Source: Candidatus Nitrospira nitrificans (GTDB taxonomy: Bacteria; Nitrospirota; Nitrospiria; Nitrospirales; Nitrospiraceae). Taken from it: a stretch of DNA of 64,000 nucleotides. Position numbers and translations under genes: made by a program. A model generated the notes under the pieces. The model was not told the DNA's origin. It saw only the letters and a program-made list of their open reading frames with translations, and searched no databases. The DNA is taken from NCBI RefSeq assembly GCF_001458775.1, contig NZ_CZPZ01000013.1, positions 1 to 64,000 of the forward strand, given 5' to 3'. Of this stretch, positions 1 through 64,000 are shown piece after piece; within the stretch, counting starts at the first letter, position 1; the number at the start of each line of letters is the position of its first letter.

Positions 1-786
1 CTGACTGGGGAACGGATCCAGAATCGTCTTCGGCGCGTTGTTCCAGATCACGTCCGCCAGATTCGACATCCGGCTCACGATCTGCGCCGCGACCCCGCCC
101 GCCGCCCCGAACAACCCGCACCAGCCCAACGTCACGAAGCCCCAGTGCAACGGCGCCGCAAACAGCTCATCCACAAACCAGAACGCATGGCCCCACTCGT
201 TCAACCCCACGTTCGGCAGAATGAACATCGGCCCCACCACCGCCGCCACCAACGGGAACGACGTCGCTTGGCTGTACAGCGGCAACCGCGTCTGCGCATA
301 CAGATAGCTCGACACACCGCACGTGATGTACAACGGGAACGTCCCGTAGAACGCCACAATGTGGCTCGCCGTGAAGCTCGTGTCCCGGATGATCACTTGG
401 TGCCACGCCGCATCCTGCTCCAACGTGTAGCTGCCCGCGTAGTACACGCCCCAGATGTAGCACACCAACCACCCCATCCAGTAAAAGTACCGCTTCAACT
501 CCAGTTTCGGGTCCAGGTTCGTCAGGTTCCGGTCCCGCGTCACCCAGATCCAGCCGATCGACACGGCAAAGAACACGGCGTTCGCCAGGATGTTGAACCG
601 CCACAGCCCCATCCATACCGAGTCGAACTCCGGCGTCATGGAGTCCAGGCCGTGCGAGTACCCAAACGTCCGCTGGTACAGCACCCAAAACACGCCGATC
701 CCCAGCATCGCCAACCAGCCGATCTTTACCGGCTTCGAATCGTACCACTGCGAGATGTCATACCCGCGGTCACTTGATGTCGCCAT
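1..786 (-). CDS. amoC: Ammonia monooxygenase subunit C, 3' end cut by window edge
   Basis: AmoC is a membrane subunit of the copper monooxygenase that oxidises ammonia to hydroxylamine. Seen: ATG at 786 with a strong ribosome site (AAGGAGGA, about 7 bases upstream) and 262 codons open to the left edge. The protein begins [18 protein letters not shown], is rich in membrane helices, and carries the D-x3-H-x12-H copper-ligand set of the Amo/Pmo C subunit at D125, H129 and H142, plus the family motif NEWGHAFWF near 196-204. The last residues visible align with the end of known AmoC proteins, so little is missing. Sequence details recalled for beta-proteobacterial AmoC match in order but differ at many positions, as expected for a comammox Nitrospira form. 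amoA and amoB, if adjacent, would lie off the left edge; an orphan amoC copy is the alternative. Confidence 0.95.
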
Positions 787-920
787 AACTATTCCTCCTT
801 TTCGTCGATACGCATCGAATACAAACCGCTGTGCTCAACTCGTATATCAACCTCCTTTCATGTGGAAACGAGCGAGTCTTTTGAGTAAATAGTTACCAGA
901 GCGTCATGGTATGCGCCATA

Positions 921-932
921 AGGCACGTGCCT
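921..932. promoter_or_regulatory. 12-bp perfect palindrome upstream of amoC
   Basis: AGGCACGTGCCT reads the same on both strands and lies about 135 bases upstream of the amoC start, in the 196-base gap between amoC and the response regulator. It could be an operator for a dimeric regulator, but a 12-bp palindrome can also occur by chance and no second copy was noticed. Confidence 0.3.
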
Positions 933-948
933 AGGATGGATAGAGGAA

Positions 949-965
949 ATTCCACTGGGTGGAAT
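949..965 (-). terminator. Short hairpin after the response regulator gene
   Basis: ATTCCAC-TGG-GTGGAAT forms a perfect 7-bp stem with a 3-base loop, 18 bases past the stop of the regulator gene at 983. In the minus-strand direction it is followed by TTTCC, a weak T tract. It may end the kinase-regulator transcript before amoC; it could also be an operator. Confidence 0.4.
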
Positions 966-982
966 CGGGCAAGAGGAGGAGT

Positions 983-1630
983 CTATTCGGATGCGGACGT
1001 GAGGCCGTGGGTCAAGGCGAATTTCGTCAGTTCAGCCGTCGTATGGAGGCCAAGCTGTTCCATCAGCTTCGACTTATGATACTCGACCGTCTTTGGAGAA
1101 AGGCCGAGCGTCGAGGCGATTTCCTTGAGGGTCAGTCCTTCGGCCACCAGTTGCAAAATTTCCCGCTGTCGCATCGTCAGGCGGTTCGGGTCTGTCATGG
1201 ACGGCGCCGCGCCTGTCAGCGTGGACTGGACCAAGTCTTTGGCGACCAAGGACGTAATGTAGTAATTCCCGCTTGCCACGGCCTGAATCGCCTGGAGCAG
1301 TTCTGAACCGGCCGACCTTTTCAGCAGATAGCCGGATGCGCCGGCCTGAAAGGCTTGATTGACATAATCTGAGTCGGCATGCACGGTGACAAAAATCAAT
1401 CGGGCTTGAGGAACGATCTTTCGCAAACGGCGCGCCGCGTCGAGGCCGTTCAGCTTCGGCATCGAGATATCCAAGACCACGATGTCCGGCCGCAATCGTT
1501 TCGCCGCCTCCAGCAACGCCCGTCCGTCCTCCACGGACCCTACAACTTCACTATGTTCTTCCAGCAGCTTTTTGAATCCTTCCCGCACCAAGGTGTGGTC
1601 ATCCGCCAAGAGCACACGAGGCTTGCTCAT
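983..1630 (-). CDS. NarL/LuxR-family response regulator
   Basis: DNA-binding response regulator of 215 aa. Seen: an N-terminal receiver domain (about 4-120) with the acidic pair D10/D11, the phosphoacceptor D54 in VVLDISMP, and K104 in GYLLKRS; then a C-terminal LuxR-type helix-turn-helix (about 150-205) with LTMRQREILQLVAEG and LSPKTVEYHKSKL. Its start overlaps the end of the upstream histidine kinase by 4 bases (ATGA), so the two are translationally coupled and almost certainly partners. The next gene on the same strand is amoC, 196 bases downstream. Its target genes cannot be read from the sequence. Confidence 0.93.
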   Translation of the reverse strand: MSKPRVLLADDHTLVREGFKKLLEEHSEVVGSVEDGRALLEAAKRLRPDIVVLDISMPKLNGLDAARRLRKIVPQARLIFVTVHADSDYVNQAFQAGASGYLLKRSAGSELLQAIQAVASGNYYITSLVAKDLVQSTLTGAAPSMTDPNRLTMRQREILQLVAEGLTLKEIASTLGLSPKTVEYHKSKLMEQLGLHTTAELTKFALTHGLTSASE

Positions 1631-2691
1631 GCGCGCTCCTGTTTGAACGGCACCCAGGCACAGATACGGGTTCCCTCGCCTCGTGTCGATTGTATGTCCA
1701 AGGTTCCGGCGACCAAGAACACGCGTTCCTTCATGCTCAACAAACCGAGGCTTCCTCGCCGACCGCTGTCGCGACTCGCGTCGAATCCCACTCCATCATC
1801 GCTGATCATCAGCTGGAGCCCGTCGCGCACTCGCCTGAGCTCAACGTGAACGTTCTTTGCCCTGGCATGGCGAGAAATGTTCGCCAAAGCTTCTTGCGCG
1901 ACGCGGTACAAGCAGGTGACGACCTCTTGCGCCACGTGTTGCGGTATGTCTTTGCCTACGAACCGGGCCACGAGACCGGTGCGGGCCTGAAAGTCATCGA
2001 CGAGGCGCCGGAGCGCAATGGCTAAACCCAGGTCGTCAAGAATCGATGGGTGAAACTGATAGGCCAGGCGGCGAACATTTTCGGAAAGCTCGACGATACG
2101 GTCCTGAATCGTATGCACCGTTGTGACGGTATCGACCGACGCGCTCGCGAGCTGTTGTTCCAGCATTTCGATGTCGATCGATAAGAGCGCGAGCCGTTGA
2201 TTGATATCGTCATGCAGATCGCGCGAGATCCGCCGTCGCTCTTCCTCCTGGAGCCGAAGCAGTTGCGAGGCAAGCAGACGAAGATCCCGCCGGTTGGCTT
2301 CGAGCGATTGTTCGGTATCGATTCGTTTCGACACCTCGCTGACGAGCGCGTTATTGACGGCCGACAGCTCTTCGCTGCGCGCGCGCAGACGCGCCGCCCA
2401 GCCTTGATCGAGCCGTTGAAGTTCCTCTTCCCGTTCATGACGTCGTAGAAAGTACCAAATGGGCAGTACGATCAAACCCATGCTCAAGATGCGCATCGCC
2501 AACGGCGTCCATGCGGCGACCTCTTCCCTTGCCGCAGACAGCGGGTTTTCCCCCTCGAACGGCGTCTGGAGAGGAAACAGCGACAGAAAAGATCTCGCAA
2601 CATCAGTGGCCAGATGGAGGATCACCAATCCCACCATCAACGCGGCAAGACTGAACGCAAACGGCTTGATTCGATTCCACGATGCAGGCAT
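1627..2691 (-). CDS. NarX/DegS-type sensor histidine kinase
   Basis: Membrane histidine kinase of 354 aa. Seen: two hydrophobic segments (about 10-28 and 64-83) enclosing a short loop of some 35 residues, a coiled-coil stretch (about 85-150), a HisKA_3 dimerisation domain with the phosphoacceptor H160 in RRISRDLHDDINQRL, and a HATPase_c domain with DDGVGFD near the C-terminus. There is no large periplasmic or PAS domain, so the signal is not obvious; the small loop or the membrane itself may be sensed. It forms a two-gene operon with the overlapping response regulator. Confidence 0.92.
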   Translation of the reverse strand: MPASWNRIKPFAFSLAALMVGLVILHLATDVARSFLSLFPLQTPFEGENPLSAAREEVAAWTPLAMRILSMGLIVLPIWYFLRRHEREEELQRLDQGWAARLRARSEELSAVNNALVSEVSKRIDTEQSLEANRRDLRLLASQLLRLQEEERRRISRDLHDDINQRLALLSIDIEMLEQQLASASVDTVTTVHTIQDRIVELSENVRRLAYQFHPSILDDLGLAIALRRLVDDFQARTGLVARFVGKDIPQHVAQEVVTCLYRVAQEALANISRHARAKNVHVELRRVRDGLQLMISDDGVGFDASRDSGRRGSLGLLSMKERVFLVAGTLDIQSTRGEGTRICAWVPFKQERA

Positions 2692-3040
2692 GGCTGATCC
2701 CCACCCACTCGAATTATCCTCTTTCGGGGTCGATCAAGCAAGAAGGGCCGATCATCCTCTCCGCACGGACGATCGCTAGCCAGGTTTAACCAGAGGGCGA
2801 ACCGGAGTTGAGCCCGGCTCTTTCTCCCAATCCAGGATTTTCTTTCCGGTCGTGGCTCATGATGAATTTTGCTTAGTGGAGATCAATCTCGATATACTGA
2901 CTCAGCTTGCACCTCTGGTTCGGCGATCATTCCTTCCATCTCCAGCGTGAGCGCCCTTGAAGCTTTGTTTGGCGCCATGGTTAATCGAGCCCGCTTCTCC
3001 TTCAACCTAGCGGGGATAGATCGGCATAGGAGGCCGCGAT
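2692..3040. other. Divergent intergenic region, no gene seen
   Basis: This 349-base gap separates the histidine kinase (minus) from the DUF2254 gene (plus) and should hold both promoters. The only clear signal is the ribosome site AGGAGG near 3026-3031 for the plus-strand gene. No convincing promoter boxes or repeats were found. Confidence 0.6.
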
Positions 3041-4405
3041 ATGAATGTGCTTGGTCGGCGTCGGGTGTTGTGGGATCACCTTCGCAGCGCGCTGTGGGTC
3101 ATGCCGACCCTGTCCGTCGTGATTTTCCTGGTGGCGGGAGCCGCGTTGTCCCACGTGCCGATCGGCGACGATTCTCCTTTGCGATGGCTGGTTTTTCAGG
3201 GCACGCCCGAGGACGCTCGTCAAATGCTTATTGTGGTGTCATCCACGATGATCACGGTGACCGGGCTGGTGTTTGCGCTGACGATTATCGCCTTGCAAAT
3301 CGCCTCGAACCAGTATTCCCCACGGCTACTGCGCAATTTCATGCGTGACCGCGGTACGCAGTTTGTCTTGAGCATCTTCGTGGGCGCTTTCGCATACAGC
3401 ACGGCGGGGTTACACACTGTCGGCGTCCAGAATCCCGACGAGGCGGCGTTCATGCCGCGTCTGGCCGTCTCCGGATCGCTTGGGCTGGGGCTCGCAAGCT
3501 TGGGCGTGCTTATCTACTTCATCCACCATCTTTCATCCTCGATTCAGATCGACAGGGTTATGAGCATGATCGTACGCGAGACGCTTGAGGTCATCGACGA
3601 CCTCTACCCGGACCAAAGCGGCTACCAGGAATCAGAGGAGCGGTGCCCGAACCCACCCGCATGGGCCGTGCCCCTCCCCTCCGACCGTTCCGGCTACATT
3701 CAAGAAATCGACCCCGACGCGCTCGTCCAAGCTGCGACACAGAAAGATCTGGTTATCCTATTCATCAAGTCAGTGGGGCACCACGTTGTCGCCGGGACTC
3801 CGATCGCGTGGGTCTAGCACCGGTCGACCGATCACCTGCTCTCCGAGCCCGGACTAGAGGAGGCAATTCGAGACTCGGTCCAGGTCGGATTCGAGCGCAC
3901 CATGCTGCAAGATGTTCCCTTCGGCATCCGCCGCTTGGTCGATATCGGGAACAAAGCCCTCTCTTCGGCAATCAATGATCCCTACACAGCGACCCAAGCC
4001 GTGCACCACTTGTCGGAAATCCTCTGCGTCCTGGCTCGTCGACGACTGGGCGATCGGCTGTACCGTGACCAACATGGCACCGTGCGTGTGGCGATTCCGT
4101 TCCCGGATCTTGTGGACTACTTGCAGCTTGGCACGGGACAAATCCGCCGGTTCGGGGCGAAGGAGCCGGCTGTCGCCCGAAGCCTGATCCAGCTCCTCAA
4201 GAATGTGTGCAGCAGCACCACGAGCGAGGATCGACGTGTGGCAGCCGCCAGGCATATCCGGTTGGTGTTGGAGGAAGCCAGACGTGAGATCACCGAGCCG
4301 GCGGATATGGAAAGCCTGCTGGCCGAAGGGGATGAGGTTCTACGCGCGTTAGAAGCGGGCCGTCCTCTGTCGGCCCGCGGCTCAACACACGATTTTATCC
4401 TGTAG
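3041..4405 (+). pseudogene. DUF2254 membrane protein with one in-frame TAG stop
   Basis: DUF2254 proteins are integral membrane proteins of unknown function, usually some 430-450 aa. Seen: the ATG at 3041 follows AGGAGG; about four hydrophobic segments occupy the first 165 residues, and 258 codons run to a TAG at 3815-3817. The same frame then continues without any other stop to 4405, encoding family-like sequence (FGIRRLVDIGNKALSSAINDP, in pieces) that completes a protein of about 454 residues. No length change is needed, so a single base substitution explains the break. A restart at the ATG at 3902 has no well-placed ribosome site. Either a recent nonsense mutation, an assembly error or read-through. 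Confidence 0.85.
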
Positions 4406-4789
4406 AGCCCGATCCCGCGATCCGATGAATCTCTAGCCCGGACGCCTGTATCGCGTGAGAAGGAATTGGTTTCAGACCGCACTGGGTTGAGTGGTGACCG
4501 AGATAATAGCCCAGAGGTATGCGTTCTGTTCGTTCAAACCGATGCAGCAATGAACTCCTGATCTGGATTCTCCGTCCACTATTCCGCTTATCAACCATCA
4601 AGGAGGCAGCCCGACACACCGGATGCGCCGTGACATCAGGAATTGTTCGCTGCGTCGTTGACAGCGAAACTTACGCATGGTACGTTGCAATCATCAGCTC
4701 GGCTAGCCTTGTTGCTTCCTAGTTCTTTCCCGTACTCACTCCGTCAACAATCACTCCGCGTCTGATCGAGATCGAATCAAGGAGTCTGT
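4406..4789. other. Intergenic region, no gene seen
   Basis: This stretch between the DUF2254 gene and the radical SAM gene shows no convincing coding frame, terminator hairpin or repeat. At its right end AAGGAG (4779-4784) is the probable ribosome site of the next gene. Confidence 0.55.
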
Positions 4790-6424
4790 CTGCGAGTTTT
4801 TCTCATCCACGTTCGCGATCCACAATTCTACGCTCTGCCGGCTAAAACACGCGCTGCCAACGGTAATGTTCGTGTGATGGGATTTCCTCCCATCGGTATC
4901 ATGTCGCTGGCGTCGGTCATCAAGCAGGCGGGGCATGAATGCGTGATGTTCGACCAGGCCAACCCTGACACCCCGAACCAGGTTATCGTCGACCAAATTA
5001 ATCGAGAGCAACCGGCGCTCGTCGGCCTCAGTTTTCTCAGCACGACCAGCTATCCCTATGCCAAGATGCTGGCGCGGGAGATTCGTGCGACCAACCGGAC
5101 TGTCAAACTCGCGTTCGGCGGCGTGTTTGCCAGCCTGAACGCGTCTTTGGTGAAATTGCAATGCCCGGAAGTCGACTTTGTCTGTCGTGGAGACGGCGAG
5201 CAGTTGCTGCTCGATCTGCTGGCAAACTTCGAGAACCCCCAAGATGTCGCCAGTCTGACCTGGATGAAGAATGGACAGGTCATCCAAAATCCAAACCGCG
5301 CCATGGAACGGCAGCTCGATCAGTGGCCATTCCCGGATCGCGAAAGCCTGAAGCTCGACTATGTCGAGTCCATGCCGCTGGACGTCCCGGTCGTGCTCTC
5401 GATGGATCGGTTCACCACGATGCAAACCTCCCGGGGGTGCCCCTGGCCCTGTATTTTCTGCGACATTCCGATCTTCAACGAAGGAAAGTGGCGAGCCCGC
5501 AGCCCCCAACATGTCGTCGCGGAGATGAAGCATCTCGAAGCGCTTGGCTATAAATCCGTCGGGTTTGTCGACGATCATTTTCTGCTGCAGCCCAAGCGGA
5601 TCGAGGCGATTTGTAACGGGATCATGGATGAAAAACTCACGATCCGGTGGGGCATCGAGGGGCGCGTGGATTCCGTCGCTCAACATCTCTTCCCGGCCAT
5701 GGCCAAGGCCAATTGCCGCGCCATGATGTTCGGAATCGAGAGCGGCAGCCAGAGGATTCTCGATCGGTTGAAGAAGGAACAGACGCTGGACCAGGTGACG
5801 ACCGCGGTGAAGAACGCGAAAAAGGCCGGTGTGGAGATCGTGCACGGATTCTTTACTGTCGGGAATCCTGACGAGACGATCGAGGACATGAACGCCACCT
5901 TCGATTTCGCATCAAGACTTCCGCTCGATACCTTTGGTTTCAATCGTCTCTGTGTCTATCGAGGCACCCCCTTGTGGCAGGAATATGTGAAACGCGGGCT
6001 GGTGAACGAAACCACGGATTGGTACAAATATTTCAAATGTTCAGAAATTGATCCGACCTGTCTCTCCGGCGAAACGATCAACCGTGTGCGACAGGCCGGG
6101 ATTAAAAAGCTCTTTCTCTATAAGCTCCTCCATTACCCGCTCCAGACCTTTCAGCTCCTCCGTCGTTTCTTGCGGCACATGGCGGTGCGGGACGTGGCCT
6201 ATCTTCTCCTCAAGCCGTTCATGGGCCAAAAGAAAGGAGCCACCAAAGCCGAAGTGGTGTCGCGCTTGGTCGAGCACGCCGACATGAAAGATGCGGCGGC
6301 CCAGCTGACCCAAGTGGCGGACGACATGCTCCACAATGTATTTGAAGCCTCGCGCCTCGAACGCTTGCGGATTCAGCAAGCGGCCGAAGGGTCACGCGAA
6401 CTGCCGATGGTCCAAAGCAGGTAA
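4790..6424 (+). CDS. B12-binding radical SAM protein, probable CTG start
   Basis: Class B (cobalamin-dependent) radical SAM enzyme of about 544 aa, substrate unknown. Seen: an N-terminal B12-binding fold without a DxHxxG motif, then the iron-sulfur cluster motif CxxxCxxC in GCPWPCIFC, and a long helical C-terminal part. The first canonical start codons are GTG 4874 and ATG 4877, but these fall inside conserved-looking sequence: the open frame upstream reads LRVFLIHVRDPQFYAL, typical for the start of such proteins. The best-placed start is CTG at 4790, five bases after AAGGAG (4779-4784). No ATG, GTG or TTG lies in frame between the upstream stop (4763) and 4874. Either CTG is used or an original ATG was mutated. 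Related decayed sequence lies at 12888-13040. Confidence 0.85.
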   Translation: MRVFLIHVRDPQFYALPAKTRAANGNVRVMGFPPIGIMSLASVIKQAGHECVMFDQANPDTPNQVIVDQINREQPALVGLSFLSTTSYPYAKMLAREIRATNRTVKLAFGGVFASLNASLVKLQCPEVDFVCRGDGEQLLLDLLANFENPQDVASLTWMKNGQVIQNPNRAMERQLDQWPFPDRESLKLDYVESMPLDVPVVLSMDRFTTMQTSRGCPWPCIFCDIPIFNEGKWRARSPQHVVAEMKHLEALGYKSVGFVDDHFLLQPKRIEAICNGIMDEKLTIRWGIEGRVDSVAQHLFPAMAKANCRAMMFGIESGSQRILDRLKKEQTLDQVTTAVKNAKKAGVEIVHGFFTVGNPDETIEDMNATFDFASRLPLDTFGFNRLCVYRGTPLWQEYVKRGLVNETTDWYKYFKCSEIDPTCLSGETINRVRQAGIKKLFLYKLLHYPLQTFQLLRRFLRHMAVRDVAYLLLKPFMGQKKGATKAEVVSRLVEHADMKDAAAQLTQVADDMLHNVFEASRLERLRIQQAAEGSRELPMVQSR

Positions 6425-6561
6425 GGCCTACGTTGGTTCCAGCTCCACCGCGCGGAGCATTTTTCTAAGTTACGGCAGGCACTCGTTATCTTCACCCAGT
6501 TGGCTGGCGATCAGCCCCCCCTTCCCCAACCAATCCACTACGCCACCTGCTTCAAGCTCTC

Positions 6562-6590
6562 TTGACGTCGTCCATCGTCCAGCATAGTAT
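6562..6590 (+). promoter_or_regulatory. Sigma70-like promoter of mazEF
   Basis: TTGACG (6562-6567) and TAGTAT (6585-6590) are spaced by exactly 17 bases and lie 30 bases upstream of the mazE start. This is a good match to a housekeeping promoter, and the direct repeat at 6587-6608 overlaps its -10 box. Confidence 0.65.
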
Positions 6591-6608
6591 CTACAGTGTA
6601 TCTACAGA
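6587..6608 (+). promoter_or_regulatory. Tandem 11-bp repeat, likely MazE/MazEF operator
   Basis: GTATCTACAGT is followed directly by GTATCTACAGA. The pair overlaps the -10 box and the expected transcription start. Toxin-antitoxin operons of this type repress themselves, so this is a plausible binding site for the AbrB-fold antitoxin. Confidence 0.5.
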
Positions 6609-6620
6609 GGAGGACGTTGC

Positions 6621-6863
6621 ATGAAAACGACAGCGCAGAAGTGGGGTAACAGTCTGGCGATTCGAGTCCCGAAAAGTGTCGCCCTGCAAGTCGGGCTTAA
6701 AGAGCAGGATGACTTGGAAATTGAGGTGCAGGACGGCAACGTCATATTGAGGCCTCATGTCCGGCGTGTGTATCACCTCGAAGATCTCGTCAAACAGATT
6801 ACTCCGAAGAACGTGCACGGCGAGGTTGAGACAGGCGCCTCGGTCGGCCGCGAGGTCTGGTGA
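6621..6863 (+). CDS. mazE: MazE-type antitoxin (AbrB fold)
   Basis: Antitoxin of 80 aa that would neutralise the MazF toxin encoded next to it and repress the operon. Seen: an N-terminal SpoVT/AbrB swapped-hairpin domain (KWGNSLAIRVPKSVA, then DDLEIEVQDGNVILRP) and a C-terminal tail (about 50-80) that would wrap the toxin. The ATG follows GGAGG by seven bases. The stop TGA shares a base with the toxin start (TGATG), so the pair is coupled. Confidence 0.9.
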   Translation: MKTTAQKWGNSLAIRVPKSVALQVGLKEQDDLEIEVQDGNVILRPHVRRVYHLEDLVKQITPKNVHGEVETGASVGREVW

Positions 6864-7201
6864 TGAAGAAGTCGGACTATGTTCCTGACCGAGGGGATAT
6901 CGTATGGTTGCAATTCAACCCCCAATCCGGTCACGAACAGGCTGGACACCGGCCTGCGCTTGTGCTCTCACCCGCCAGTTATAATCGAGTCAGCGGGTTG
7001 ATGCTCTGCTGCCCCATGACCAGCCACAAGAAGGGTTATCCGTTCGAAGTCGTCGTCAGCGACGATGCTTATCAAACAAGTGTGGTATTGGCAGATCAGG
7101 TCAAGAGCTTGGATTGGAAAACTCGCAAAGCCGTAAAGAAAGGGACTGCATCGTCAAACATGGTGATGGAAACGCTGAGTAAGCTCCAGACATTGCTATA
7201 G
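6863..7201 (+). CDS. mazF: MazF-type mRNA interferase toxin
   Basis: Endoribonuclease toxin of the MazF/PemK family, 112 aa, that cleaves mRNA at short sequence motifs when the antitoxin is lost. Seen: the family start YVPDRGDIVWLQFNPQSGHEQ, RPALVLSPASYN, CPMTSHKKGYPFEV and the C-terminal VVLADQVKSLDW, all in normal order and at normal length, so it looks intact. The ATG at 6863 overlaps the mazE stop; the GTG at 6860 is less likely. Confidence 0.92.
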   Translation: MKKSDYVPDRGDIVWLQFNPQSGHEQAGHRPALVLSPASYNRVSGLMLCCPMTSHKKGYPFEVVVSDDAYQTSVVLADQVKSLDWKTRKAVKKGTASSNMVMETLSKLQTLL

Positions 7202-7313
7202 CCCTGCTAGTGCCGAGGATTGATCGCTGGATTCGGCTTCTTCACCAGGCACGTCGGCCACATAACCGACGATCGGCAAGCTGAGGTCCGACATTTGGAG
7301 GCAGATATCGAAC

Positions 7314-7451
7314 ATGAATCAGGCGATATTCAAAGAGCTGCTCACCAGTATCCGACAGGCGGAACACATTCGACGTAGCGCGTTCAAACCAAGTCTAGAT
7401 GGTACATACCTCCTAGCCAATGTCAAAAGTGCCAGTGCAACTTGGGCATAA
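7314..7451 (+). pseudogene. Remnant of an HTH-type antitoxin N-terminus
   Basis: A 45-codon frame begins MNQAIFKELLTSIRQAEHIRR, which resembles the first 25 residues of HigA/MqsA-like helix-turn-helix antitoxins, then turns into unrelated sequence and ends. The DNA-binding helices are absent. It is best read as the broken start of a second toxin-antitoxin gene. The remaining bases of the 7202-7534 gap hold nothing recognisable. Confidence 0.35.
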
Positions 7452-7534
7452 TAAACTGTGTTTGCGCTGATAAGCAGCGTGAGCATGGCAATGCCACGAA
7501 TTAAGTCACTACTCACGCCTGATCACTATTACGC

Positions 7535-8177
7535 ATGGATATGGACGCTGAAAAGGCCTTTTGGGCCACGATGACTCACGGCGAAAAGCTGTTCTTCGTC
7601 GTTGCAAACGGCAATGCTGCCAGCTTTGCTTACGAGCGACTTCAATTACACCTCGAAGCCGCTCGCGTCCAAATGTCGCGAATCGAGGAAGCAATTCGGC
7701 GGTCACAGTCTGGGCCGCCCGAACCGAGCAGTGGTGCATCCCAGGTCGAAATGCGCGATTACATCCTGCATGGCTCGTCTCGGATGCGCCCTGTTCTCTC
7801 TGACGTGCATTTCTATTTTGCCGCCTGGGGCGGCTGCAGAAACATGCTCGAAACGTTGGTGGGCCAGATTGAAATGCTAGCGGCGAAGAGAGTCTTCGAT
7901 GGGTACCGCAAGGAGTTCAAGCACTATGTGGCCGGTCGCAATAGCTTCGAGCACTACCATGATCGTTTTCCAGGTCGGCGCGATGCAGCCCGATCCCAAC
8001 GCTGGTGCGCACCGAGTCTATTCAGGATTCCGCGAGAGCAAGTACGTTCACTCGGACATGGCGTGGGATATCTCCCGTAACAGCCTGGCATCCCTCGAAC
8101 GAATCGTCGAGGAAGTGCTCATGGTTGTGGACGCAACCATTGATGAAGGCTTCTTGCACAAAGGCATGTCGGCCTAA
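7535..8177 (+). pseudogene. Unrecognised helical protein gene, frameshifted
   Basis: No family was recognised. The first frame (ATG at 7535) gives about 150 residues of helix-rich sequence up to SFEHYHDRFPG; the natural continuation (VYSGFRESKYVHSDMAWD, then SLASLERIVEEVLMVVDATID) is in another frame and stops at 8177. The switch falls between about 7970 and 8010, so one indel splits a protein of about 210 aa. The start has no clear ribosome site. It sits 95 bases before the HNH-type gene on the same strand. Confidence 0.6.
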
Positions 8178-8272
8178 CAGGTGCTCGAATCCGGTGTTGC
8201 TCGGGTGCAATCGTGAAGCGCTGCGGCTGAAGCTCGATCTTTAGCTGGCACAGCAAGGAAGGCCACTGAAGA

Positions 8273-8929
8273 ATGGCCGAGCCAATCTGCGCATACTGTG
8301 GAGGCAAAGCGACGACGAAGGATCACGTCGTGCCGCGTGGACTATATCCGCCCTCAAAAGTTGGCTCTCGGGTAGAGCGGATAACAGTTCCCGCCTGTTC
8401 ACGATGCAATAGCGGTTGGGCAGACGAACCTCATTTCCGAACCGTCTTGGTGGGCGAAGCGAACCCCATCGTGCGAGAACTCCGGGAGGGTAAGACGCGC
8501 CGAAGTTTCTTGCAATCCGACGGTGATCGCCGGAGGCGTCACGTCGCTCAACTCCTGATGCCGGTCGAGCTAGCTGAAGGCGAAAGACACAAGATCTATC
8601 CAGCTGATGACCCTCGATTTATGCGCATCTTGAGGAAGGTCATCCGCGGACTGTGTCATCATCACGGCTTGCTGCCGGTGGTTTCCGACGACCAAGTTTG
8701 GGCTGACGTCAAGCGATACCCCATACCAAGTGAGCTCTTGGAGGAAATGACGAAAGCTCATGTGATGCCGGATATCATCGAGTATCGATTCAGCCACGTT
8801 CAAGCCGACGACATACATTCAACATGGCATCTCCTTTTCTTTGAGAGAACTCCCTTCTATGCAATTGTGTTCGAAACTGCTCAGCCAAAAGAAGCGGCCC
8901 TCACGAGTGCCAATCTAGGGGCCAGCTAA
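8273..8929 (+). CDS. HNH-type endonuclease-like protein
   Basis: Protein of 218 aa with an N-terminal zinc-dependent HNH-like fold. Seen: a CxxC pair (C6, C9), D17-H18 in KDHVVPRGL, and a second CxxCN (C42, C45, N46) in PACSRCNSGW, which is the layout of zinc-stabilised HNH nucleases. The remaining 160 residues match no domain that I recognise; HHHGLLPVV near 125 is a notable His cluster. Such nucleases occur in defence systems and mobile elements. The position between decayed genes and a partition module fits an accessory role, but the target is unknown. Confidence 0.75.
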   Translation: MAEPICAYCGGKATTKDHVVPRGLYPPSKVGSRVERITVPACSRCNSGWADEPHFRTVLVGEANPIVRELREGKTRRSFLQSDGDRRRRHVAQLLMPVELAEGERHKIYPADDPRFMRILRKVIRGLCHHHGLLPVVSDDQVWADVKRYPIPSELLEEMTKAHVMPDIIEYRFSHVQADDIHSTWHLLFFERTPFYAIVFETAQPKEAALTSANLGAS

Positions 8930-9341
8930 CAATGCGAAAGTGGCAAAGCGCGTCCTGGTTGTCCTCGTCAGCGGTGTTGGCTTTCAACTGGTCAACACCA
9001 GTCATCCACCAGAGTTAAAACCAAAAATCGATCCGCAACGAGGGCCCACTCCAAATCACGGGTACTTCAGTAACTCTAGACAGTCATCAGTCATCGACCA
9101 GGCCAACCCAACGCGGGACAGAATGTCTGATTGCATGACTGTTTCTATTCATGGCCCATGGCCGAGACTGCCTATTCCCCCACGCCCAATAGTAAGAGCA
9201 AGCTTGGAGTGGAAGATTGGCCTAACCGTGAGCTCGGAGTCATGTTCAAATTAATTGGCGAGCTCAAAGTTTGCCACCTTGCCTTCGGTCATAATAGCCA
9301 TAGCCAAGTCCGTGAGGTATTACGCGATCAAAGGTGACCGA

Positions 9342-9371
9342 GTGATCTGTTGGACATGTCCAACAGATCAC
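9342..9371. repeat. 30-bp perfect palindrome, copy 1 (candidate parS/operator)
   Basis: A perfect inverted repeat with no loop. Its central 18 bp, TGTTGGACATGTCCAACA (9348-9365), occur again at 10343-10360, 995 bases away. The outer arms (GTGATC/GATCAC) are not shared with copy 2, which suggests that the 18-bp core is the functional unit. Confidence 0.8.
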
Positions 9372-10340
9372 CGATTCCTATGGATCAAGGACCCCACAGT
9401 TTTGGAAAGACCGTACGTGACATCCGAGGCTTTTAAAGTTCTGGAATCTTATGGATGATCGATCCACGAATACTGAGGTGAGGTACGAATATCAGCAGTC
9501 AGTGCTCCTTCTGGCTTCAACAGTCGAGATGAGATTTTCCGTGACATGCCTGATGGATAATTGATACGGTGGAACGTGATGCGCGAGAGAGATACGCAAG
9601 CGCCGCTTGCCCCGTACAGATCTAAGTCCGACTTCTCCCCTGAATCCATTTTCCCATCGAAAGTGCACACAGGAGATAGGCGCGCTCGCCATGAATTTCT
9701 CCAAGCGCTACAATCCAAACTTGCACCCTCGGGGCTTGGGAGATTCAATCATTCAAGACTAAGAAGACAAGTGCGTATCCAATCAGCCGACACTGCGCAA
9801 ACCAACGTGGCATGATCACAACTTCGTGTGATTCAATCAGTGATCTGCATGGAGGATAGTCCGTTCTGAAGATTGAATTGATTGCACTGATCGACGATGT
9901 GAAAACTCGTCGAGACTCAGATCGGATATCGGCTCCATTATCCTACTCTCACCATTTCTTCTCAATCCTACATCCACGTGAGCAGCGATCAAATTATCCC
10001 ATCATTTCATACCGACATAACAGAGCCAATCCACAGCCTATAAGCCTACCCTCTGCAGAATTGACATATCGCACTCAACGACATCATCGCGATGGCTTCC
10101 TGCACCTCGATACGCTATTGCCAGCTGAAGCCATGAAAGAGCCGATGCGTCAAAACAAGCTGAGACTGGATCAAACGTTCAAGCCGTGACGTCGTCACAA
10201 CAGAGCAACAGCAAGTAAGCCACAGGATCCTATTTGCTCAAAGTACAGCCGGATCCGACTCGCGTTGAAGAGCACATGCTCTTTCTGATAGAGCGAAACA
10301 CACCAGGACGTATGATATCGATGACTACGCCATGATGGAT

Positions 10341-10362
10341 GTTGTTGGACATGTCCAACAAC
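10341..10362. repeat. 22-bp perfect palindrome, copy 2 (candidate parS/operator)
   Basis: The 18-bp core TGTTGGACATGTCCAACA is flanked here by GT/AC, giving 22 perfect palindromic bases. It lies 168 bases beyond the parB stop. Perfect repetition of a long palindrome beside a ParB gene points to a ParB-binding or repressor site; the exact protein is inferred. Confidence 0.8.
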
Positions 10363-10482
10363 TGGCCACACCATCACCCTATTCGTAACTGTATTGAGAT
10401 AAAGTGGCAGGAAGCGATTGACGGCGATCTGAAAGACTGATGAATAGCAAAACGACTATGATGAAATTGGCGGTTCTTGATG

Positions 10483-10513
10483 CCCCCTCCCCACCTGAGA
10501 GATGGAGAGGGGG
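10483..10513 (-). terminator. Strong hairpin after parB
   Basis: In the transcript direction, CCCCCTC pairs with GAGGGGG and, past one mismatch, CCA pairs with TGG, leaving a 9-base loop. It lies 17 bases past the parB stop. No T tract follows (GCATCAAG), so it may act as an mRNA 3' stabiliser rather than a classical terminator. Confidence 0.55.
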
Positions 10514-10529
10514 AACGAACGGCAGGAAG

Positions 10530-11471
10530 TTACTGGAAAATAATCTGTTCAATTTGACATTGCCGAGCTGACACTTCTTCTTGCTTCCCATCCGCAAAAT
10601 TGACGATCAGGTGGTTGGGCTGTTGAGGTGCATTATGCAAGTCCACGGTGCCCGATCGATCCTGAAAGATGACGATCAACGACGGCATCGTTGCCGCTGG
10701 ATTGAGCGTCTTCCCCTCGCTCGCCTGCTCCACTTTCGGCGAGGCAATTTTTTGTTTATGTGGACCTCTGAGTTTTGCGGATAAGGCCGACACAGTCGCG
10801 CGCGTAATCTCTTGAGCGGCGGCACACCACCGTTCGACTTCTTTGGGAAACTCCTTATAGAGATTTCGCAAGTCGTAGAGCGTCTTGGCGGATGAACATT
10901 TCCCTGACGTGTAGATCTCATCGATGCAGGCCGGGGGATCGATAAGCGCTAAATGATTCGTGACCATGGACCGATTCACGCCAAGGAGTTCGGCAATTTG
11001 GGCCTGCTTCTCCCCCTCGTCCATCTTTCTTTTGATAAATATCGCCAGCTCACGCGGCTTCAGATCCTCCCGCTGCAAATTCTCAATGACTTGCTGATAG
11101 TCGGTATGCGACCGATCGACGAATGCTGGAATCGTGGCTTTCCCCACGGCTTTCGAAGCTCTGAGCCGTCGCGCACCGAAATTCAGAATCCATCGCTTCT
11201 GCTCCGTGGGGTGCGGACGAATGGAGATCGGCGTTTTAACGCCATGCAGCCTGATGCTATTCTCCAATTCCTCCATGCTCTCCGCGCGGAATTCTTGACG
11301 TGGCTGCCCGGGATCTTCGTCAATATCCTTGACTGGGATTTGAAGCGGACGCCCTAAAACTTCCGCTGTCACGGTCCGTTCTTTGGCGATCGGATCTGGC
11401 GCGGGAGCGGGAGCAGGAGCGGTACGGTCGAGAGCGGTGAGATCCAACGTCGCGGTCATTGGTTTTTTCAT
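10530..11471 (-). CDS. KorB-like ParB partition protein
   Basis: ParB-family DNA-binding protein of 313 aa that would load on a centromere site and be moved by ParA. Seen: a Pro/Ala-rich leader, the ParB N-terminal domain (about 45-130) with DPGQPRQEF and GARRLRA (Ala where chromosomal ParBs have Glu in GERR), a helix-turn-helix (AQIAELLGVNRSMVTNHLALI) and a C-terminal SH3-like dimer domain ending near ARQCQIEQIIFQ. The order and motifs match KorB of IncP plasmids better than Spo0J. The ATG at 11471 overlaps the parA stop by 4 bases (ATGA), so this start is preferred over longer frames. It points to plasmid or integrative-element origin. Confidence 0.88.
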   Translation of the reverse strand: MKKPMTATLDLTALDRTAPAPAPAPDPIAKERTVTAEVLGRPLQIPVKDIDEDPGQPRQEFRAESMEELENSIRLHGVKTPISIRPHPTEQKRWILNFGARRLRASKAVGKATIPAFVDRSHTDYQQVIENLQREDLKPRELAIFIKRKMDEGEKQAQIAELLGVNRSMVTNHLALIDPPACIDEIYTSGKCSSAKTLYDLRNLYKEFPKEVERWCAAAQEITRATVSALSAKLRGPHKQKIASPKVEQASEGKTLNPAATMPSLIVIFQDRSGTVDLHNAPQQPNHLIVNFADGKQEEVSARQCQIEQIIFQ

Positions 11472-12250
11472 TCTGTAACCCCCATCGTATGAGCAACCTT
11501 CTGAAAGATCGGTTTGAGATGCATCCACGCATCGCGTGAACTTGTTTTTTGCAAAGTCCAAATCGGCGCCCCCATCGCCTGGGCTTCAGCCACGGCCGTG
11601 CGCGAGGGAATGGCGGCCATGCGCCCATCATCCAGTCTGATGAACAGCGACGCAAAGGCCGCGCTGAGTTGTTCCATATTAGCGCGTTGAAACGGAGTGG
11701 GCTCCACTAGATTCGGAAGAAGACCGATGAATCGAAGATCTTTGTTCAACGTGCTTTGTATCTTGAGGACCTGCGCTCGTAGCGCGGCAATGCCGTCGAC
11801 GGCCTCTTGATTCAATTGAATCGGGGACAGCACAAAATCACCCACCACGAGGGACGCGAGCACGCGGATATCGGGGTTCGGATTCGTATCGATGATGGCC
11901 ACATCAAACCGGTCATCCATTTCATTGAGGAACATTTTGAGATTCGTTGCAAACTGGTTGTGATCTTCTTCCCGCCGCTCGAGCTTAAGAAGATCACTAT
12001 GAGACGGAATCACCACAAAGTTCCCATCCTCAATGGTGGCGACAGGATCGGTCAACAATTGATTGGCCGTGACAGCCGAGATGTTTGCCAGCTTTGACGT
12101 GATGATGTTTTTTGACGTGTTCCCCTGATGATCTAAATCAATGATCAAAACCCGTTTCTTGAGCTGTTCGACGAGAAAATACCCGAGTTGACAGGCAATC
12201 GCCGTTTTCCCCACGCCACCCTTCTGATTTGCTAAAACCAACGTTTTCAT
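11468..12250 (-). CDS. ParA/IncC-type partition ATPase
   Basis: Walker-type ATPase of 260 aa that drives DNA segregation with the ParB encoded just downstream. Seen: the deviant Walker A motif QKGGVGKTA with the signature lysine, Walker A' LIIDLDHQGN and Walker B VAIIDTNPN, and the C-terminal signature found in small plasmid-type ParA proteins. It lacks an N-terminal DNA-binding extension, so it belongs to the short (type Ib or chromosomal-like) class. The ATG at 12250 overlaps the stop of a small upstream frame (TGATG); a TTG at 12253 is the alternative. Confidence 0.92.
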   Translation of the reverse strand: MKTLVLANQKGGVGKTAIACQLGYFLVEQLKKRVLIIDLDHQGNTSKNIITSKLANISAVTANQLLTDPVATIEDGNFVVIPSHSDLLKLERREEDHNQFATNLKMFLNEMDDRFDVAIIDTNPNPDIRVLASLVVGDFVLSPIQLNQEAVDGIAALRAQVLKIQSTLNKDLRFIGLLPNLVEPTPFQRANMEQLSAAFASLFIRLDDGRMAAIPSRTAVAEAQAMGAPIWTLQKTSSRDAWMHLKPIFQKVAHTMGVTE

Positions 12251-12489
12251 CAACAGCTCTCCTTCTTCACGGATTGGTGAATCCCACCCTCTTCAGTTGC
12301 TTCCTCTTCAGAACGATCTGTATCGCGAATCCATTGTCTGCACGACCGTCGACGGATTACTGTGGAGCACTCCTGGTTGACAGTTTCTATCACAGCTTCG
12401 GTGATTCCCAACTTCGGTAAAACTCGTTTCTTGTTCAAGGAGCTGCTGGGACTTACCTTCTCGTGAAAATTGAGCTCTACGTGAAACAA
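12250..12489 (-). CDS. Possible 79-aa leader protein of the par operon
   Basis: A TTG-initiated frame of 79 codons ends in the TGA that overlaps the parA ATG. No family was recognised; the product would be hydrophilic, with charged stretches. The overlap suggests translational coupling, but the start is weak and the frame may be chance. Its first codons include TGTTTCACGT, one half of the classical parS sequence. Confidence 0.3.
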   Translation of the reverse strand: MFHVELNFHEKVSPSSSLNKKRVLPKLGITEAVIETVNQECSTVIRRRSCRQWIRDTDRSEEEATEEGGIHQSVKKESC

Positions 12490-12546
12490 CGTGCTTTCTC
12501 AAGTCTGCTTTAAAAATATCCTCCCCTCTCCATTTCTGACCGGAGC

Positions 12547-12573
12547 AGTATCCTAGGTAGTGAGAATTGTCAA
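12547..12573 (-). promoter_or_regulatory. Candidate promoter of the parA-parB operon
   Basis: On the minus strand TTGACA (12573-12568) is followed after 15 bases by GATACT (12552-12547). The -35 box is perfect, the spacing is short and the -10 box matches four of six positions. It lies about 300 bases upstream of parA. Confidence 0.4.
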
Positions 12574-12887
12574 TCCTCTTCGTCCATGGAAGAGATTCAG
12601 TAATTTTCAGCTCACACCGTCAATGCGGCCCCATGACGTGGCTGATACAGTCAGCTGACAAGTCAGCCCAGTTCCTGCGGGTGTTCACCGCCCATACCAT
12701 GAAGAGAGTGGCAAAGAGAGTCCAGCCGCGAACGAGAACATGATCACTGTGGATCGGCTCAGCAGAGTTTTCGGCAGGAGTACGTGAACACAGATCGGTG
12801 AGCAAACCGCCGTGCTGACACAGATAGATTCACTGTTCGGAAGTCGATCCAACCCTCTCAGTGGAAGATGATCGACGGCTTGTGACA

Positions 12888-13040
12888 GTCGTCAAAAAGA
12901 AAGGTGTTATCGAAACAGAAGCCATCTCGCGCCTGATCAAGCATGCCGACAGGAAAGATGCGGCAGCGCAGTTTCCCCAAATGGAAGATGGGATGCGTCG
13001 CGATGTATTTGAAACTTCGCCACTTAAACGATCGCCGATT
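12888..13040 (+). pseudogene. Decayed copy of the radical SAM gene 3' end
   Basis: Translation gives KKKGVIETEAISRLIKHADR followed by KDAAAQFPQMEDGMRRDVFE. This lines up with KKGATKAEVVSRLVEHADMK and DAAAQLTQVADDMLHNVFEA near the C-terminus of the intact radical SAM protein at 4790-6424. The nucleotide sequence is also similar (for example GAAAGATGCGGC and ATGTATTTGAA are shared). The rest of the gene is absent. It is a remnant of a diverged paralogue or of a duplicated gene end. Confidence 0.8.
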
Positions 13041-13183
13041 CGTAACCAGCCAAGGAGTTATGCGGACTGGCGATGATTCAATCTTGATAGGACCTATGCG
13101 ATCATTTTCAGATGTGATTGAAAAATATAAAATAATCCGCGTTGATTTTCTCCGGATCCAATAAGTTTTTTGTGCCATCGGAA

Positions 13184-13912
13184 TCAGAAGTTCACGGAGA
13201 CCCCTGCGATGACATGATGTGTGTTGTAGCTCGTCGTGAATGTTTCAGCGGCAGGAGCCGGCGTAGTATTCACATAATCCAATTTACTGGTGAAGTGAGT
13301 GAAACGATATTGCGCAAATGCCCCGATCCGTTTCGTGACCATGACGAGTACACCTCCATCGACTTTAGCGCCGACAGAAACGTCGGTGGAGCTTTGTCCG
13401 CTCGGCTGAACAAAATCGTTCTGCCCCGCGTAGGTGATGAACACCGTTGGCCCGGCGGCAATATACGGCTGCACGCGTCCATGGATGAATTGTTCGTCCC
13501 GAAGGAGCGGAATCCGCAGACGGAGCACGTCAAAACCAATTCCAAATGCCGGCAGACTCCAATGGGCGAATTGTGTGGTAGTCCCGCCGTTACTGGTCAC
13601 GCCCACTTGTTGTCCTGGAGGCGTCTTGAGGTGGAAGAAGAAAAAGTCCAACCCGAATCCAAGCCAGTCCATCTTTTTATTATCCAGCCAATATCCCCCA
13701 CGAGCGCCGGCCGTCCAATTATTGTGGACATCAAGCCCTTGGTAGATTGTCGCGGTTCCCAACGAACTGGTCACAGTCAGGTCCGAGTTCGGGGTCCAGA
13801 CGGCCCCAGCATAAGCATCGGCATACCATTCAGCTGACCCATCCGTTGGATACACCAGAAGTCCCATCCACAACACGAGGCCAAGAATGCTGCTGGTCTT
13901 TCGAGAGATCAT
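13184..13912 (-). CDS. Predicted outer-membrane beta-barrel protein
   Basis: Exported protein of 242 aa with a signal peptide (hydrophobic about 8-22, cleavage probably after DGSA near 27) and a body of alternating strands ending in Phe (AGVSVNF), as in OmpA/OmpW-type eight-strand barrels. Motifs such as WYADAYAGAVWTPNSD at the mature start and VQPYIAAGPTVFITY in the middle are typical of this class. The function is unknown. GGAGGAAG lies upstream of the ATG. It is divergent from the haem-motif lipoprotein gene. Confidence 0.8.
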   Translation of the reverse strand: MISRKTSSILGLVLWMGLLVYPTDGSAEWYADAYAGAVWTPNSDLTVTSSLGTATIYQGLDVHNNWTAGARGGYWLDNKKMDWLGFGLDFFFFHLKTPPGQQVGVTSNGGTTTQFAHWSLPAFGIGFDVLRLRIPLLRDEQFIHGRVQPYIAAGPTVFITYAGQNDFVQPSGQSSTDVSVGAKVDGGVLVMVTKRIGAFAQYRFTHFTSKLDYVNTTPAPAAETFTTSYNTHHVIAGVSVNF

Positions 13913-14103
13913 GATCGCACTTCCTCCTACCTATAAAATCCTCTCGGCTCCAATTACACACCGGCTGCGTTCTCCTAGCCAGTACTTTTCATTTTTTCGT
14001 CGTGGCCGAGGCTGTAAGATTTCAAGGAAGCGAGAGATTTCTGAGACTCTATCCAAGAACAAAAAACGTGGATCATGGACCGACCAAGAGAGGTACGCAG
14101 TCC

Positions 14104-14130
14104 TTGACATCCTCTCCTTCAGCGTATAAT
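14104..14130 (+). promoter_or_regulatory. Sigma70-like promoter of the lipoprotein gene
   Basis: Perfect TTGACA (14104-14109) and perfect TATAAT (14125-14130) are separated by 15 bases, shorter than the usual 17. They lie 66 bases upstream of the start at 14197. Both consensus boxes together make this credible despite the spacing. Confidence 0.6.
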
Positions 14131-14196
14131 CAGGCACCATGTTCGGCTGAGACTTGGTCGGTGATACGGAGAGATATTGCCTGATAGATTGGGACG

Positions 14197-15111
14197 ATGC
14201 TGAGACCATTCGAATCTATAGTCTTCGCCTTGGTCTGTTTACTGCTTGCGGGTTGCTCGCTCATCGAGCCTTCGAAAGAAGAGGCAACCTCCCGCTCACC
14301 CGTTCCCGCTCAAGCCCCGAGCGCGAACATCAGCAGCGACGGTACTTACGTGGATTCGTGCCGCGCAAAGGGTGTTCCCATTCCACCGGATTGGAAACCC
14401 ACATCATCAGACTGGGAACGCCACGGCAACCTTCACACCATCCTCCTGACGCCGAACACCCTGGATCAAGCTCCTGTGGATGAGACCTCATTCGCGAGCG
14501 TCTGGTCGTACGCACCGCCTCGAGGAAGGGGCGGCTGCATTGCGCTGGGCAGGAACGGCGGATCATTTCAAATCATCTGTCAAAACGCCACAACGGGGTA
14601 CGCCTGTTTCTGGAGCAATGACCCACGTTCACCCGCTACCAGCTGGACCCCTGAGACAGCCGAGGTGCAAATGACCTCGCTTCGCGATCCCGTTCAAGGA
14701 TTTGCTCCCGGCACCGCACCCTGTACCGACTGCCATCGCGGGAACAACGCCTTTTTGTATGCTCCCGACGATCCGACCTGGGCCACGGTGTTGCGACCGG
14801 AACAGGAGCGTCCGACGTTCACCACTCAGGTTGAACAATCCTCGCACCATGGACAACTCACATTCGGCGCGACCACAGCCACCTATTCTCGCTTCATCCC
14901 GATCGGAGGGGAGGCCGTCGCCCTAGACAATCCGCTGCCGACAACGACTGGGTGTTCAGGGTCCTGTCACGAACTGCACCTTGCGATCTTCCAAAAGAAT
15001 CGGACAGCCGAAGGCTATGTGCGGATTCCACGGCCCATGGGTCCCGACTGCGCTCGGAACTCCCCGCCGGATGATCCGACTAGGAATTGCTATCATCGAA
15101 CCGGGTCATGA
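14197..15111 (+). CDS. Lipoprotein with haem-binding motifs, possible c-type cytochrome
   Basis: Protein of 304 aa with a lipoprotein signal (lipobox LAGC, lipidated C20), so membrane-anchored in the periplasm or outer membrane. Seen: a canonical CxxCH haem c motif (C176, C179, H180; PCTDCHRGN) and a second, atypical CxxxCH (C253, C257, H258; GCSGSCHELH). Other Cys residues (C55, C114, C128, C137, C285, C298) may form disulfides or bind metal. No known cytochrome family was recognised. A role in electron transfer is inferred only from the motifs. Confidence 0.75.
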   Translation: MLRPFESIVFALVCLLLAGCSLIEPSKEEATSRSPVPAQAPSANISSDGTYVDSCRAKGVPIPPDWKPTSSDWERHGNLHTILLTPNTLDQAPVDETSFASVWSYAPPRGRGGCIALGRNGGSFQIICQNATTGYACFWSNDPRSPATSWTPETAEVQMTSLRDPVQGFAPGTAPCTDCHRGNNAFLYAPDDPTWATVLRPEQERPTFTTQVEQSSHHGQLTFGATTATYSRFIPIGGEAVALDNPLPTTTGCSGSCHELHLAIFQKNRTAEGYVRIPRPMGPDCARNSPPDDPTRNCYHRTGS

Positions 15112-15247
15112 TCCGATATGGCTGCGTGACTAAACAGGTGCCGGAAGTCCTATTCGCTCAATATTGCCAGGACGCATGGCGGTCGACCCTTGAGTTACGT
15201 TATTGAATACTCCGTCTCGGTGTAGCCTTCCCAGAAACAGACGCCAC

Positions 15248-15643
15248 ATGAAAGACAAGAGACGCCTTCCCACCGATGGTGGGCCGATCAAGTGGACAAG
15301 TCCCTTCGCAACGCTGAAGCAGGCTGAACTGCCGCCGACTTCACCCGCGCGATCTGTTTCCGGCCAAACTGACATGGTACCCGCGGTCCCCAAGAAGAAC
15401 CGTGGGCGAGTGGACATCATTCGCCAGACAGCGCACCGTGGCGGGAAAACCGTCACAGTGGTCACAGGATTTGTCGGAATCGGCCAGGCGGAGAAAGCAC
15501 TCCTTGCCAAGCGGATGCAGAAGGTCTGCGGGGCAGGCGGAACGGTCAAAGAGGGGAAGATCGAGATTCAAGGGGATCAGCGCGAGGCGGTCGCCCGCAT
15601 TCTCATCGATGCAGGGTTTCGCCCGGTCTTCGCTGGAGGGTAA
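15248..15643 (+). CDS. yciH: SUI1/eIF1-like translation factor (YciH family)
   Basis: Protein of 131 aa with a C-terminal SUI1 domain (about 55-131), the bacterial relative of eIF1 that influences start-codon selection on the ribosome. Seen: GRVDIIRQTAHRGGKTVTVV, GTVKEGKIEIQGDQ and the terminal IDAGFRPVFAGG, all family-typical, after a basic unstructured N-terminus. ATG 15248 (MKDKRRLP) is preferred to 15203 because the extra residues are not family-like. It stands alone. Confidence 0.88.
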   Translation: MKDKRRLPTDGGPIKWTSPFATLKQAELPPTSPARSVSGQTDMVPAVPKKNRGRVDIIRQTAHRGGKTVTVVTGFVGIGQAEKALLAKRMQKVCGAGGTVKEGKIEIQGDQREAVARILIDAGFRPVFAGG

Positions 15644-15690
15644 TGCTCCGTTCTATCGGTGAACAATGCCTCTTGCATGAAGGAGACACA

Positions 15691-15879
15691 TTACGGTCGA
15701 AACTCCCTTCCGCTCCTGCGTGTTGATCTGACTAGAAATTGAAGCAGCTCCCCATCGGTCGTTTTGGTCATCACACTATGAGACGCTGCCGACGACCAAC
15801 GGCGCAGCCTCCATTCCTTGTACAACACGACTCCCACCGCTATCGCCGCTATCCCACCGAGCAGCCACCACATGATCAT
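15691..15879 (-). CDS. Small single-pass membrane protein, hypothetical
   Basis: A 62-codon frame starts at an ATG preceded by GGAGG at four bases. It opens with one membrane segment (MIMWWLLGGIAAIAVGVVLY) followed by a basic tail, so the N-terminus would be outside and the tail cytoplasmic. No family was recognised. The good ribosome site and clear membrane segment support a real gene. Confidence 0.5.
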   Translation of the reverse strand: MIMWWLLGGIAAIAVGVVLYKEWRLRRWSSAASHSVMTKTTDGELLQFLVRSTRRSGREFRP

Positions 15880-16179
15880 ATGTCCTCCAAGATCTTCAGG
15901 CTCAATGCGCCGTTCGCATTCACTAGGCTCCACGAGCGCGTAGGATCACCGTCTAGAATCTCGACTTCCCCATGTTCGATCGTTAATGGTTCTGATCTCA
16001 GCGTCTCAGCCGAATACCGTCGGCAACCTTCCCTATCTCTTTTATCACAGTCGTACGAGATAGCATATCTTTTGATGCAGCCATGCTCAGTATTCTCCGT
16101 GCAGATTTTTCAATAGAGCGTACCCTTCATGTGCTAGACCTATCCCAGCACAATGGCTTATTGTTGATGAGAGACGAGC
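15880..16179. other. Intergenic region before the CobW gene
   Basis: About 300 bases without a gene between the small membrane protein (minus) and the CobW-type GTPase (plus). No clear promoter boxes, metal-regulator site or hairpin was found by eye. Confidence 0.45.
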
Positions 16180-17148
16180 ATGACCTTCACTCCTGTCCCC
16201 TTCTATATTCTCTGCGGCTCCCTCGGCGCCGGCAAAACCACGCTCTTGATGCGATTGCTCGAGTATTGGAAAGCCCAAGGCCGTCGGACAGGCGTGCTGA
16301 TGAACGAGGCGGGGTCCGTCAGCATCGACGGCCCTCGCGCCGGAACGCTCGCCGAGCAGGTCATGAATCTGGCCGGAGGCTGTGTCTGTTGCGACACGAA
16401 AGAAGATCTTTCCTGGGGCATCGCGCAGCTGGTGCGCGATCATGGGTCAGACCTGTTGATTTTAGAATGTTCGGGGCTGGCCGATCCCGCTGAAGTAATC
16501 GATGCGGTGACTGATGCGTACACTGCACGGTTGGCGTTCCTAGAACGGGTGATCGCGCTCTTGCATCCGATCTCAACGGAAGAAAGCCATTCCAGCGCCT
16601 ATGTGACGACGCAAGCCATTCGCTGCGCCGATGAACTCATCTTGAACAAGCGAGACCTCTATGTTCCAGGCCATTGGGAACGGTTCCGCGCCGGTATCCT
16701 GGAACAAAATCCCTATGCCCGTCTGTGGGAAACGTCGCATGCGCGTCTCGACGCCGCAGACCTGTTGGCTCCACATCCCTCCACGAAACCGACAGCTCCT
16801 ACCAATGTGCTCTTCGGCAAGGCACCCACCTCCTCCCGCCGACGGGCGACCTATCATCCCATCGCCACGACGGTCCCGTTGCCCGGGCCTCTGAATCGCC
16901 GGCGTTTTCTCGCCTGGATCAAAACGATCCCCAAAGAACTCGAACGGGCGAAGGGTTATTTCCGATTTGACAACGAGCCGGAGCTGCAAGAATTTCAATA
17001 TGCCCTGCCGGGACAGACCACGATTACACCGATCACATTGCTGGATGAGCCAACACCGGTGCTGGTGTTGATCGGACGAGGATACGATGTGGAGCGTCTG
17101 CAGACTGATCTGTTGGCGACCGTCGAGGAAGACGCGGGAACACCGTAG
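16180..17148 (+). CDS. CobW/ZNG1-family metal-chaperone GTPase
   Basis: G3E-family P-loop GTPase of 322 aa. This family delivers Zn, Co or Ni to metalloenzymes. Seen: Walker A GSLGAGKT (13-20), the metal-binding CxCC motif (C68, C70, C71 in LAGGCVCCD), the Walker B region ECSGLADP near 96, and the guanine-specificity motif NKRD (156-159); the C-terminal part from about 230 fits the CobW C-terminal domain. All catalytic motifs are present. The TonB receptor and two His-rich exported proteins lie within 4 kb, which hints at metal handling. The metal cannot be told from sequence. Confidence 0.88.
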   Translation: MTFTPVPFYILCGSLGAGKTTLLMRLLEYWKAQGRRTGVLMNEAGSVSIDGPRAGTLAEQVMNLAGGCVCCDTKEDLSWGIAQLVRDHGSDLLILECSGLADPAEVIDAVTDAYTARLAFLERVIALLHPISTEESHSSAYVTTQAIRCADELILNKRDLYVPGHWERFRAGILEQNPYARLWETSHARLDAADLLAPHPSTKPTAPTNVLFGKAPTSSRRRATYHPIATTVPLPGPLNRRRFLAWIKTIPKELERAKGYFRFDNEPELQEFQYALPGQTTITPITLLDEPTPVLVLIGRGYDVERLQTDLLATVEEDAGTP

Positions 17149-17151
17149 TTC

Positions 17152-17742
17152 TCACAAGCGTGCTTGAGCGTCTTCAATTGTTGCTGTCGTCGCCGCCGAA
17201 ACCGGCTTGTTTCTGAATCTTGGCCATTGAAGAAGTGCCCACGCCGCTCCTCCGCCGAGCATCCCTCCGAGCACCCACCCACCGAGCACATCCGTCACAT
17301 AATGAGCGCCGACATACACGCGGGCGAATCCGATGAGTCCCACGATCGGCCACGTCACCCAGCCGGACTTGGGATAGAGGACTTGCAGGAATCCCGCGAT
17401 GGCGGCGGTGTTGGCCGCGTGGTTCGACGGAAAACTGAACAGTCCTCCACAGCCGCTCGGTTCGATTTTAACGGCGTCGGTCAACGCCCGGCATGGCCTG
17501 ACTCGCTCAAACACCCATTTGAGCTGTCCTCCGAAAAAGTCGGCGAGTCCGACTGCCGCTCCTAACACCGGGCCTCCCAGGAACGCCTCCCGCCGGTTGA
17601 CCCATATCCAATAGGCGATGGCGCAAGCCCCAGGCAGATAGAGCATGCTGCGGTTCCCGATCTGGAGGAAGAAGTGATCAGCCACTGCCGACCGGCCCGC
17701 CAAACCGTTGATGGCAAGGAAGAGAGATTCGTCCCAAGTCAT
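17152..17742 (-). CDS. PAP2-family membrane phosphatase
   Basis: Integral membrane phosphatase of 196 aa. Seen: the three PAP2 signature motifs, KWVFERVRP (motif 1), FPSNHA (motif 2) and ARVYVGAHYVTD (motif 3), among about five membrane segments. The family includes undecaprenyl pyrophosphate and phosphatidylglycerophosphate phosphatases, so recycling of the lipid carrier for cell-wall or O-antigen synthesis is plausible. It converges with the CobW-type gene with only three bases between. Confidence 0.9.
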   Translation of the reverse strand: MTWDESLFLAINGLAGRSAVADHFFLQIGNRSMLYLPGACAIAYWIWVNRREAFLGGPVLGAAVGLADFFGGQLKWVFERVRPCRALTDAVKIEPSGCGGLFSFPSNHAANTAAIAGFLQVLYPKSGWVTWPIVGLIGFARVYVGAHYVTDVLGGWVLGGMLGGGAAWALLQWPRFRNKPVSAATTATIEDAQARL

Positions 17743-17743
17743 C

Positions 17744-17763
17744 GGTCAATAGTCATTGGTCAT
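17744..17763 (+). repeat. Dispersed intergenic word, copy A
   Basis: GGTCAATAGTCATTGGTCAT recurs on the other strand at 29889-29908 with one mismatch. In the same gap related pieces (CAATGACC) recur in inverted form up to 17823, so this spacer can fold. Confidence 0.6.
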
Positions 17764-17832
17764 TGAAGGGATCATTATCAGTGTTTTACTGGTTCCTGTC
17801 CAATGACCTTTGATCAATGACCAGTGGTTTTT

Positions 17833-18279
17833 TTATCTGGTCCGAAAATGGATCCGGACCGTCAGCTCGCCGTCCACCGGATCGTCCCCTTTCATCTGAG
17901 GGTCGAACGTCCATTTACCGAGCGCGGTGACTCCGGAGGTCGTCAGTTCACGATGCTTGCAGGGTTCCAGCACCACGACGGTCACCTTCGCGTGCTTGGA
18001 CACCAAGAGGCGGGCTTTCATCCAATCATCGATTTCCTGACCATTGAGCGAAGCCGGAATGCCAGGCCAGGGCGTTGACTTGGCTACAGGGCCCAATTGT
18101 TGATCCTTATTGAGAGGCAGTCCATGGACATGCACCTCCGGCAACTCAAGCACATCTTCATGGTGATCGCTCTCATGGGTGGCCTCATCACCGACCGCCG
18201 CATAGGCCGGTGCCGTAACAAACAGCACGCAGAGCAAGACCAATACGCCCTTCACGCCCCTATGGTCTCGGTCATTCAT
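17833..18279 (-). CDS. Exported His-rich protein with a TonB C-terminal-like end
   Basis: Protein of 148 aa with a signal peptide (about 8-27, cut after AYA). The mature start is His/Asp/Glu-rich (HESDHHEDVLELPEVHVHG), a likely metal ligand cluster. The C-terminal 60 residues (GVTALGKWTFDPQMKGD, then LTVRIHF) resemble the TonB C-terminal fold that touches receptor TonB boxes, but there is no membrane anchor or Pro-rich spacer. It follows the TonB-dependent receptor on the same strand, 139 bases away, and probably works with it. Confidence 0.6.
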   Translation of the reverse strand: MNDRDHRGVKGVLVLLCVLFVTAPAYAAVGDEATHESDHHEDVLELPEVHVHGLPLNKDQQLGPVAKSTPWPGIPASLNGQEIDDWMKARLLVSKHAKVTVVVLEPCKHRELTTSGVTALGKWTFDPQMKGDDPVDGELTVRIHFRTR

Positions 18280-18336
18280 GAGTGAACCAACTCATTGTTC
18301 ATTTCTTCCTGTCGATCCCTTATACCACATACCATC

Positions 18337-18416
18337 AGACGCCCAACAAGGTCATCCGGCAAGGCCGCAGGAAGCCCGGCGACTGAGAACGCCGCTGGTG
18401 GCCTTGTTCGGCGTCT
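18337..18416. repeat. Long imperfect hairpin after the TonB receptor gene
   Basis: AGACGCCCAACAAGG (18337-18351) pairs with CCTTGTTCGGCGTCT (18402-18416) over 15 positions with one C-C mismatch, enclosing 50 bases with smaller internal stems. It starts three bases past the receptor stop. It could be a terminator-like element or a folded recombination site (attC-like); see findings. Confidence 0.6.
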
Positions 18417-18418
18417 GG

Positions 18419-20830
18419 TCAAAAGAACCATTGCCCGCGGAAGAAGAAGGACCGCGGCATCCCGGCATGGGAGACACCAAGACCGATGCTGCCTTCGCCC
18501 TGATTGATGAAGTACTTTTGGTCCAACGCATTCACGATATCGAACCCGATCAAGAACTTCTGACCATGCCAGGGCAATGGAATGACATGGCTGATCGAAA
18601 AGTTATAAATCGTGTAGGTCGGGCTATGGCTCGAATTGGTCTTTGCGCCTTCCTCTGCCGCCCGCAGTCCCGACGCAAACAACACTTGACCGGTGAGGGT
18701 GGTTCGCTCGAACAACCGATAACTCAAGATCCCCGAGGCAGTCAGCGTCTGCTGATGGTCGCAATGGACGCCGCTGCGCGAATTGATATCGGCGATTTCT
18801 TCAACATGCACCAGATTATGCCCGGACTGCAAACCATACCCCTTACACTGTCCCCAGGCGATGTTGGCGCGACCCGTCAGATTCTCCATGAACCAGACCT
18901 TGAGCGCGGCATCGGCCCCCCTGGTCCATCCCCGTTCAAAGGCAATAGAGTTCAGCAAGGGAGTCGTTCCTAACTGGTGCGCGTCCGAAAGATAATTGGC
19001 GAGCTTATAATACCCCGTGAGCTGGAGGGTCGCCCAATCCGTGAGCGCATGGACGCTGCCGATTTGGAAGTAATGGGCCCGCTCGGCCCGCGGCTGATTA
19101 TTGGTGATATCTTCCGGAGCCGCCTTCGTGCCCTCTGTATGCAAGCTGGCAAAGGCCACTCGCTCGAGATTCGGGGGAGTAAATAGCCTGCCGTAGTATG
19201 CGTGAAACGCGTTGGCCGAGTTGTGTCGGTATGTGACACCGACCCTGGGGCTGATTTGCCCCTCGTCGCGAAGGTACTGTACCGTGTCCGCACGGAGCCC
19301 GATGTTCAAGGTCCAATGTTCATTCGGCGTCCACTGATCTTGAATCCAGAACTCCTGTCGCCACCCGACGAGCCGGTTGTCGCCACCGGCGTTGACCATG
19401 CCTCCGGTCGGGTTTCCCGCGCCGTCATCGAGAAAGGTAAACAGTCTCGTCTTGTTGATCGCCTGGGTCCGATCAACCTGGAACCCTGCTTTGATCAAAT
19501 GCTCTTTACTATGGACGAATGTGTAGTCCAACCGCACGCCACCTGAATAGCCCGTGCGATCTTGGCTTCCGGCTGAAAAGGGTTCGGCTTCATCCGGAAC
19601 ATAGGCGAGCACATTCAACGGATCGGTTCTAAAGGTGGCTCTCGTGTGACGAAAATACCCGGCCAAACTGAAAAAGTTTCGGGTGTTGATGTCGTGCCGC
19701 CACACAAGGTGGCCGTATTGGTTATTTTCCTTTTGATTTTCATCTATCATTTCCGATGGCACCGGCGTAAATCCTCCGGGCAACAAGCCGAGAATAGTCG
19801 GGTTCACCTCAAGTCCAGGGGACGTCGGAATCTGATATTTCGCGATGGAGTTCAAGAACAACAGGGTAATATTATTGTTATTGTCGTACTGATAGTCGCC
19901 GCGAAACATGGTCTGGTTCCGCTCGCTCTGCCCGTGAAAAATGGAGTGCCCGAGGGTCGGCGGCTCGATCCCTCGATTCGTCGCCGTATGGCTGTTCAAG
20001 AAGTAATAGCGGAACTTCTCACCGATCGTGCCTCCATACTCAAATGACGGGTTGATCGTCTTATTCGACCCGCCGAACATTTGGACCGACCCAAATCCCG
20101 GCTTCGTGCCGCTCTTCGTCGTAATGTCGATGAGCGCAGCTGTTTTATTTCCCACATTGGCTTCCATCCCGCCCAGTACGATATCGGCCCGCTCCCACGC
20201 CCGTGGCGTGATGACATCGGAAAAGGTCGAGGAGACCGCATCGGGAATCGGCACTCCATCGATCCTGAGCTGGAGATTCGCATGGTCCTGCCTGATATGA
20301 ACCTGTTTCAACGATCCATAGGCCGCGCCCGGGATCGTCAGCAACACGTCGTGTAAGTCGTTGTTATTGCCTCGCGGAAGAATATCGATTTCCTTCCGGC
20401 TGAGTGAATAGGTCTCGCTGGACGCCTTGGTCTGGATGGGGGGTAATGGTGAAACGACCTCCAACGACACCTCTTTGGTCTTGGAGAGCGTCAGGGTGAC
20501 AGGATTCACCGGCTCCTCGCCGAGCGTCAATACGACATATTCGCTTCGATAGGTCTCCTGCACGGCGCTGACGGAGTAGGTACCGCTCTCGGGGACGGCG
20601 ACTTTGAATTCGCCGGCATCGTTCGAGAATCCGGATGACACCAGATCACCTGCTTGATTCTTCACCTCGATAGCGGCCTGCGGCACACGCCGAAGGTCCT
20701 GTTGTTGCACGACTCCCTTGATCGTCTTGGCTTGCTCGCTGTCGGCCGCCTGACTGACCGACAACATTCCCCCAACGACCGCCACCACGATCGTCACAAA
20801 CGTGGCATTCAATACAGGTTTCACAAACAT
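18419..20830 (-). CDS. TonB-dependent outer-membrane receptor
   Basis: Receptor of 803 aa for energised uptake of a scarce ligand. Seen: signal peptide (about 8-28), a carboxypeptidase-regulatory-like domain (about 35-110), a plug domain (about 130-240; SLSRKEIDILPRGNNNDLHD) and a 22-strand-type barrel ending in WFF. ATG 20830 follows AGGAGG; the longer GTG start at 20845 would encode the ribosome site itself. The ligand is not readable from sequence. The neighbours, a His-rich TonB-like protein and a His-rich secreted protein, suggest a metal or metal chelate. Confidence 0.9.
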   Translation of the reverse strand: MFVKPVLNATFVTIVVAVVGGMLSVSQAADSEQAKTIKGVVQQQDLRRVPQAAIEVKNQAGDLVSSGFSNDAGEFKVAVPESGTYSVSAVQETYRSEYVVLTLGEEPVNPVTLTLSKTKEVSLEVVSPLPPIQTKASSETYSLSRKEIDILPRGNNNDLHDVLLTIPGAAYGSLKQVHIRQDHANLQLRIDGVPIPDAVSSTFSDVITPRAWERADIVLGGMEANVGNKTAALIDITTKSGTKPGFGSVQMFGGSNKTINPSFEYGGTIGEKFRYYFLNSHTATNRGIEPPTLGHSIFHGQSERNQTMFRGDYQYDNNNNITLLFLNSIAKYQIPTSPGLEVNPTILGLLPGGFTPVPSEMIDENQKENNQYGHLVWRHDINTRNFFSLAGYFRHTRATFRTDPLNVLAYVPDEAEPFSAGSQDRTGYSGGVRLDYTFVHSKEHLIKAGFQVDRTQAINKTRLFTFLDDGAGNPTGGMVNAGGDNRLVGWRQEFWIQDQWTPNEHWTLNIGLRADTVQYLRDEGQISPRVGVTYRHNSANAFHAYYGRLFTPPNLERVAFASLHTEGTKAAPEDITNNQPRAERAHYFQIGSVHALTDWATLQLTGYYKLANYLSDAHQLGTTPLLNSIAFERGWTRGADAALKVWFMENLTGRANIAWGQCKGYGLQSGHNLVHVEEIADINSRSGVHCDHQQTLTASGILSYRLFERTTLTGQVLFASGLRAAEEGAKTNSSHSPTYTIYNFSISHVIPLPWHGQKFLIGFDIVNALDQKYFINQGEGSIGLGVSHAGMPRSFFFRGQWFF

Positions 20831-20941
20831 CAGGCTCCTCCTCACTCACGAATCCACAAGTAATCAATGAGAACAGATGGACGAGGCGTACCGAGATCGT
20901 ACGTCCGTCGACCATCTTGACTGCTTGGCCTGGTGGCTCAG

Positions 20942-21271
20942 CTATACTTGAGGAGGGGCGCGGGAAGGACCGAGCAGAGAGGGCGCGGCCGATAGCAATA
21001 CAAATTCAGAGGGAAGTTCTTGCGGTCGGACAACATCGCACACGGCAAACCGTGGAACATCGAGATCGACTGATCCGGCAATGTGATGCTGGACCCACTG
21101 ACAGATATCGGTGTCCGAATGTTCATGACCATCCGAATCGGCTGCGGCCAACTCGTGGTGGACATCCTGCGCTACCGCGAAGGGGGCCAGCCCCAGGATG
21201 ATGTAGATCATCCCCAACGCCATGCCTGAACGGAGGAATGACGTGAGGGCTCTTCGTCGTCTCGGAAGCAT
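20942..21271 (-). CDS. Small exported His-rich protein, DUF2946-like
   Basis: Protein of 109 aa with a basic N-terminus, one hydrophobic export segment (about 17-34, cut after AVAQ) and a mature part with many His and Asp residues (VHHELAAADSDGHEHSD), a DICQWVQHH motif and an end SRAPPQV. The layout recalls DUF2946-type proteins found near copper-related TonB receptors; this is a resemblance, not a firm assignment. It precedes the TonB receptor on the same strand by about 110 bases and may be cotranscribed. Confidence 0.55.
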   Translation of the reverse strand: MLPRRRRALTSFLRSGMALGMIYIILGLAPFAVAQDVHHELAAADSDGHEHSDTDICQWVQHHIAGSVDLDVPRFAVCDVVRPQELPSEFVLLSAAPSLLGPSRAPPQV

Positions 21272-21443
21272 GGCCGTAGAATAGGCAACCAGTGGTCAGA
21301 ATTGCAAGAACCGTGGAAATCCGTCGCCGGATGACTCAACCCAGCCCCATCAGCAACCGGTATGGACTTTTCCGGCGTAATTCGTTAGAGTAGCTCCCCT
21401 TCAAAACTAAGGCGGTTAAGACCGTTCAAGGACGTGACCATCA

Positions 21444-22505
21444 ATGAATAGGCCGATCGACAATCAACACGTCATTGAAATCAAAGCGCTCCCCTCTCCT
21501 CGCGCCATTAAGACCAAACTCCCGATTACCGATCAGGCTGCGGCGCTCGTCGTGGAAACCAGAGAAGCCATTCGTCGCATTCTTCATGGAGAAGACCGCG
21601 ACCGGCTCCTGGTCATCGTCGGTCCGTGCTCCATCCATGACCCCGATGCCGCCTATGAATATGCCGGCAAACTGAAGCCCATCGCCGATGCCTTGCGTGA
21701 CCGTTTCCTCATTGTCATGCGAACCTACTTCGAAAAGCCGAGAACCACCATCGGATGGAAAGGACTCATCAACGACCCGCGTCTCGACGGCACCTGCGAC
21801 ATCGCCGCAGGGATGGAACTCGCGAGAGAGATTCTCCTCAGGATCAATCAATTAGGCCTTCCTTGCGGAACGGAATTGCTCGATCCCATCAGTCCTCAAT
21901 ACGTCGCCGACCTCATCAGTTGGGCGGCCATCGGGGCCCGCACCACGGAAAGCCAAACCCATCGTGAAATGGCCAGCGGGGTCTCCATGCCCGTTGGATT
22001 CAAGAATGGGACGGAAGGCAGTTTGCAGGTCGCCATCAACGCCATGACGTCCGCCCGCGCCCCGCACAATTTCGTCGGCATCAATGCCGACGGCCAGACT
22101 GCCATCATCAAGACCATGGGCAACCCTGATCGCCATCTCGTGCTCCGCGGCGGAGGCGGACGAACGAACTACGAAGCACAGGATGTCATCAAAGCCGAGG
22201 CCGCGGTCGCCGGAGAAGGGATCGCCCGCCCGATCATGATCGACTGTTCGCATGACAATTCCAAGAAGGATCACACTCGCCAGGGATTTGTAGCTCGCGA
22301 AGTCTTGCAGCAATTTCGGGAGGGCCGCCAGTCCATCATGGGTTTCATGCTCGAAAGCAACCTGAATCCCGGCAAACAAGCCTGGAAGGAGGGTGTCGCC
22401 CTTCAGCATGGGGTTTCTATTACTGACGCCTGTCTCGGCTGGGACGAAACCGAGCGTCTCCTGATCGAACTTGCGACGGTCCTCACCCCCAAGCCGGTCT
22501 CGTGA
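21444..22505 (+). CDS. aroG: 3-deoxy-7-phosphoheptulonate (DAHP) synthase, class I
   Basis: First enzyme of the shikimate pathway, condensing PEP and erythrose 4-phosphate; 353 aa, normal for the AroF/G/H type. Seen: VGPCSIHDPDAA, MRTYFEKPRTT, GFKNGTEGS and DCSHDNSKK, which hold the substrate- and metal-binding residues. AAGGACGTGA precedes the ATG. Feedback specificity (Phe, Tyr or Trp) cannot be told, so the symbol denotes the family. It stands alone, upstream of tatD. Confidence 0.93.
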   Translation: MNRPIDNQHVIEIKALPSPRAIKTKLPITDQAAALVVETREAIRRILHGEDRDRLLVIVGPCSIHDPDAAYEYAGKLKPIADALRDRFLIVMRTYFEKPRTTIGWKGLINDPRLDGTCDIAAGMELAREILLRINQLGLPCGTELLDPISPQYVADLISWAAIGARTTESQTHREMASGVSMPVGFKNGTEGSLQVAINAMTSARAPHNFVGINADGQTAIIKTMGNPDRHLVLRGGGGRTNYEAQDVIKAEAAVAGEGIARPIMIDCSHDNSKKDHTRQGFVAREVLQQFREGRQSIMGFMLESNLNPGKQAWKEGVALQHGVSITDACLGWDETERLLIELATVLTPKPVS

Positions 22506-22656
22506 CTTTTCACCTCTGCCGCTCATCGCCTCAGGAACAGTGATCTGTCTTCGATCGAACACGAAGCAACACCGATCTCTCGGTTAATCGCTCAATGGCA
22601 GGCCGCAACAAAAGACATAGCGGCCGCCACATCACTCCATGGTAGGATGTGCTTCG

Positions 22657-23427
22657 ATGTTGATCGACACCCACACACATCTTGATGATGCGCGCTACAA
22701 CGACGACCGGGAGGCGGTCATCGCCCGTGCGCGGGAAGCCGGAGTCGACGCGTTCGTCTCCATCGGCTGTGATCTGACGACCAGTCGAGCGGCCGTCGCG
22801 CTCACCGATCACTATCCCTTTGTGTACGCCTCCGTCGGAGTCCATCCACACGAGGTCAAGCATATCCAGCACGACTGGTATGATGAGTTCCGCAGCTTGG
22901 CCAAGAGCGGCAGAGTCGTGGCCTATGGGGAAATCGGGCTCGACTACCACTACAACCATTCCTCGCCAAAAGAACAGCGTGACCGGTTCCGCGAACAGAT
23001 TCAGCTCGCCCGCGAACTCGCGCTACCCGTGATCATTCACACGAGAGAAGCGCAGGAAGATACGGTTGCCATTCTAAGGGAGGAGAACGCGTCTGAAATC
23101 GGCGGGGTCTTTCACTGCTTTTCCGGGGATGCTTGGCTGGCGAAGAAAGCCCTTGATTTGGGATTTCATCTGTCGTTTTCGGGAATCCTGACGTTTCAGA
23201 ACGCGGCGGCGCTACGCGAGATCGCCAAGAATACCCCGTTGGATCGCCTGCTCATCGAAACCGATTGCCCATACCTGACGCCTGTTCCCTATCGAGGCAA
23301 ACGCAATGAACCGGCGTATGTGTCACAGGTGGCGAAGCAACTCGCGGCTATTCATCCGGAACTCTCGTTGGAAGAGATTGAAAGACGAACGACCGACAAT
23401 GCAACGCAGCTGTTCAAAATCGCTTGA
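22657..23427 (+). CDS. tatD: TatD-family metal-dependent hydrolase
   Basis: Two-metal DNase-type hydrolase of the amidohydrolase fold, 256 aa. Seen: DTHTHLDD at the N-terminus, GEIGLDYHY, VIIHTREA, FHCFSGD and ETDCPYLTPVPYRG, covering the metal ligands in normal order. ATG 22657 (MLIDTHTH) is preferred since the metal motif begins right there. The 3' end overlaps the convergent NYN nuclease gene by 14 bases. Confidence 0.93.
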   Translation: MLIDTHTHLDDARYNDDREAVIARAREAGVDAFVSIGCDLTTSRAAVALTDHYPFVYASVGVHPHEVKHIQHDWYDEFRSLAKSGRVVAYGEIGLDYHYNHSSPKEQRDRFREQIQLARELALPVIIHTREAQEDTVAILREENASEIGGVFHCFSGDAWLAKKALDLGFHLSFSGILTFQNAAALREIAKNTPLDRLLIETDCPYLTPVPYRGKRNEPAYVSQVAKQLAAIHPELSLEEIERRTTDNATQLFKIA

Positions 23428-23935
23428 GCCGGCGCGCGCGTTGTCGCTGGGATTTCGGCAGTTTGCGAGGATTCCCCTTCTTCTCCGATCCCCGCGTTGA
23501 GCGAACATCGGCTCCTGTATCGAGTTCTTTATATGGCATGGCGCCGCCTATGCTCGATGACACGCGCAGCTTGTCCGAAAATTCCCGCGCTGTCATGACC
23601 AAGGCCCCATGAGCTCTGGCCGCATTTACGATCTCGTGGTCGGAACTGACGACCGCGCAGTCGGTCCCGTACTCTCGCGCCAAGCGTTGGATGACTTGAT
23701 CCGCCCGCTCACCCCGTTTTGAATAGATCACCTGGACTCCGGCTCGATGCTCCCGCCGTTCGGACGGCTGGCCCTGTTGCCAGCCATCGAATACGACGGT
23801 GATGACATGGCTCTTCCGGTGCCGATAGGCGGCCAACTCATGCAGCAACGCGTCGCGGGCCGATTCGAGGTCCGTCGGAAAACGTCCGGCGCCGGCCAGC
23901 ACGTTATACCCGTCAATGATGAGATGCGTCGGCAT
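23414..23935 (-). CDS. NYN/PIN-domain RNase of the YacP (Rae1-like) family
   Basis: Protein of 173 aa. Seen: the YacP start MPTHLIIDGYNVLAGAGRF with the first acidic residue of the PIN-like fold, VITVVFDGWQQG, GERADQVIQRLA and AVVSSDHEIVNAA, the acidic cluster typical of the family. Bacterial relatives cut mRNA on the ribosome (Rae1). The C-terminus is basic (PRKLPKSQRQRARRLKRF), fitting RNA binding. ATG 23935 places the family motif at residue 4; the longer frame upstream is not family-like. Confidence 0.85.
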   Translation of the reverse strand: MPTHLIIDGYNVLAGAGRFPTDLESARDALLHELAAYRHRKSHVITVVFDGWQQGQPSERREHRAGVQVIYSKRGERADQVIQRLAREYGTDCAVVSSDHEIVNAARAHGALVMTAREFSDKLRVSSSIGGAMPYKELDTGADVRSTRGSEKKGNPRKLPKSQRQRARRLKRF

Positions 23936-24063
23936 ATCGCACGCTATCCTGGTCGTGAGCCGACAGTCAATCCGAATTCCGCCTAGCCGACTTGGTGTAT
24001 TTCTTGACAAGGCGACGGACATCTGAGAATAGTTTCCCATTGTCTTGTATCGACAAAGGGCCC

Positions 24064-25347
24064 ATGCATAGACGAAAGCCTCGACTGCTTTCAATCAAAT
24101 CCCTCACCCTCGTCTCGTTCACTGCCATCCTCTTCCTCTCCGCATATGGGCTTATGATCCAAGCCGCCTGGGCCTGGTCCTCCGATGATCAGTATCCGTT
24201 GCCGGTGCGGTCGTCGGAACAAAGCCGCGTCAAAGGAACGACCACTTCCCTTGCTCCCGTAACCGTTCGCAATTTCCGTGTGATGACAAGCCCGGAGAAG
24301 ACCAGACTCGTGTTGGATCTCGATCGTCACACCACGGTCACGGAACAGCGAGCGGCCAATCCGAGTCGTGTGGTCATCGCCCTTCCCAACGCCTGGCTCA
24401 GCCAAACCGCGCAAACGAAGGCGACGAATGGGACCATCCCGTCACCCTTCATGGTCTCTCAACTGCCCTCGCACGCTGTCGCGGTATCTCTTCCGATCAC
24501 GTCGTTCCGGACCTATAAGCACTTCACGCTTTCCCACCCGCCTCGCTTGGTCATTGACGTGACTCCGCACGGCACACAAGCATCTCCTTACCGGCTTGAT
24601 CCACGCGAAGTCCCTCAGCGGCCGGCTCCCCCCTCCTCCCAACCCGTTACATCGCGAGCCAAGGGATACACAACCGTTGTGATCGATCCAGGCCATGGGG
24701 GGAAGGATCCGGGCGCACGGGGGCTCCAAAAAACCGAGGAGAAGGATATTACCCTCAAGGTAGGACTCCAGCTTCGTGAACTTCTGAGCAAGCAGCCCGG
24801 CATGCGCGTGTTGATGACCCGAGATCGTGATGTGTTCATTGAGTTGGAAGATCGGGCCAAGTTTGCAAACAGCAGCGAAGCCGATCTCTTCGTCTCCATC
24901 CATGTCAACTCGCACCCGTCACGCCTGGTCAAAGGAATTGAAATCTATCACTTCGGTGAGGCCAAGGATCAGCGAGCGCTTGAGGTCGCGGCGCGGGAGA
25001 ACGGCACTCCCATCATCAACACCGGGGTCGGATGGGAATACCTCGTGGCGGATCTCTTAACGGCAAAGAAAATCGAGGAATCCCTGGAGCTCGCGTGGAA
25101 CGCGAAAGAGGCCATGGTCTCCCAAATGAACGGCCCATACGTGGTCAACGACCATGGCGTCAAGACGGCACCCTTTTATGTCTTGAGGTTCACGAGCATG
25201 CCCAGCATCCTGGCCGAGATCGCCTACATTTCCAACCCCGACGAAGAAGATCTCCTCAGAAAACCGGCGTTCGTCCGCGATGTCGCTCAATCCCTCTACC
25301 ATGGTATTGTTTCATTTCTGACCAACAATCGACCGGACATCCGATGA
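24064..25347 (+). CDS. N-acetylmuramoyl-L-alanine amidase (AmiC-type, AMIN domain)
   Basis: Periplasmic zinc amidase of 427 aa that removes peptide stems from peptidoglycan, usually for daughter-cell separation. Seen: signal/anchor segment (about 14-38), an AMIN domain (about 65-165) for envelope localisation, then the Amidase_3 domain (from about 200) with VVIDPGHGGKDPG, VSIHVNSH and LAEIAYISNP, containing the zinc ligands and catalytic Glu. It is probably in one transcript with truA downstream. Confidence 0.92.
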   Translation: MHRRKPRLLSIKSLTLVSFTAILFLSAYGLMIQAAWAWSSDDQYPLPVRSSEQSRVKGTTTSLAPVTVRNFRVMTSPEKTRLVLDLDRHTTVTEQRAANPSRVVIALPNAWLSQTAQTKATNGTIPSPFMVSQLPSHAVAVSLPITSFRTYKHFTLSHPPRLVIDVTPHGTQASPYRLDPREVPQRPAPPSSQPVTSRAKGYTTVVIDPGHGGKDPGARGLQKTEEKDITLKVGLQLRELLSKQPGMRVLMTRDRDVFIELEDRAKFANSSEADLFVSIHVNSHPSRLVKGIEIYHFGEAKDQRALEVAARENGTPIINTGVGWEYLVADLLTAKKIEESLELAWNAKEAMVSQMNGPYVVNDHGVKTAPFYVLRFTSMPSILAEIAYISNPDEEDLLRKPAFVRDVAQSLYHGIVSFLTNNRPDIR

Positions 25348-25441
25348 TCGTCTCGCCCGCCTACGAGGTGTCGCCGAAAGAACCCATAAGGGCACCGGCT
25401 GACAAGCCGTGGGGCTCCACTCATCGCCGTCCACGCGCTTC

Positions 25442-26218
25442 ATGCCCATCGTCAAACTGACCCTCGAATATGACGGCACGGCCTACGCCGGCTGGCAACG
25501 TCAGCCCGATCAGCCGACGATTCAAGAAGCCGTCGAAGCGGCCATCACAGGCGTCACTCAGATCAACGCCCCGGTCATCGGGGCCGGACGCACCGATGCG
25601 GGAGTGCACGCGCTTGGACAGGTGGCGAGTTTCCGTATCGACCGCGACATGACGCCGCGAGGATGGACAAGGGCGCTGAACGCCCATCTCCCAAAGAGTA
25701 TCGTGGTGCGATCAGTCGCGCTCATGCCGGACACATTCCACGCGAGACATTCGGCCAAGGGCAAACTGTATGAATACCGTATTCTGAACCGCCCGGAACG
25801 TCCGGCGGTTGAGCGTGACTACTGCTGGCATATCCATCAACCGCTCGACGACGCGGCGATGAATCTTGCGGGGCTGGCGCTGATCGGCTCGCACGATTTT
25901 TCTTCGTTCCAGACACAACCCACCGACAACGACGATCCCGTCTGCCATCTCCAACGATTCATGGTCTTCCGAGAAAGCGATCGGCTGCGAATCGAAGCCT
26001 ATGCCGACCGGTTCCTGAAACAGATGATCCGCTCCATCGTCGGAACACTCGTGGAGGTTGGCCTGAACAAACGCGCCCCTGACAGCCTGAAGACGATCCT
26101 GCATGCCCGCAACCGTTCCGCCGCCGGAAAGACGGCTCCTCCGCAAGGACTGTTTTTAGTGCGCGTCGATTACGATGGAGCCATCACAAACATGGAGGGT
26201 CAAAAATTGCCGGCCTGA
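25442..26218 (+). CDS. truA: tRNA pseudouridine(38-40) synthase
   Basis: Makes pseudouridine at positions 38-40 of the tRNA anticodon arm; 258 aa. Seen: [15 protein letters not shown] at the start, the catalytic Asp in [33 protein letters not shown] and [20 protein letters not shown] 25442 gives the family start ([12 protein letters not shown]). The 3' end overlaps the convergent PEP mutase gene by 19 bases. Confidence 0.95.
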
Positions 26219-27834
26219 ACCACATCATCGAGGCTATTGATATCGAGCCAATGCCCCACCGTGTAAACTACGCGAATCGGGAGATTTCGCTTGAGCAAGT
26301 CCTGCAACAGCTGAGGGATGCCGGCTTTCCGATTGGCGGGATCAGCCATCATCGCCGCGAGAATGGCCTGCAACTGACCGGCTCCGGCGGCGGAGACTTT
26401 GAGAAAACCCATCCAGACTCCATGGGTGCTTTCCCTGGGCACCGTATTGCCTAATTGCTTGAGATAGATCCTGGCATTGAAGGCTTTCTTCGAATTCGGC
26501 AAGGAACATTCCGCAAAGCCGCCCAGGCGCGCATAACTGCTTTGGTTCTGCCAATCGCTGTCCACGAAGATCACGAAGTCCTCTTTCTCCCGGCAGAGCG
26601 CCTCAGGGATGTACGTATTGAACAGCACGTCGCCGTAGGAAATGATCAGATCTTTGGCCTGGCCCTTCTGTGCGCGCAGGGCTTTATGCAGCGAGTCGAG
26701 CTCGCCGGTGTCGGCAAAGTCATCGTTGTCGAGATAGGTCAGGTTCGGCAGCGTCACCGCCTCCTTCTTATAACCACGGACGACCGTGATATCCTTGATC
26801 CCCACGGCATTATAGGCGTCCACGATGTGGGCAAGAATCGGCGTCCCCTGTATTTTCACCATCGTCTTGGGCTGGTGTTCCGTCAGTTCCCGGAGTTCTT
26901 CGCCACGAGAGGCGGCCAATACGATAGCGCGGGTGTTTTCGGCGCCTCTGGGAAGATAACGATCTTCGGCATCTTGCAGTTCTGCGGCATTTTGTAGGCG
27001 GAAGATTTCAGAAACCGGCGCGACCTTGTCTTCGATGGAGAGCAGGTGCTCCTGCTCCTTTAATGTCCGCGCGGTTTTCTGCATCGCGGTCACGGCGGAT
27101 CGCAGCATATGGTTCGCCCAAATCACCATCGCAAATCCATGCTGCCGAAACACATCGGTCGGCGTGGCGTAATATTTGGTCGGAACGATCACAACGGGAC
27201 ATCGGTTTCCCCATTCCTGCTTGAACGCTAGGATCTCATCCGGCACCGACAAGGCGCTATGAATGAGGATGCCGTCCGCGCCTGCCTGACGATACGCCTC
27301 GGCTCGGCGGAGAGCTTCCGCCAATCCCCACCCGCAAATGAAGGCTTCCACTCTCGCGATAATGCAAAAGTCAGGATCGGTTTGAGCATCTTTCCCGGCT
27401 TTGATCTTGCCGCAAAACTCTTGCATGTCCGCCATGGGCTGAGCGTCCCCCTTGATGAAACTATTCGTCTTGGGGAACAGCTTGTCTTCGATGCAAACCG
27501 CCGCAATGCGACGCTGCTCAAGCTTGCGGACCAGACGCTGCATGTTATTGAAGTTGCCGTATCCCGTATCACCGTCGAGAAGAATGGGAATCGTGGCCGC
27601 ATCGGACATGAATTCCAGATTCTCCAGAACTTGAGTCCAGCTGGCTTCGTTGTTGTCACGGACACCGAATTGGGCCGAGATAGACAGGCCGCTGGCCCAA
27701 ATGCCTCGAAAGCCGGCTTCTTGAACGATCTTCGCGCTGAGACCGTTATGCGCTTCGCAGATGAATTCCAACTGCTCCGACAAGAGGAGCTTCCTAAATT
27801 GGCTCGATGATGTGAGGGGTGGTGTAGAACTCAT
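26200..27834 (-). CDS. Phosphoenolpyruvate mutase fused to a nucleotidyltransferase
   Basis: Fusion of 544 aa. The N-terminal part (about 10-290) is a PEP mutase, which rearranges PEP to phosphonopyruvate, the entry step to phosphonates. Seen: [12 protein letters not shown] and the mutase signature [10 protein letters not shown] (EDK 116-118, N124, S125), which separates mutases from isocitrate lyase relatives. The C-terminal part (about 300-544) is a sugar-phosphate type nucleotidyltransferase ([23 protein letters not shown], in pieces; SYGDVLFN), as in proteins that make CMP-activated phosphonates. The ATG at 27834 follows AGGAGA. No phosphonopyruvate decarboxylase or aminotransferase lies nearby, so the product is unknown. 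Confidence 0.9.
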
Positions 27835-28159
27835 GGAATCTTCTCCTGGTTCTCGCCGACACGGTTCGAAACAGATGCCCATGCGGTGCGCTCATTCGCC
27901 GCAGAGAATACCCTATTCCCCCGAAGAAATCTTCCTGCCTTCGAGAACCGTTTAACGTACAACACAAGAAGCGCCGGATAACACGAGAAAGGAACACGCA
28001 CAGCGGAAGGTTGAAAAGAATGGTTGGACTGAGCCTGTTCCGTCCCGACAAAGACAACCTTGGGGCGGCTTTTCCATTTCAATTCTAGAGACAACCATCC
28101 GTTGTTTCGCTATGATGGAACTGGGTTTGCAACTCACTCATAATCAAAGGAGATTCCGC
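27835..28159. other. Divergent intergenic region, no gene seen
   Basis: This gap of 325 bases separates the PEP mutase gene (minus) and the PsiF-like gene (plus). AAAGGAG (about 28145-28151) is the ribosome site of the latter. No Pho-box-like repeat or clear promoter was recognised. Confidence 0.5.
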
Positions 28160-28480
28160 ATGCGGACCGCAATCCGTGCTCTCACCGTGACGCTGTTTGT
28201 GCTTAGCCTTGGAGCGACCCCATACGCCGTCGCCGCACCTCAACAGCAGAACAAGATGAAGGCCTGCAACGAGCGGGCGAACGCGAAGGGGTTTGGTGAA
28301 GGAAAGGGAGACGAGCGGAAGGAGTTTATGAAGGACTGTCTCTCCGCCAAGCCGGAGAAAGACGGGGGCGGGAAGGACTCTCAGCAGAATAAGATGAAGA
28401 CGTGCAATAAAGAGGCGGGCGAGAAGAAGCTGAAGGGTGATGAGCGGAAGCAATTCATGAGCGAGTGTCTCTCGAATTAA
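28160..28480 (+). CDS. PsiF-repeat exported protein
   Basis: Exported protein of 106 aa with a signal peptide (about 5-27, cut after AVAA). The mature part has two PsiF repeats, each with two Cys: NKMKACNERANAKG...FMKDCLS and NKMKTCNKEAGEKK...FMSECLS. PsiF was named for phosphate-starvation induction in E. coli; the function is unknown. ATG 28160 follows AAAGGAG by eight bases. The two repeats are clearly duplicated within the gene. Confidence 0.88.
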   Translation: MRTAIRALTVTLFVLSLGATPYAVAAPQQQNKMKACNERANAKGFGEGKGDERKEFMKDCLSAKPEKDGGGKDSQQNKMKTCNKEAGEKKLKGDERKQFMSECLSN

Positions 28481-28487
28481 CAACGTG

Positions 28488-28523
28488 CCATCCCCGGTTC
28501 GGCGTGAGCTGCGCCGGGGATGG
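28488..28523. terminator. Hairpin between convergent psiF-like and cysE genes
   Basis: CCATCCCCGG (28488-28497) pairs perfectly with CCGGGGATGG (28514-28523) around a 16-base loop. It lies just past the PsiF stop and before the cysE 3' end, so it may serve both transcripts. No T tract is present. Confidence 0.65.
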
Positions 28524-28587
28524 ACGCCTACACCGCAGTCGGTACGCCACGGAAATAGGAAGGGCACCAATCGGGATAGTTGCCCGG

Positions 28588-29226
28588 TCAGGCGCTCTGG
28601 TCGTCGACTTTCTTGCGGAGTTCGATCAATTCCTGCTCCAACGCGATGAAGCGATCGCTGATGGGGTCCGGCAAATCGACCTGGTCCATCGTCGCATCCG
28701 GCAGCCGTTCGCCCAGGGATTTGATCACACGACCAGGGACACCGATTACCGTCGAATTGGGGGGAACATTCTTCAACACGACGGAATTGGCCCCAATCTT
28801 GACGTTGTCCCCGATCGTAATTCCCCCCAAGATCTTGGCCCCGGCCCCAACCACCACATGGTTGCCCAACGTTGGATGCCGTTTCCCACGTTCCTTGCCT
28901 GTCCCTCCCAACGTCACGCCCTGAAAGAGCGTCACATAATCACCGATTTCCGCCGTTTCCCCGATCACCACTCCCATCCCATGGTCGATGAAAAAGCCCG
29001 TTCCGATCTTGGCGGAAGGATGGATCTCCACACCCGTTACCCACCGGGCCAACTGAGAAATAATCCGCGGCAGGATCGGAACATTATTGGCCTTGAGCCA
29101 GTGCGCGATGCGATAGGCCAGCAGCGCATGGAAACCGGCATACGTCAGGATCACTTCCAGCTTGCTCGTGGCCGCTGGATCTCGATCGAAGACGGCTCGT
29201 AAATCCTGTTTGATGATGTCAAACAT
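28588..29226 (-). CDS. cysE: Serine O-acetyltransferase
   Basis: Acetylates serine with acetyl-CoA, the first step of cysteine synthesis; 212 aa, matching the short EpsC-like form. Seen: the N-terminal helical part ([17 protein letters not shown]), then left-handed beta-helix hexapeptide repeats with [37 protein letters not shown] and IGVPGRV. ATG 29226 (MFDIIKQD) is the family start. Last gene of the minus-strand run that begins at the right edge. Confidence 0.93.
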
Positions 29227-29346
29227 GCCGGCCAGCAAGTTGGAACGGACGGACGCGGGAAGATAAAACTCTGCCGGCGTTCATCAGGTCCTGTAATCGG
29301 TCGTCAAGATCGACCATACGTTTGTCGCTTGCGAACTCCAAAACCT

Positions 29347-29820
29347 TCAGACTGGTTCGATCACACACACCGCATGCGCGATCATTGCCTCTTCATGTCC
29401 CACCGCATCCAGTCCCTCTCCGCTCTTCACCTTGACATTGACCAGGCCGGGATCGATCCGGGCTGTCTCCGCTATTTTCTTCTGCATTGCCGGAAGATAT
29501 GGGCCAAGCCGAGGAGCTTGGGCCACTATCACGGTATCGATGTTGCCCACCCGATACCTCTTCGCGCTCAGCTTTTCCATCACATCTTCCAATAGTTTCA
29601 AGCTGGAGATCCCCTTGTACTTGGGGTCGGAGCTTGGATAGTGCCGGCCGAGATCGCCCTCCCCCATCGCCCCCAATAAGGCATCGCACACCGCATGGAC
29701 AAGGACGTCGGAATCGGAATGGCCGAGCAATCCCTTGGTGTGTGGAACCTCAATTCCTCCCAAGATCAATTTACGGTCCGGCCCAAGCGGATGGACATCG
29801 TAGCCATAACCGATACGCAT
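29347..29820 (-). CDS. ispF: 2-C-methyl-D-erythritol 2,4-cyclodiphosphate synthase
   Basis: MEP-pathway enzyme for isoprenoid precursors; 157 aa. Seen: the metal ligands in GYGYDVHPL and LLGHSDSDVLVHAVCDALLGA, DLGRHYPSSDP and the C-terminal KVKSGEGLDAVGHEEAM. ATG 29820 (MRIGYGYDVH) is the family start. It follows ispD on the same strand, a common pairing. Confidence 0.95.
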   Translation of the reverse strand: MRIGYGYDVHPLGPDRKLILGGIEVPHTKGLLGHSDSDVLVHAVCDALLGAMGEGDLGRHYPSSDPKYKGISSLKLLEDVMEKLSAKRYRVGNIDTVIVAQAPRLGPYLPAMQKKIAETARIDPGLVNVKVKSGEGLDAVGHEEAMIAHAVCVIEPV

Positions 29821-29888
29821 AATGTTCCTTTCGTGCTTGGTCAATAGCCGCTCGTCAACGGTTCGGTCTTGTGTATTTCCAGTGACGG

Positions 29889-29908
29889 ATGACCAATGAC
29901 TACTGACC
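29889..29908 (-). repeat. Dispersed intergenic word, copy B
   Basis: Read on the minus strand this is GGTCAGTAGTCATTGGTCAT, 19 of 20 identical to the word at 17744-17763. It overlaps the last codons and stop of ispD, so the ispD C-terminus is partly encoded by the repeat. Confidence 0.6.
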
Positions 29909-30607
29909 GCTCTTTGATCGCGCCGCTAAAATCGCTTCGCCGATCACCATGTCTTCAGGCCTCGTCACCTTGATATTTTCGCCGCTTCCCTCGACGACGG
30001 ACACAGGATGTCCGGCCCATTCGAGAAGATAGGCATCGTCAGTGGCGCGAATCCCTTCCGCATGGGCCTTCCTATGGGCGGCCAGCAACCAGTCGCGACG
30101 GAAGGCTTGCGGGGTCTGCGCCAGCCACAATGACTGCCGATCAATCGTGCGCTCGATGACATGGTCGGCCCCCACTTGCTTGACGGTATCCTTCATGGGT
30201 AGGGCGATGATCGCCGCTCCCTTAGCCCGTGCCGCCTTCACCACCCCTTCCACCATCTGCTCTGTGAGAAACGGACGAACCGCATCATGCACCAACACTA
30301 CATCGACGTCGGCATGGACAGCCTCAAGCGCATGCCGGACGGAGTCTTGCCGCTCATGTCCTCCCGGCACCACTTTTGTCACTTTGGTAAAGTGATGCTT
30401 CGCCACGACTTCTTGGAGGCAATAGTCCATCTCGTTCTGGGGAACCGCTAGGATGATTTCATTGATGATGGAAGAGGCTTGAAGCACACGCAGCGAATGG
30501 AGCACGAGCGGTTGACCGCCGAGGGCGAGAAATTGTTTGGGAACCGCGCCGCCCATGCGAAGGCCCCGTCCGGCGGCAGGGACGAGGGCGACAGTGCGAG
30601 TGTTCAC
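29900..30607 (-). CDS. ispD: 2-C-methyl-D-erythritol 4-phosphate cytidylyltransferase
   Basis: MEP-pathway enzyme that activates methylerythritol phosphate with CTP; 235 aa. Seen: the nucleotide-binding start VPAAGRGLRMGGAVPKQF, GGHERQDSVRHAL, VLVHDAVRPF, and the C-terminal ATDDAYLLEW and NIKVTRPEDM. Complete. It lies 79 bases upstream of ispF. Confidence 0.95.
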   Translation of the reverse strand: MNTRTVALVPAAGRGLRMGGAVPKQFLALGGQPLVLHSLRVLQASSIINEIILAVPQNEMDYCLQEVVAKHHFTKVTKVVPGGHERQDSVRHALEAVHADVDVVLVHDAVRPFLTEQMVEGVVKAARAKGAAIIALPMKDTVKQVGADHVIERTIDRQSLWLAQTPQAFRRDWLLAAHRKAHAEGIRATDDAYLLEWAGHPVSVVEGSGENIKVTRPEDMVIGEAILAARSKSGQ

Positions 30608-30770
30608 GAGCAGAAACTAAGCTACCTTTCCCATCGTGTCGAGCTTAACCCTATTCATGACGGCTCGTTCCTAAGTTCCAGGTTCACGTTCAACGTTTCA
30701 AGCTGGGGACTGACCACAAACCTGAACATGAAACCGTTGGCCGGCTGCAGAAGGGTTCTAACTAATGTAG

Positions 30771-32321
30771 CTAAGGACGAAGCGTGAGGTAGATCGTCCG
30801 CCCTTGCCGTTTCAGCAAGAGCAAGACCGCTTGATCCTTCGGCAACTTGCCGGCGATCCGCTCAAACACCTTGACCGACGTCACCGCTTGACGATTCACT
30901 TCAAGGACGATATCGCCCTCCCGAACACCCAATTCTTCGGCCGTACTGCCGGGCTTGACCCGAACAATCACCACGCCCCGTTCGCTGGATTTGAGCCCAT
31001 ACCGGCCCGCTAATTCTTCCGTGAGATCTCGCACATCGAGGCTGGAGAGTATTCCCGTCGGCATCGCTGAATCCCCTCCATCGTCCTCGCCGGTTTGTGA
31101 CATCGACTTAGGCTGCTCAACGATGGTGAGATCGATGATTTTCGGTTTCTTGTCTCGAATAAGTTTCACCGCCACTTTCTTTCCGACCGGAGTCTGAGCC
31201 ACAGCGTTGCGCAAGTGCGTCGGCGAATCCATCGGCTTGCCGTCATACTCCACGATCACATCGGCTCGCTCGAATCCCGCTTTTTTCGCCGGGCTGTCGT
31301 CCATCACATCGCTGACGAGCACACCCTTGGTCTCCGTAATCCCGAATTGAGAGGCCAACTCCGGTGTCAGCTCCTGAATGGAGACCCCAAGCCACCCACG
31401 AACGACTTTTCCGGTCTGTACGAGTTGGCCCATAATGGATTGAGCCATATTGCTCGGAACGGCGAAACCGATCCCCATGTTGCCGCCGCTCTGACTGAAT
31501 ATCGCGGTGTTGATGCCCACCAGCTCTCCCCGCACGTTGACCAAGGCCCCACCGGAGTTCCCGGGATTGATGGCTGCATCCGTCTGGATGAAATCTTCGT
31601 ACTCGGCGATGCCGGCCGCTCGCCCAAGGGCGCTGACAATCCCCAAGGTGACGGTCTGTGTCAGTCCGAACGGATTCCCGACGGCCAGGACAAACTCCCC
31701 GACTTCCAGTTTGTCCGAATCGGCCCAGGCGACGGTCGGAAGCCCCGTCGCGTCGATCTTCACGACGGCCACATCGGTCTTCGGATCGGTGCCGATCAGC
31801 TTCGCCTTGAATTCGCGCTTGTCGGACAGCGTGACACGAATTTCATCCGCCTTGCCGACCACATGGTTATTGGTGATGATGAGTCCGTTCGATTCGACGA
31901 TCACACCGGACCCCAAACCCCGTTCTTTTCGTTCTTTCGGGTGTTCAAACTTCCGGAAAAACTCGTCGCCGAAAAATTTTCTAAACAAGGGGTCATCCAG
32001 CGGCGCCGTGCCGGACCCTTCCGAACGTCCGCTTTTCGTCGCATAAATATTCACCACTGCCGGTTTCACCGACTTGGCAATATCCACGAACGTTTGATTG
32101 CTCCCGCTGAGGACGGGCTGGGGAGCGGTCGAGACCGGTCTGGCGCTGGGAGCAGGCGGAGCCACCGAAGCGGAATCGGGGACCGCATATCCCGTCGGCA
32201 ACCAGCCGAGGTCTGACGCTATCACAAGCCCGATGATGATCCCGACCGTCAATAAGCTTGCGGCAACAAGCCAGCTCCTGGTTCCTTGAGGCGGTTTCTT
32301 TTCAAAATCGACCTGATTCAT
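30771..32321 (-). CDS. DegP/HtrA-type serine protease with two PDZ domains
   Basis: Envelope quality-control protease of 516 aa. Seen: one membrane segment (about 17-37) followed by a Pro/Ala-rich linker, so it may be anchored rather than cleaved; the trypsin-like domain (about 75-290) with the triad His in ITNNHVVGK, Asp in KTDVAVVKI and Ser in NPGNSGGALV; PDZ1 (about 300-390; RGWLGVSIQEL) and PDZ2 (about 415-515; RGVVIVRVKPGSTAEE). All catalytic residues are present. The 163-base gap to ispD holds no gene. Confidence 0.93.
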   Translation of the reverse strand: MNQVDFEKKPPQGTRSWLVAASLLTVGIIIGLVIASDLGWLPTGYAVPDSASVAPPAPSARPVSTAPQPVLSGSNQTFVDIAKSVKPAVVNIYATKSGRSEGSGTAPLDDPLFRKFFGDEFFRKFEHPKERKERGLGSGVIVESNGLIITNNHVVGKADEIRVTLSDKREFKAKLIGTDPKTDVAVVKIDATGLPTVAWADSDKLEVGEFVLAVGNPFGLTQTVTLGIVSALGRAAGIAEYEDFIQTDAAINPGNSGGALVNVRGELVGINTAIFSQSGGNMGIGFAVPSNMAQSIMGQLVQTGKVVRGWLGVSIQELTPELASQFGITETKGVLVSDVMDDSPAKKAGFERADVIVEYDGKPMDSPTHLRNAVAQTPVGKKVAVKLIRDKKPKIIDLTIVEQPKSMSQTGEDDGGDSAMPTGILSSLDVRDLTEELAGRYGLKSSERGVVIVRVKPGSTAEELGVREGDIVLEVNRQAVTSVKVFERIAGKLPKDQAVLLLLKRQGRTIYLTLRP

Positions 32322-32356
32322 CGTGGCGATCGCTCTTCTATGCGTTCAGCCGGTGA

Positions 32357-33280
32357 CTACTGGATCTCGCCGGCATAAATTCCCATGATGGTGCGGAGAA
32401 ACTTGACGGCCTCCGCCTTCGGCCGCTGGAATGAGTTTCGACCGATGATGGAACCGAAGCCACCGCCGTCTCGAATGGCCCGAGCTTCTTCGAATACGTT
32501 CGCGTCCTCGCTCTTGGCCCCGCCGGAAAAGATGACGATCCGCCGGCCGTCGAATGAACTCTGGACGACGTGCTTCACCCGCTCCGCCAGCGTCTTGATC
32601 GGAATTTGCGTCGATTCATACACCTTCTTGGCGGCAGCCTGCTCCAAATGCGCGCTCGGCAATTTGACCTTGATGATGTGCGCGCCCAACTGCGCCGCAA
32701 TTTGCGCCGCATACGCGACCACATCAATGGCCGTCTCACCTTCTTTGCTCAACACCGATCCGCGAGGATAGGACCATACGACCACGGCCAGGCCACTGTC
32801 TTTCGCTTCCTCGGCGATCATTTGCAATTGCTCATACATGGCATTGCAATGGGAAGAACCGGGATAGATCGTGAACCCGACGGCGGAGCAACCCAGCCGA
32901 AGGGCATCCCTCACACTACCGGTCACCGACGGCAACGGATCCTTCTCGTCATGCAACACGTCGTGATTGTTCAACTTCAGGATGAGGGGGATCTGCCCGG
33001 CGAACTCGCCGGCTCCGGCTTCCAGAAACCCTAGCGGGGCGGCATAGGCATTACATCCGGCATCGATCGCGAGTTGAAAGTGATAATGGGGATTGTAGCC
33101 GGGTGGATTCGGCGCAAAACTCCTCGCCGGCCCATGTTCGAATCCCTGATCGACCGGCAGAATGACTAACTTGCCGGTCCCTGCCAACTTACCGGCCCGC
33201 AGCAATCGCGCGATGTTGGTCTTGGTTCCCGCATTATCGCTCCCGTACCAACTCAGAATTTCCTGAACCCGGTCTCTCAT
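32357..33280 (-). CDS. fbaB: Class I fructose-bisphosphate aldolase (archaeal DhnA type)
   Basis: Schiff-base aldolase of 307 aa acting in glycolysis and gluconeogenesis. Seen: LVILPVDQGFEHGPARSFA, GFTIYPGSSHCNAMYEQ, the probable Schiff-base lysine in HIIKVKLPSAH, and the phosphate-binding FSGGAKSEDANVF and GGFGSIIGRN. ATG 33280 (MRDRVQEILSWYG) is chosen as the family start. It lies 43 bases downstream of fructose-1,6-bisphosphatase, the next gluconeogenic enzyme. Confidence 0.92.
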   Translation of the reverse strand: MRDRVQEILSWYGSDNAGTKTNIARLLRAGKLAGTGKLVILPVDQGFEHGPARSFAPNPPGYNPHYHFQLAIDAGCNAYAAPLGFLEAGAGEFAGQIPLILKLNNHDVLHDEKDPLPSVTGSVRDALRLGCSAVGFTIYPGSSHCNAMYEQLQMIAEEAKDSGLAVVVWSYPRGSVLSKEGETAIDVVAYAAQIAAQLGAHIIKVKLPSAHLEQAAAKKVYESTQIPIKTLAERVKHVVQSSFDGRRIVIFSGGAKSEDANVFEEARAIRDGGGFGSIIGRNSFQRPKAEAVKFLRTIMGIYAGEIQ

Positions 33281-33323
33281 AGCTCCCCTCCCAACAACAT
33301 CACCATACCACATACATGAGCAT

Positions 33324-34328
33324 CTAGGCGTTCCCTTGAATGTACGCCTCCGCTTGCTCGACGTCGCGGCGACTCCCGATGATCAACGGCACGCGCTGAT
33401 GCAATTTCTTCGGCTCCACTTCTAAAATTCTCGATGTCCCCGTCGTGGCTTTCCCGCCGGCCTGTTCGACGACAAATGCCAGTGGATTCGCCTCATAGAG
33501 CAATCGCAGTTTCCCTTCCGGTTTATCGAGTTCCCCCGGATAGAGATAGATCCCGCCTCCGAGCAACAGGCGATGCACGTCGGCCACCAAACAGCCGGAA
33601 TACCGAGCGCTGTACGGGCGACCGGTCGCCTTGTCGCTCACTTTGAGCGAGTCCATATACTTCTTCGTTCCCGCCGACCACTTGTGGTAGTTCCCTTCAT
33701 TGGCGGCGTAGACCCTGCCCTTTTCCGGAATCCTGATCCGCTCGTGCGACAGGAGATATTCCCCGATGTCGGGTTCGAGCGTAAATCCATACACGCCGTG
33801 CCCGACGGTATACACCAGCATGGTACTCGATCCGTACAACAGATAACCGGCCGCGACCTGCTCCGTCCCCCGGCGGACCATTTCCCCGTCAGTGGGCAAC
33901 CGATCGGTTCGGTCATACTTGAGCACGGAAAAAATGGCTCCCAGCGGCATATTGTTGTCCGTGTTAGAGGAACCATCGAGCGGATCGAAGAGCAGCATGT
34001 ACTTACCGTGCGGCCAATTGCCTGGAAGCGAGATCGGTTTTTCCATTTCTTCCGAAGCCAAGGCGCAGACATAGCCGCTATGTTGAAAGACTTTGACGAA
34101 GTCGTCGTTCGCGATGGCGTCCAGTTTCTTGACCGTTTCTCCCTGCACATTCGTATCGCCGGTCGTTCCAAGAATGTTGATCAATCCGGCACGCCGAAGA
34201 TCTTGCGAAATGAGCTTGCCGACCAAACCAATCTGGGTCAATAACCCGGAGAATTCCTCCGTCGCAGCTTGATGCGAGGCCTGATTCTGAATGATAAAAC
34301 GGCTTAACGTAAGGGGAAATTCTCGCAT
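33324..34328 (-). CDS. fbp: Fructose-1,6-bisphosphatase, class I
   Basis: Hydrolyses fructose 1,6-bisphosphate to fructose 6-phosphate for gluconeogenesis; 334 aa. Seen: TTGDTNVQGE, LASEEMEKP, the metal site DPLDGSSNTDNN, GNYHKW, YSARYSGCLVADVHR and the C-terminal YEANPLAFVVEQAGGKA. ATG 34328 (MREFPLTLSRF) is the family start. In an autotroph of this type it supplies hexose phosphates for cell wall and surface glycans. Confidence 0.95.
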   Translation of the reverse strand: MREFPLTLSRFIIQNQASHQAATEEFSGLLTQIGLVGKLISQDLRRAGLINILGTTGDTNVQGETVKKLDAIANDDFVKVFQHSGYVCALASEEMEKPISLPGNWPHGKYMLLFDPLDGSSNTDNNMPLGAIFSVLKYDRTDRLPTDGEMVRRGTEQVAAGYLLYGSSTMLVYTVGHGVYGFTLEPDIGEYLLSHERIRIPEKGRVYAANEGNYHKWSAGTKKYMDSLKVSDKATGRPYSARYSGCLVADVHRLLLGGGIYLYPGELDKPEGKLRLLYEANPLAFVVEQAGGKATTGTSRILEVEPKKLHQRVPLIIGSRRDVEQAEAYIQGNA

Positions 34329-34377
34329 GACGACGCTCAGTATAGCGGGTTTGACCCGTGCGAACAACAATCGATGT

Positions 34378-35163
34378 TCAATACTCTTGCCGGACTGAGC
34401 TGATTTCCGGCAAGCCGTCGACCAGATCCGCGACGATTGATCCCAGCACAACCTTCGCCTTCATCCGGAGCGGAGTCTTCCGATCATCATTGGTGACCCA
34501 AACGCGGATGTTGCCCTGATTCATGAACAACCCATGGAACGGCATGATCACCAGCACCCGGACCGTCTCCGCGATTCCCCATGCGCCTTCAATGGTCTCG
34601 ATCGCCTCGACAAGAACCTCGACCGGCCGATTTTTCTTATCGTGATACACATTCATTTTCACTGAGGCCCCGGGATTCGGCGGCAAGACCATCCGCGTAT
34701 AGTACAAGCATGAAATGATATCCTGTGTCCCGGCTTGGATAGGGAGCGACTCCGTCGCCCCTCCCCTGACAGCCGTGACCGTGCCTTCTTTTTGATGGAA
34801 GACATACTCGATATCTTCCTTCTTTCGCCCTTCGCGCCGACGAAAGGTCATGTGGTCCGGAGCCAGGGTCTCCAAATCCAACTCCGACTCGACTCGATTA
34901 TCCACCGGAAAGAACTTCGTGATGATCGGCGTCGAGCGCGCCGTCCCCACCAACTTGGCAACCGGTCGATCGTTCTGTCCCTCCATCTGAGCCACTTCCA
35001 TCACGGCAATTGCGGCTGTCATGTTGAGCCAGGACACCTCATACGTCAGCCGTTCGCCGATCTGAAAAGGACGTTTCAGTTCACCTTGCGCGTGAGCTTC
35101 AATTGAACCGACAGGCAGGAACAGAAGCAGACAGACGGCCACAATCTTGGCATAGCGGCACAT
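34378..35163 (-). CDS. DUF3108 exported protein
   Basis: Exported protein of 261 aa with a signal peptide (about 4-26, cut after AHA). The body matches DUF3108 in style: FQIGERLTYEVSWLNMTAA, KFFPVDNRVESELD, TQDIISCLYYTR and a final VLGSIVADLVD. The family is periplasmic and probably beta-rich; its function is unknown. The start MCRYAKIV is chosen for its signal peptide; frames further upstream would overlap the mutase stop. Confidence 0.8.
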   Translation of the reverse strand: MCRYAKIVAVCLLLFLPVGSIEAHAQGELKRPFQIGERLTYEVSWLNMTAAIAVMEVAQMEGQNDRPVAKLVGTARSTPIITKFFPVDNRVESELDLETLAPDHMTFRRREGRKKEDIEYVFHQKEGTVTAVRGGATESLPIQAGTQDIISCLYYTRMVLPPNPGASVKMNVYHDKKNRPVEVLVEAIETIEGAWGIAETVRVLVIMPFHGLFMNQGNIRVWVTNDDRKTPLRMKAKVVLGSIVADLVDGLPEISSVRQEY

Positions 35164-35207
35164 TCTGGAAACATCGGGAATTCGATCAGGCCAGGCCGTG
35201 GCAGACA

Positions 35208-36608
35208 TCAACACCCGACCGCTCGTTTGGCATCCGCGAGTTCCCCCTCGACGATCGCCCGAATAACGCTCAGCTGTGCAGAGGATGTCGCCTCAAATCT
35301 GAGCACCAAGGCCGGTTGGGTGTTGGAGGCCCGGATAAGCCCCCATCCATCATCGAATACTCCGCGGACACCATCGATCGTGATGAGGTCCCGAAGCATC
35401 AGCCGGCTCGGCCCGAGGCCTTGTTTGCTCCGCAAATACTCCGAGAATCTCAGGCGAATCCGCTCCACGACATTGAATTTGACTGTATCAGGAAGATCCA
35501 CCCGGATCTCCGGCGTCACCACCGTTGTGGGCAAGTCCGCAACGAGCGTTGAAAGCGGACGTTGGGTCTTCGCCAGGATTTCAACGAGGCGGCAAGACGC
35601 GTACACCGCGTCGTCGTACCCGAAATACCGATCCGCGAAAAACATGTGTCCGGACATTTCACCGGCCAATACCGCCGACTCCTCTTTCATCTTTGCCTTG
35701 ATCAGCGAATGACCGGTCTTCCACATGATCCCACGCCCGCCTCGCTTGGCAATGTCATCATAGAGGCTCTGTGACGCCTTGACTTCGGAAATGATCGTGC
35801 TGCCGGGTTGCACGGACAAGATGTCACGCGAGTAGATGACCAACAGACGGTCGCCCCACAGCACCTCGCCCTGCTCATCAACCGCCCCGATTCGGTCCGC
35901 ATCCCCATCATACCCGATTCCTACATCGGCCCCGTGATCCTTCACCGATTGCATGAGATCGGAGAGGTTCTCAAGAACCGTCGGATCCGGATGATGGTTG
36001 GGAAAGCGCCCATCGAGGTCGCAATGCAACCCCGTCACCCGACATCCCAACGACTCGAGCGCTTGTTTGGCAACGAGGGACGCCGCGCCGTTCCCGCTGT
36101 CGATCACGACATGCAGCCGGTTTGCGCGGACATGAGAGAAGCTTTTCCGGAGGTACGCCAGATAGTCGGGAATAATCGGATGCTCGGAGAGACGGCCGTT
36201 CCCCGATACAAATATCCCTGCTTCCATCACCCTTCGAAGTTCCTGAATTTCATCTCCATGAATGGCGGATTTACCGACACAGACCTTAAAGCCGTTATAC
36301 TCCGCCGCATTGTGGCTTCCGGTAATCATGATGCCGCCACCGACCGGCAGGGTGAACAATGAGAAGTAGACTAACGGCGATGTACAGACACCGATATCGA
36401 TGACATCGAGCCCACCCGCGAGCAGTCCCTTGAGCAGCGCCTTGTGCAAAGCCGGCGAACTGAGCCGCCCGTCACGCCCCAGGCTGATCGTCTTCACTCC
36501 ACGCTTCAGGCCGTAGGTGGCGTAGGCACGGCCCACCCGCTCAGCCAGATCCTCGGTCAATTCGCTGCCGACAATTCCTCTCAGATCGTATTCGCGAAAC
36601 AAACCCAT
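35208..36608 (-). CDS. Phosphomannomutase/phosphoglucomutase
   Basis: Alpha-D-phosphohexomutase of 466 aa interconverting hexose 6- and 1-phosphates. Seen: the N-terminal FREYDLRGIVG, the phosphoserine loop GIMITGSHNAAEYNG, the metal loop GYDGDADRIGA, the sugar-binding GEMSGHMFF and the C-terminal RASNTQPALVLRFEA. This is the AlgC/ManB type that can use both mannose and glucose. It lies between manC and the gluconeogenic genes, so it probably supplies mannose 1-phosphate to ManC and glucose 1-phosphate to RfbA. Confidence 0.93.
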   Translation of the reverse strand: MGLFREYDLRGIVGSELTEDLAERVGRAYATYGLKRGVKTISLGRDGRLSSPALHKALLKGLLAGGLDVIDIGVCTSPLVYFSLFTLPVGGGIMITGSHNAAEYNGFKVCVGKSAIHGDEIQELRRVMEAGIFVSGNGRLSEHPIIPDYLAYLRKSFSHVRANRLHVVIDSGNGAASLVAKQALESLGCRVTGLHCDLDGRFPNHHPDPTVLENLSDLMQSVKDHGADVGIGYDGDADRIGAVDEQGEVLWGDRLLVIYSRDILSVQPGSTIISEVKASQSLYDDIAKRGGRGIMWKTGHSLIKAKMKEESAVLAGEMSGHMFFADRYFGYDDAVYASCRLVEILAKTQRPLSTLVADLPTTVVTPEIRVDLPDTVKFNVVERIRLRFSEYLRSKQGLGPSRLMLRDLITIDGVRGVFDDGWGLIRASNTQPALVLRFEATSSAQLSVIRAIVEGELADAKRAVGC

Positions 36609-36704
36609 GGTTCCTCGTTATTCGTGCATCGTTGGACGTTACGCGTCACCTCCCGGATGACGTCCTTGCTCTTCATGATACGTATGACGTTTTGCGTTTC
36701 ACGC

Positions 36705-38186
36705 TTAACGCTTTACGCCCCTTCCGTAATCATCCTTAAACCGCACAATATCATCCTCACCGAGATACGGTCCGTTCTGCACTTCGATGATGTGCGCGAT
36801 CTCCCGCCCTGGGTTCTCCAATCGATGTTTGGTTCTCGCCGGAATGGCGGTGCTTTCTCCGACCTTTAAATCGAAAACCTCCTGACCTCGCGTCACACGC
36901 GCGATGCCGGCAATCACCACCCAATGTTCGCTCCGCTGGTGATGCATCTGGAGGGAGAGCCGGCCCCCGGGGTTCACCGTGACACGTTTCACTTTGAACC
37001 CAGCCCCCTCTTCCAACACAGTGTACGACCCCCACGGTCGCTGAACCGTCAGGTGTTCCAAATGCTCAGGCGCTTGCTGCCGCTTCAGAATATCGACGAT
37101 CTGCCTTACGTCCTGCGCCCGAGATTTCGGACACACCAACGTCGCATCAGGAGTATCCACCACCACCATATCCTGCAACCCGATCGTGGCAACCACACGC
37201 CGGTCCGCATAGACAATCGTGTGCTTGCTCTCGATGTCGATCACTCGCCCGGTCACGACATTCCCGGCCTCATTCTTCTCCGCGACTTCGTCCAGACTGC
37301 CCCAACTTCCGACATCGGACCATTTAAACGTCACCGGCACCACCGCCGCCTTCGACGACTGCTCCATCACACCGCTGTCGATTGAGACCGGTTTGATTTG
37401 GCGATAGATATCGTCGATCGACTGTTTGGAGGCGCCTTCCATTTTGAGTTTCCTGATCTGATCCATCGAAGCCGCAATCGCCGGCTGGTGAAGACCGATT
37501 TCCTGCAAAATCGTTTCAGCGCGCCAGACAAACATGCCGCTGTTCCAAAAATAGTCACCCGCCTTTAGGTACCGGGCCGCCTTCGTCGCGTTGGGCTTCT
37601 CCACGAATTTTTGAACGCGATACCCCCGCAATTTCCCCCGTGTCCCCAGCAGAGCGTTGTCTTTCGGTTTGATATACCCATACCCGGTTTCCGGGCGGAT
37701 CGGGTTGATTCCGAACGTGACCAAGTAACCCTCCATCGCCAACTGCGCGGCCAATCGGACGGCCGCCTCAAAGTCACGCTGCCCCGTCACCACATGATCG
37801 GCGGGAACCACCAGCATCAGTCCATTCGGATCGCGCGCCGACACTTCAAGCGCCGCGAGCGCGATCGCGGGGGCCGTATTGCGCCCTTCGGGCTCGAGGA
37901 GAAATCCGTTCGCGAGGTCCTCTTTCCAGTCAATCAGTTGCGTTCGAATGAGATCAGCTTGCGCCGCGTTGGTCGAAATCAGCACATTGGCAGCCTGGCC
38001 ACAGCCGAGGACGCGCCGCATGGTCTGCTGAATCAACGTATGCTCGCCGCCGATCCGCAAGAGCTGCTTGGGAAACAGATGACGGCTCAAGGGCCAAAAT
38101 CTGGTCCCGCTCCCTCCCGCCATGATCACCGGATACAGATGAGAACTCAGATCGTTATTCGTGATACGTGAAGCGTGAAGCGCCAT
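36705..38186 (-). CDS. manC: Mannose-1-phosphate guanylyltransferase/mannose-6-phosphate isomerase
   Basis: Bifunctional enzyme of 493 aa making GDP-mannose. Seen: the nucleotidyltransferase start PVIMAGGSGTRFWPLSR, FVEKPNATKA, FNSG-like YFWNSGMFVW, and a C-terminal type II isomerase cupin (about 385-490) with RPWGSYTVLEEG and LQMHHQRSEHW. The start is uncertain: the first dozen codons lie in intergenic-type repeat sequence (see findings), and a start closer to the VIMAGG motif is possible. GDP-mannose would feed the O-antigen genes upstream. Confidence 0.93.
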   Translation of the reverse strand: MALHASRITNNDLSSHLYPVIMAGGSGTRFWPLSRHLFPKQLLRIGGEHTLIQQTMRRVLGCGQAANVLISTNAAQADLIRTQLIDWKEDLANGFLLEPEGRNTAPAIALAALEVSARDPNGLMLVVPADHVVTGQRDFEAAVRLAAQLAMEGYLVTFGINPIRPETGYGYIKPKDNALLGTRGKLRGYRVQKFVEKPNATKAARYLKAGDYFWNSGMFVWRAETILQEIGLHQPAIAASMDQIRKLKMEGASKQSIDDIYRQIKPVSIDSGVMEQSSKAAVVPVTFKWSDVGSWGSLDEVAEKNEAGNVVTGRVIDIESKHTIVYADRRVVATIGLQDMVVVDTPDATLVCPKSRAQDVRQIVDILKRQQAPEHLEHLTVQRPWGSYTVLEEGAGFKVKRVTVNPGGRLSLQMHHQRSEHWVVIAGIARVTRGQEVFDLKVGESTAIPARTKHRLENPGREIAHIIEVQNGPYLGEDDIVRFKDDYGRGVKR

Positions 38187-38228
38187 ACATGTAGCCCATC
38201 TGCTCAGGTAACGTTGAACGAGTAACGG

Positions 38229-38768
38229 TTACCGTAACCGAGGTTGCCGCACCTCCAGTAACATCTCTGCGAGTTCTCTCACCGCACCCTCCCCACCCTT
38301 CTGCCGACACACATAGTCCACGACCTTCAAGACTTGCGGAAGACCATCCGCCGGGGCCGCCGACAATCCCACTGCCTTCAAGGCCTCGATGTCGTTGACG
38401 TCATCGCCGATGTACGCGACTTGCCTCAGTGAGATGTCATGTCGCATGGCCATGTCTCGGATCACCGACAACTTGTCCATCACTCCTTGATGAAGTTCCG
38501 GAATGGCGAGTTTTTCCGCTCGGCGAGCGACCAACCTGGTTCGCTCCTGCGTCACAATCGCCGTGATGAGACCGGCCTTTTGCAGCAGTTTGATCCCCAT
38601 TCCATCTCGGGTATTGAACTTTTTCCATTCATCGCCCGACTCGGAATAGTACATGCCGGCATCGGTGAGCACTCCGTCCACATCCGTGGCGAACAACCGG
38701 ATCCCTTTGAGTAGAATCCGAGACGGCCGCCGACTTACGGAGCTTCGTGTTGTGGGCTTAATCGCCAA
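38229..38768 (-). CDS. kdsC: KDO 8-phosphate phosphatase (KdsC-type HAD)
   Basis: HAD phosphatase of 179 aa that releases KDO from KDO 8-phosphate for the lipopolysaccharide core. Seen: the HAD nucleophile motif LFATDVDGVLTDAGMYY, NTRDGMGIKLL, the motif 2/3 region, and VAYIGDDVNDIEAL with the acidic motif 4. The small cap-less size and tetrameric-type motifs fit KdsC. No kdsA or kdsB lies in the window. Confidence 0.9.
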   Translation of the reverse strand: MAIKPTTRSSVSRRPSRILLKGIRLFATDVDGVLTDAGMYYSESGDEWKKFNTRDGMGIKLLQKAGLITAIVTQERTRLVARRAEKLAIPELHQGVMDKLSVIRDMAMRHDISLRQVAYIGDDVNDIEALKAVGLSAAPADGLPQVLKVVDYVCRQKGGEGAVRELAEMLLEVRQPRLR

Positions 38769-38935
38769 GGCTAAGAGGCTACCTCAATGAGTGTCGATGA
38801 AAACCTATCATACCCGACAGGCAGGGCATCGCAAAATAAAAACACGACCCACCGGTCAAGAATCGTAGAGAAGTCGTCCGTCGACTATTCGCTCAATCCT
38901 TGAAGTACGTTCCAGCACAACCACAACCGGAACAT

Positions 38936-39814
38936 TCATCTTGGCAAGTCCTCTCGCAACACTCGAAAGGGTCGCGGCGCAAAGCCGAGATCTCGCACGG
39001 CATCGGCATGGTCAAATACTAGATCACGGTTCATGCGCTCCGCCATCTCCACCGTCCAATGTCTATACCGTGGCACCAAGCGAGCTGCTGCCACCGCCGG
39101 CCGGAACAGCGAGCGCGGTATCGTGACGAGATACGGCACTTTGCCGACTAGGGAAAAGACGCGGCTCACCATCTCCCTGTAAGACATCGTTTCCCCCCCG
39201 GAAAGATTATAGGTCCGGTTGACCGCGGCAGGCGAAGTCAGGGCCGACACACATGCCGCAGCGACATCCTCCGCATGCACAGGCGCACGCAAGCCTTCGG
39301 CTTCTCCCAACAGGGGGAAAAATCCCCATCTGCGTACAAACCGGGTAATCTCCGTCAGATTCTTGTCCCGCCCACGTCCATAGATCAACGTGGGACGCAA
39401 AATGACCCATTCCACTCCTTGCGTCTCCGCCCAGGTGCGGAACGCCCTCTCTCCCTCGGCCAGACGCTGTGCAAGATGCCGCTCGCCGTGATCGGACGAA
39501 TCCTTCTTGACGAACAGGCTGGTTGAAGACAAGGCCACCACTCGACGCGCGGCGGAGATTTCGATCATTCCAAAGTACTGAGGCAACACCCAGATAGGAG
39601 CCACACACAACCAATGCGTGATTGAGGGAACATCGGGGTGAGCGGGTAAAGACGCGGGAAGCTGCAACCAGGTCACTCCCGGTTCAGGTTCGCCACCGGA
39701 TGGGTGCCTGGAGAACGCCACGGTGTGACGTCCGTCGTTTCTCAGCCGAGAGATCACGCATTCGCCGACCAGACTGTTTGCCCCCAGTAAGCCGGTCTTC
39801 ACCCGTTGATCCAC
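38936..39814 (-). CDS. NAD-dependent epimerase/dehydratase (extended SDR)
   Basis: Nucleotide-sugar or related short-chain dehydrogenase of 292 aa. Seen: the Rossmann start KTGLLGANSLVGECV (a variant of GxxGxxG), VVALSSTSLF, the Y-containing RPTLIYGRGRDKNLTE and VHAEDVAAA. No canonical YxxxK catalytic pair is obvious, so the family may be atypical in activity, like bacterial homologues of NDUFA9. The GTG at 39814 starts 14 bases after the glycosyltransferase stop; a second GTG at 39802 is possible. Confidence 0.75.
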   Translation of the reverse strand: MDQRVKTGLLGANSLVGECVISRLRNDGRHTVAFSRHPSGGEPEPGVTWLQLPASLPAHPDVPSITHWLCVAPIWVLPQYFGMIEISAARRVVALSSTSLFVKKDSSDHGERHLAQRLAEGERAFRTWAETQGVEWVILRPTLIYGRGRDKNLTEITRFVRRWGFFPLLGEAEGLRAPVHAEDVAAACVSALTSPAAVNRTYNLSGGETMSYREMVSRVFSLVGKVPYLVTIPRSLFRPAVAAARLVPRYRHWTVEMAERMNRDLVFDHADAVRDLGFAPRPFRVLREDLPR

Positions 39815-39828
39815 ACTGAAATCCGGAG

Positions 39829-40782
39829 CTATCGCAGAATGCGCAATGCTGAGTGATAGGTCGCGACCAATCCAAACCGTAGCCAGATGCCCAGCGCCAC
39901 CAGCCACATCAAGGGGCCTGGATACTGATGCTGGAAAAACTTGCGATAAAATCGCATCATTCCGCAGTGCTTATGCCATTCGACAAAGATCGGACGAGCG
40001 CGGCTGCAGCTTCCTTTGTAATGAACGACTCTCGCGTCAGGCACGAACATAATTTTCCAGCCCTTGCGCCGCAAGGTCATGGAAAAATCCAGATCCTCAC
40101 AATGCAAAAAGTACCCCTCGTCCCAATGCCCGACATCTTGCATTGCGGCGCGCCGGATCAACATGCACGCGCCGGAAATCGCCTCGACCTCGATAGGATG
40201 AGCCGGCAACGGCTGCGTGTGTAAGTGAAAATCAAAAAACAGCCTCGGCCATCGATTTGCAAAACGCGACAGACCGAATGCCCGCACAAACGATCGCCAT
40301 GGTGTCGGAATGGCCCGCCTTCCACCCGCTTGTTCGGTGCCATCCGGATTGACGAGCAGACCACCCGCCATTCCCACATCCGTGCAATCATCCAGCACCC
40401 GCAACAGGTGACTCACGGAATCAGGCGTCAGTACACAATCAGGATTAAGAAAAAACAGACAACTGCCGGTGGAGGCCTCGGCTCCGATATTGCAGGCCGC
40501 CGCAAACCCAAGATTCCGGTAATTTCGAATAATCTGCACCTTCGAGTCATAGGGAAAGGCCGCCTCAAGTTGCGCCAAACTGTCGTCGCTTGAGGCATTA
40601 TCGACCACGATCACTTCGTCGACCTGGCTTAAGGCGGACGAGACACAGGCGACAATGCATTCGCATGCATTGTAATTCACGATGATCAGCGAGACTGTCT
40701 TGGATAAAGGACAGACCTCAAGATTGCTCGAGCGACAGGGTGGTGATGAGGTCAATTGCCGTGCTGAAGCCGTCGTCAACAT
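39829..40782 (-). CDS. Family 2 glycosyltransferase, rhamnosyltransferase-like
   Basis: GT-A fold glycosyltransferase of 317 aa. Seen: SLIIVNYNACECIVACV, VVDNASSDDSL, the NLGFAAACNIGA motif, LNPDCVL in place of DxD, and GHWDEGYFLHCEDLDFSMTLRRKGW, all typical of WbbL-type rhamnosyltransferases. A C-terminal hydrophobic helix (about 285-305) may anchor it to the membrane. dTDP-rhamnose from the rfb genes would be a fitting donor; the acceptor is unknown. Confidence 0.88.
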   Translation of the reverse strand: MLTTASARQLTSSPPCRSSNLEVCPLSKTVSLIIVNYNACECIVACVSSALSQVDEVIVVDNASSDDSLAQLEAAFPYDSKVQIIRNYRNLGFAAACNIGAEASTGSCLFFLNPDCVLTPDSVSHLLRVLDDCTDVGMAGGLLVNPDGTEQAGGRRAIPTPWRSFVRAFGLSRFANRWPRLFFDFHLHTQPLPAHPIEVEAISGACMLIRRAAMQDVGHWDEGYFLHCEDLDFSMTLRRKGWKIMFVPDARVVHYKGSCSRARPIFVEWHKHCGMMRFYRKFFQHQYPGPLMWLVALGIWLRFGLVATYHSALRILR

Positions 40783-41014
40783 TTCATTACTTAGCGAAAT
40801 TCAGTTAAGCCTTGGCCCAAGGTTCGAGCCTAGGCCCGGTCTACCGCGCAAGTCAACTAGTGGAGGCCCTAGTCTTCGGGTAAAGACGGGCTAGGCCCAA
40901 CAGAACCATGAATTCCGAGACGGGAATGTTCTGGCGAGGTGCGATACACTCAAGACCGACCAGAAGGGAGTAGGAACGACCACGGCAGGACAAGTGGAGA
41001 ACTGTGGGATTGGA

Positions 41015-41980
41015 TTACCTTACTGGAACGACGTGCTTATCCATCAACCGCCAAATCTCACTCACTGTCGCAATACGAGTCGATTGAATCGCTTGCCGCT
41101 TGCGCCACATCTTCGGCAAACCGAACAAGGCATCGCGCTTGGATCGCAGGATCACCCGGCCCCGTCCCTGCAACGCAAACCAAAGGATGCTCGCCACATT
41201 CAGCAATACATGCAGCGGCAACAACAGCCAGAACAATACTCCCGGCATATCCTTCACGAAAGTCCACACCACATTGCGATGTCCATGATAGAGGGCAAAC
41301 GTGCTATGCTGCCCGCCCGTTGTACCAGAGCCGACATGCTGAACCACGGACGCAGGCACAAACAGACAGCGGTAACCGGTCAGCCGTAACCGAAACCCCA
41401 TGTCCACGTCTTCCACATAGCAGAAATAATCTTCATCAAAACCGCCGACCTCAAGCAACGCGCTCCGCCGATAGAGCGCCGCGGCAGCACAGGCTGAAAA
41501 TACCTCGGACGCCTGGACTGAAAGGGTATCCGCCGGTGCGCCATGCGCCGCGCGCCACACCAGCCCACTGATATGATACGCATCACCTGCCCCGTCCAAT
41601 AGAGAAAGATCAGTGGCATTCACCAGCTTGCTTCCGAAGACATCGAATTCAGGATTCTCCCGCGCCGCCGATAATAACGCCTCCAGCCAATGTGGCTCGG
41701 GAAAGGCATCCGGATTCAGCAAGGCAATCCATTCGGACTCTGCGGCGGCGGCCTGAATTGCCACATTGTTGCCTCGTGCGAAGCCAAGATTCTCGTTCAG
41801 CTCCAACATACACACGGATGGATAACGCCGAACGATATCGAGCGACGCATCGGAGCTCGCATTATCAACCAGAATAATCTCATGCGGCGTGACCGTCTGC
41901 GCCTGCAATGCTGATAGGCAACGATCAAGAAAGGGCTGCCCGTTCCAGTTGACAATGGCGACGGTTACCTTAGGCCACAT
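41015..41980 (-). CDS. Family 2 glycosyltransferase, rhamnosyltransferase-like
   Basis: GT-A fold glycosyltransferase of 321 aa and a close relative of the neighbouring gene at 39829. Seen: VTVAIVNWNGQPFLDRCL, LVDNASSDASLDI, ENLGFARGNN, LLNPDAFPEP and FDEDYFCYVEDVDMGFRLRLTG. A hydrophobic stretch (about 255-280) near the C-terminus may contact the membrane. The two related genes probably add successive sugars to one repeat unit. Confidence 0.88.
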   Translation of the reverse strand: MWPKVTVAIVNWNGQPFLDRCLSALQAQTVTPHEIILVDNASSDASLDIVRRYPSVCMLELNENLGFARGNNVAIQAAAAESEWIALLNPDAFPEPHWLEALLSAARENPEFDVFGSKLVNATDLSLLDGAGDAYHISGLVWRAAHGAPADTLSVQASEVFSACAAAALYRRSALLEVGGFDEDYFCYVEDVDMGFRLRLTGYRCLFVPASVVQHVGSGTTGGQHSTFALYHGHRNVVWTFVKDMPGVLFWLLLPLHVLLNVASILWFALQGRGRVILRSKRDALFGLPKMWRKRQAIQSTRIATVSEIWRLMDKHVVPVR

Positions 41981-42069
41981 CTTCTACTTTACCGATCACC
42001 ACCTCTTGCATGAGCATCCACATCGAGAAAGCAACGGCCATTGTCTTGGTCTTAGCCTTGCTGTGGCAA

Positions 42070-43413
42070 TTAACGGGACATGCATCCGATGGCCTCCCGG
42101 CTAATACCGCCGTAGGCAGCAACCATCTCATCAAATGTCGTCATCTGCGACATGCGTTCTCGTGAACGTGTGGCCATCCGGAGCCGACGGGCATCGTCGC
42201 ACACCAAATACTCAATCTGTCTTGCCAGCAACCGGCTATCACCGGGGGGGTAAAACAACGCGTTCTCCCCTTCAACCACTTGCTCACGCACGCCGAATAC
42301 AGGCGTCGTGATAATGGGAAGGCCAAAAGCCATCGCCTCAAGCGTGACTCGCGGAAAGCTCTCTACTTTTGAACTCAGGACAAAGAGATCGGCAGCCGCA
42401 TAAAACTCGGCGATCAACTCAGTCGGCGGGATAATCCGTATCTTATCTCTCGATGGAGCAGGGAGCGCATGGCATCTCTTTTTGAGAGCAGCCGCGTAGG
42501 CGCCACGGCCATCACCGACAAGCAGTATCTGAATGCGACGCGAAAGGGCATCGGGCAGCATACTAAAAGCTTCCACCAAATCCCTTTGGCCTTTCCTGTC
42601 ACATAACGTGCCCACGGAGAGAATTGCGATGGAGTCCGGCTTCAAACCTAAGGCATCACGACAGCGTACACGCTCAGCCGCATCGTTCCGAACAGAAAAC
42701 CGGTCGAGATTGATTCCGTTGTGGATCACAGTAAAGCTCTGTCGCGTGTCGAACGGCTCCCAAACCTTTCGGGTGGCATGCGCAACGAAGACAACTTTTC
42801 TCGGCAACCCAATGGCAGCAATCGCACGCTGTGCAACCGGATCAGGCAGAAAGCAGAAATATCGATCCCACTGTTCACTTTCGCGAAGGATCCAGACCGA
42901 CGGCACACCGGCCTGTTCTGCCGCCAAGACCGCCGGAAAATTCAGCAGCGTATTGACCCAGACCAGCCCAACTCCGGCCTCCTGAATGCGTAAGGCAAGA
43001 CGATCTACCTCGACGCTCAAGCGCGTAAGCGTTGAAACTTTATGCAATATACCGGGGACGACCTGTACAGCGATCCCGTGCGACGCATATTTACCCCGCA
43101 ATGGCCCATCCTCAAAAGCGACTACCTCAGGAGTAATCACTCCCTGATGAAATAGCCCCACAACCAGCTCGTTCAAACTGATTGAGGCCCCCTCAAAGTC
43201 AAGGTTATGAGAAAACGCAAGGACTTTTATCGGCCCCTGCAGACCAACCACCTTTCCATTCAGACAGGCAGATGCTCCGACTTGTGACGACAAAGGCTCC
43301 GGGCGAGGCACTGGCCCCCGCAACCCCAGAGCCACTCGCACACGATGAATCGCCCATATGACATCGCAGGACATCACGCGCAGTGCCAGTCGAACGATGT
43401 TTGAACGGCTCAC
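42070..43413 (-). CDS. Family 4 glycosyltransferase
   Basis: GT-B fold glycosyltransferase of 447 aa. Seen: an N-terminal acceptor domain with FSHNLDFEGASISLNELV, the linker VIHNGINLDRF, and the donor domain with ILSVGTLCDRKGQRDLVEA, and SKVESFPRVTLEAMAFGLPI with the E-x7-E motif of GT4. The first 70 residues are an extension before the fold. The sugar is unknown. It lies next to the methyltransferase gene at 43433. Confidence 0.88.
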   Translation of the reverse strand: MSRSNIVRLALRVMSCDVIWAIHRVRVALGLRGPVPRPEPLSSQVGASACLNGKVVGLQGPIKVLAFSHNLDFEGASISLNELVVGLFHQGVITPEVVAFEDGPLRGKYASHGIAVQVVPGILHKVSTLTRLSVEVDRLALRIQEAGVGLVWVNTLLNFPAVLAAEQAGVPSVWILRESEQWDRYFCFLPDPVAQRAIAAIGLPRKVVFVAHATRKVWEPFDTRQSFTVIHNGINLDRFSVRNDAAERVRCRDALGLKPDSIAILSVGTLCDRKGQRDLVEAFSMLPDALSRRIQILLVGDGRGAYAAALKKRCHALPAPSRDKIRIIPPTELIAEFYAAADLFVLSSKVESFPRVTLEAMAFGLPIITTPVFGVREQVVEGENALFYPPGDSRLLARQIEYLVCDDARRLRMATRSRERMSQMTTFDEMVAAYGGISREAIGCMSR

Positions 43414-43432
43414 AAGAGCGATACCTGAACGC

Positions 43433-44191
43433 CTAGGCAGGCCGGACCACGTAGATTACGCAGGCGCTGCCGAGCCACTTGGACGCTTTCTGCCTGGATT
43501 TCAACGAGAGACGTGGGCCAAGCACCATATGGCCTGTGTAGAAAAGCCCGACAGCCGTGGCCTCGTCGACGGTGAAAAGTTGGTTTGTGAAATGTTCTCT
43601 CCAATGACGTGAGCTGAAGGTCTTGATCTCGGTCAGCGCATTGCCGGTCTCACCGTGGCGCGGAACTATTGCATAGTGCTTAGCCGTACTTACCATCAAG
43701 CGCAGCACGCTCATGGCATCAGAACGCGCGGACTTTGAAAACCCTTTGGGAAGCAGGCGAGGGGCCAACCCAAGCAGCCGCTGAACAAGTTCCGTATAGT
43801 GAGCCATATTGGTCCAGAAACGCCATGCGCCGGAGGGCATGAGATGCACGCAGTAGCCGCCTGGCTTCAGGACTCTCTTGATCTCGGCTTGCAGATACGG
43901 CAGATCAAGGACATGCTCCAAGACATTGGAAGAAAACACTACGTCAAAACTATCATCGGGAAAGGGAATATTTCGGCCGTCGTAAGGCTGAACAGGAAAC
44001 TCCAATTGGCCGACATAGTTGGAGTCAGGCATGTCGATAGAGTCAACAACGTAGCCATCTTCCTTGAGGCGCTTTGCCTGATAACCTGTGCCGCCACCGA
44101 TCTCCAGTATGCGGATACCCGGGGAGAGTCGCTCGACTACTTTTCCGTATTCAAACTCTCGAATAACATGTAGAAATTCAACACTAAACAC
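43433..44191 (-). CDS. Class I SAM-dependent methyltransferase, start uncertain
   Basis: Methyltransferase of about 252 aa. Seen: motif I ILEIGGGTGYQAKRL, FPDDSFDVVFSSNVLEHV, and VLKPGGYCVHLMPSG. The GTG at 44191 is preceded by AAGG and gives the start VFSVEFLHVIREFEYG. The open frame continues upstream but overlaps the previous gene. Just upstream an ATG at 44268 forms an ATGA overlap with the previous stop but closes after 21 codons (MKLEFTYLLNAATWRRVGLE, stop). This looks like the true start displaced by a small indel, so the gene may be damaged. Confidence 0.75.
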   Translation of the reverse strand: MFSVEFLHVIREFEYGKVVERLSPGIRILEIGGGTGYQAKRLKEDGYVVDSIDMPDSNYVGQLEFPVQPYDGRNIPFPDDSFDVVFSSNVLEHVLDLPYLQAEIKRVLKPGGYCVHLMPSGAWRFWTNMAHYTELVQRLLGLAPRLLPKGFSKSARSDAMSVLRLMVSTAKHYAIVPRHGETGNALTEIKTFSSRHWREHFTNQLFTVDEATAVGLFYTGHMVLGPRLSLKSRQKASKWLGSACVIYVVRPA

Positions 44192-44264
44192 TGATTCGAG
44201 CCTTATCGTTCCAGACCGACCCTGCGCCAAGTCGCTGCATTGAGCAGATATGTAAATTCGAGCT

Positions 44265-45278
44265 TCATTGCTTTTTCCCCACGTACACGATGGTCGTCTC
44301 CTTTCCAACCCGCAAATCAATGCCATCGGCTTCACGAGTTGATCGATCAACACCATTGCCTGTGAGTGCCGTTGTTTGCCTCAGTTGCCCTAGGGCATAA
44401 CTCGACGCTTCATCAAAACGATGAGCCAGATCGTGCGCCATTGAATGAAGTTTTCCGATTAGTGCTCGATGCCGTAATAGCAAATCAATCCGAAGCCTTA
44501 TCTTCTGCCAGAATCCAAGCGTGGCGCCACTTCGCAAATAGGCGTCTATCGCATCAAGTTCCTTAAGCTGCAGTTGATATTTCCGGACTGATGATTCGAT
44601 AAAGTCGGAAAGTTGCTTCAATAACACTCTCGCTGTCTTGTGGTTCTCAACGAGTTCCACGTCTGACGAAAAATCTGCCAGAGCAACAAACTCGGACGCA
44701 AACCCCATACTCTTAAAGCAATCGGACATCTGATATGGGGTAAAACTTCTCACGTGTTGCCAAGGATGGAACAACGTCTCCGAAACCGGACAATAAACAC
44801 TTACAGACTCAAGATTTTCGTTATTTGGAGTCGATGCAATCAAATACCCACCCGGCTTAACAAACTTCGCAACGCGCTCAAGCACCTTGTGGAAATCCTC
44901 ATCCAGCACATGCTCGAGAACTTCCATCAAGAGAACGACATCAAACTGCTCATTGGAATCGACGTCCTTGATCCCTAAGAAATTTTTGTGTTGCCCAATT
45001 TTGGCTACCAACGAAGCTTGGCGATCTGGCGATGGATCAAAGCCCGCTGCGTTCAGGCCCCGATCCAAAAGAAGCTGTAGGATATGACCACTGCCTGCTC
45101 CGAAATCGAGACACCTGCCCCCAGGAACAAGATAGGCACTGATAAGCTCCAGAAATTTTGGACCTGCCACTTTCCCGAAAGAAAGATTGTCGAGCTCTGT
45201 TTGCGCGACCCCATCCCAGAACTTATTGACTAACTGCGGTGTCCAGTGAATTCTTTTGACCAAATCGCGCTCCGTCAA
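44265..45278 (-). CDS. Class I SAM-dependent methyltransferase
   Basis: Methyltransferase of 337 aa of the Methyltransf_23 type often found in O-antigen loci. Seen: motif I CLDFGAGSGHILQLL, VVLLMEVLEHVLDEDF, FVKPGGYLIASTPNNENL and a long helical C-terminal tail from about 220. Its ATG overlaps the TylF-like gene by 4 bases (ATGA). Its DNA is visibly AT-richer than the genes to either side of the 44-48 kb block. Confidence 0.85.
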   Translation of the reverse strand: MTERDLVKRIHWTPQLVNKFWDGVAQTELDNLSFGKVAGPKFLELISAYLVPGGRCLDFGAGSGHILQLLLDRGLNAAGFDPSPDRQASLVAKIGQHKNFLGIKDVDSNEQFDVVLLMEVLEHVLDEDFHKVLERVAKFVKPGGYLIASTPNNENLESVSVYCPVSETLFHPWQHVRSFTPYQMSDCFKSMGFASEFVALADFSSDVELVENHKTARVLLKQLSDFIESSVRKYQLQLKELDAIDAYLRSGATLGFWQKIRLRIDLLLRHRALIGKLHSMAHDLAHRFDEASSYALGQLRQTTALTGNGVDRSTREADGIDLRVGKETTIVYVGKKQ

Positions 45279-46021
45279 AACTCGTTAAAACTCGATCTAT
45301 ACGCTCGCTTAATAAAGTAAGCCCCGAAATTGTAGGGGAGTGATTTAATCCGATATGGCAAATCGTTTCTCGATAGATAGTCATGCAAGGCGCGCGCGCA
45401 TCCATCCCAGGCGTAATAATCATCGATAATTACAACGCCTCGTTCACTTGTGATCGGACAAAGATGCGTGAGCGAAACATCGGTGGACGTGTACCAATCA
45501 CCATCCAACCTAAGAACAGCGATACCTTGTTCGGAAAGCTCCGATGCCACGTTTGGAACGGTACATTCAAACCAGCCTCGAACAAGCCTGTATTCGGCCG
45601 CCAGAAACTGATGCTGTTTCAACAGATTTTCGAGGTCTTGTTGCGCTGCTTTGCAGTTATCAAAAAACTTTTCTGCGTCAACACCAGATTGCCATTTTGC
45701 AGCAAGAGGGCCATCTCGATGATCTACTCCGGGTAAGCCTTCAAAACTATCCAGCATGTAGACAGGTTTAAGCACTTTGCCGAATAATTCTCGTTGCACC
45801 AACAACATCGCGACTGAACATCCGCCTCTCCAGGTTCCGCATTCTAGAAATACACCGGGCAAACTGTTTTTGATTGCGTACACGACTGCTGCCATCGTAA
45901 AGACGATTCCCGTTTGATGAACCATGCTGTACGGCGCGACCGCATCTACTATTTTGTCAATCCTCGGGTCGTTCATTTCTTCAACAATCCCAAGTTGCTG
46001 AAAGGTCACGGTGCTATCCAC
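45275..46021 (-). CDS. TylF/MycF-type O-methyltransferase
   Basis: Sugar O-methyltransferase-like protein of 248 aa, related to the macrocin 3-O-methyltransferase TylF. Seen: FLECGTWRGGCSVAMLL (SAM site), YMLDSFEGLPGVD, VRGWFECTVP and LRLDGDWYTSTDVSL, followed by VVIIDDYYAWDG, the metal-binding region. The GTG start at 46021 overlaps the Wzt gene by 8 bases. A role in methylating a sugar of the O chain, perhaps capping it, is inferred. Confidence 0.88.
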   Translation of the reverse strand: MDSTVTFQQLGIVEEMNDPRIDKIVDAVAPYSMVHQTGIVFTMAAVVYAIKNSLPGVFLECGTWRGGCSVAMLLVQRELFGKVLKPVYMLDSFEGLPGVDHRDGPLAAKWQSGVDAEKFFDNCKAAQQDLENLLKQHQFLAAEYRLVRGWFECTVPNVASELSEQGIAVLRLDGDWYTSTDVSLTHLCPITSERGVVIIDDYYAWDGCARALHDYLSRNDLPYRIKSLPYNFGAYFIKRAYRSSFNEF

Positions 46022-47381
46022 CTAACGAACCCATCATACGCTGATCGTTCTTCATCACGCCGAATCGCAGTTTCGGATTCAAGTTGACGATTGAGGTCGT
46101 AAAAAGAGTTGGAGTATTGATGACCACGAAATGAAGCGCATCAATTCTACAGTCGCATTGAGCACCGTCTGCACCTGCATTGGCAGCTTGTAAAAAATAG
46201 TCGCCGGCAGCCAGCCATGCGTCAATTTCTATACTTACTTCAAAAATCTGACCAGCTTCAATCCGGGGAATTTCGACAGCAGCGGTTTTGTTGGTTACGC
46301 CGAAGATGTCGACACCCTTTGTGTTTCTAATAATGAATCCTGAGGACAAGTCAACAACTGGAAAGTGAGCCACAACAGTTTGAGTGATTCGGTACTGGTT
46401 GCCGGAAACGAGAACCTCTGTTTTTTTTCCTGCCTGATCAAATATAGCTACGCTCAAAATTTCTACTTTGCGATCCCCAAAACGATAACCATCCTGCGCA
46501 GCATTCGTTTTAGATGTATGGTGAGCAGTACCTTGGCTCAGCAATGTTGTCCCTGGCTCAGCTTCTACTTCTGAATCTTTGCGTTTTTCATGTATCGATC
46601 GTTTCGCAGGCTCGCTATATAGATTCTCTATATATGCTTTCGAAACACTGACGGGCTTGCCAGCATCAACGATCTGACCGGCATCAAACAAGAACGCTTG
46701 ATCACAGAAACTTGTCACAGCATTGATATCGTGAGAAACGAAAAGGATAGTCGTTCCCATCTCCCTCAACATTCGAAGTTTGCGAAAACATTTTTCCTGA
46801 AATTTCGCATCCCCGACAGAAAGAGCCTCATCCACGATAACTACGTCAGGCTCCATTACCGTTTGCACGGCAAACGCGAGCCGCATCATCATTCCGGAGC
46901 TGTAGGTTTTGACAGGCTGATCGATAAAGTCACCGATGTCTGCAAAGCTGGCAATGTCGTCAAATCGAGCCAGAGCATCTTCGCGTGATAAACCCAGAAT
47001 TTGAGCATTCAGAACAACGTTTTCTCGCCCCGTAAATTCAGGATTGAAACCGCTCCCCAATTCGAGCAAAGCGGTAATTCGTCCTGTGGTTTGAACGGTG
47101 CCTGAGGTAGGCGCCACGGTTCCGGCGATGATCTGGAGCAGTGTACTCTTCCCTGCTCCATTGCGGCCAAGAATACCAACGGCCTCACCCCGTTGAACTT
47201 CAAAACTGACATCTCGCAGGGCCCAGTGCTCACGGTAAAGAGAACTCATGTTCCTTTTACCTAGCACACCTTGAAAACGATCAAGCAAAGCTTGCTTGAA
47301 TCGATCTTGAGGGTTTCGAAAAATACGATAGCACTTGCTAATAGCGTCAAGCCGGATGGGGGGCGTTATCGGCGCACTCAT
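46014..47381 (-). CDS. wzt: O-antigen ABC exporter ATPase (Wzt type)
   Basis: ATP-binding subunit of the ABC transporter that exports lipid-linked O polysaccharide; 455 aa. Seen: Walker A LGRNGAGKSTLLQ, the signature YSSGMMMRLAFA, Walker B VVIVDEALSVGD, and a C-terminal extension (about 300-450) that fits the Wzt C-terminal domain, which binds the modified chain end in known systems. Two bases separate it from the permease gene. With methyltransferases next door, a chain-terminating methylation recognised by this domain is plausible. Confidence 0.93.
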   Translation of the reverse strand: MSAPITPPIRLDAISKCYRIFRNPQDRFKQALLDRFQGVLGKRNMSSLYREHWALRDVSFEVQRGEAVGILGRNGAGKSTLLQIIAGTVAPTSGTVQTTGRITALLELGSGFNPEFTGRENVVLNAQILGLSREDALARFDDIASFADIGDFIDQPVKTYSSGMMMRLAFAVQTVMEPDVVIVDEALSVGDAKFQEKCFRKLRMLREMGTTILFVSHDINAVTSFCDQAFLFDAGQIVDAGKPVSVSKAYIENLYSEPAKRSIHEKRKDSEVEAEPGTTLLSQGTAHHTSKTNAAQDGYRFGDRKVEILSVAIFDQAGKKTEVLVSGNQYRITQTVVAHFPVVDLSSGFIIRNTKGVDIFGVTNKTAAVEIPRIEAGQIFEVSIEIDAWLAAGDYFLQAANAGADGAQCDCRIDALHFVVINTPTLFTTSIVNLNPKLRFGVMKNDQRMMGSLGG

Positions 47382-47382
47382 G

Positions 47383-48192
47383 TCAAATCACATCGGCAAA
47401 TGCGGGGCGGGACATTTGAAATACCCAGAACCCGCCAATAGTCACGATAATGGAAACAGAAAGATAGGCGAACCAGTGGAACCAGTCTGGTTGATTGCCT
47501 AAAATCAGCACGGCACGTAATTCCTCAATGGGATAGGTCAGCGGATTGAGATAGATTAGCTTTTGAGCCAACGCTGGGGCGGAAGATGCCGGATAGAACA
47601 CTGGACTCAAAAATAACAACATAGACATAATCACCCCGATAATTTGCCCAACGTCGCGAAAAAAAACACCAATGGACGCAAGCAACCACGCCAGGCCACC
47701 TGTGAGCACCAACAATGGGGCGAACACCAGCGGCACATATAAAGCAGTGAGTGGAATCGATTGATAAAGAATGAGCAAGAAAAGACAGAGCAATCCAACA
47801 CCGATCAGGGCATTAAAGACAGCTGAGACAAGATAGCTAATAGTCAGCAGTTCTAACGGAAATACCACCTTCTTGACATAGCTTGGATTTGAAAAAATTG
47901 CAGAGGGAGATCGTGTCAGTGTTTCTGAAAATAGAGCGTACACGATAAGGCCACAATAGAGCATCAGAACAAAATCTTTCACGCCGCCACCACTCCCCCA
48001 GCGTGCGTTAAATACCCCGCCAAAAACGAAGGCATACACAGCCAGCATCATGAGCGGATAGGCCACGGCCCATAGAAAACCCAGTAGGGTTCCACGATAA
48101 CGAGACTGAATATCACGAACCACCAGCGACCAAAGCAACCTGCGGTTTGCATACACGCTCAAGATTCCGGAGTAAACGCCAAATCTATTCAA
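47383..48192 (-). CDS. wzm: O-antigen ABC exporter permease (Wzm type)
   Basis: Membrane subunit of the O-antigen exporter, about 269 aa with six membrane segments. Seen: the family start RRLLWSLVVRDIQSRYRGTL, GFLWAVAYPLMML and NPLTYPIEELRAVL. The TTG at 48192 is chosen: it gives the usual length and follows AAGGA at about 11 bases. A longer frame from an ATG at 48336 would add 48 residues coded by remnant carbamoyltransferase DNA that are unlike Wzm. Paired with Wzt at 46014. Confidence 0.88.
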   Translation of the reverse strand: MNRFGVYSGILSVYANRRLLWSLVVRDIQSRYRGTLLGFLWAVAYPLMMLAVYAFVFGGVFNARWGSGGGVKDFVLMLYCGLIVYALFSETLTRSPSAIFSNPSYVKKVVFPLELLTISYLVSAVFNALIGVGLLCLFLLILYQSIPLTALYVPLVFAPLLVLTGGLAWLLASIGVFFRDVGQIIGVIMSMLLFLSPVFYPASSAPALAQKLIYLNPLTYPIEELRAVLILGNQPDWFHWFAYLSVSIIVTIGGFWVFQMSRPAFADVI

Positions 48193-48320
48193 GGGCGGCT
48201 CATTCCTTAGGAAAGCATATATATGACAGGCGCAGGGCTGACGTCTGGAAGAAAACAGGAAGATACCCAACGCAACATGGGTCAGCAATACCGAAAGCGG
48301 AGCATCGTTCTGCTTGTGGC

Positions 48321-48515
48321 GTGCCGGTAAACTCAACGTCCGTCGTCATAAAGCAGCGGTATGCATCCTCCCCCATCATCACAATCGGGCTCGCCGCGCA
48401 CGTTGAATGAGGTATTGATGATGATACCGCACCCGGTTTGCTGCTTGAGCTGGGAAATCACGCCATGGATGAACGGATTACGAACCCTACTGACTGATGG
48501 CCGCGTAACGTCTCC
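48321..48515 (-). pseudogene. C-terminal remnant of a NodU/CmcH-type carbamoyltransferase
   Basis: On the minus strand one frame gives DVTRPSVSRVRNPFIHGVIS and then QTGCGIIINTSFNVRGEP; after one extra base the next frame gives IVMMGEDAYRCFMTTDVEF. Joined, this is the conserved C-terminal region of carbamoyltransferases (NTSFNVRGEPIV followed by EDAYRCF). An upstream stop and the frameshift make it non-functional, and the larger N-terminal part is missing. It lies exactly between the radical SAM gene and wzm, so the ancestral cluster probably carbamoylated a sugar. Confidence 0.85.
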
Positions 48516-48585
48516 ATTTCATGCAAAGGTCGGAGCCATCCATAGCATAAACCTCGTGCGGAAAAATCAGAGATCTCTTAGCTCA

Positions 48586-50526
48586 TTACCTTGATTCGCT
48601 CAAAAAACGACGTATCCGGCTGGTCAATCTGGCTGCAGCCAGATACATGTGTTGCCGATACGTGTGTATTGCAAGGCCTCTACCATGAAGCCTTTCTTCG
48701 ACCGTCATGCTGTTGTATGCGAGAGTAACATCTTCTGCGGTCTTGACGCGCAAACCGTTAGGCGTTGTTTCACCGTAATTGGCGAACATCGTATTTCTTG
48801 GTCGATCCACTGCAGCGAATTTTGGAATCGAGAGACAAACGGGTTTCACGGGCTTATCCTCGAACTTCGCCGTGATGAAGGATTCATCTATGGGTTCAAA
48901 CCAACCTTCGGCCACTCTCCCGGTTAATTCCATCAGATTATGAACCAATACCCAATAGAGGCTTTGCGGCGAATAGCCATATGGCACTTGGACGGCATAG
49001 GAGCCGGCGCCCGACGCAAGTTCACAATAAGCCGGGACTTCGTTCGTCTGAGCATGGTAGAGAACGATTCCAGGGCGAATCATCCGCGAAAGCGAATGGT
49101 TGGGGTCAGCAACAATGAATTCCAAAGCAGTGCACCGATGATAGCGTTGTTGAGCGCGGTCAAGAATCGATTGCAATTCAGCCAGCATTCCCGTCGCATC
49201 AACTCGCCGAACCGAGGGTCTCTTTTCCGTCACAGCCTGCTGCATAATCCTGCGCGCGTGATCGAGCGCTTCTTGCCAACCTTGAGTCTGCAGCCGGCAA
49301 TTCTCAAATACATTGAGCTGCTCGGTGACCGGATAAATCACTACGGGCGACAGGTTGAGCCCTATATCGTGCTCGATCGCAAACGTGAGATTTTCAGGCA
49401 GCTCACGGAAGTTCGACTTGCACACGATCATGCCGACAGAGAACACCCGGTCAGGCGCGTCATAGGTCGCGACGGCGCGCAGCACGTTGCTTAACACCGT
49501 ATCGTAGTCAGCTCCTTTCCTGATCTTTTCAAACATCTCTTTATTGAAACTGTCCACCGAAATGCTGGCGTTGATGCGAGGAAACTTCCGGAGCTTATTG
49601 AGCTCCTTAGAATTTAGCATGGTGCCATTGCTGGTAAAACCGAAGGCAAGGTTGGGATTGTCGTCAGTGCGGAATTCGTCCACAAACTGGCGGAAGCGCT
49701 TGATGAGATAGGGCTCGCCACCGTGCCAGATAAATTGATAGAGGTAGCGTACATGCGCCAGGATATCCGGCACAGTCTCGGCGCGATGTTGCACGCGAAC
49801 CAGCCGCACCATGTTCTGACTGCAACCCGGGCAGTCGATGTTGCAGTCCGCCGTGGATATCAGGGAGATCATGGTCGGCTTGGCCGACATGACCTCCACC
49901 CCCTCCCGATACTCTTCCCACGCCTTGAGAATGTTTTGGCCTGAGAGAGAATCGACGACCAATCCTTGTAACTTGATACGCCCGCGGGGCACCTTCAATT
50001 CATAGCTGCGCCCATTGTCCGATGGGTCAGAATTATCGGATGTCGAAAAGTACAGCGAGTGCCCCCAAACCGAGTAGAGCCCCTTCCCCAAGTTTCGGAT
50101 GTCATCGTGCAACGACTTAGGGAACGGCAGGGGAACGCCGTCCTCCAGCAATTCCGCCTCATGCAATGATTCCCCTGCAAGCTTGGCGAAACTCTCCGGT
50201 ATTTCCACAAGATAGCAGTGGCCAGACTCATGCCGCCAAGGGATAGGGGAACTGAACGGTGGATAGTTTCCGTTCGCCCACCCATACGCCGTGCACTGGT
50301 TACAGGGATGGCCCTCAAGGTTGCCCGAGGCATTGGCTCGCCGTAACGCTTGGTACTCCGAGCTGTTCCAGATTTCATCGATGCTAGCAAGATTCGTATT
50401 TCCCAGCGGCTTACCCACATTGCCATAACCACTCCAGAAACAACACGGCACAACCTCGCCCGTCAGGTCCACAATCATCTGTTGCCAGGGATATGCGCAA
50501 TACGTCGGGGTTGCCGCTTTAGTCAT
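48586..50526 (-). CDS. Radical SAM protein with an N-terminal SPASM-like domain
   Basis: Protein of 646 aa. Seen: at the N-terminus a SPASM-like cluster domain (CAYPWQQMIVDLTGEVVPCC, IDEIWNSSEYQALRR, PCNQC), which is usually C-terminal; then from about 225 a radical SAM core with the CxxxCxxC motif DCNIDCPGCSQN, YLYQFIWHGGEPYLI and FTSNGTMLN. The last 200 residues are not recognised. The substrate is unknown; the location in an O-antigen cluster suggests modification of a sugar or of an amino-acid substituent. The ATG overlaps the upstream glycosyltransferase stop by 4 bases. Confidence 0.85.
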   Translation of the reverse strand: MTKAATPTYCAYPWQQMIVDLTGEVVPCCFWSGYGNVGKPLGNTNLASIDEIWNSSEYQALRRANASGNLEGHPCNQCTAYGWANGNYPPFSSPIPWRHESGHCYLVEIPESFAKLAGESLHEAELLEDGVPLPFPKSLHDDIRNLGKGLYSVWGHSLYFSTSDNSDPSDNGRSYELKVPRGRIKLQGLVVDSLSGQNILKAWEEYREGVEVMSAKPTMISLISTADCNIDCPGCSQNMVRLVRVQHRAETVPDILAHVRYLYQFIWHGGEPYLIKRFRQFVDEFRTDDNPNLAFGFTSNGTMLNSKELNKLRKFPRINASISVDSFNKEMFEKIRKGADYDTVLSNVLRAVATYDAPDRVFSVGMIVCKSNFRELPENLTFAIEHDIGLNLSPVVIYPVTEQLNVFENCRLQTQGWQEALDHARRIMQQAVTEKRPSVRRVDATGMLAELQSILDRAQQRYHRCTALEFIVADPNHSLSRMIRPGIVLYHAQTNEVPAYCELASGAGSYAVQVPYGYSPQSLYWVLVHNLMELTGRVAEGWFEPIDESFITAKFEDKPVKPVCLSIPKFAAVDRPRNTMFANYGETTPNGLRVKTAEDVTLAYNSMTVEERLHGRGLAIHTYRQHMYLAAARLTSRIRRFLSESR

Positions 50527-52445
50527 GTTTGTACTTCTGTGTGCGGGTGAGACGCATGCGAGTGCCGATGGGGATAAGGACTTGGGGCACTCTCATTCTT
50601 AACCCCATAGAGACGTAACGTACAATCAATCATCTCGTTCAAACCAAATTGTTGATCGACAAAACGAGGCCCACGCTGACGTAGGTGTTGTAGAAATGAA
50701 CTATCTGACAACACCTCCCTGGTTCTGGTTGCTATCTCGGAAGGATCAGGCGTACGGCAACACCATCCCGTTATGCCCTCTTCAATAGCCTCGCGCGTTC
50801 CGCCCGCATCCGTGGCGACGACAGGCAACCCCATCCATTGAGCCTCCAGAACAACATTGGGAGTCCCCTCGAACTCCGAGGTTAAAACAAATACTGTCAT
50901 TGACGATAAAGGGGTAGCGATGTCGGTACGTGCACCGGGCATATGCACCTTATTTTCAAGCTCGGTCTTCCGCACAAACTTTTCCATTTCCTTTCGCATA
51001 GGGCCTTCACCGATCAAAAGAAAATGCGCATCTGGTGTCAATTTCGCTATTTCTCTCGCAGCTTTCAGCCAGAGCATGGGACGTTTTTCTGACCAGAATC
51101 GAAAAATGGAGCCGACAACCGGAGCCGTTTGGGGAATACCAAGAGAGTGGCGATAGGCCGACACCACCGAATCATCCACCCGACTTAGCCCACTGAAGTC
51201 CACACCATTTTTTACAACTTGGAAGCGATCGTGTGGGATTTCAAGCCAACGGCAATAGTCCAACGCCCCTGCACAACTGTTGTTAAGGAAAGTGATGTGA
51301 TCCAGTTCAGACAATGCCTGATAAGCACATCGCATATAGTCTTGGTAATAGCCGAAATTGACCGGTGTGAGGTTGCGGCTGGCGAGCACAATACGTGGAA
51401 CACCGGTCATGATTGCGGCAATGCCGACTTTGATGCTGGTACTGTCTTGCCAGGCATGAACCACCGTAGGTCGGCGATTCTTGAATTCTTCAGCCAAATT
51501 CAGAATTTCTTCAGCCATGGTATTGGGTAACTTAGCGAAAAGCTCGCCAAGTGGGTCGGGGACCGATTGAAACCCACGTTCGGCGATTTTGATCGCGCTT
51601 GTTAAAGGGTACGCTGCTATCTTGGCAGATTCAAGATGCGGCAGATAGAAGTCGAGCCCAGGGGAGCGATGCAAATATTCCCCGATCAGGCAGATGTCGT
51701 CAAAGCCTTTAGCTTGCAGCCCGCGTAGCGTATTAACGATCTGCCGTTCTGCCCCACCAGCCGCCAGACCCGAATTAACCAAGATGAAACGTCTTGGCTC
51801 TGCTCTGAAACTGCTCGTGGATGCCAGCAGGAGCGCCTGTTTCAGCAACTCGCGAAAGAAAACAATGTCCAAACGCGCAGCAGAAACCGTGCATTGCGCA
51901 ACATCCCACACCGACATATTTTGGTCATGTGAATCTCGCCGAAATACCCGATGCCACAGCGCTCTAGCTCCCGGTATTGTTTTTGCCGCTTGGACGAGAT
52001 GGTGCACCGGCGAGCCGGCCGGTAAATTGCTCATTCTCTCGATGACCTTCTCGGCTAGATGCCATAAATGAAAACGGAACAGCGGTAGGTCCACAAAGTG
52101 GTGGAGTCTATTCTCACAGACGATTGAGCGCGCGCCGGTACCTGCAACTTGCTTCAGCATTTTGTTTGTCAGCTGCACGGGTGGACCAAGGAAGATAAAG
52201 GTCCCCAAAGTCTCTGGAAGCTGCCAAGACCTTCCGTCATCAGCGTAGCGCCCTAACCAAGACAAATGGGGTCGGGACGTTAGTGTCGGATCGGGGTCTC
52301 GGAGAATCATCGACGCACAACAAGGGAGATTCCGGAGAGCAAGCGCATCCTCGGCTGAAATGGAGAATGGAATCACAAATACTGATTTCTGATATTTCCT
52401 GGCCTGCCAGTATTCAGCGGCAGCCCGGAGTCGAGGGTTAGTCAT
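50523..52445 (-). CDS. Family 4 glycosyltransferase with N-terminal extension
   Basis: GT-B glycosyltransferase of 640 aa. Seen: a first part of about 220 residues with no recognised fold; then FILVNSGLAAGGAERQIVNT (acceptor domain), VVKNGVDFSGL (linker), VVGSIFRFWSEKRPMLWLKA and SEFEGTPNVVLEAQWMGLPV with the E-x7-E motif. A His-rich tail (SPYPHRHSHASHPHTEVQT) ends it. The ATG at 52445 overlaps the upstream methyltransferase gene by 8 bases. The extension could be an acceptor-binding module or a degenerate second transferase. Confidence 0.85.
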   Translation of the reverse strand: MTNPRLRAAAEYWQARKYQKSVFVIPFSISAEDALALRNLPCCASMILRDPDPTLTSRPHLSWLGRYADDGRSWQLPETLGTFIFLGPPVQLTNKMLKQVAGTGARSIVCENRLHHFVDLPLFRFHLWHLAEKVIERMSNLPAGSPVHHLVQAAKTIPGARALWHRVFRRDSHDQNMSVWDVAQCTVSAARLDIVFFRELLKQALLLASTSSFRAEPRRFILVNSGLAAGGAERQIVNTLRGLQAKGFDDICLIGEYLHRSPGLDFYLPHLESAKIAAYPLTSAIKIAERGFQSVPDPLGELFAKLPNTMAEEILNLAEEFKNRRPTVVHAWQDSTSIKVGIAAIMTGVPRIVLASRNLTPVNFGYYQDYMRCAYQALSELDHITFLNNSCAGALDYCRWLEIPHDRFQVVKNGVDFSGLSRVDDSVVSAYRHSLGIPQTAPVVGSIFRFWSEKRPMLWLKAAREIAKLTPDAHFLLIGEGPMRKEMEKFVRKTELENKVHMPGARTDIATPLSSMTVFVLTSEFEGTPNVVLEAQWMGLPVVATDAGGTREAIEEGITGWCCRTPDPSEIATRTREVLSDSSFLQHLRQRGPRFVDQQFGLNEMIDCTLRLYGVKNESAPSPYPHRHSHASHPHTEVQT

Positions 52446-53400
52446 GAATATTGTCCGCGGATTTATTCGCCAAGACAAAAACTCCGGAGGTTTTAAGATC
52501 GCTTTCCGAGAGCGATCGAAAACGGCTCGCCAATTGCCTGTTCGAAATGCCGGAGCTACTCAATTGTTTTATCTCAGCGCAAAGGCTAAAGCCAACCTGC
52601 TTGACCAAATCGAGATGCACCGAACACGGCTGGCGATTGATGAACCAGGGACGTCCGCCGCGCATCAGACGCCATGTCAATTCGGAATATTTCCAGTGGC
52701 CGTTCCACTCGGATGCCGTATCGTGGCAGCGAAGATCGATCTGGTGGGACATGAAGCCGTCGGGATTCAGGATACGGAAACACTCGGCATAGATTTCCTT
52801 AAGCGGGTCGACATGCTCCATCACGGCTTGCGAGATAATCAGGTCGATGCTATTGCTAGGAATCTCATTCATTCTGCCCATCGGGGCAAGATAGTAAATA
52901 GGGCACGCCGCCAGATCGCCCGACAGGGCATTGCGCAGGCGCTTCAGACGCTCAGGCTCAAGGGCCTGAGCGAGTCTGGCTGCGCTCAATATTTCCCGTG
53001 GGAAGCGATAGTCACTCAACGCCGGCAATATCTCCGTGAACTCGTCCGCAGAAGGAATAGGCGCTTGTCCTCTGAGTAATTGGACCAGTTCATCAAACAC
53101 CGACAGGTTGGCTTCGGTCGAGGCGTGGCGGACAGCATCAAGGGCGTAATACTGCTCAGCCCCCGTGAGCAACGCCATAAGACCGATTCCTATGGAGTCG
53201 CCGGGGCCAAGTTCAACAAGCGTGCGCGGATCCGTTGCGAGGCCATGCTGAGCTGCGATGACCAGATGACGCAAATAGACTGAATAGCAATACTGAGCCG
53301 AGATGGTGCCCCCCGTGCCGACAGGCGGAGGAACAAACATCGATTTGGCACCGCGCAAGATGAGTCGCCAGACGGGTGTGGCCATATTGATTCTGGGCAT
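52438..53400 (-). CDS. Class I SAM-dependent methyltransferase-like protein
   Basis: Protein of 320 aa with a methyltransferase fold. Seen: VELGPGDSIGIGLMALL (a variant motif I with GPGDS), YYALDAVRH (acidic motif II), SNSIDLIISQAVMEHVDPL, and RILNPDGFMSHQIDL. The insertion between motif II and the SNSIDL strand is longer than usual. It starts one base before the end of the asparagine synthase gene region (asnB stop at 53401). Target unknown; a sugar or lipid head group is likely from context. Confidence 0.8.
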   Translation of the reverse strand: MPRINMATPVWRLILRGAKSMFVPPPVGTGGTISAQYCYSVYLRHLVIAAQHGLATDPRTLVELGPGDSIGIGLMALLTGAEQYYALDAVRHASTEANLSVFDELVQLLRGQAPIPSADEFTEILPALSDYRFPREILSAARLAQALEPERLKRLRNALSGDLAACPIYYLAPMGRMNEIPSNSIDLIISQAVMEHVDPLKEIYAECFRILNPDGFMSHQIDLRCHDTASEWNGHWKYSELTWRLMRGGRPWFINRQPCSVHLDLVKQVGFSLCAEIKQLSSSGISNRQLASRFRSLSESDLKTSGVFVLANKSADNIHD

Positions 53401-55329
53401 TCACATCAATGGTGCGGTGGCGGGCGGCGCGAGCGGCACTTCGGCGGGATCAATCCACATCCGAAACCACAGCTCGAGCATGAGCAACGCCCATAAACGG
53501 GTATGGTGCAAACGAATACCGCTGCAATGTTCGTCCAGCATGGATTCGACATAGGCTGGCGTAATCAAGCCCCTTTGGCGAGCGTGAGGGCTGAGCAGTA
53601 TGTCATGCGCAAACTCTTTGAGTTCGCCTTTGAGCCATTCATCGATCGGCACACCAAATCCCATTTTGGGGCGATAGAGGATGTCGTTGGGCAGAAAAGG
53701 CTCCAATGCCGATTTCAGAATGGATTTGGTCACGCCGCCCTCCATTTTCTGTGCCGATGGAATGCGGGCAGCCCATTCCATGAGTGTGTGATCCAACAGC
53801 GGTGATCGGGCTTCTAAACCGTGGGCCATGCTGGCAATATCAACCTTTACCAGAAGGTCATCCGGCAAATAAGTGTGGATGTCGGCCCAGGCCGCTCCGC
53901 CTACATACGACGTGGACTGTCGGAAATAGGGTTCAAGGAGGTCGAGTGACGAATCGGCGAGAAATGGCCGCAGATGATAGTCGTAGCCGGCAACCTTGTC
54001 GTGATCGTAAAAGTACGCCATGGATGGGGCATAACGACGAGAGGATTGTTCACTCACGTAGGACAGCCAGCGGCGGGCCACCCGCAAGACGCGGTAGCAG
54101 TCGACGTCGGGCGGGATGGATCGCACGAGACGAGACGCGAGCTGTCGCAAGGGCGGCGGCAAACTATTTATCCACTCTGATTCCAAGCATTGCGAGTACC
54201 GACTGTAGCCTAAGAAACTTTCGTCTCCTCCGTCACCGTTAAGAACGACGGTGACGTATTGCCGCGCCATCTGCGCCACGTAATACGTGGGTATGGCCGA
54301 GGGGTCCGCAAACGGCTCGTTGTAATGCCATGTGAGCAGCGGAAGAATGGCGGTGGCCTTGGGACGAACGACCATCACGTGATGGTCCGTATCGTAGCGT
54401 TCAGCGACCGTACGAGCATATGTCCGTTCGTCGTAGCTCGCCTCATCAAACCCGATGCAGAACGTTTTGACACGGCCGCTGGAGTGGCGCGCCATCAGGG
54501 CCACGACAGCCGATGAGTCGACACCACCTGAAAGAAACGCCCCTAACGGCACATCGGCAATCATGCGCAGACGCACGGCGTCATCAAGCAGGGCCAAGAG
54601 TTCTTCTTTCAACTCCGGCAGCGGCCGGTGACGCGCGTGCGACGGTGCAGGCAATGCCCAGTATTTTGTGGTAGTGGTCTGTCCCTCACGGGTGACGACC
54701 ATGTAGGAGGCGTTCGGAAATTTCTTCACCCCTTTGAACGCGGACCACGGCGCCGGGATATATTGCAGCGTCAAATAGTGGTGGAGGGCTTCATACTCGG
54801 GCTCGCGCCTAAAACCGGGCCACGCAAGGATGGCTTTGACTTCCGACCCAAACAAAAGCACATCGCCATGCCAGGCATAAAACAAAGGCTTTTTCCCAAT
54901 GCGGTCTCGAGCAAGGACAAGCTTCTCATGGCGCCGGTCCCATAGCGCCACGGCAAACATACCTCTCAAACGTTCGAATACCTGCTCGCCCCAGCAGTGA
55001 TAGCCGTTCAGGACGACTTCGGTGTCGGTATGACTTTTAAAGTGGTACCCACGTTCGCTGAGCTCGGCACGCAACTCTACAAAGTTATAGATTTCCCCGT
55101 TGAACACTATCTGAATACTCCCGTCCCCATTGGACATGGGCTGCCGTCCGGCGGCGGTCAAGTCGATGATCGACAGCCGCGCGTGCCCCAGCGCGATCCC
55201 TGAACCAACCCAGGTGCCTTGACCATCCGGTCCACGATGTCCGATCACGCGCACCATCCGGTCGATCGTGGCCGGGATATCCGCAGGCGCCGATGCATTC
55301 GTGGCAAATATGCCGGTAATTCCACACAT
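53401..55329 (-). CDS. asnB: Asparagine synthase (glutamine-hydrolysing)
   Basis: Amidotransferase of 642 aa. Seen: Met-Cys2 nucleophile in MCGITGIF, GHRGPDGQG, IVFNGEIYNF (glutaminase domain about 2-190), and the synthase domain with the PP-loop FLSGGVDSSAVVALM and VLNGDGGDESFLGYSRY, YLPDDLLVKVDIASMA. AsnB paralogues in polysaccharide loci often amidate sugar carboxylates, for example uronic acids, rather than making free asparagine; that role is inferred here from location. Confidence 0.93.
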   Translation of the reverse strand: MCGITGIFATNASAPADIPATIDRMVRVIGHRGPDGQGTWVGSGIALGHARLSIIDLTAAGRQPMSNGDGSIQIVFNGEIYNFVELRAELSERGYHFKSHTDTEVVLNGYHCWGEQVFERLRGMFAVALWDRRHEKLVLARDRIGKKPLFYAWHGDVLLFGSEVKAILAWPGFRREPEYEALHHYLTLQYIPAPWSAFKGVKKFPNASYMVVTREGQTTTTKYWALPAPSHARHRPLPELKEELLALLDDAVRLRMIADVPLGAFLSGGVDSSAVVALMARHSSGRVKTFCIGFDEASYDERTYARTVAERYDTDHHVMVVRPKATAILPLLTWHYNEPFADPSAIPTYYVAQMARQYVTVVLNGDGGDESFLGYSRYSQCLESEWINSLPPPLRQLASRLVRSIPPDVDCYRVLRVARRWLSYVSEQSSRRYAPSMAYFYDHDKVAGYDYHLRPFLADSSLDLLEPYFRQSTSYVGGAAWADIHTYLPDDLLVKVDIASMAHGLEARSPLLDHTLMEWAARIPSAQKMEGGVTKSILKSALEPFLPNDILYRPKMGFGVPIDEWLKGELKEFAHDILLSPHARQRGLITPAYVESMLDEHCSGIRLHHTRLWALLMLELWFRMWIDPAEVPLAPPATAPLM

Positions 55330-55708
55330 CTTAGCTGGCTCGCTTCTTCATGTTCGCAGACTCGTCTCCGGCGAGATATCAGGCCGGAAGCTTCTTGATA
55401 TCTTATTTGAGAAACACCTCGGATGCACACTCCATCCGTCCACGAAGTGGTGTCGTCTCAGCGTCGTGGTGACGTGAACCTCACCCCGGTCAACCCGACA
55501 GGTCGGCGATTGCGCCGGAGAATTTGCCGAGGCCGAGCAGGTAGGCTTGACGAGTGGGCGTGGCGACCGTGTGAGAAGGAGGCCCTTTATACCGATCTTG
55601 GTTTCAAATGCCGCTTGACTGACACGTTCGGAGAAGAACCTTCATTCGTCGCTGAATATCTTGGCATGCGCAAAACCACCTCTGGATTCTCACCCGACGC
55701 CACGGCCA
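55330..55708. other. Intergenic region before asnB, no gene seen
   Basis: This gap of 379 bases, the widest undecayed one in the polysaccharide locus, probably holds a promoter for asnB and the genes after it. No credible coding frame, terminator or transposase remnant was recognised; a plus-strand frame at 55423-55788 has no family features. Confidence 0.5.
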
Positions 55709-56623
55709 TCAGAAGACTTGTTCTTCAAGTACACGCAGCAAGTATTTCCCATATCCATTTTTCAGGAGAGGCTGTGCCAGCTGTTTGAGTCGAGCCGCAT
55801 CTATCCACTGTTGTCTGTAGGCGATTTCTTCCGGACAGGCCACCTTCAAACCTTGGCGATTTTCCAGCGTGGCGATGAACTGGCTGGCTTCAAGCAAGGA
55901 CTCATGTGTCCCGGTGTCCAGCCAGGCATTACCTCGTCCCATGATTTCGACATTGAGCGCCCCTTGCTTCAGATACAAGCGGTTTAAATCGGTAATTTCC
56001 AGTTCACCTCGCGCGGAAGGCGTCAGACTCTTGGCCAGGCGGACGACCCGTTGGTCGTAGAAATAGAGACCGGTCACGGCATAGTTGGACTTCGGCTGCT
56101 TGGGTTTTTCTTCCAGCGACAACACCTTGCCGTTCGAATCGAATTCGGCGACTCCGTAGCGCTCGGGGTCCTGGACGTGATAGGCGAACACCGTTGCGCC
56201 GTCGGCTCGGGCCATGGCATAGCCCAGCAAGCGGTGGAAATCGTGTCCGTAAAAGATGTTATCGCCCAAGACCAGGGCGGAAAGATCTTCTCCGATGAAA
56301 GGCTCTCCGATGATGAACGCTTGCGCCAGGCCTTCGGGTGACGGTTGCACGGCATAGTGAATGTTCAATCCCCACTGGTTCCCGCTTCCCAGAAGCTGTT
56401 CAAAACGTGGCGTATCCTGCTGCGTGGAAATAATGAGGATATCCCGGATTCCGGCCAGCATGAGCGTGCTCAGCGGGTAATAGATCATCGGCTTGTCGAA
56501 CACCGGCAGCAACTGTTTGCTGATCACCAGTGTGGCCGGATGCAAGCGGCTCCCTGCGCCGCCGGCGAGGATGATGCCTTTTCTGGGACGGGGGGACTGG
56601 TCGGTCGTGAGTTGAGTCATCAT
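55709..56623 (-). CDS. rfbA: Glucose-1-phosphate thymidylyltransferase
   Basis: Makes dTDP-glucose, the first step to dTDP-rhamnose; 304 aa. Seen: [20 protein letters not shown] (nucleotide loop), [27 protein letters not shown] and [23 protein letters not shown] 56623 is chosen over a TTG at 56668 since the extra residues are not family-like. It follows rfbD by 65 bases on the same strand. Confidence 0.95.
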
Positions 56624-56688
56624 GTTTCCAGGTGTTCGTATGGTTTCCCCATTACTGGTCACTGCCAAGCGGTGAACATGCCCATGTA

Positions 56689-57609
56689 CTACGTGCCATT
56701 TAATACTTCCGACTTACCATCGGCCAGAATCTGATGGAGAATGTGCCGGACACCGCTCTGCCAGTCAGGTAATTCCAGATCAAAATGACCTCGCAGCTTG
56801 CGGGTATCCAACCGTGAATTGGCGGGGCGTGCAGCGGCGGTAGGATAGTCCGACGAGGAAATCGCTCGAATGCCGTCCGCCGAGAGCTTCAGCGATCTGC
56901 CGACGGCACGAGCCTCTGACACAACAAATCGGGCATAGTCACACCAGTTCGTCTCCCCGCCGGGCACAAGATGATACAAGCCGAAAGGAAAGTGTCCGTC
57001 TCCCTCGCGCTGTCTTTGCCGAACCAACTGAGCCGTCACATCAGCGAGCAAGGCGGCGGAAGTCGGCGCGCCATATTGATCCGCCACCACATTCAAACTT
57101 TCTCGTTCAGCGCCCAATCGCAGAATGGTTTTCGCAAAGTTGCTGCCGTGCGCCCCGACCACCCAGCTCGTTCGAAAGATCACGTGGCGCGCCCCGCTGG
57201 CCTGTAGCGCGATCTCGCCGTCGCGTTTGGTTCGCCCATAGACACTGTGCGGGTTCGTCGGATCATCTTCGGTATAAGCGCCCGGCTTGGCGCCATCGAA
57301 CACATAGTCGGTGGAATAATGCACAACCCATGCGTCCCGTTTGGCCGCTTCTTCTCCCAGCACTCCGGGAGCAACGGCGTTGATGGCATGCGCCAGCTCG
57401 GGCTCTGATTCTGCTTTGTCCACTGCGGTATAGGCTGCGGGATTGACGATCACATCGGGATGGTACGTCCTGACGAGCGCGCGAATAGCCTCGACGTCGG
57501 ACAAATCACACGCAGGCCGATCCACCGCGCGGACTTCACCGAGGGGAGCCAGCGCCCGCTGCAATTCAAACCCCACCTGGCCGTCCTTGCCGGTTAAGAG
57601 TATCCTCAT
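56689..57609 (-). CDS. rfbD: dTDP-4-dehydrorhamnose reductase
   Basis: Last enzyme of dTDP-rhamnose synthesis, reducing dTDP-4-keto-rhamnose; 306 aa. Seen: the NAD(P) site [40 protein letters not shown] and the catalytic YGRTKRDGE (YxxxK). The start overlaps the end of rfbB by 4 bases (ATGA). Confidence 0.95.
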
Positions 57610-58700
57610 TCCGCTCCGGCCCCATATTGCCGACGAAGCCAGTCACGGTATGCTCCGCTGGTCACGTTGGCCACCCAACGCTGGTTCGCCAGATACCACG
57701 CGACCGTCTTGCTGAGGCCGGTTTCGAAGGTTTCCCGAGGTTTCCAGCCCAGCTCGCGCTCGAGTTTACTCGCGTCGATCGCATAGCGGCGATCATGACC
57801 CGGACGATCTTTCACAAAGGTGATTAACGAGCGGTACGTAGTCCTGCCTGCCTGCCGCTCGCCACTCGTCGGATTCAAGGGGCGCAGCTCATCCAGAATG
57901 TCGCAAAGAGCATGGACAACGTCGAGATTGGTCTTTTCATTCTTGCCGCCGACGTTATAGGTTTCACCCACACGCGCGGCTTCGAGCACCAGCCGTATGG
58001 CGCTGCAGTGGTCTTTGACATAGAGCCAGTCACGGATTTGTCGGCCGTCACCGTAAATCGGCAACGATTTGCCGGCCAGCGCGTTGTGGATGATCAGCGG
58101 GATAAGTTTTTCCGGGAAGTGGTACGGGCCGTAGTTGTTGGAGCAGTTGGTGATGAGCACCGGCAGCCCGTAGGTGTGGTGGTACGCGCGCACCAGGTGA
58201 TCACTGGCAGCTTTGCTGGCCGAATAGGGACTACTGGGTTCGTAGCGATGGATTTCGCTGAACGCCGGATCGTCTTTTTCTAGAGAGCCGTAGACCTCGT
58301 CGGTGGATACGTGCAGAAAACGGAAACGTTGCCGGGAATCCCTGTCCAGTCCATCCCAATAGGCCCGTACGGAGTCCAGCAAGCGAAAGGTGCCGACGAT
58401 GTTGGTCTGTATGAAATCTCCGGGGCCATGGATGGAGCGATCCACATGGGTTTCGGCGGCGAAATTGATGACGGCGCGAGGCCGGCGCTCGTGCAACAGG
58501 CGTCCGACAAGCGCGGTGTCGCCGATATCGCCTCGCACGAAGACATGCCGCGCATCCCTCTCCAAGCCGGCAAGATTCTCCAGATTGCCTGCATAGGTGA
58601 GCTTATCAAGGTTGATGATGAGCTCATCCTGTTGCGCCAGCCAGTCGAGAACGAAGTTGGCGCCGATAAACCCGGCTCCGCCGGTGACCAGAATACTCAT
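57606..58700 (-). CDS. rfbB: dTDP-glucose 4,6-dehydratase
   Basis: Second enzyme of dTDP-rhamnose synthesis; 364 aa. Seen: [17 protein letters not shown] (NAD site), [23 protein letters not shown] with the active-site Asp-Glu, and the catalytic [10 protein letters not shown] (YxxxK), then [15 protein letters not shown]. Complete. First gene of the rfbBDA set; the epimerase gene rfbC is not found in the window. Confidence 0.96.
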
Positions 58701-58763
58701 CTTCCTCTTGTGAGCCTTATGCGCCGCAATCGGACGAGGCGTGAACGACGTGGATCGGTGGCA

Positions 58764-60668
58764 TCAGCGCCTATCGGACACCCGTTGAATCGGCGCCGAG
58801 TCGAAACTCGGCACAAGCCGTTTGAGATCGTGCAGCAGCGTGTCTTCATCACATTTCGGAAGATTGCCCTCCAACGACTCCAACCAGTCATCCAATTCGC
58901 CTGTCGAGACCGGGGCGCCTCCGGCTCGATGAATCTTCGGATGGGTCGTCGGCGCGACTTGCTCGCCGTCCTCAAACAGTTCTTCATACAACTTCTCTCC
59001 CGACCGCAGGCCGGTAAACACCAGCTGAATATCCTTGTTGGGGACCAGACCGGCCAGTACGATCATATTTCTCGCCAGATCGACGATTTTGATTTGTTCC
59101 CCCATATCAAGAACGAAGACCTCTCCACCCTGCCCCATGACACTCGCCTGCAGCACCAGCTGCACCGCCTCCGGAATGGTCATGAAAAATCGCTTGATCT
59201 CCGGATGAGTCACGGTCACCGGACCGCCCTTACGGATTTGCTCGGAAAACAGCGGCACCACACTCCCGTTGCTTCCCAACACATTGCCGAACCGCACGAC
59301 CGTAAACTTGGTCAGGCCCGTCCGATTGAACTCCTGCACCACATGCTCGGCAATCCGCTTCGTCGCTCCCATAATGCTCGACGGATTCACAGCCTTATCC
59401 GTGGAAATCAAGACGAATCGATCCACTCCCGCTTTCAGAGCGGCTTCAGCGACGACGCGAGTCCCGAGAACATTGTTGCGAATCGCCTCCTTCGGATTCA
59501 GTTCCATCAGGGGAACATGCTTGTGCGCGGCGGCATGAAACACGATATCGGGTCCGGCCTGTTGGAACACCTCCGACACGCGGTCGGGAACCGTGACATC
59601 TCCGATGACAGGGACGATCTTCAGCGCGGGGAACGCCGTCTTCAACTCCAGCAGGAGCGCATGAAGAGCATTTTCATACCGTTCGAACAAGACGAGCGAC
59701 TGGGGATCGTACCGCGCGATCTGCCGGCAGAGCTCCGCCCCGATCGAACCTCCGGCGCCGGTCACAAGCAGCCTCTTTCCCGCGATGAGAGGAGACAGTT
59801 CTTGAAGATTCGTCTGGATCGGCTCGCGCTGGAGCAAATCGTCCAGACTCATCGGTCTCACGTGGTGCAGAGAGACTGGATCACCCAAGAGCTGTTTGAC
59901 ATTGGGGAGGGTCTTGATCGGAACCGTGCAGCCCTCCGACGCCGCCAGAATTTTCTGTTTGACCGTGGTCGACGCCGAAGGGATGGCGACGATGATCTCG
60001 TGCGCCTCCAACGTTTCCGCCGCCGTCTTGATATCAGCGATCATGCCTACGACCGGGATTCCATGAATCTTCATTCGACGCTTGATAGGATCATCGTCCA
60101 CAAACCCCACCGGACGGCTGTTATAGCCTGCGTCCGACAAGATGTCCCTCGCCAGCAGTTCTCCCGCATGCCCCGCACCGATAATCAACACACGCCGCGC
60201 CGTCGTCCCCACAAGTCGGAGCCATTCCCGAAACCACCGCACGGCCACCCGAATCCCGGCAAGGTAGAGACCGGTAAGCAGTCCGGTCAAAATGATGACC
60301 GACCGCGGATATTCGGCCCATCCTAAGATCAGGTGGCACAAGCCATAAAACGTGATCGCGGCGGTGAATGACGCCGCAAAAATTCGCCCGAAATCATGAA
60401 GGCCGACATAGCGCCACAATCCCCGTTGAATCCCGAACACCCAAAAACTGCTTCCGAATACAAGGACAAGACCGGGCAGATATCTCCACATCAGGCGATC
60501 GTACGACGCTGGAATCTCCGCATCAAAACGCAACTCAAACGCCGAAAGGTTCGCGGCGACGATGAGACCGAGCTGAACCCCGACCACCAACAGGGAGCGA
60601 TAGCCACGCACCAGTTCTCCATATCGATCCGCCGTCCGATGAAAGAGCCTGATCGTCATGTGCCTCAC
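58764..60668 (-). CDS. Membrane nucleotide-sugar 4,6-dehydratase (FlaA1/WbpM type)
   Basis: Protein of 634 aa of the long CapD/WbpM class that converts UDP-GlcNAc to a 4-keto-6-deoxy sugar. Seen: four N-terminal membrane segments (about 20-140), a first Rossmann domain VLIIGAGHAGELLARDIL, and a second with LLVTGAGGSIGAELCRQI, AAAHKHVPLMELNP, and VLISTDKAVNPSSIMGATKR, where Met replaces the usual Tyr as known for this class. The GTG at 60668 overlaps the previous stop (GTGA); ATG 60659 is an alternative. Confidence 0.92.
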   Translation of the reverse strand: MRHMTIRLFHRTADRYGELVRGYRSLLVVGVQLGLIVAANLSAFELRFDAEIPASYDRLMWRYLPGLVLVFGSSFWVFGIQRGLWRYVGLHDFGRIFAASFTAAITFYGLCHLILGWAEYPRSVIILTGLLTGLYLAGIRVAVRWFREWLRLVGTTARRVLIIGAGHAGELLARDILSDAGYNSRPVGFVDDDPIKRRMKIHGIPVVGMIADIKTAAETLEAHEIIVAIPSASTTVKQKILAASEGCTVPIKTLPNVKQLLGDPVSLHHVRPMSLDDLLQREPIQTNLQELSPLIAGKRLLVTGAGGSIGAELCRQIARYDPQSLVLFERYENALHALLLELKTAFPALKIVPVIGDVTVPDRVSEVFQQAGPDIVFHAAAHKHVPLMELNPKEAIRNNVLGTRVVAEAALKAGVDRFVLISTDKAVNPSSIMGATKRIAEHVVQEFNRTGLTKFTVVRFGNVLGSNGSVVPLFSEQIRKGGPVTVTHPEIKRFFMTIPEAVQLVLQASVMGQGGEVFVLDMGEQIKIVDLARNMIVLAGLVPNKDIQLVFTGLRSGEKLYEELFEDGEQVAPTTHPKIHRAGGAPVSTGELDDWLESLEGNLPKCDEDTLLHDLKRLVPSFDSAPIQRVSDRR

Positions 60669-61789
60669 GAGCGGGACACCTCCGCAATCGCACCCGGCAT
60701 CCGTTGATGTTCCCCTGTCAACATGGACTCGGCTGCCGCGATGACACGGCCGACGGATAGGTGCTGTAGACAGTCGCTCAAACTGTTGATGTGGCGATCG
60801 CAGCCTTCAGCCAGGCACGGCACGCAATCGCCTTCTCCTTGAAGCAGAAACACATTCCCCTGTCGCTGGGATCCCTGCCTCCGCCATGGACTCTGCGTTG
60901 TCGGCGGGAAATCCTTCGGCCAGGGTCCCCACTTCACCGGATTTGACGGTCCGAACAACACCACGGCCGGCGCGCCGACCGCGGCTGCCATATGACTGAC
61001 GGCCGTATCCGTCCCGACATAGAGGGCCGCGCGGCTGAGCAGGTAGCCGAGCGCCGGTAATGTCAAAAGACCGCCGAGATTCACCGCATCCGGCAGCCCA
61101 TGGATGACACGTTCACAATACCTCTGCTCGGCTGATTCCACGCCTGTCACGACTACCATCACTCCCTGGTCGATCAACCACCGCCCAAGCGCCACCCATC
61201 CTTCGACGGTCCAGGTCTTATAGGCAAACTTGGGCGACACATGGAACACTGCGTATCGCCGAGAATCACGCATTCGAGGAACCAAGCGATGAACTGATTC
61301 TTCATGTTCATGCGTCCAACTCACAACAGGTGTTCCGAACGGCTTAATCTGCAACGGCGCGAGCAGCCGAAGATTCATGGCGACGGTATGGGTATGGATA
61401 TTGTCAAAGGGGACCCACTCATGGAGCAGCCTTCGTTTCCACCACGATTTCCTGTCGTCCAATAGCGTGCCTACGCGATATCGTCCGGCGGCCCAGGCAT
61501 GAACCGTCGGACGGTCACCCGCCAAAACCGACAGGGCGAGGTCGTATCGGCGCCAGAGCGAACGAAGCAGCGCCAGATGCGGGCCGATCTTCGGACGTTC
61601 GGCGATCGCCACGACTCGGTGGACATCAGGATTGGCGGCCACCGCATCCTGCGTTCCTTCGAACACCAGCATGTCGATGGCGGCTTCCGAATGCGCGCGC
61701 TTGAGCGATCGCACGACCGGCGTCGCCAACAGGACATCTCCGATCCGGCGCGTACAGACGACCAGTACGCTTCGTATGTCCCGCTTCAT
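60665..61789 (-). CDS. Family 9 glycosyltransferase (heptosyltransferase-like)
   Basis: GT-B transferase of 374 aa of the ADP-heptose:LPS heptosyltransferase family. Seen: SVLVVCTRRIGDVLLATPVV, GTLLDDRKSWWKRRLLHEW, YAVFHVSPKFAYKTWTVEGW, LVTGVESAEQRY-like VVVTGVESAEQ, and YVGTDTAVSHMAAAVGAPAVVLFGPS, which forms the donor site. ATG 61789 (MKRDIRSVLVV) is the family start. It would act on the LPS inner core or a related acceptor. Confidence 0.88.
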   Translation of the reverse strand: MKRDIRSVLVVCTRRIGDVLLATPVVRSLKRAHSEAAIDMLVFEGTQDAVAANPDVHRVVAIAERPKIGPHLALLRSLWRRYDLALSVLAGDRPTVHAWAAGRYRVGTLLDDRKSWWKRRLLHEWVPFDNIHTHTVAMNLRLLAPLQIKPFGTPVVSWTHEHEESVHRLVPRMRDSRRYAVFHVSPKFAYKTWTVEGWVALGRWLIDQGVMVVVTGVESAEQRYCERVIHGLPDAVNLGGLLTLPALGYLLSRAALYVGTDTAVSHMAAAVGAPAVVLFGPSNPVKWGPWPKDFPPTTQSPWRRQGSQRQGNVFLLQGEGDCVPCLAEGCDRHINSLSDCLQHLSVGRVIAAAESMLTGEHQRMPGAIAEVSRS

Positions 61790-61831
61790 TTCATAACCAG
61801 CAATCTCATCAGAGCGCATCGCCGATCGACA

Positions 61832-62647
61832 TCAGCGGCCACCACCCTGATCCAGACCGATGGCGGCTCGCACGGTTGTCGACCGCAACAGACCCTCCAA
61901 CCGTTTCTGATTGGCCGGGAGCCCCATGCGATCTTGCTCGGGATGCCATAAATGAAACACCGTCGCGGCAAAACGCGCATTCTTATGTTTCACGCCGGCA
62001 TGGAGAAACCGAATCACCAAGTCGGAATCTTCCAGCCCCCACCCTTCGTAGGATTCGTCCAGTCCATTCACACGGATCAAGTCTGTCCGCCATGCCGAAA
62101 GATTGCAGGTCTTAATGCCTTCCCAACGATCCGGCATCCATTTCCGAAACGGACCATCGGGCAGTCGTATCAACGGGAGCACCCGATTGACGTCGCGCCG
62201 AAACCAGGACTGCATCCAATCGATTCCGCTCCACGCATGGATCGGCAGCCGCCGGCGCAAGACACGGCTCGTCAACCGGGCCGAGAGCAACACACGATTC
62301 GATCCGAGGAAGTACCCTGGCTCGGCCAGTAGTTTATGGACACGCACGAAATGGCGCGAGGGAACACAGTCGCCATCCGTGAATACCACGTAGTCGGCCT
62401 CCGTCGATGCGACGGCGCGATTGCGGATGGCGGCGGCCCGAAATCCACGGTCTTCGTGCCAGATATGCGTCAACGGGAACGGTGCGTGCCGCACAAATTG
62501 TCGCACGATCTCGGCGGTTTCCGCTTTCGATCCGTCATCCGCGACCACAAGCTCAAAATCTTGATCGCTTTGGCCACGGTAGCCTTCCAATACAACCGCC
62601 AGCGCATCAGGACGATTGTACGTCGTCACGATTACCGCTGTTTTCAT
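61832..62647 (-). CDS. Family 2 glycosyltransferase with galactosyltransferase-like end
   Basis: GT-A transferase of 271 aa. Seen: AVIVTTYNRPDALAVVLEG, VVADDGSKAETAEIV, RAAAIRNRAV, the DxD-like VVFTDGDCVPSRHF, and GLDESYEGWGLEDSDLVIR, which recalls the C-terminal region of beta-galactosyl-type GT2/GT7 enzymes. ATG 62647 (MKTAVIVTTYNR) overlaps the stop of the previous gene by 4 bases (ATGA). The frame runs further upstream but that part is not family-like. Confidence 0.9.
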   Translation of the reverse strand: MKTAVIVTTYNRPDALAVVLEGYRGQSDQDFELVVADDGSKAETAEIVRQFVRHAPFPLTHIWHEDRGFRAAAIRNRAVASTEADYVVFTDGDCVPSRHFVRVHKLLAEPGYFLGSNRVLLSARLTSRVLRRRLPIHAWSGIDWMQSWFRRDVNRVLPLIRLPDGPFRKWMPDRWEGIKTCNLSAWRTDLIRVNGLDESYEGWGLEDSDLVIRFLHAGVKHKNARFAATVFHLWHPEQDRMGLPANQKRLEGLLRSTTVRAAIGLDQGGGR

Positions 62648-63444
62648 TTCGATGGCGCGTCGCCGCGGCGGTGAAGCGGCGCCTGTTTGGGGAGCGCCCA
62701 CCTCTCTTGCTGTTCGAACCGTTTGGCATACCGATAAAACGTTCCTTCGAAATTTCCGAAGGCAATGACAAAGCCCGGCCAACCGTCCAGGAACCCTCGC
62801 TTCGCGACATAATGCTTGAGGAACGACCAGATGCCGTGACACAACGCGGTCCCCATCGACACTCGTCGGTCGGCGAGCTTCAGCACCCCAAGCGACGAAT
62901 ACCGGTTGGCCTTTTTAACGACCTCTTCGAAGTCCCTGAACGGGATCTGCCAAATCGCGTGCTCCAGCCGACCGACCGGTTTGGCGGTCAGCAATTCATA
63001 CCCTTCGTGGACGGGAGATTCCACGTATTTCATGGATCCTTTTCTGAACAATTGAGGTTGTCGAAAATTCGGATACCAGCCGGAATGTTTGATCCAGCGA
63101 CCCATGAAATAATTCCGCCTCGGCACAAGATAGGCGTCGTGCGCGGGAGTTCCGGAAAGAATCATGAAGATTTCATCACGGACCTCCGGCGTGCACTGTT
63201 CGTCCGTGTCGAGACTGAAAATCCACTCGTGCGTGCAGGCTTTGATGGCTTGATTTCGCAGGTGGCCGAATCCCTGGAACGGAACCTGGACGACGCGGGC
63301 TCCCAAGTCCAGCGCGATCCGCGCCGTCTCGTCGGTACTGGCGGAATCGGCCACGATGATTTCGTCGGCCCACAGCACGCTGTTGATGGTATCGGCGATC
63401 TTCTTCGCTTCGTTGTAGGCGATGATGTAGGCCGAAACACTCAT
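62644..63444 (-). CDS. Family 2 glycosyltransferase, LPS-core type (WaaE/KdtX-like)
   Basis: GT-A transferase of 266 aa. Seen: VSAYIIAYNEAKKIADTINS, DEIIVADSASTDETARIA, FGHLRNQAIK, the DxD-like FSLDTDEQCTPEV, and YVESPVHEGYE, which together match the family that adds the first hexose to the LPS inner core. The ATG overlaps the stop of the ligase gene by 4 bases. Acceptor inferred from family only. Confidence 0.9.
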   Translation of the reverse strand: MSVSAYIIAYNEAKKIADTINSVLWADEIIVADSASTDETARIALDLGARVVQVPFQGFGHLRNQAIKACTHEWIFSLDTDEQCTPEVRDEIFMILSGTPAHDAYLVPRRNYFMGRWIKHSGWYPNFRQPQLFRKGSMKYVESPVHEGYELLTAKPVGRLEHAIWQIPFRDFEEVVKKANRYSSLGVLKLADRRVSMGTALCHGIWSFLKHYVAKRGFLDGWPGFVIAFGNFEGTFYRYAKRFEQQERWALPKQAPLHRRGDAPSK

Positions 63445-64000
63445 AGCTTCGTTCCTACTCGTGAATCAGCCACGGAATACATCAACCCGGAAAACCAGCA
63501 GTACAGCAGCTTCTCGGTATGATCAAGGAGCAAATCGTTGAACAGGCACCCGACCGCCATGATGAGCACCAAACCCTTTGCCAGCAACCCATAGGTCACA
63601 TCTCCGACCAGGGGCGTCGATCGCCACTGCTGCAAAAAAAGCCAGAGCAACAGACCAAACCCGACGACTCCGACTTGGGCCGTGATAAAAAGGTATTGAC
63701 TGTGAGGGTGACTAGGAACCAGCACGCCCGCTTGTTTCGCATACACCGCGTACGCCTGCGCAAATCCACCGGTCCCGACGCCCATCAGGGGATGATCCTC
63801 GATGATTTTCACCGTGTATTGATAAAACTCTGCACGTTCCTGTGTCGCCACATCTCCACTGGCGGAGATCCCTTGTGTCACATTGGACAGCGTCAGATGC
63901 ACTCGATCATGGAAACTGGTCGAGACCTGATAGGCTCCGCCGAATGCGAGCACGAGGGTCGTGACGGCTCCTGCCACGCCTCGCCAGCCGAATGCCGCGT
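63441..64000 (-). CDS. O-antigen ligase (WaaL/Wzy_C family), 5' part off the right edge
   Basis: Membrane protein; 186 codons are visible, open to the right edge, and the N-terminal half is missing. Seen: a periplasmic-loop segment with ERAEFYQYTVKIIEDHPLMG and VGTGGFAQAY, then PHSQYLFITAQVGVVG and several membrane segments, as in the C-terminal half of the Wzy_C domain. Such proteins ligate O polysaccharide to lipid A core or polymerise repeats. With an ABC exporter in the cluster, ligation is more likely than polymerisation. Confidence 0.85.
   Translation of the reverse strand, partial: AAFGWRGVAGAVTTLVLAFGGAYQVSTSFHDRVHLTLSNVTQGISASGDVATQERAEFYQYTVKIIEDHPLMGVGTGGFAQAYAVYAKQAGVLVPSHPHSQYLFITAQVGVVGFGLLLWLFLQQWRSTPLVGDVTYGLLAKGLVLIMAVGCLFNDLLLDHTEKLLYCWFSGLMYSVADSRVGTKL

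Follow-up and report, generated by a model that had tools for sequence, protein, structure and literature searches.

Fusions of a PEP mutase (Ppm) with a domain of the PF12804 family are already known as aepX (Rice et al. 2019, PMC6697681) and, in the parts of that paper drawn on here, are counted as cases of nucleotidyl activation, with the assays given there confined to enzymes that are not fused to Ppm. The same parts use EDKXXXXXNS as a filter for mutases and present PntC of T. denticola as a proven AEP cytidylyltransferase, in which the substitutions R15A and K153A each leave <10% of activity (PMC6697681). In a lichen Nostoc, a group of pepM, ppd, AEPT, NTPT, CDP-alcohol phosphatidyltransferase and hpnL genes has been termed a phosphonolipid cluster (PMC5987646). 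We found an equivalent gene set, including the mutase fusion and with its members linked, in Burkholderia, Mycetohabitans, Cupriavidus and Roseomonas.

Here we describe a gene for such a fusion in a stretch of 64,000 nucleotides from Candidatus Nitrospira nitrificans (contig NZ_CZPZ01000013.1, positions 1 to 64,000; hereafter the window). The gene is likely, in our judgement, to supply the mutase of an AEP pathway whose other genes form an operon on contig C22, the unlinked enzyme (type A) having replaced a lost mutase of a divergent kind (type B). This reading rests on gene content, conservation, an empty slot, mutual exclusivity and residue loss. The coordinates of the features concerned are collected in Table 1.

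Table 1. Features of the window gene, the C22 operon and the type B mutase loci; positions without an L number are those of the window
Feature	Position	Strand	Basis
aepX/pepM, type A: PEP mutase and NTP-transferase-like fusion, 544 aa	26200..27834	-	ORF and domain matches
PEP mutase domain, aa 13-283	26986..27798	-	TIGR02320, Foldseek, dN/dS
Mutase motif [10 protein letters not shown], aa 116-125	27460..27489	-	read directly
C-terminal NTP-transferase-like domain, aa 300-544, probably no AEP cytidylyltransferase	26203..26937	-	PF12804, hhalign, residue loss, dN/dS
Altered signature [11 protein letters not shown], aa 306-323; Glu313 for the GxG(T/S)R arginine, Lys323 kept	26866..26919	-	alignment
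Overlapping convergent 3' ends of pepM and truA, 19 bp	26200..26218	.	ORF ends
ppdA	L094 8536-9066	operon strand	profile
ppdB	L094, start in 4-base ATGA overlap with ppdA	operon strand	profile
AEP aminotransferase	L094 9805-10887	operon strand	profile
PntC-like nucleotidyltransferase	L094 10884-11603, ATGA overlap with AEPT	operon strand	profile, nearest structure
CDP-alcohol phosphotransferase with extra N-terminal domain	L094 11691-13127	operon strand	motif, fold
HpnL/LPG-synthase-TM membrane protein (flippase)	L094 13152-14162	operon strand	profile
Type B loci	L116:10840-12516; also L117-L125, L165-L175

The pepM reading frame begins with an ATG at 27834, with AGGAG ahead of it, and stands alone, outside any operon, between the convergent truA and a PsiF-repeat gene (PF07769), neighbours that the initial annotation had named correctly. 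Named relatives with 90-94% identity in their proteins place the genome in Nitrospira. Searches of the window genome found a single PepM and no further phosphonate genes on the window contig. The initial description of a mutase lacking its usual partners thus holds for this contig, but not for the genome, where the partners lie in the C22 operon. One loose pattern scan yielded no shared Pho-box in the pepM-psiF gap, and phage PepM fusions gave no full-length match in our search.

The mutase half is well defined. Residues 13-283 score 389.4 bits against the TIGR02320 PEP_mutase model, over its curated cut-off of 319.55, and the protein falls below the cut-offs of both the phosphonopyruvate hydrolase model TIGR02321 (220.7 vs 374.4) and the prpB model (142 vs 354). 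The best solved relative is the Mytilus PEP mutase (1m1b, E 2e-128), and a Foldseek search with the fold model (pTM 0.61, the packing of the domains being uncertain) returned 66% identity over ~290 residues to 1s2u/1pym, with PEP mutase and its own superfamily only among the 50 matches listed. All the Mytilus active-site positions checked, which we take to be those that matter for activity, are present: W46, S48, D60, D87, D89, E116, K122, N124, S125, R161 and H192. The EDKXXXXXNS motif is intact, and is identical or near-identical in the listed type A relatives; dN/dS in the mutase half is ~0.03. At the level of sequence, these comparisons support a mutase, not a lyase or hydrolase, as the initial annotation had proposed from the motif.

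The C-terminal half presents a different picture. Residues 303-422 match PF12804 (NTP_transf_3), and the fused domain is homologous to the PntC-like enzyme of the operon (hhalign 99.7%). Our alignment comprised 26 stand-alone enzymes and 37 PepM-fused domains, of which 24 were of type A, 9 of type B and 4 proteobacterial. All 26 stand-alone enzymes have the signature arginine of the pyrophosphate site (Arg15 in T. denticola PntC), but 0/37 fused domains do; its place there is taken by Glu, Asp, Ala, Gln, Pro, Ser or Gly. To the extent that this divergent stretch can be aligned, all 37 have also lost the equivalents of Lys153 and of two Glu residues, and with them the AEP-contact residues, which the stand-alone enzyme of the operon retains. 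Equivalents of Lys25, Asp106, Asn78, Asp129 and Trp219 are kept in every aligned domain. Measured against the PntC signature GXG(T/S)R...PK, the window's fused domain has Glu313 in place of the arginine and has lost the Lys153 equivalent but kept that of Lys25; the operon enzyme carries the full signature, whose Arg and Lys are conserved in 26/26 stand-alone enzymes.

Given this loss of cytidylyltransfer residues and the presence of a complete stand-alone enzyme in the operon, the fused domain is probably not the activating enzyme, that is, probably not an AEP cytidylyltransferase. A dead domain was considered and rejected, since the domain has invariant residues and is under purifying selection (dN/dS 0.07-0.12, with synonymous sites near saturation in some pairs); a dN/dS of ~0.1 indicates that it has some function. 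Our guess is a role in ligand binding or in control of the mutase, perhaps by ligand sensing. The initial annotation had suggested a nucleotide-activated phosphonate made by the fused transferase, perhaps for surface decoration: an activated phosphonate destined for the cell envelope still appears likely, but its attribution to the fused domain is probably wrong.

Whole-genome profile searches located the phosphonate genes together on contig C22, all on one strand, among them a two-subunit decarboxylase and an AEP aminotransferase; the initial annotation had recommended a search for phosphonopyruvate decarboxylase, dehydrogenase or transaminase genes. The operon contains no mutase gene. Together with the window gene, they give the genome every member of the AEP/phosphonolipid set (mutase, decarboxylase, aminotransferase, cytidylyltransferase and CDP-alcohol transferase). 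The phosphonopyruvate decarboxylase model has a cut-off of 312.5 that is set for a single chain, and the two subunits, with 132 and 175 bits, each stay below it as separate chains. The split enzyme also stays below the sulfopyruvate decarboxylase cut-off, and PpdB scores 184 bits as sulfopyruvate decarboxylase beta vs 175 as phosphonopyruvate decarboxylase, so that the profile score cannot separate the two. Phosphonopyruvate is favoured as the substrate of PpdAB because ComA is absent and because of the operon context. A frameshifted ppd was rejected as an explanation of the split on account of the ATGA overlap and because the relatives that we examined from across the order share the split.

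The aminotransferase falls just below its own cut-off (349 vs 361). The nearest solved structure to the operon nucleotidyltransferase is that of T. denticola PntC (6PD1/6PD2, E 2e-27). The CDP-alcohol phosphotransferase carries the motif DG..AR..G..D..D, and its model matches IPCT-DIPPS (4mnd) over the whole length with a TMt of 0.79. Its N-terminal nucleotidyltransferase half, which has no Pfam match, is degenerate: a further nucleotidyltransferase relative in the pathway whose active site is altered. Two related short proteins (NDPKGF..IPWG; L094:7347-8475) have no Pfam match and are kept beside ppdA in the relatives examined. Searches of the genome with two models found no PhnJ (C-P lyase) and no phosphonatase over cut-off, and hence no hint that phosphonates are broken down by either route.

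The operon varies among relatives. The CDP-alcohol gene is missing from it in at least one genome (G007, L130). In a genome that is 100% complete (L135, G019:C8:210000-226000), ppdA-ppdB-AEPT and their flanks are kept, there is no PepM match, and PntC and the CDP-alcohol gene are not beside them; this locus may be a remnant of the pathway or be put to a different use. Two more genomes of genus g3 (G073 and G075) also lack PepM.

Among the matches listed, those type A genomes of the order sample that consist of a single contig have the mutase >200 kb away from the operon, and the connection of the two consequently has to be argued by other evidence. The chimeric-query search behind this statement lists best matches only, and no counts of operon-gene presence were drawn from it. 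Evidence for the connection comes from type B, which is ~35% identical overall to the window protein and carries the motif EDN(V)(Y/F)PKRCS, with Cys at the motif Asn position and Asn at the first motif Lys position, and a fused-domain signature AAGFEK.LLPL..PK. It retains the catalytic Asp, Glu, Lys, Arg and His positions of the mutase, scores between the mutase and hydrolase models, below both cut-offs, and is argued to be a mutase from its position beside the operon; the EDKXXXXXNS filter would discard it. In 13 of the 14 type B Nitrospiraceae examined the gene lies divergently beside ppdA, the 14th being at a contig end, and outside that family 0/7 type B loci examined adjoin the operon, some of them on short contigs. 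The best matches of type B among annotated plasmids are ~38% identical, and are to canonical fusions.

In the window genome there is no mutase in the slot that separates a pilZ gene from the hypothetical genes preceding ppdA, and the flanks of this slot have 75-85% DNA identity to those of G015, where a type B gene occupies the slot. The same flanks without type B occur in the type A relatives L126, L127 and L132 and, with less of the pilZ side, in other type A relatives; in L133, too, the slot is empty and its flanks conserved. A sampled set of 93 Nitrospirales genomes (completeness >=90%) comprised 61 with type A, 22 with type B as their sole mutase-like gene, 10 with neither, which may include assembly gaps, and none with both, where ~14 of the 93 would be expected to have both if the types were independent. 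In a tree of PpdB and AEPT, whose rows were picked so as to include type B genomes, well-supported branches force a minimum of 6 switches in mutase type, and the sister of the window's operon is one of type B. A sign test of A vs B on independent pairs was weak (median p 0.06). From the empty slot, the mutual exclusivity and the switches, the window gene is most likely an in-trans replacement mutase.

Two further arrangements also speak for the link. In G014, pntC is gone from the operon and adjoins pepM instead. A single-chain Ppd gene, which the window lacks, lies directly downstream of pepM in 28/80 type A relatives; the one tested (L137:4829-5986) scores 495 bits against TIGR03297, with a cut-off of 312.5. 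In G017, a single-chain Ppd beside pepM and a split PpdAB in the operon were both checked and both are present.

In the pathway that we propose, the window protein would convert PEP to phosphonopyruvate, which split PpdA/PpdB would decarboxylate to phosphonoacetaldehyde, pulling the unfavourable first step. The aminotransferase would then form AEP, the stand-alone PntC-like enzyme CMP-AEP, and the CDP-alcohol phosphotransferase would transfer AEP to a lipid or other alcohol, with export by the HpnL-like membrane protein. These activities, and the role of the fused domain, are predicted from sequence, and the lipid end product is suggested by family resemblance. The type B mutase beside ppdA would have been lost in the window lineage, and the unlinked type A enzyme would have taken over. 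A further proposal, which we regard as possible but somewhat doubtful, is that the fused domain may be a pseudo-enzyme that senses the downstream nucleotide-phosphonate or CTP to control the mutase, and that type B may be a second true PEP mutase lineage, missed by the EDKXXXXXNS filter and exchanged with the canonical mutase at least 6 times around one conserved operon.

Several other explanations deserve consideration. We think it unlikely that the fused transferase is active on the phosphonate produced by the mutase half, making the protein a self-contained activation unit. The PF12804 match, the purifying selection and the retention of Lys25, Asp106 and Asn78 equivalents in 37/37 fused domains would all fit such a unit, as would the activity of the Fom1 CyTase, a fused domain of another family (PMC6697681, in the parts drawn on here), but Arg15 is replaced in 37/37, the equivalents of Lys153 and both Glu are lost, T. 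denticola PntC is crippled by either of R15A and K153A, and the operon encodes a complete stand-alone PntC. Far less probable still is a reading in which the window protein hydrolyses phosphonopyruvate or acts as a C-C lyase of the isocitrate lyase superfamily: although it belongs to the same superfamily as such enzymes, it has EDKxxxxxNS including Asn124, it exceeds the cut-off of the mutase model and not those of the other two, and neither PhnJ nor a phosphonatase over cut-off was found in the genome.

There is also a small chance that the mutase feeds a separate pathway unrelated to the C22 operon, which itself might serve sulfonates. The slightly better score of PpdB as a sulfopyruvate decarboxylase, the distance between mutase and operon in single-contig type A genomes and the second Ppd beside the mutase in some relatives are all compatible with this. 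A sulfonate pathway was rejected, however, because the genome has no ComA phosphosulfolactate synthase, and the operon includes relatives of AEP aminotransferase and PntC; the empty slot and the lack of any genome, among the 93, that has both type A and the operon-linked type B also tie the two loci together. We therefore retain the reading of the window gene as the likely unlinked mutase of the C22 pathway.

This reading predicts AEP phosphonolipids in Nitrospira and its relatives, including nitrite-oxidising and comammox bacteria that live in soil, water and sewage works; we found no report of such lipids in these organisms in the literature. The case shows that a lone pepM is not necessarily an orphan, and the Nitrospirales would offer an example from nature in which one mutase substitutes for another. 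The practice of counting PepM-fused PF12804 domains as activating enzymes is also put in question.

The window protein resembles the aepX-type Ppm-PF12804 fusions of Burkholderia cenocepacia and Mycetohabitans in domain order, in mutase motif and in 52-55% identity over the whole protein, and their transferase signature likewise lacks the arginine; in contrast, aepX lies inside the AEP cluster in those organisms and is unlinked in Nitrospira. On a Roseomonas marmotae plasmid (L158), the linked AEP cluster adjoins hopanoid genes (shc, hpnH and ispH) and a polyprenyl synthetase, which suggests a terpenoid as the phosphonate acceptor there. The gene set of the Nostoc/Burkholderia phosphonolipid cluster (PMC5987646) is shared by Nitrospira, although in the latter the decarboxylase consists of two genes, the mutase lies outside and the CDP-alcohol enzyme carries a degenerate NTPT domain at its N terminus. 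That enzyme shares its fold and domain order with the Archaeoglobus IPCT-DIPPS (4mnd), but at 19% identity and with an N-terminal half that no Pfam family matches. The operon NTPT keeps the catalytic residues of T. denticola PntC (6PD1/6PD2) but, unlike it, is not fused to AEPT, and it is the PepM-fused domain of the window that has lost those residues.
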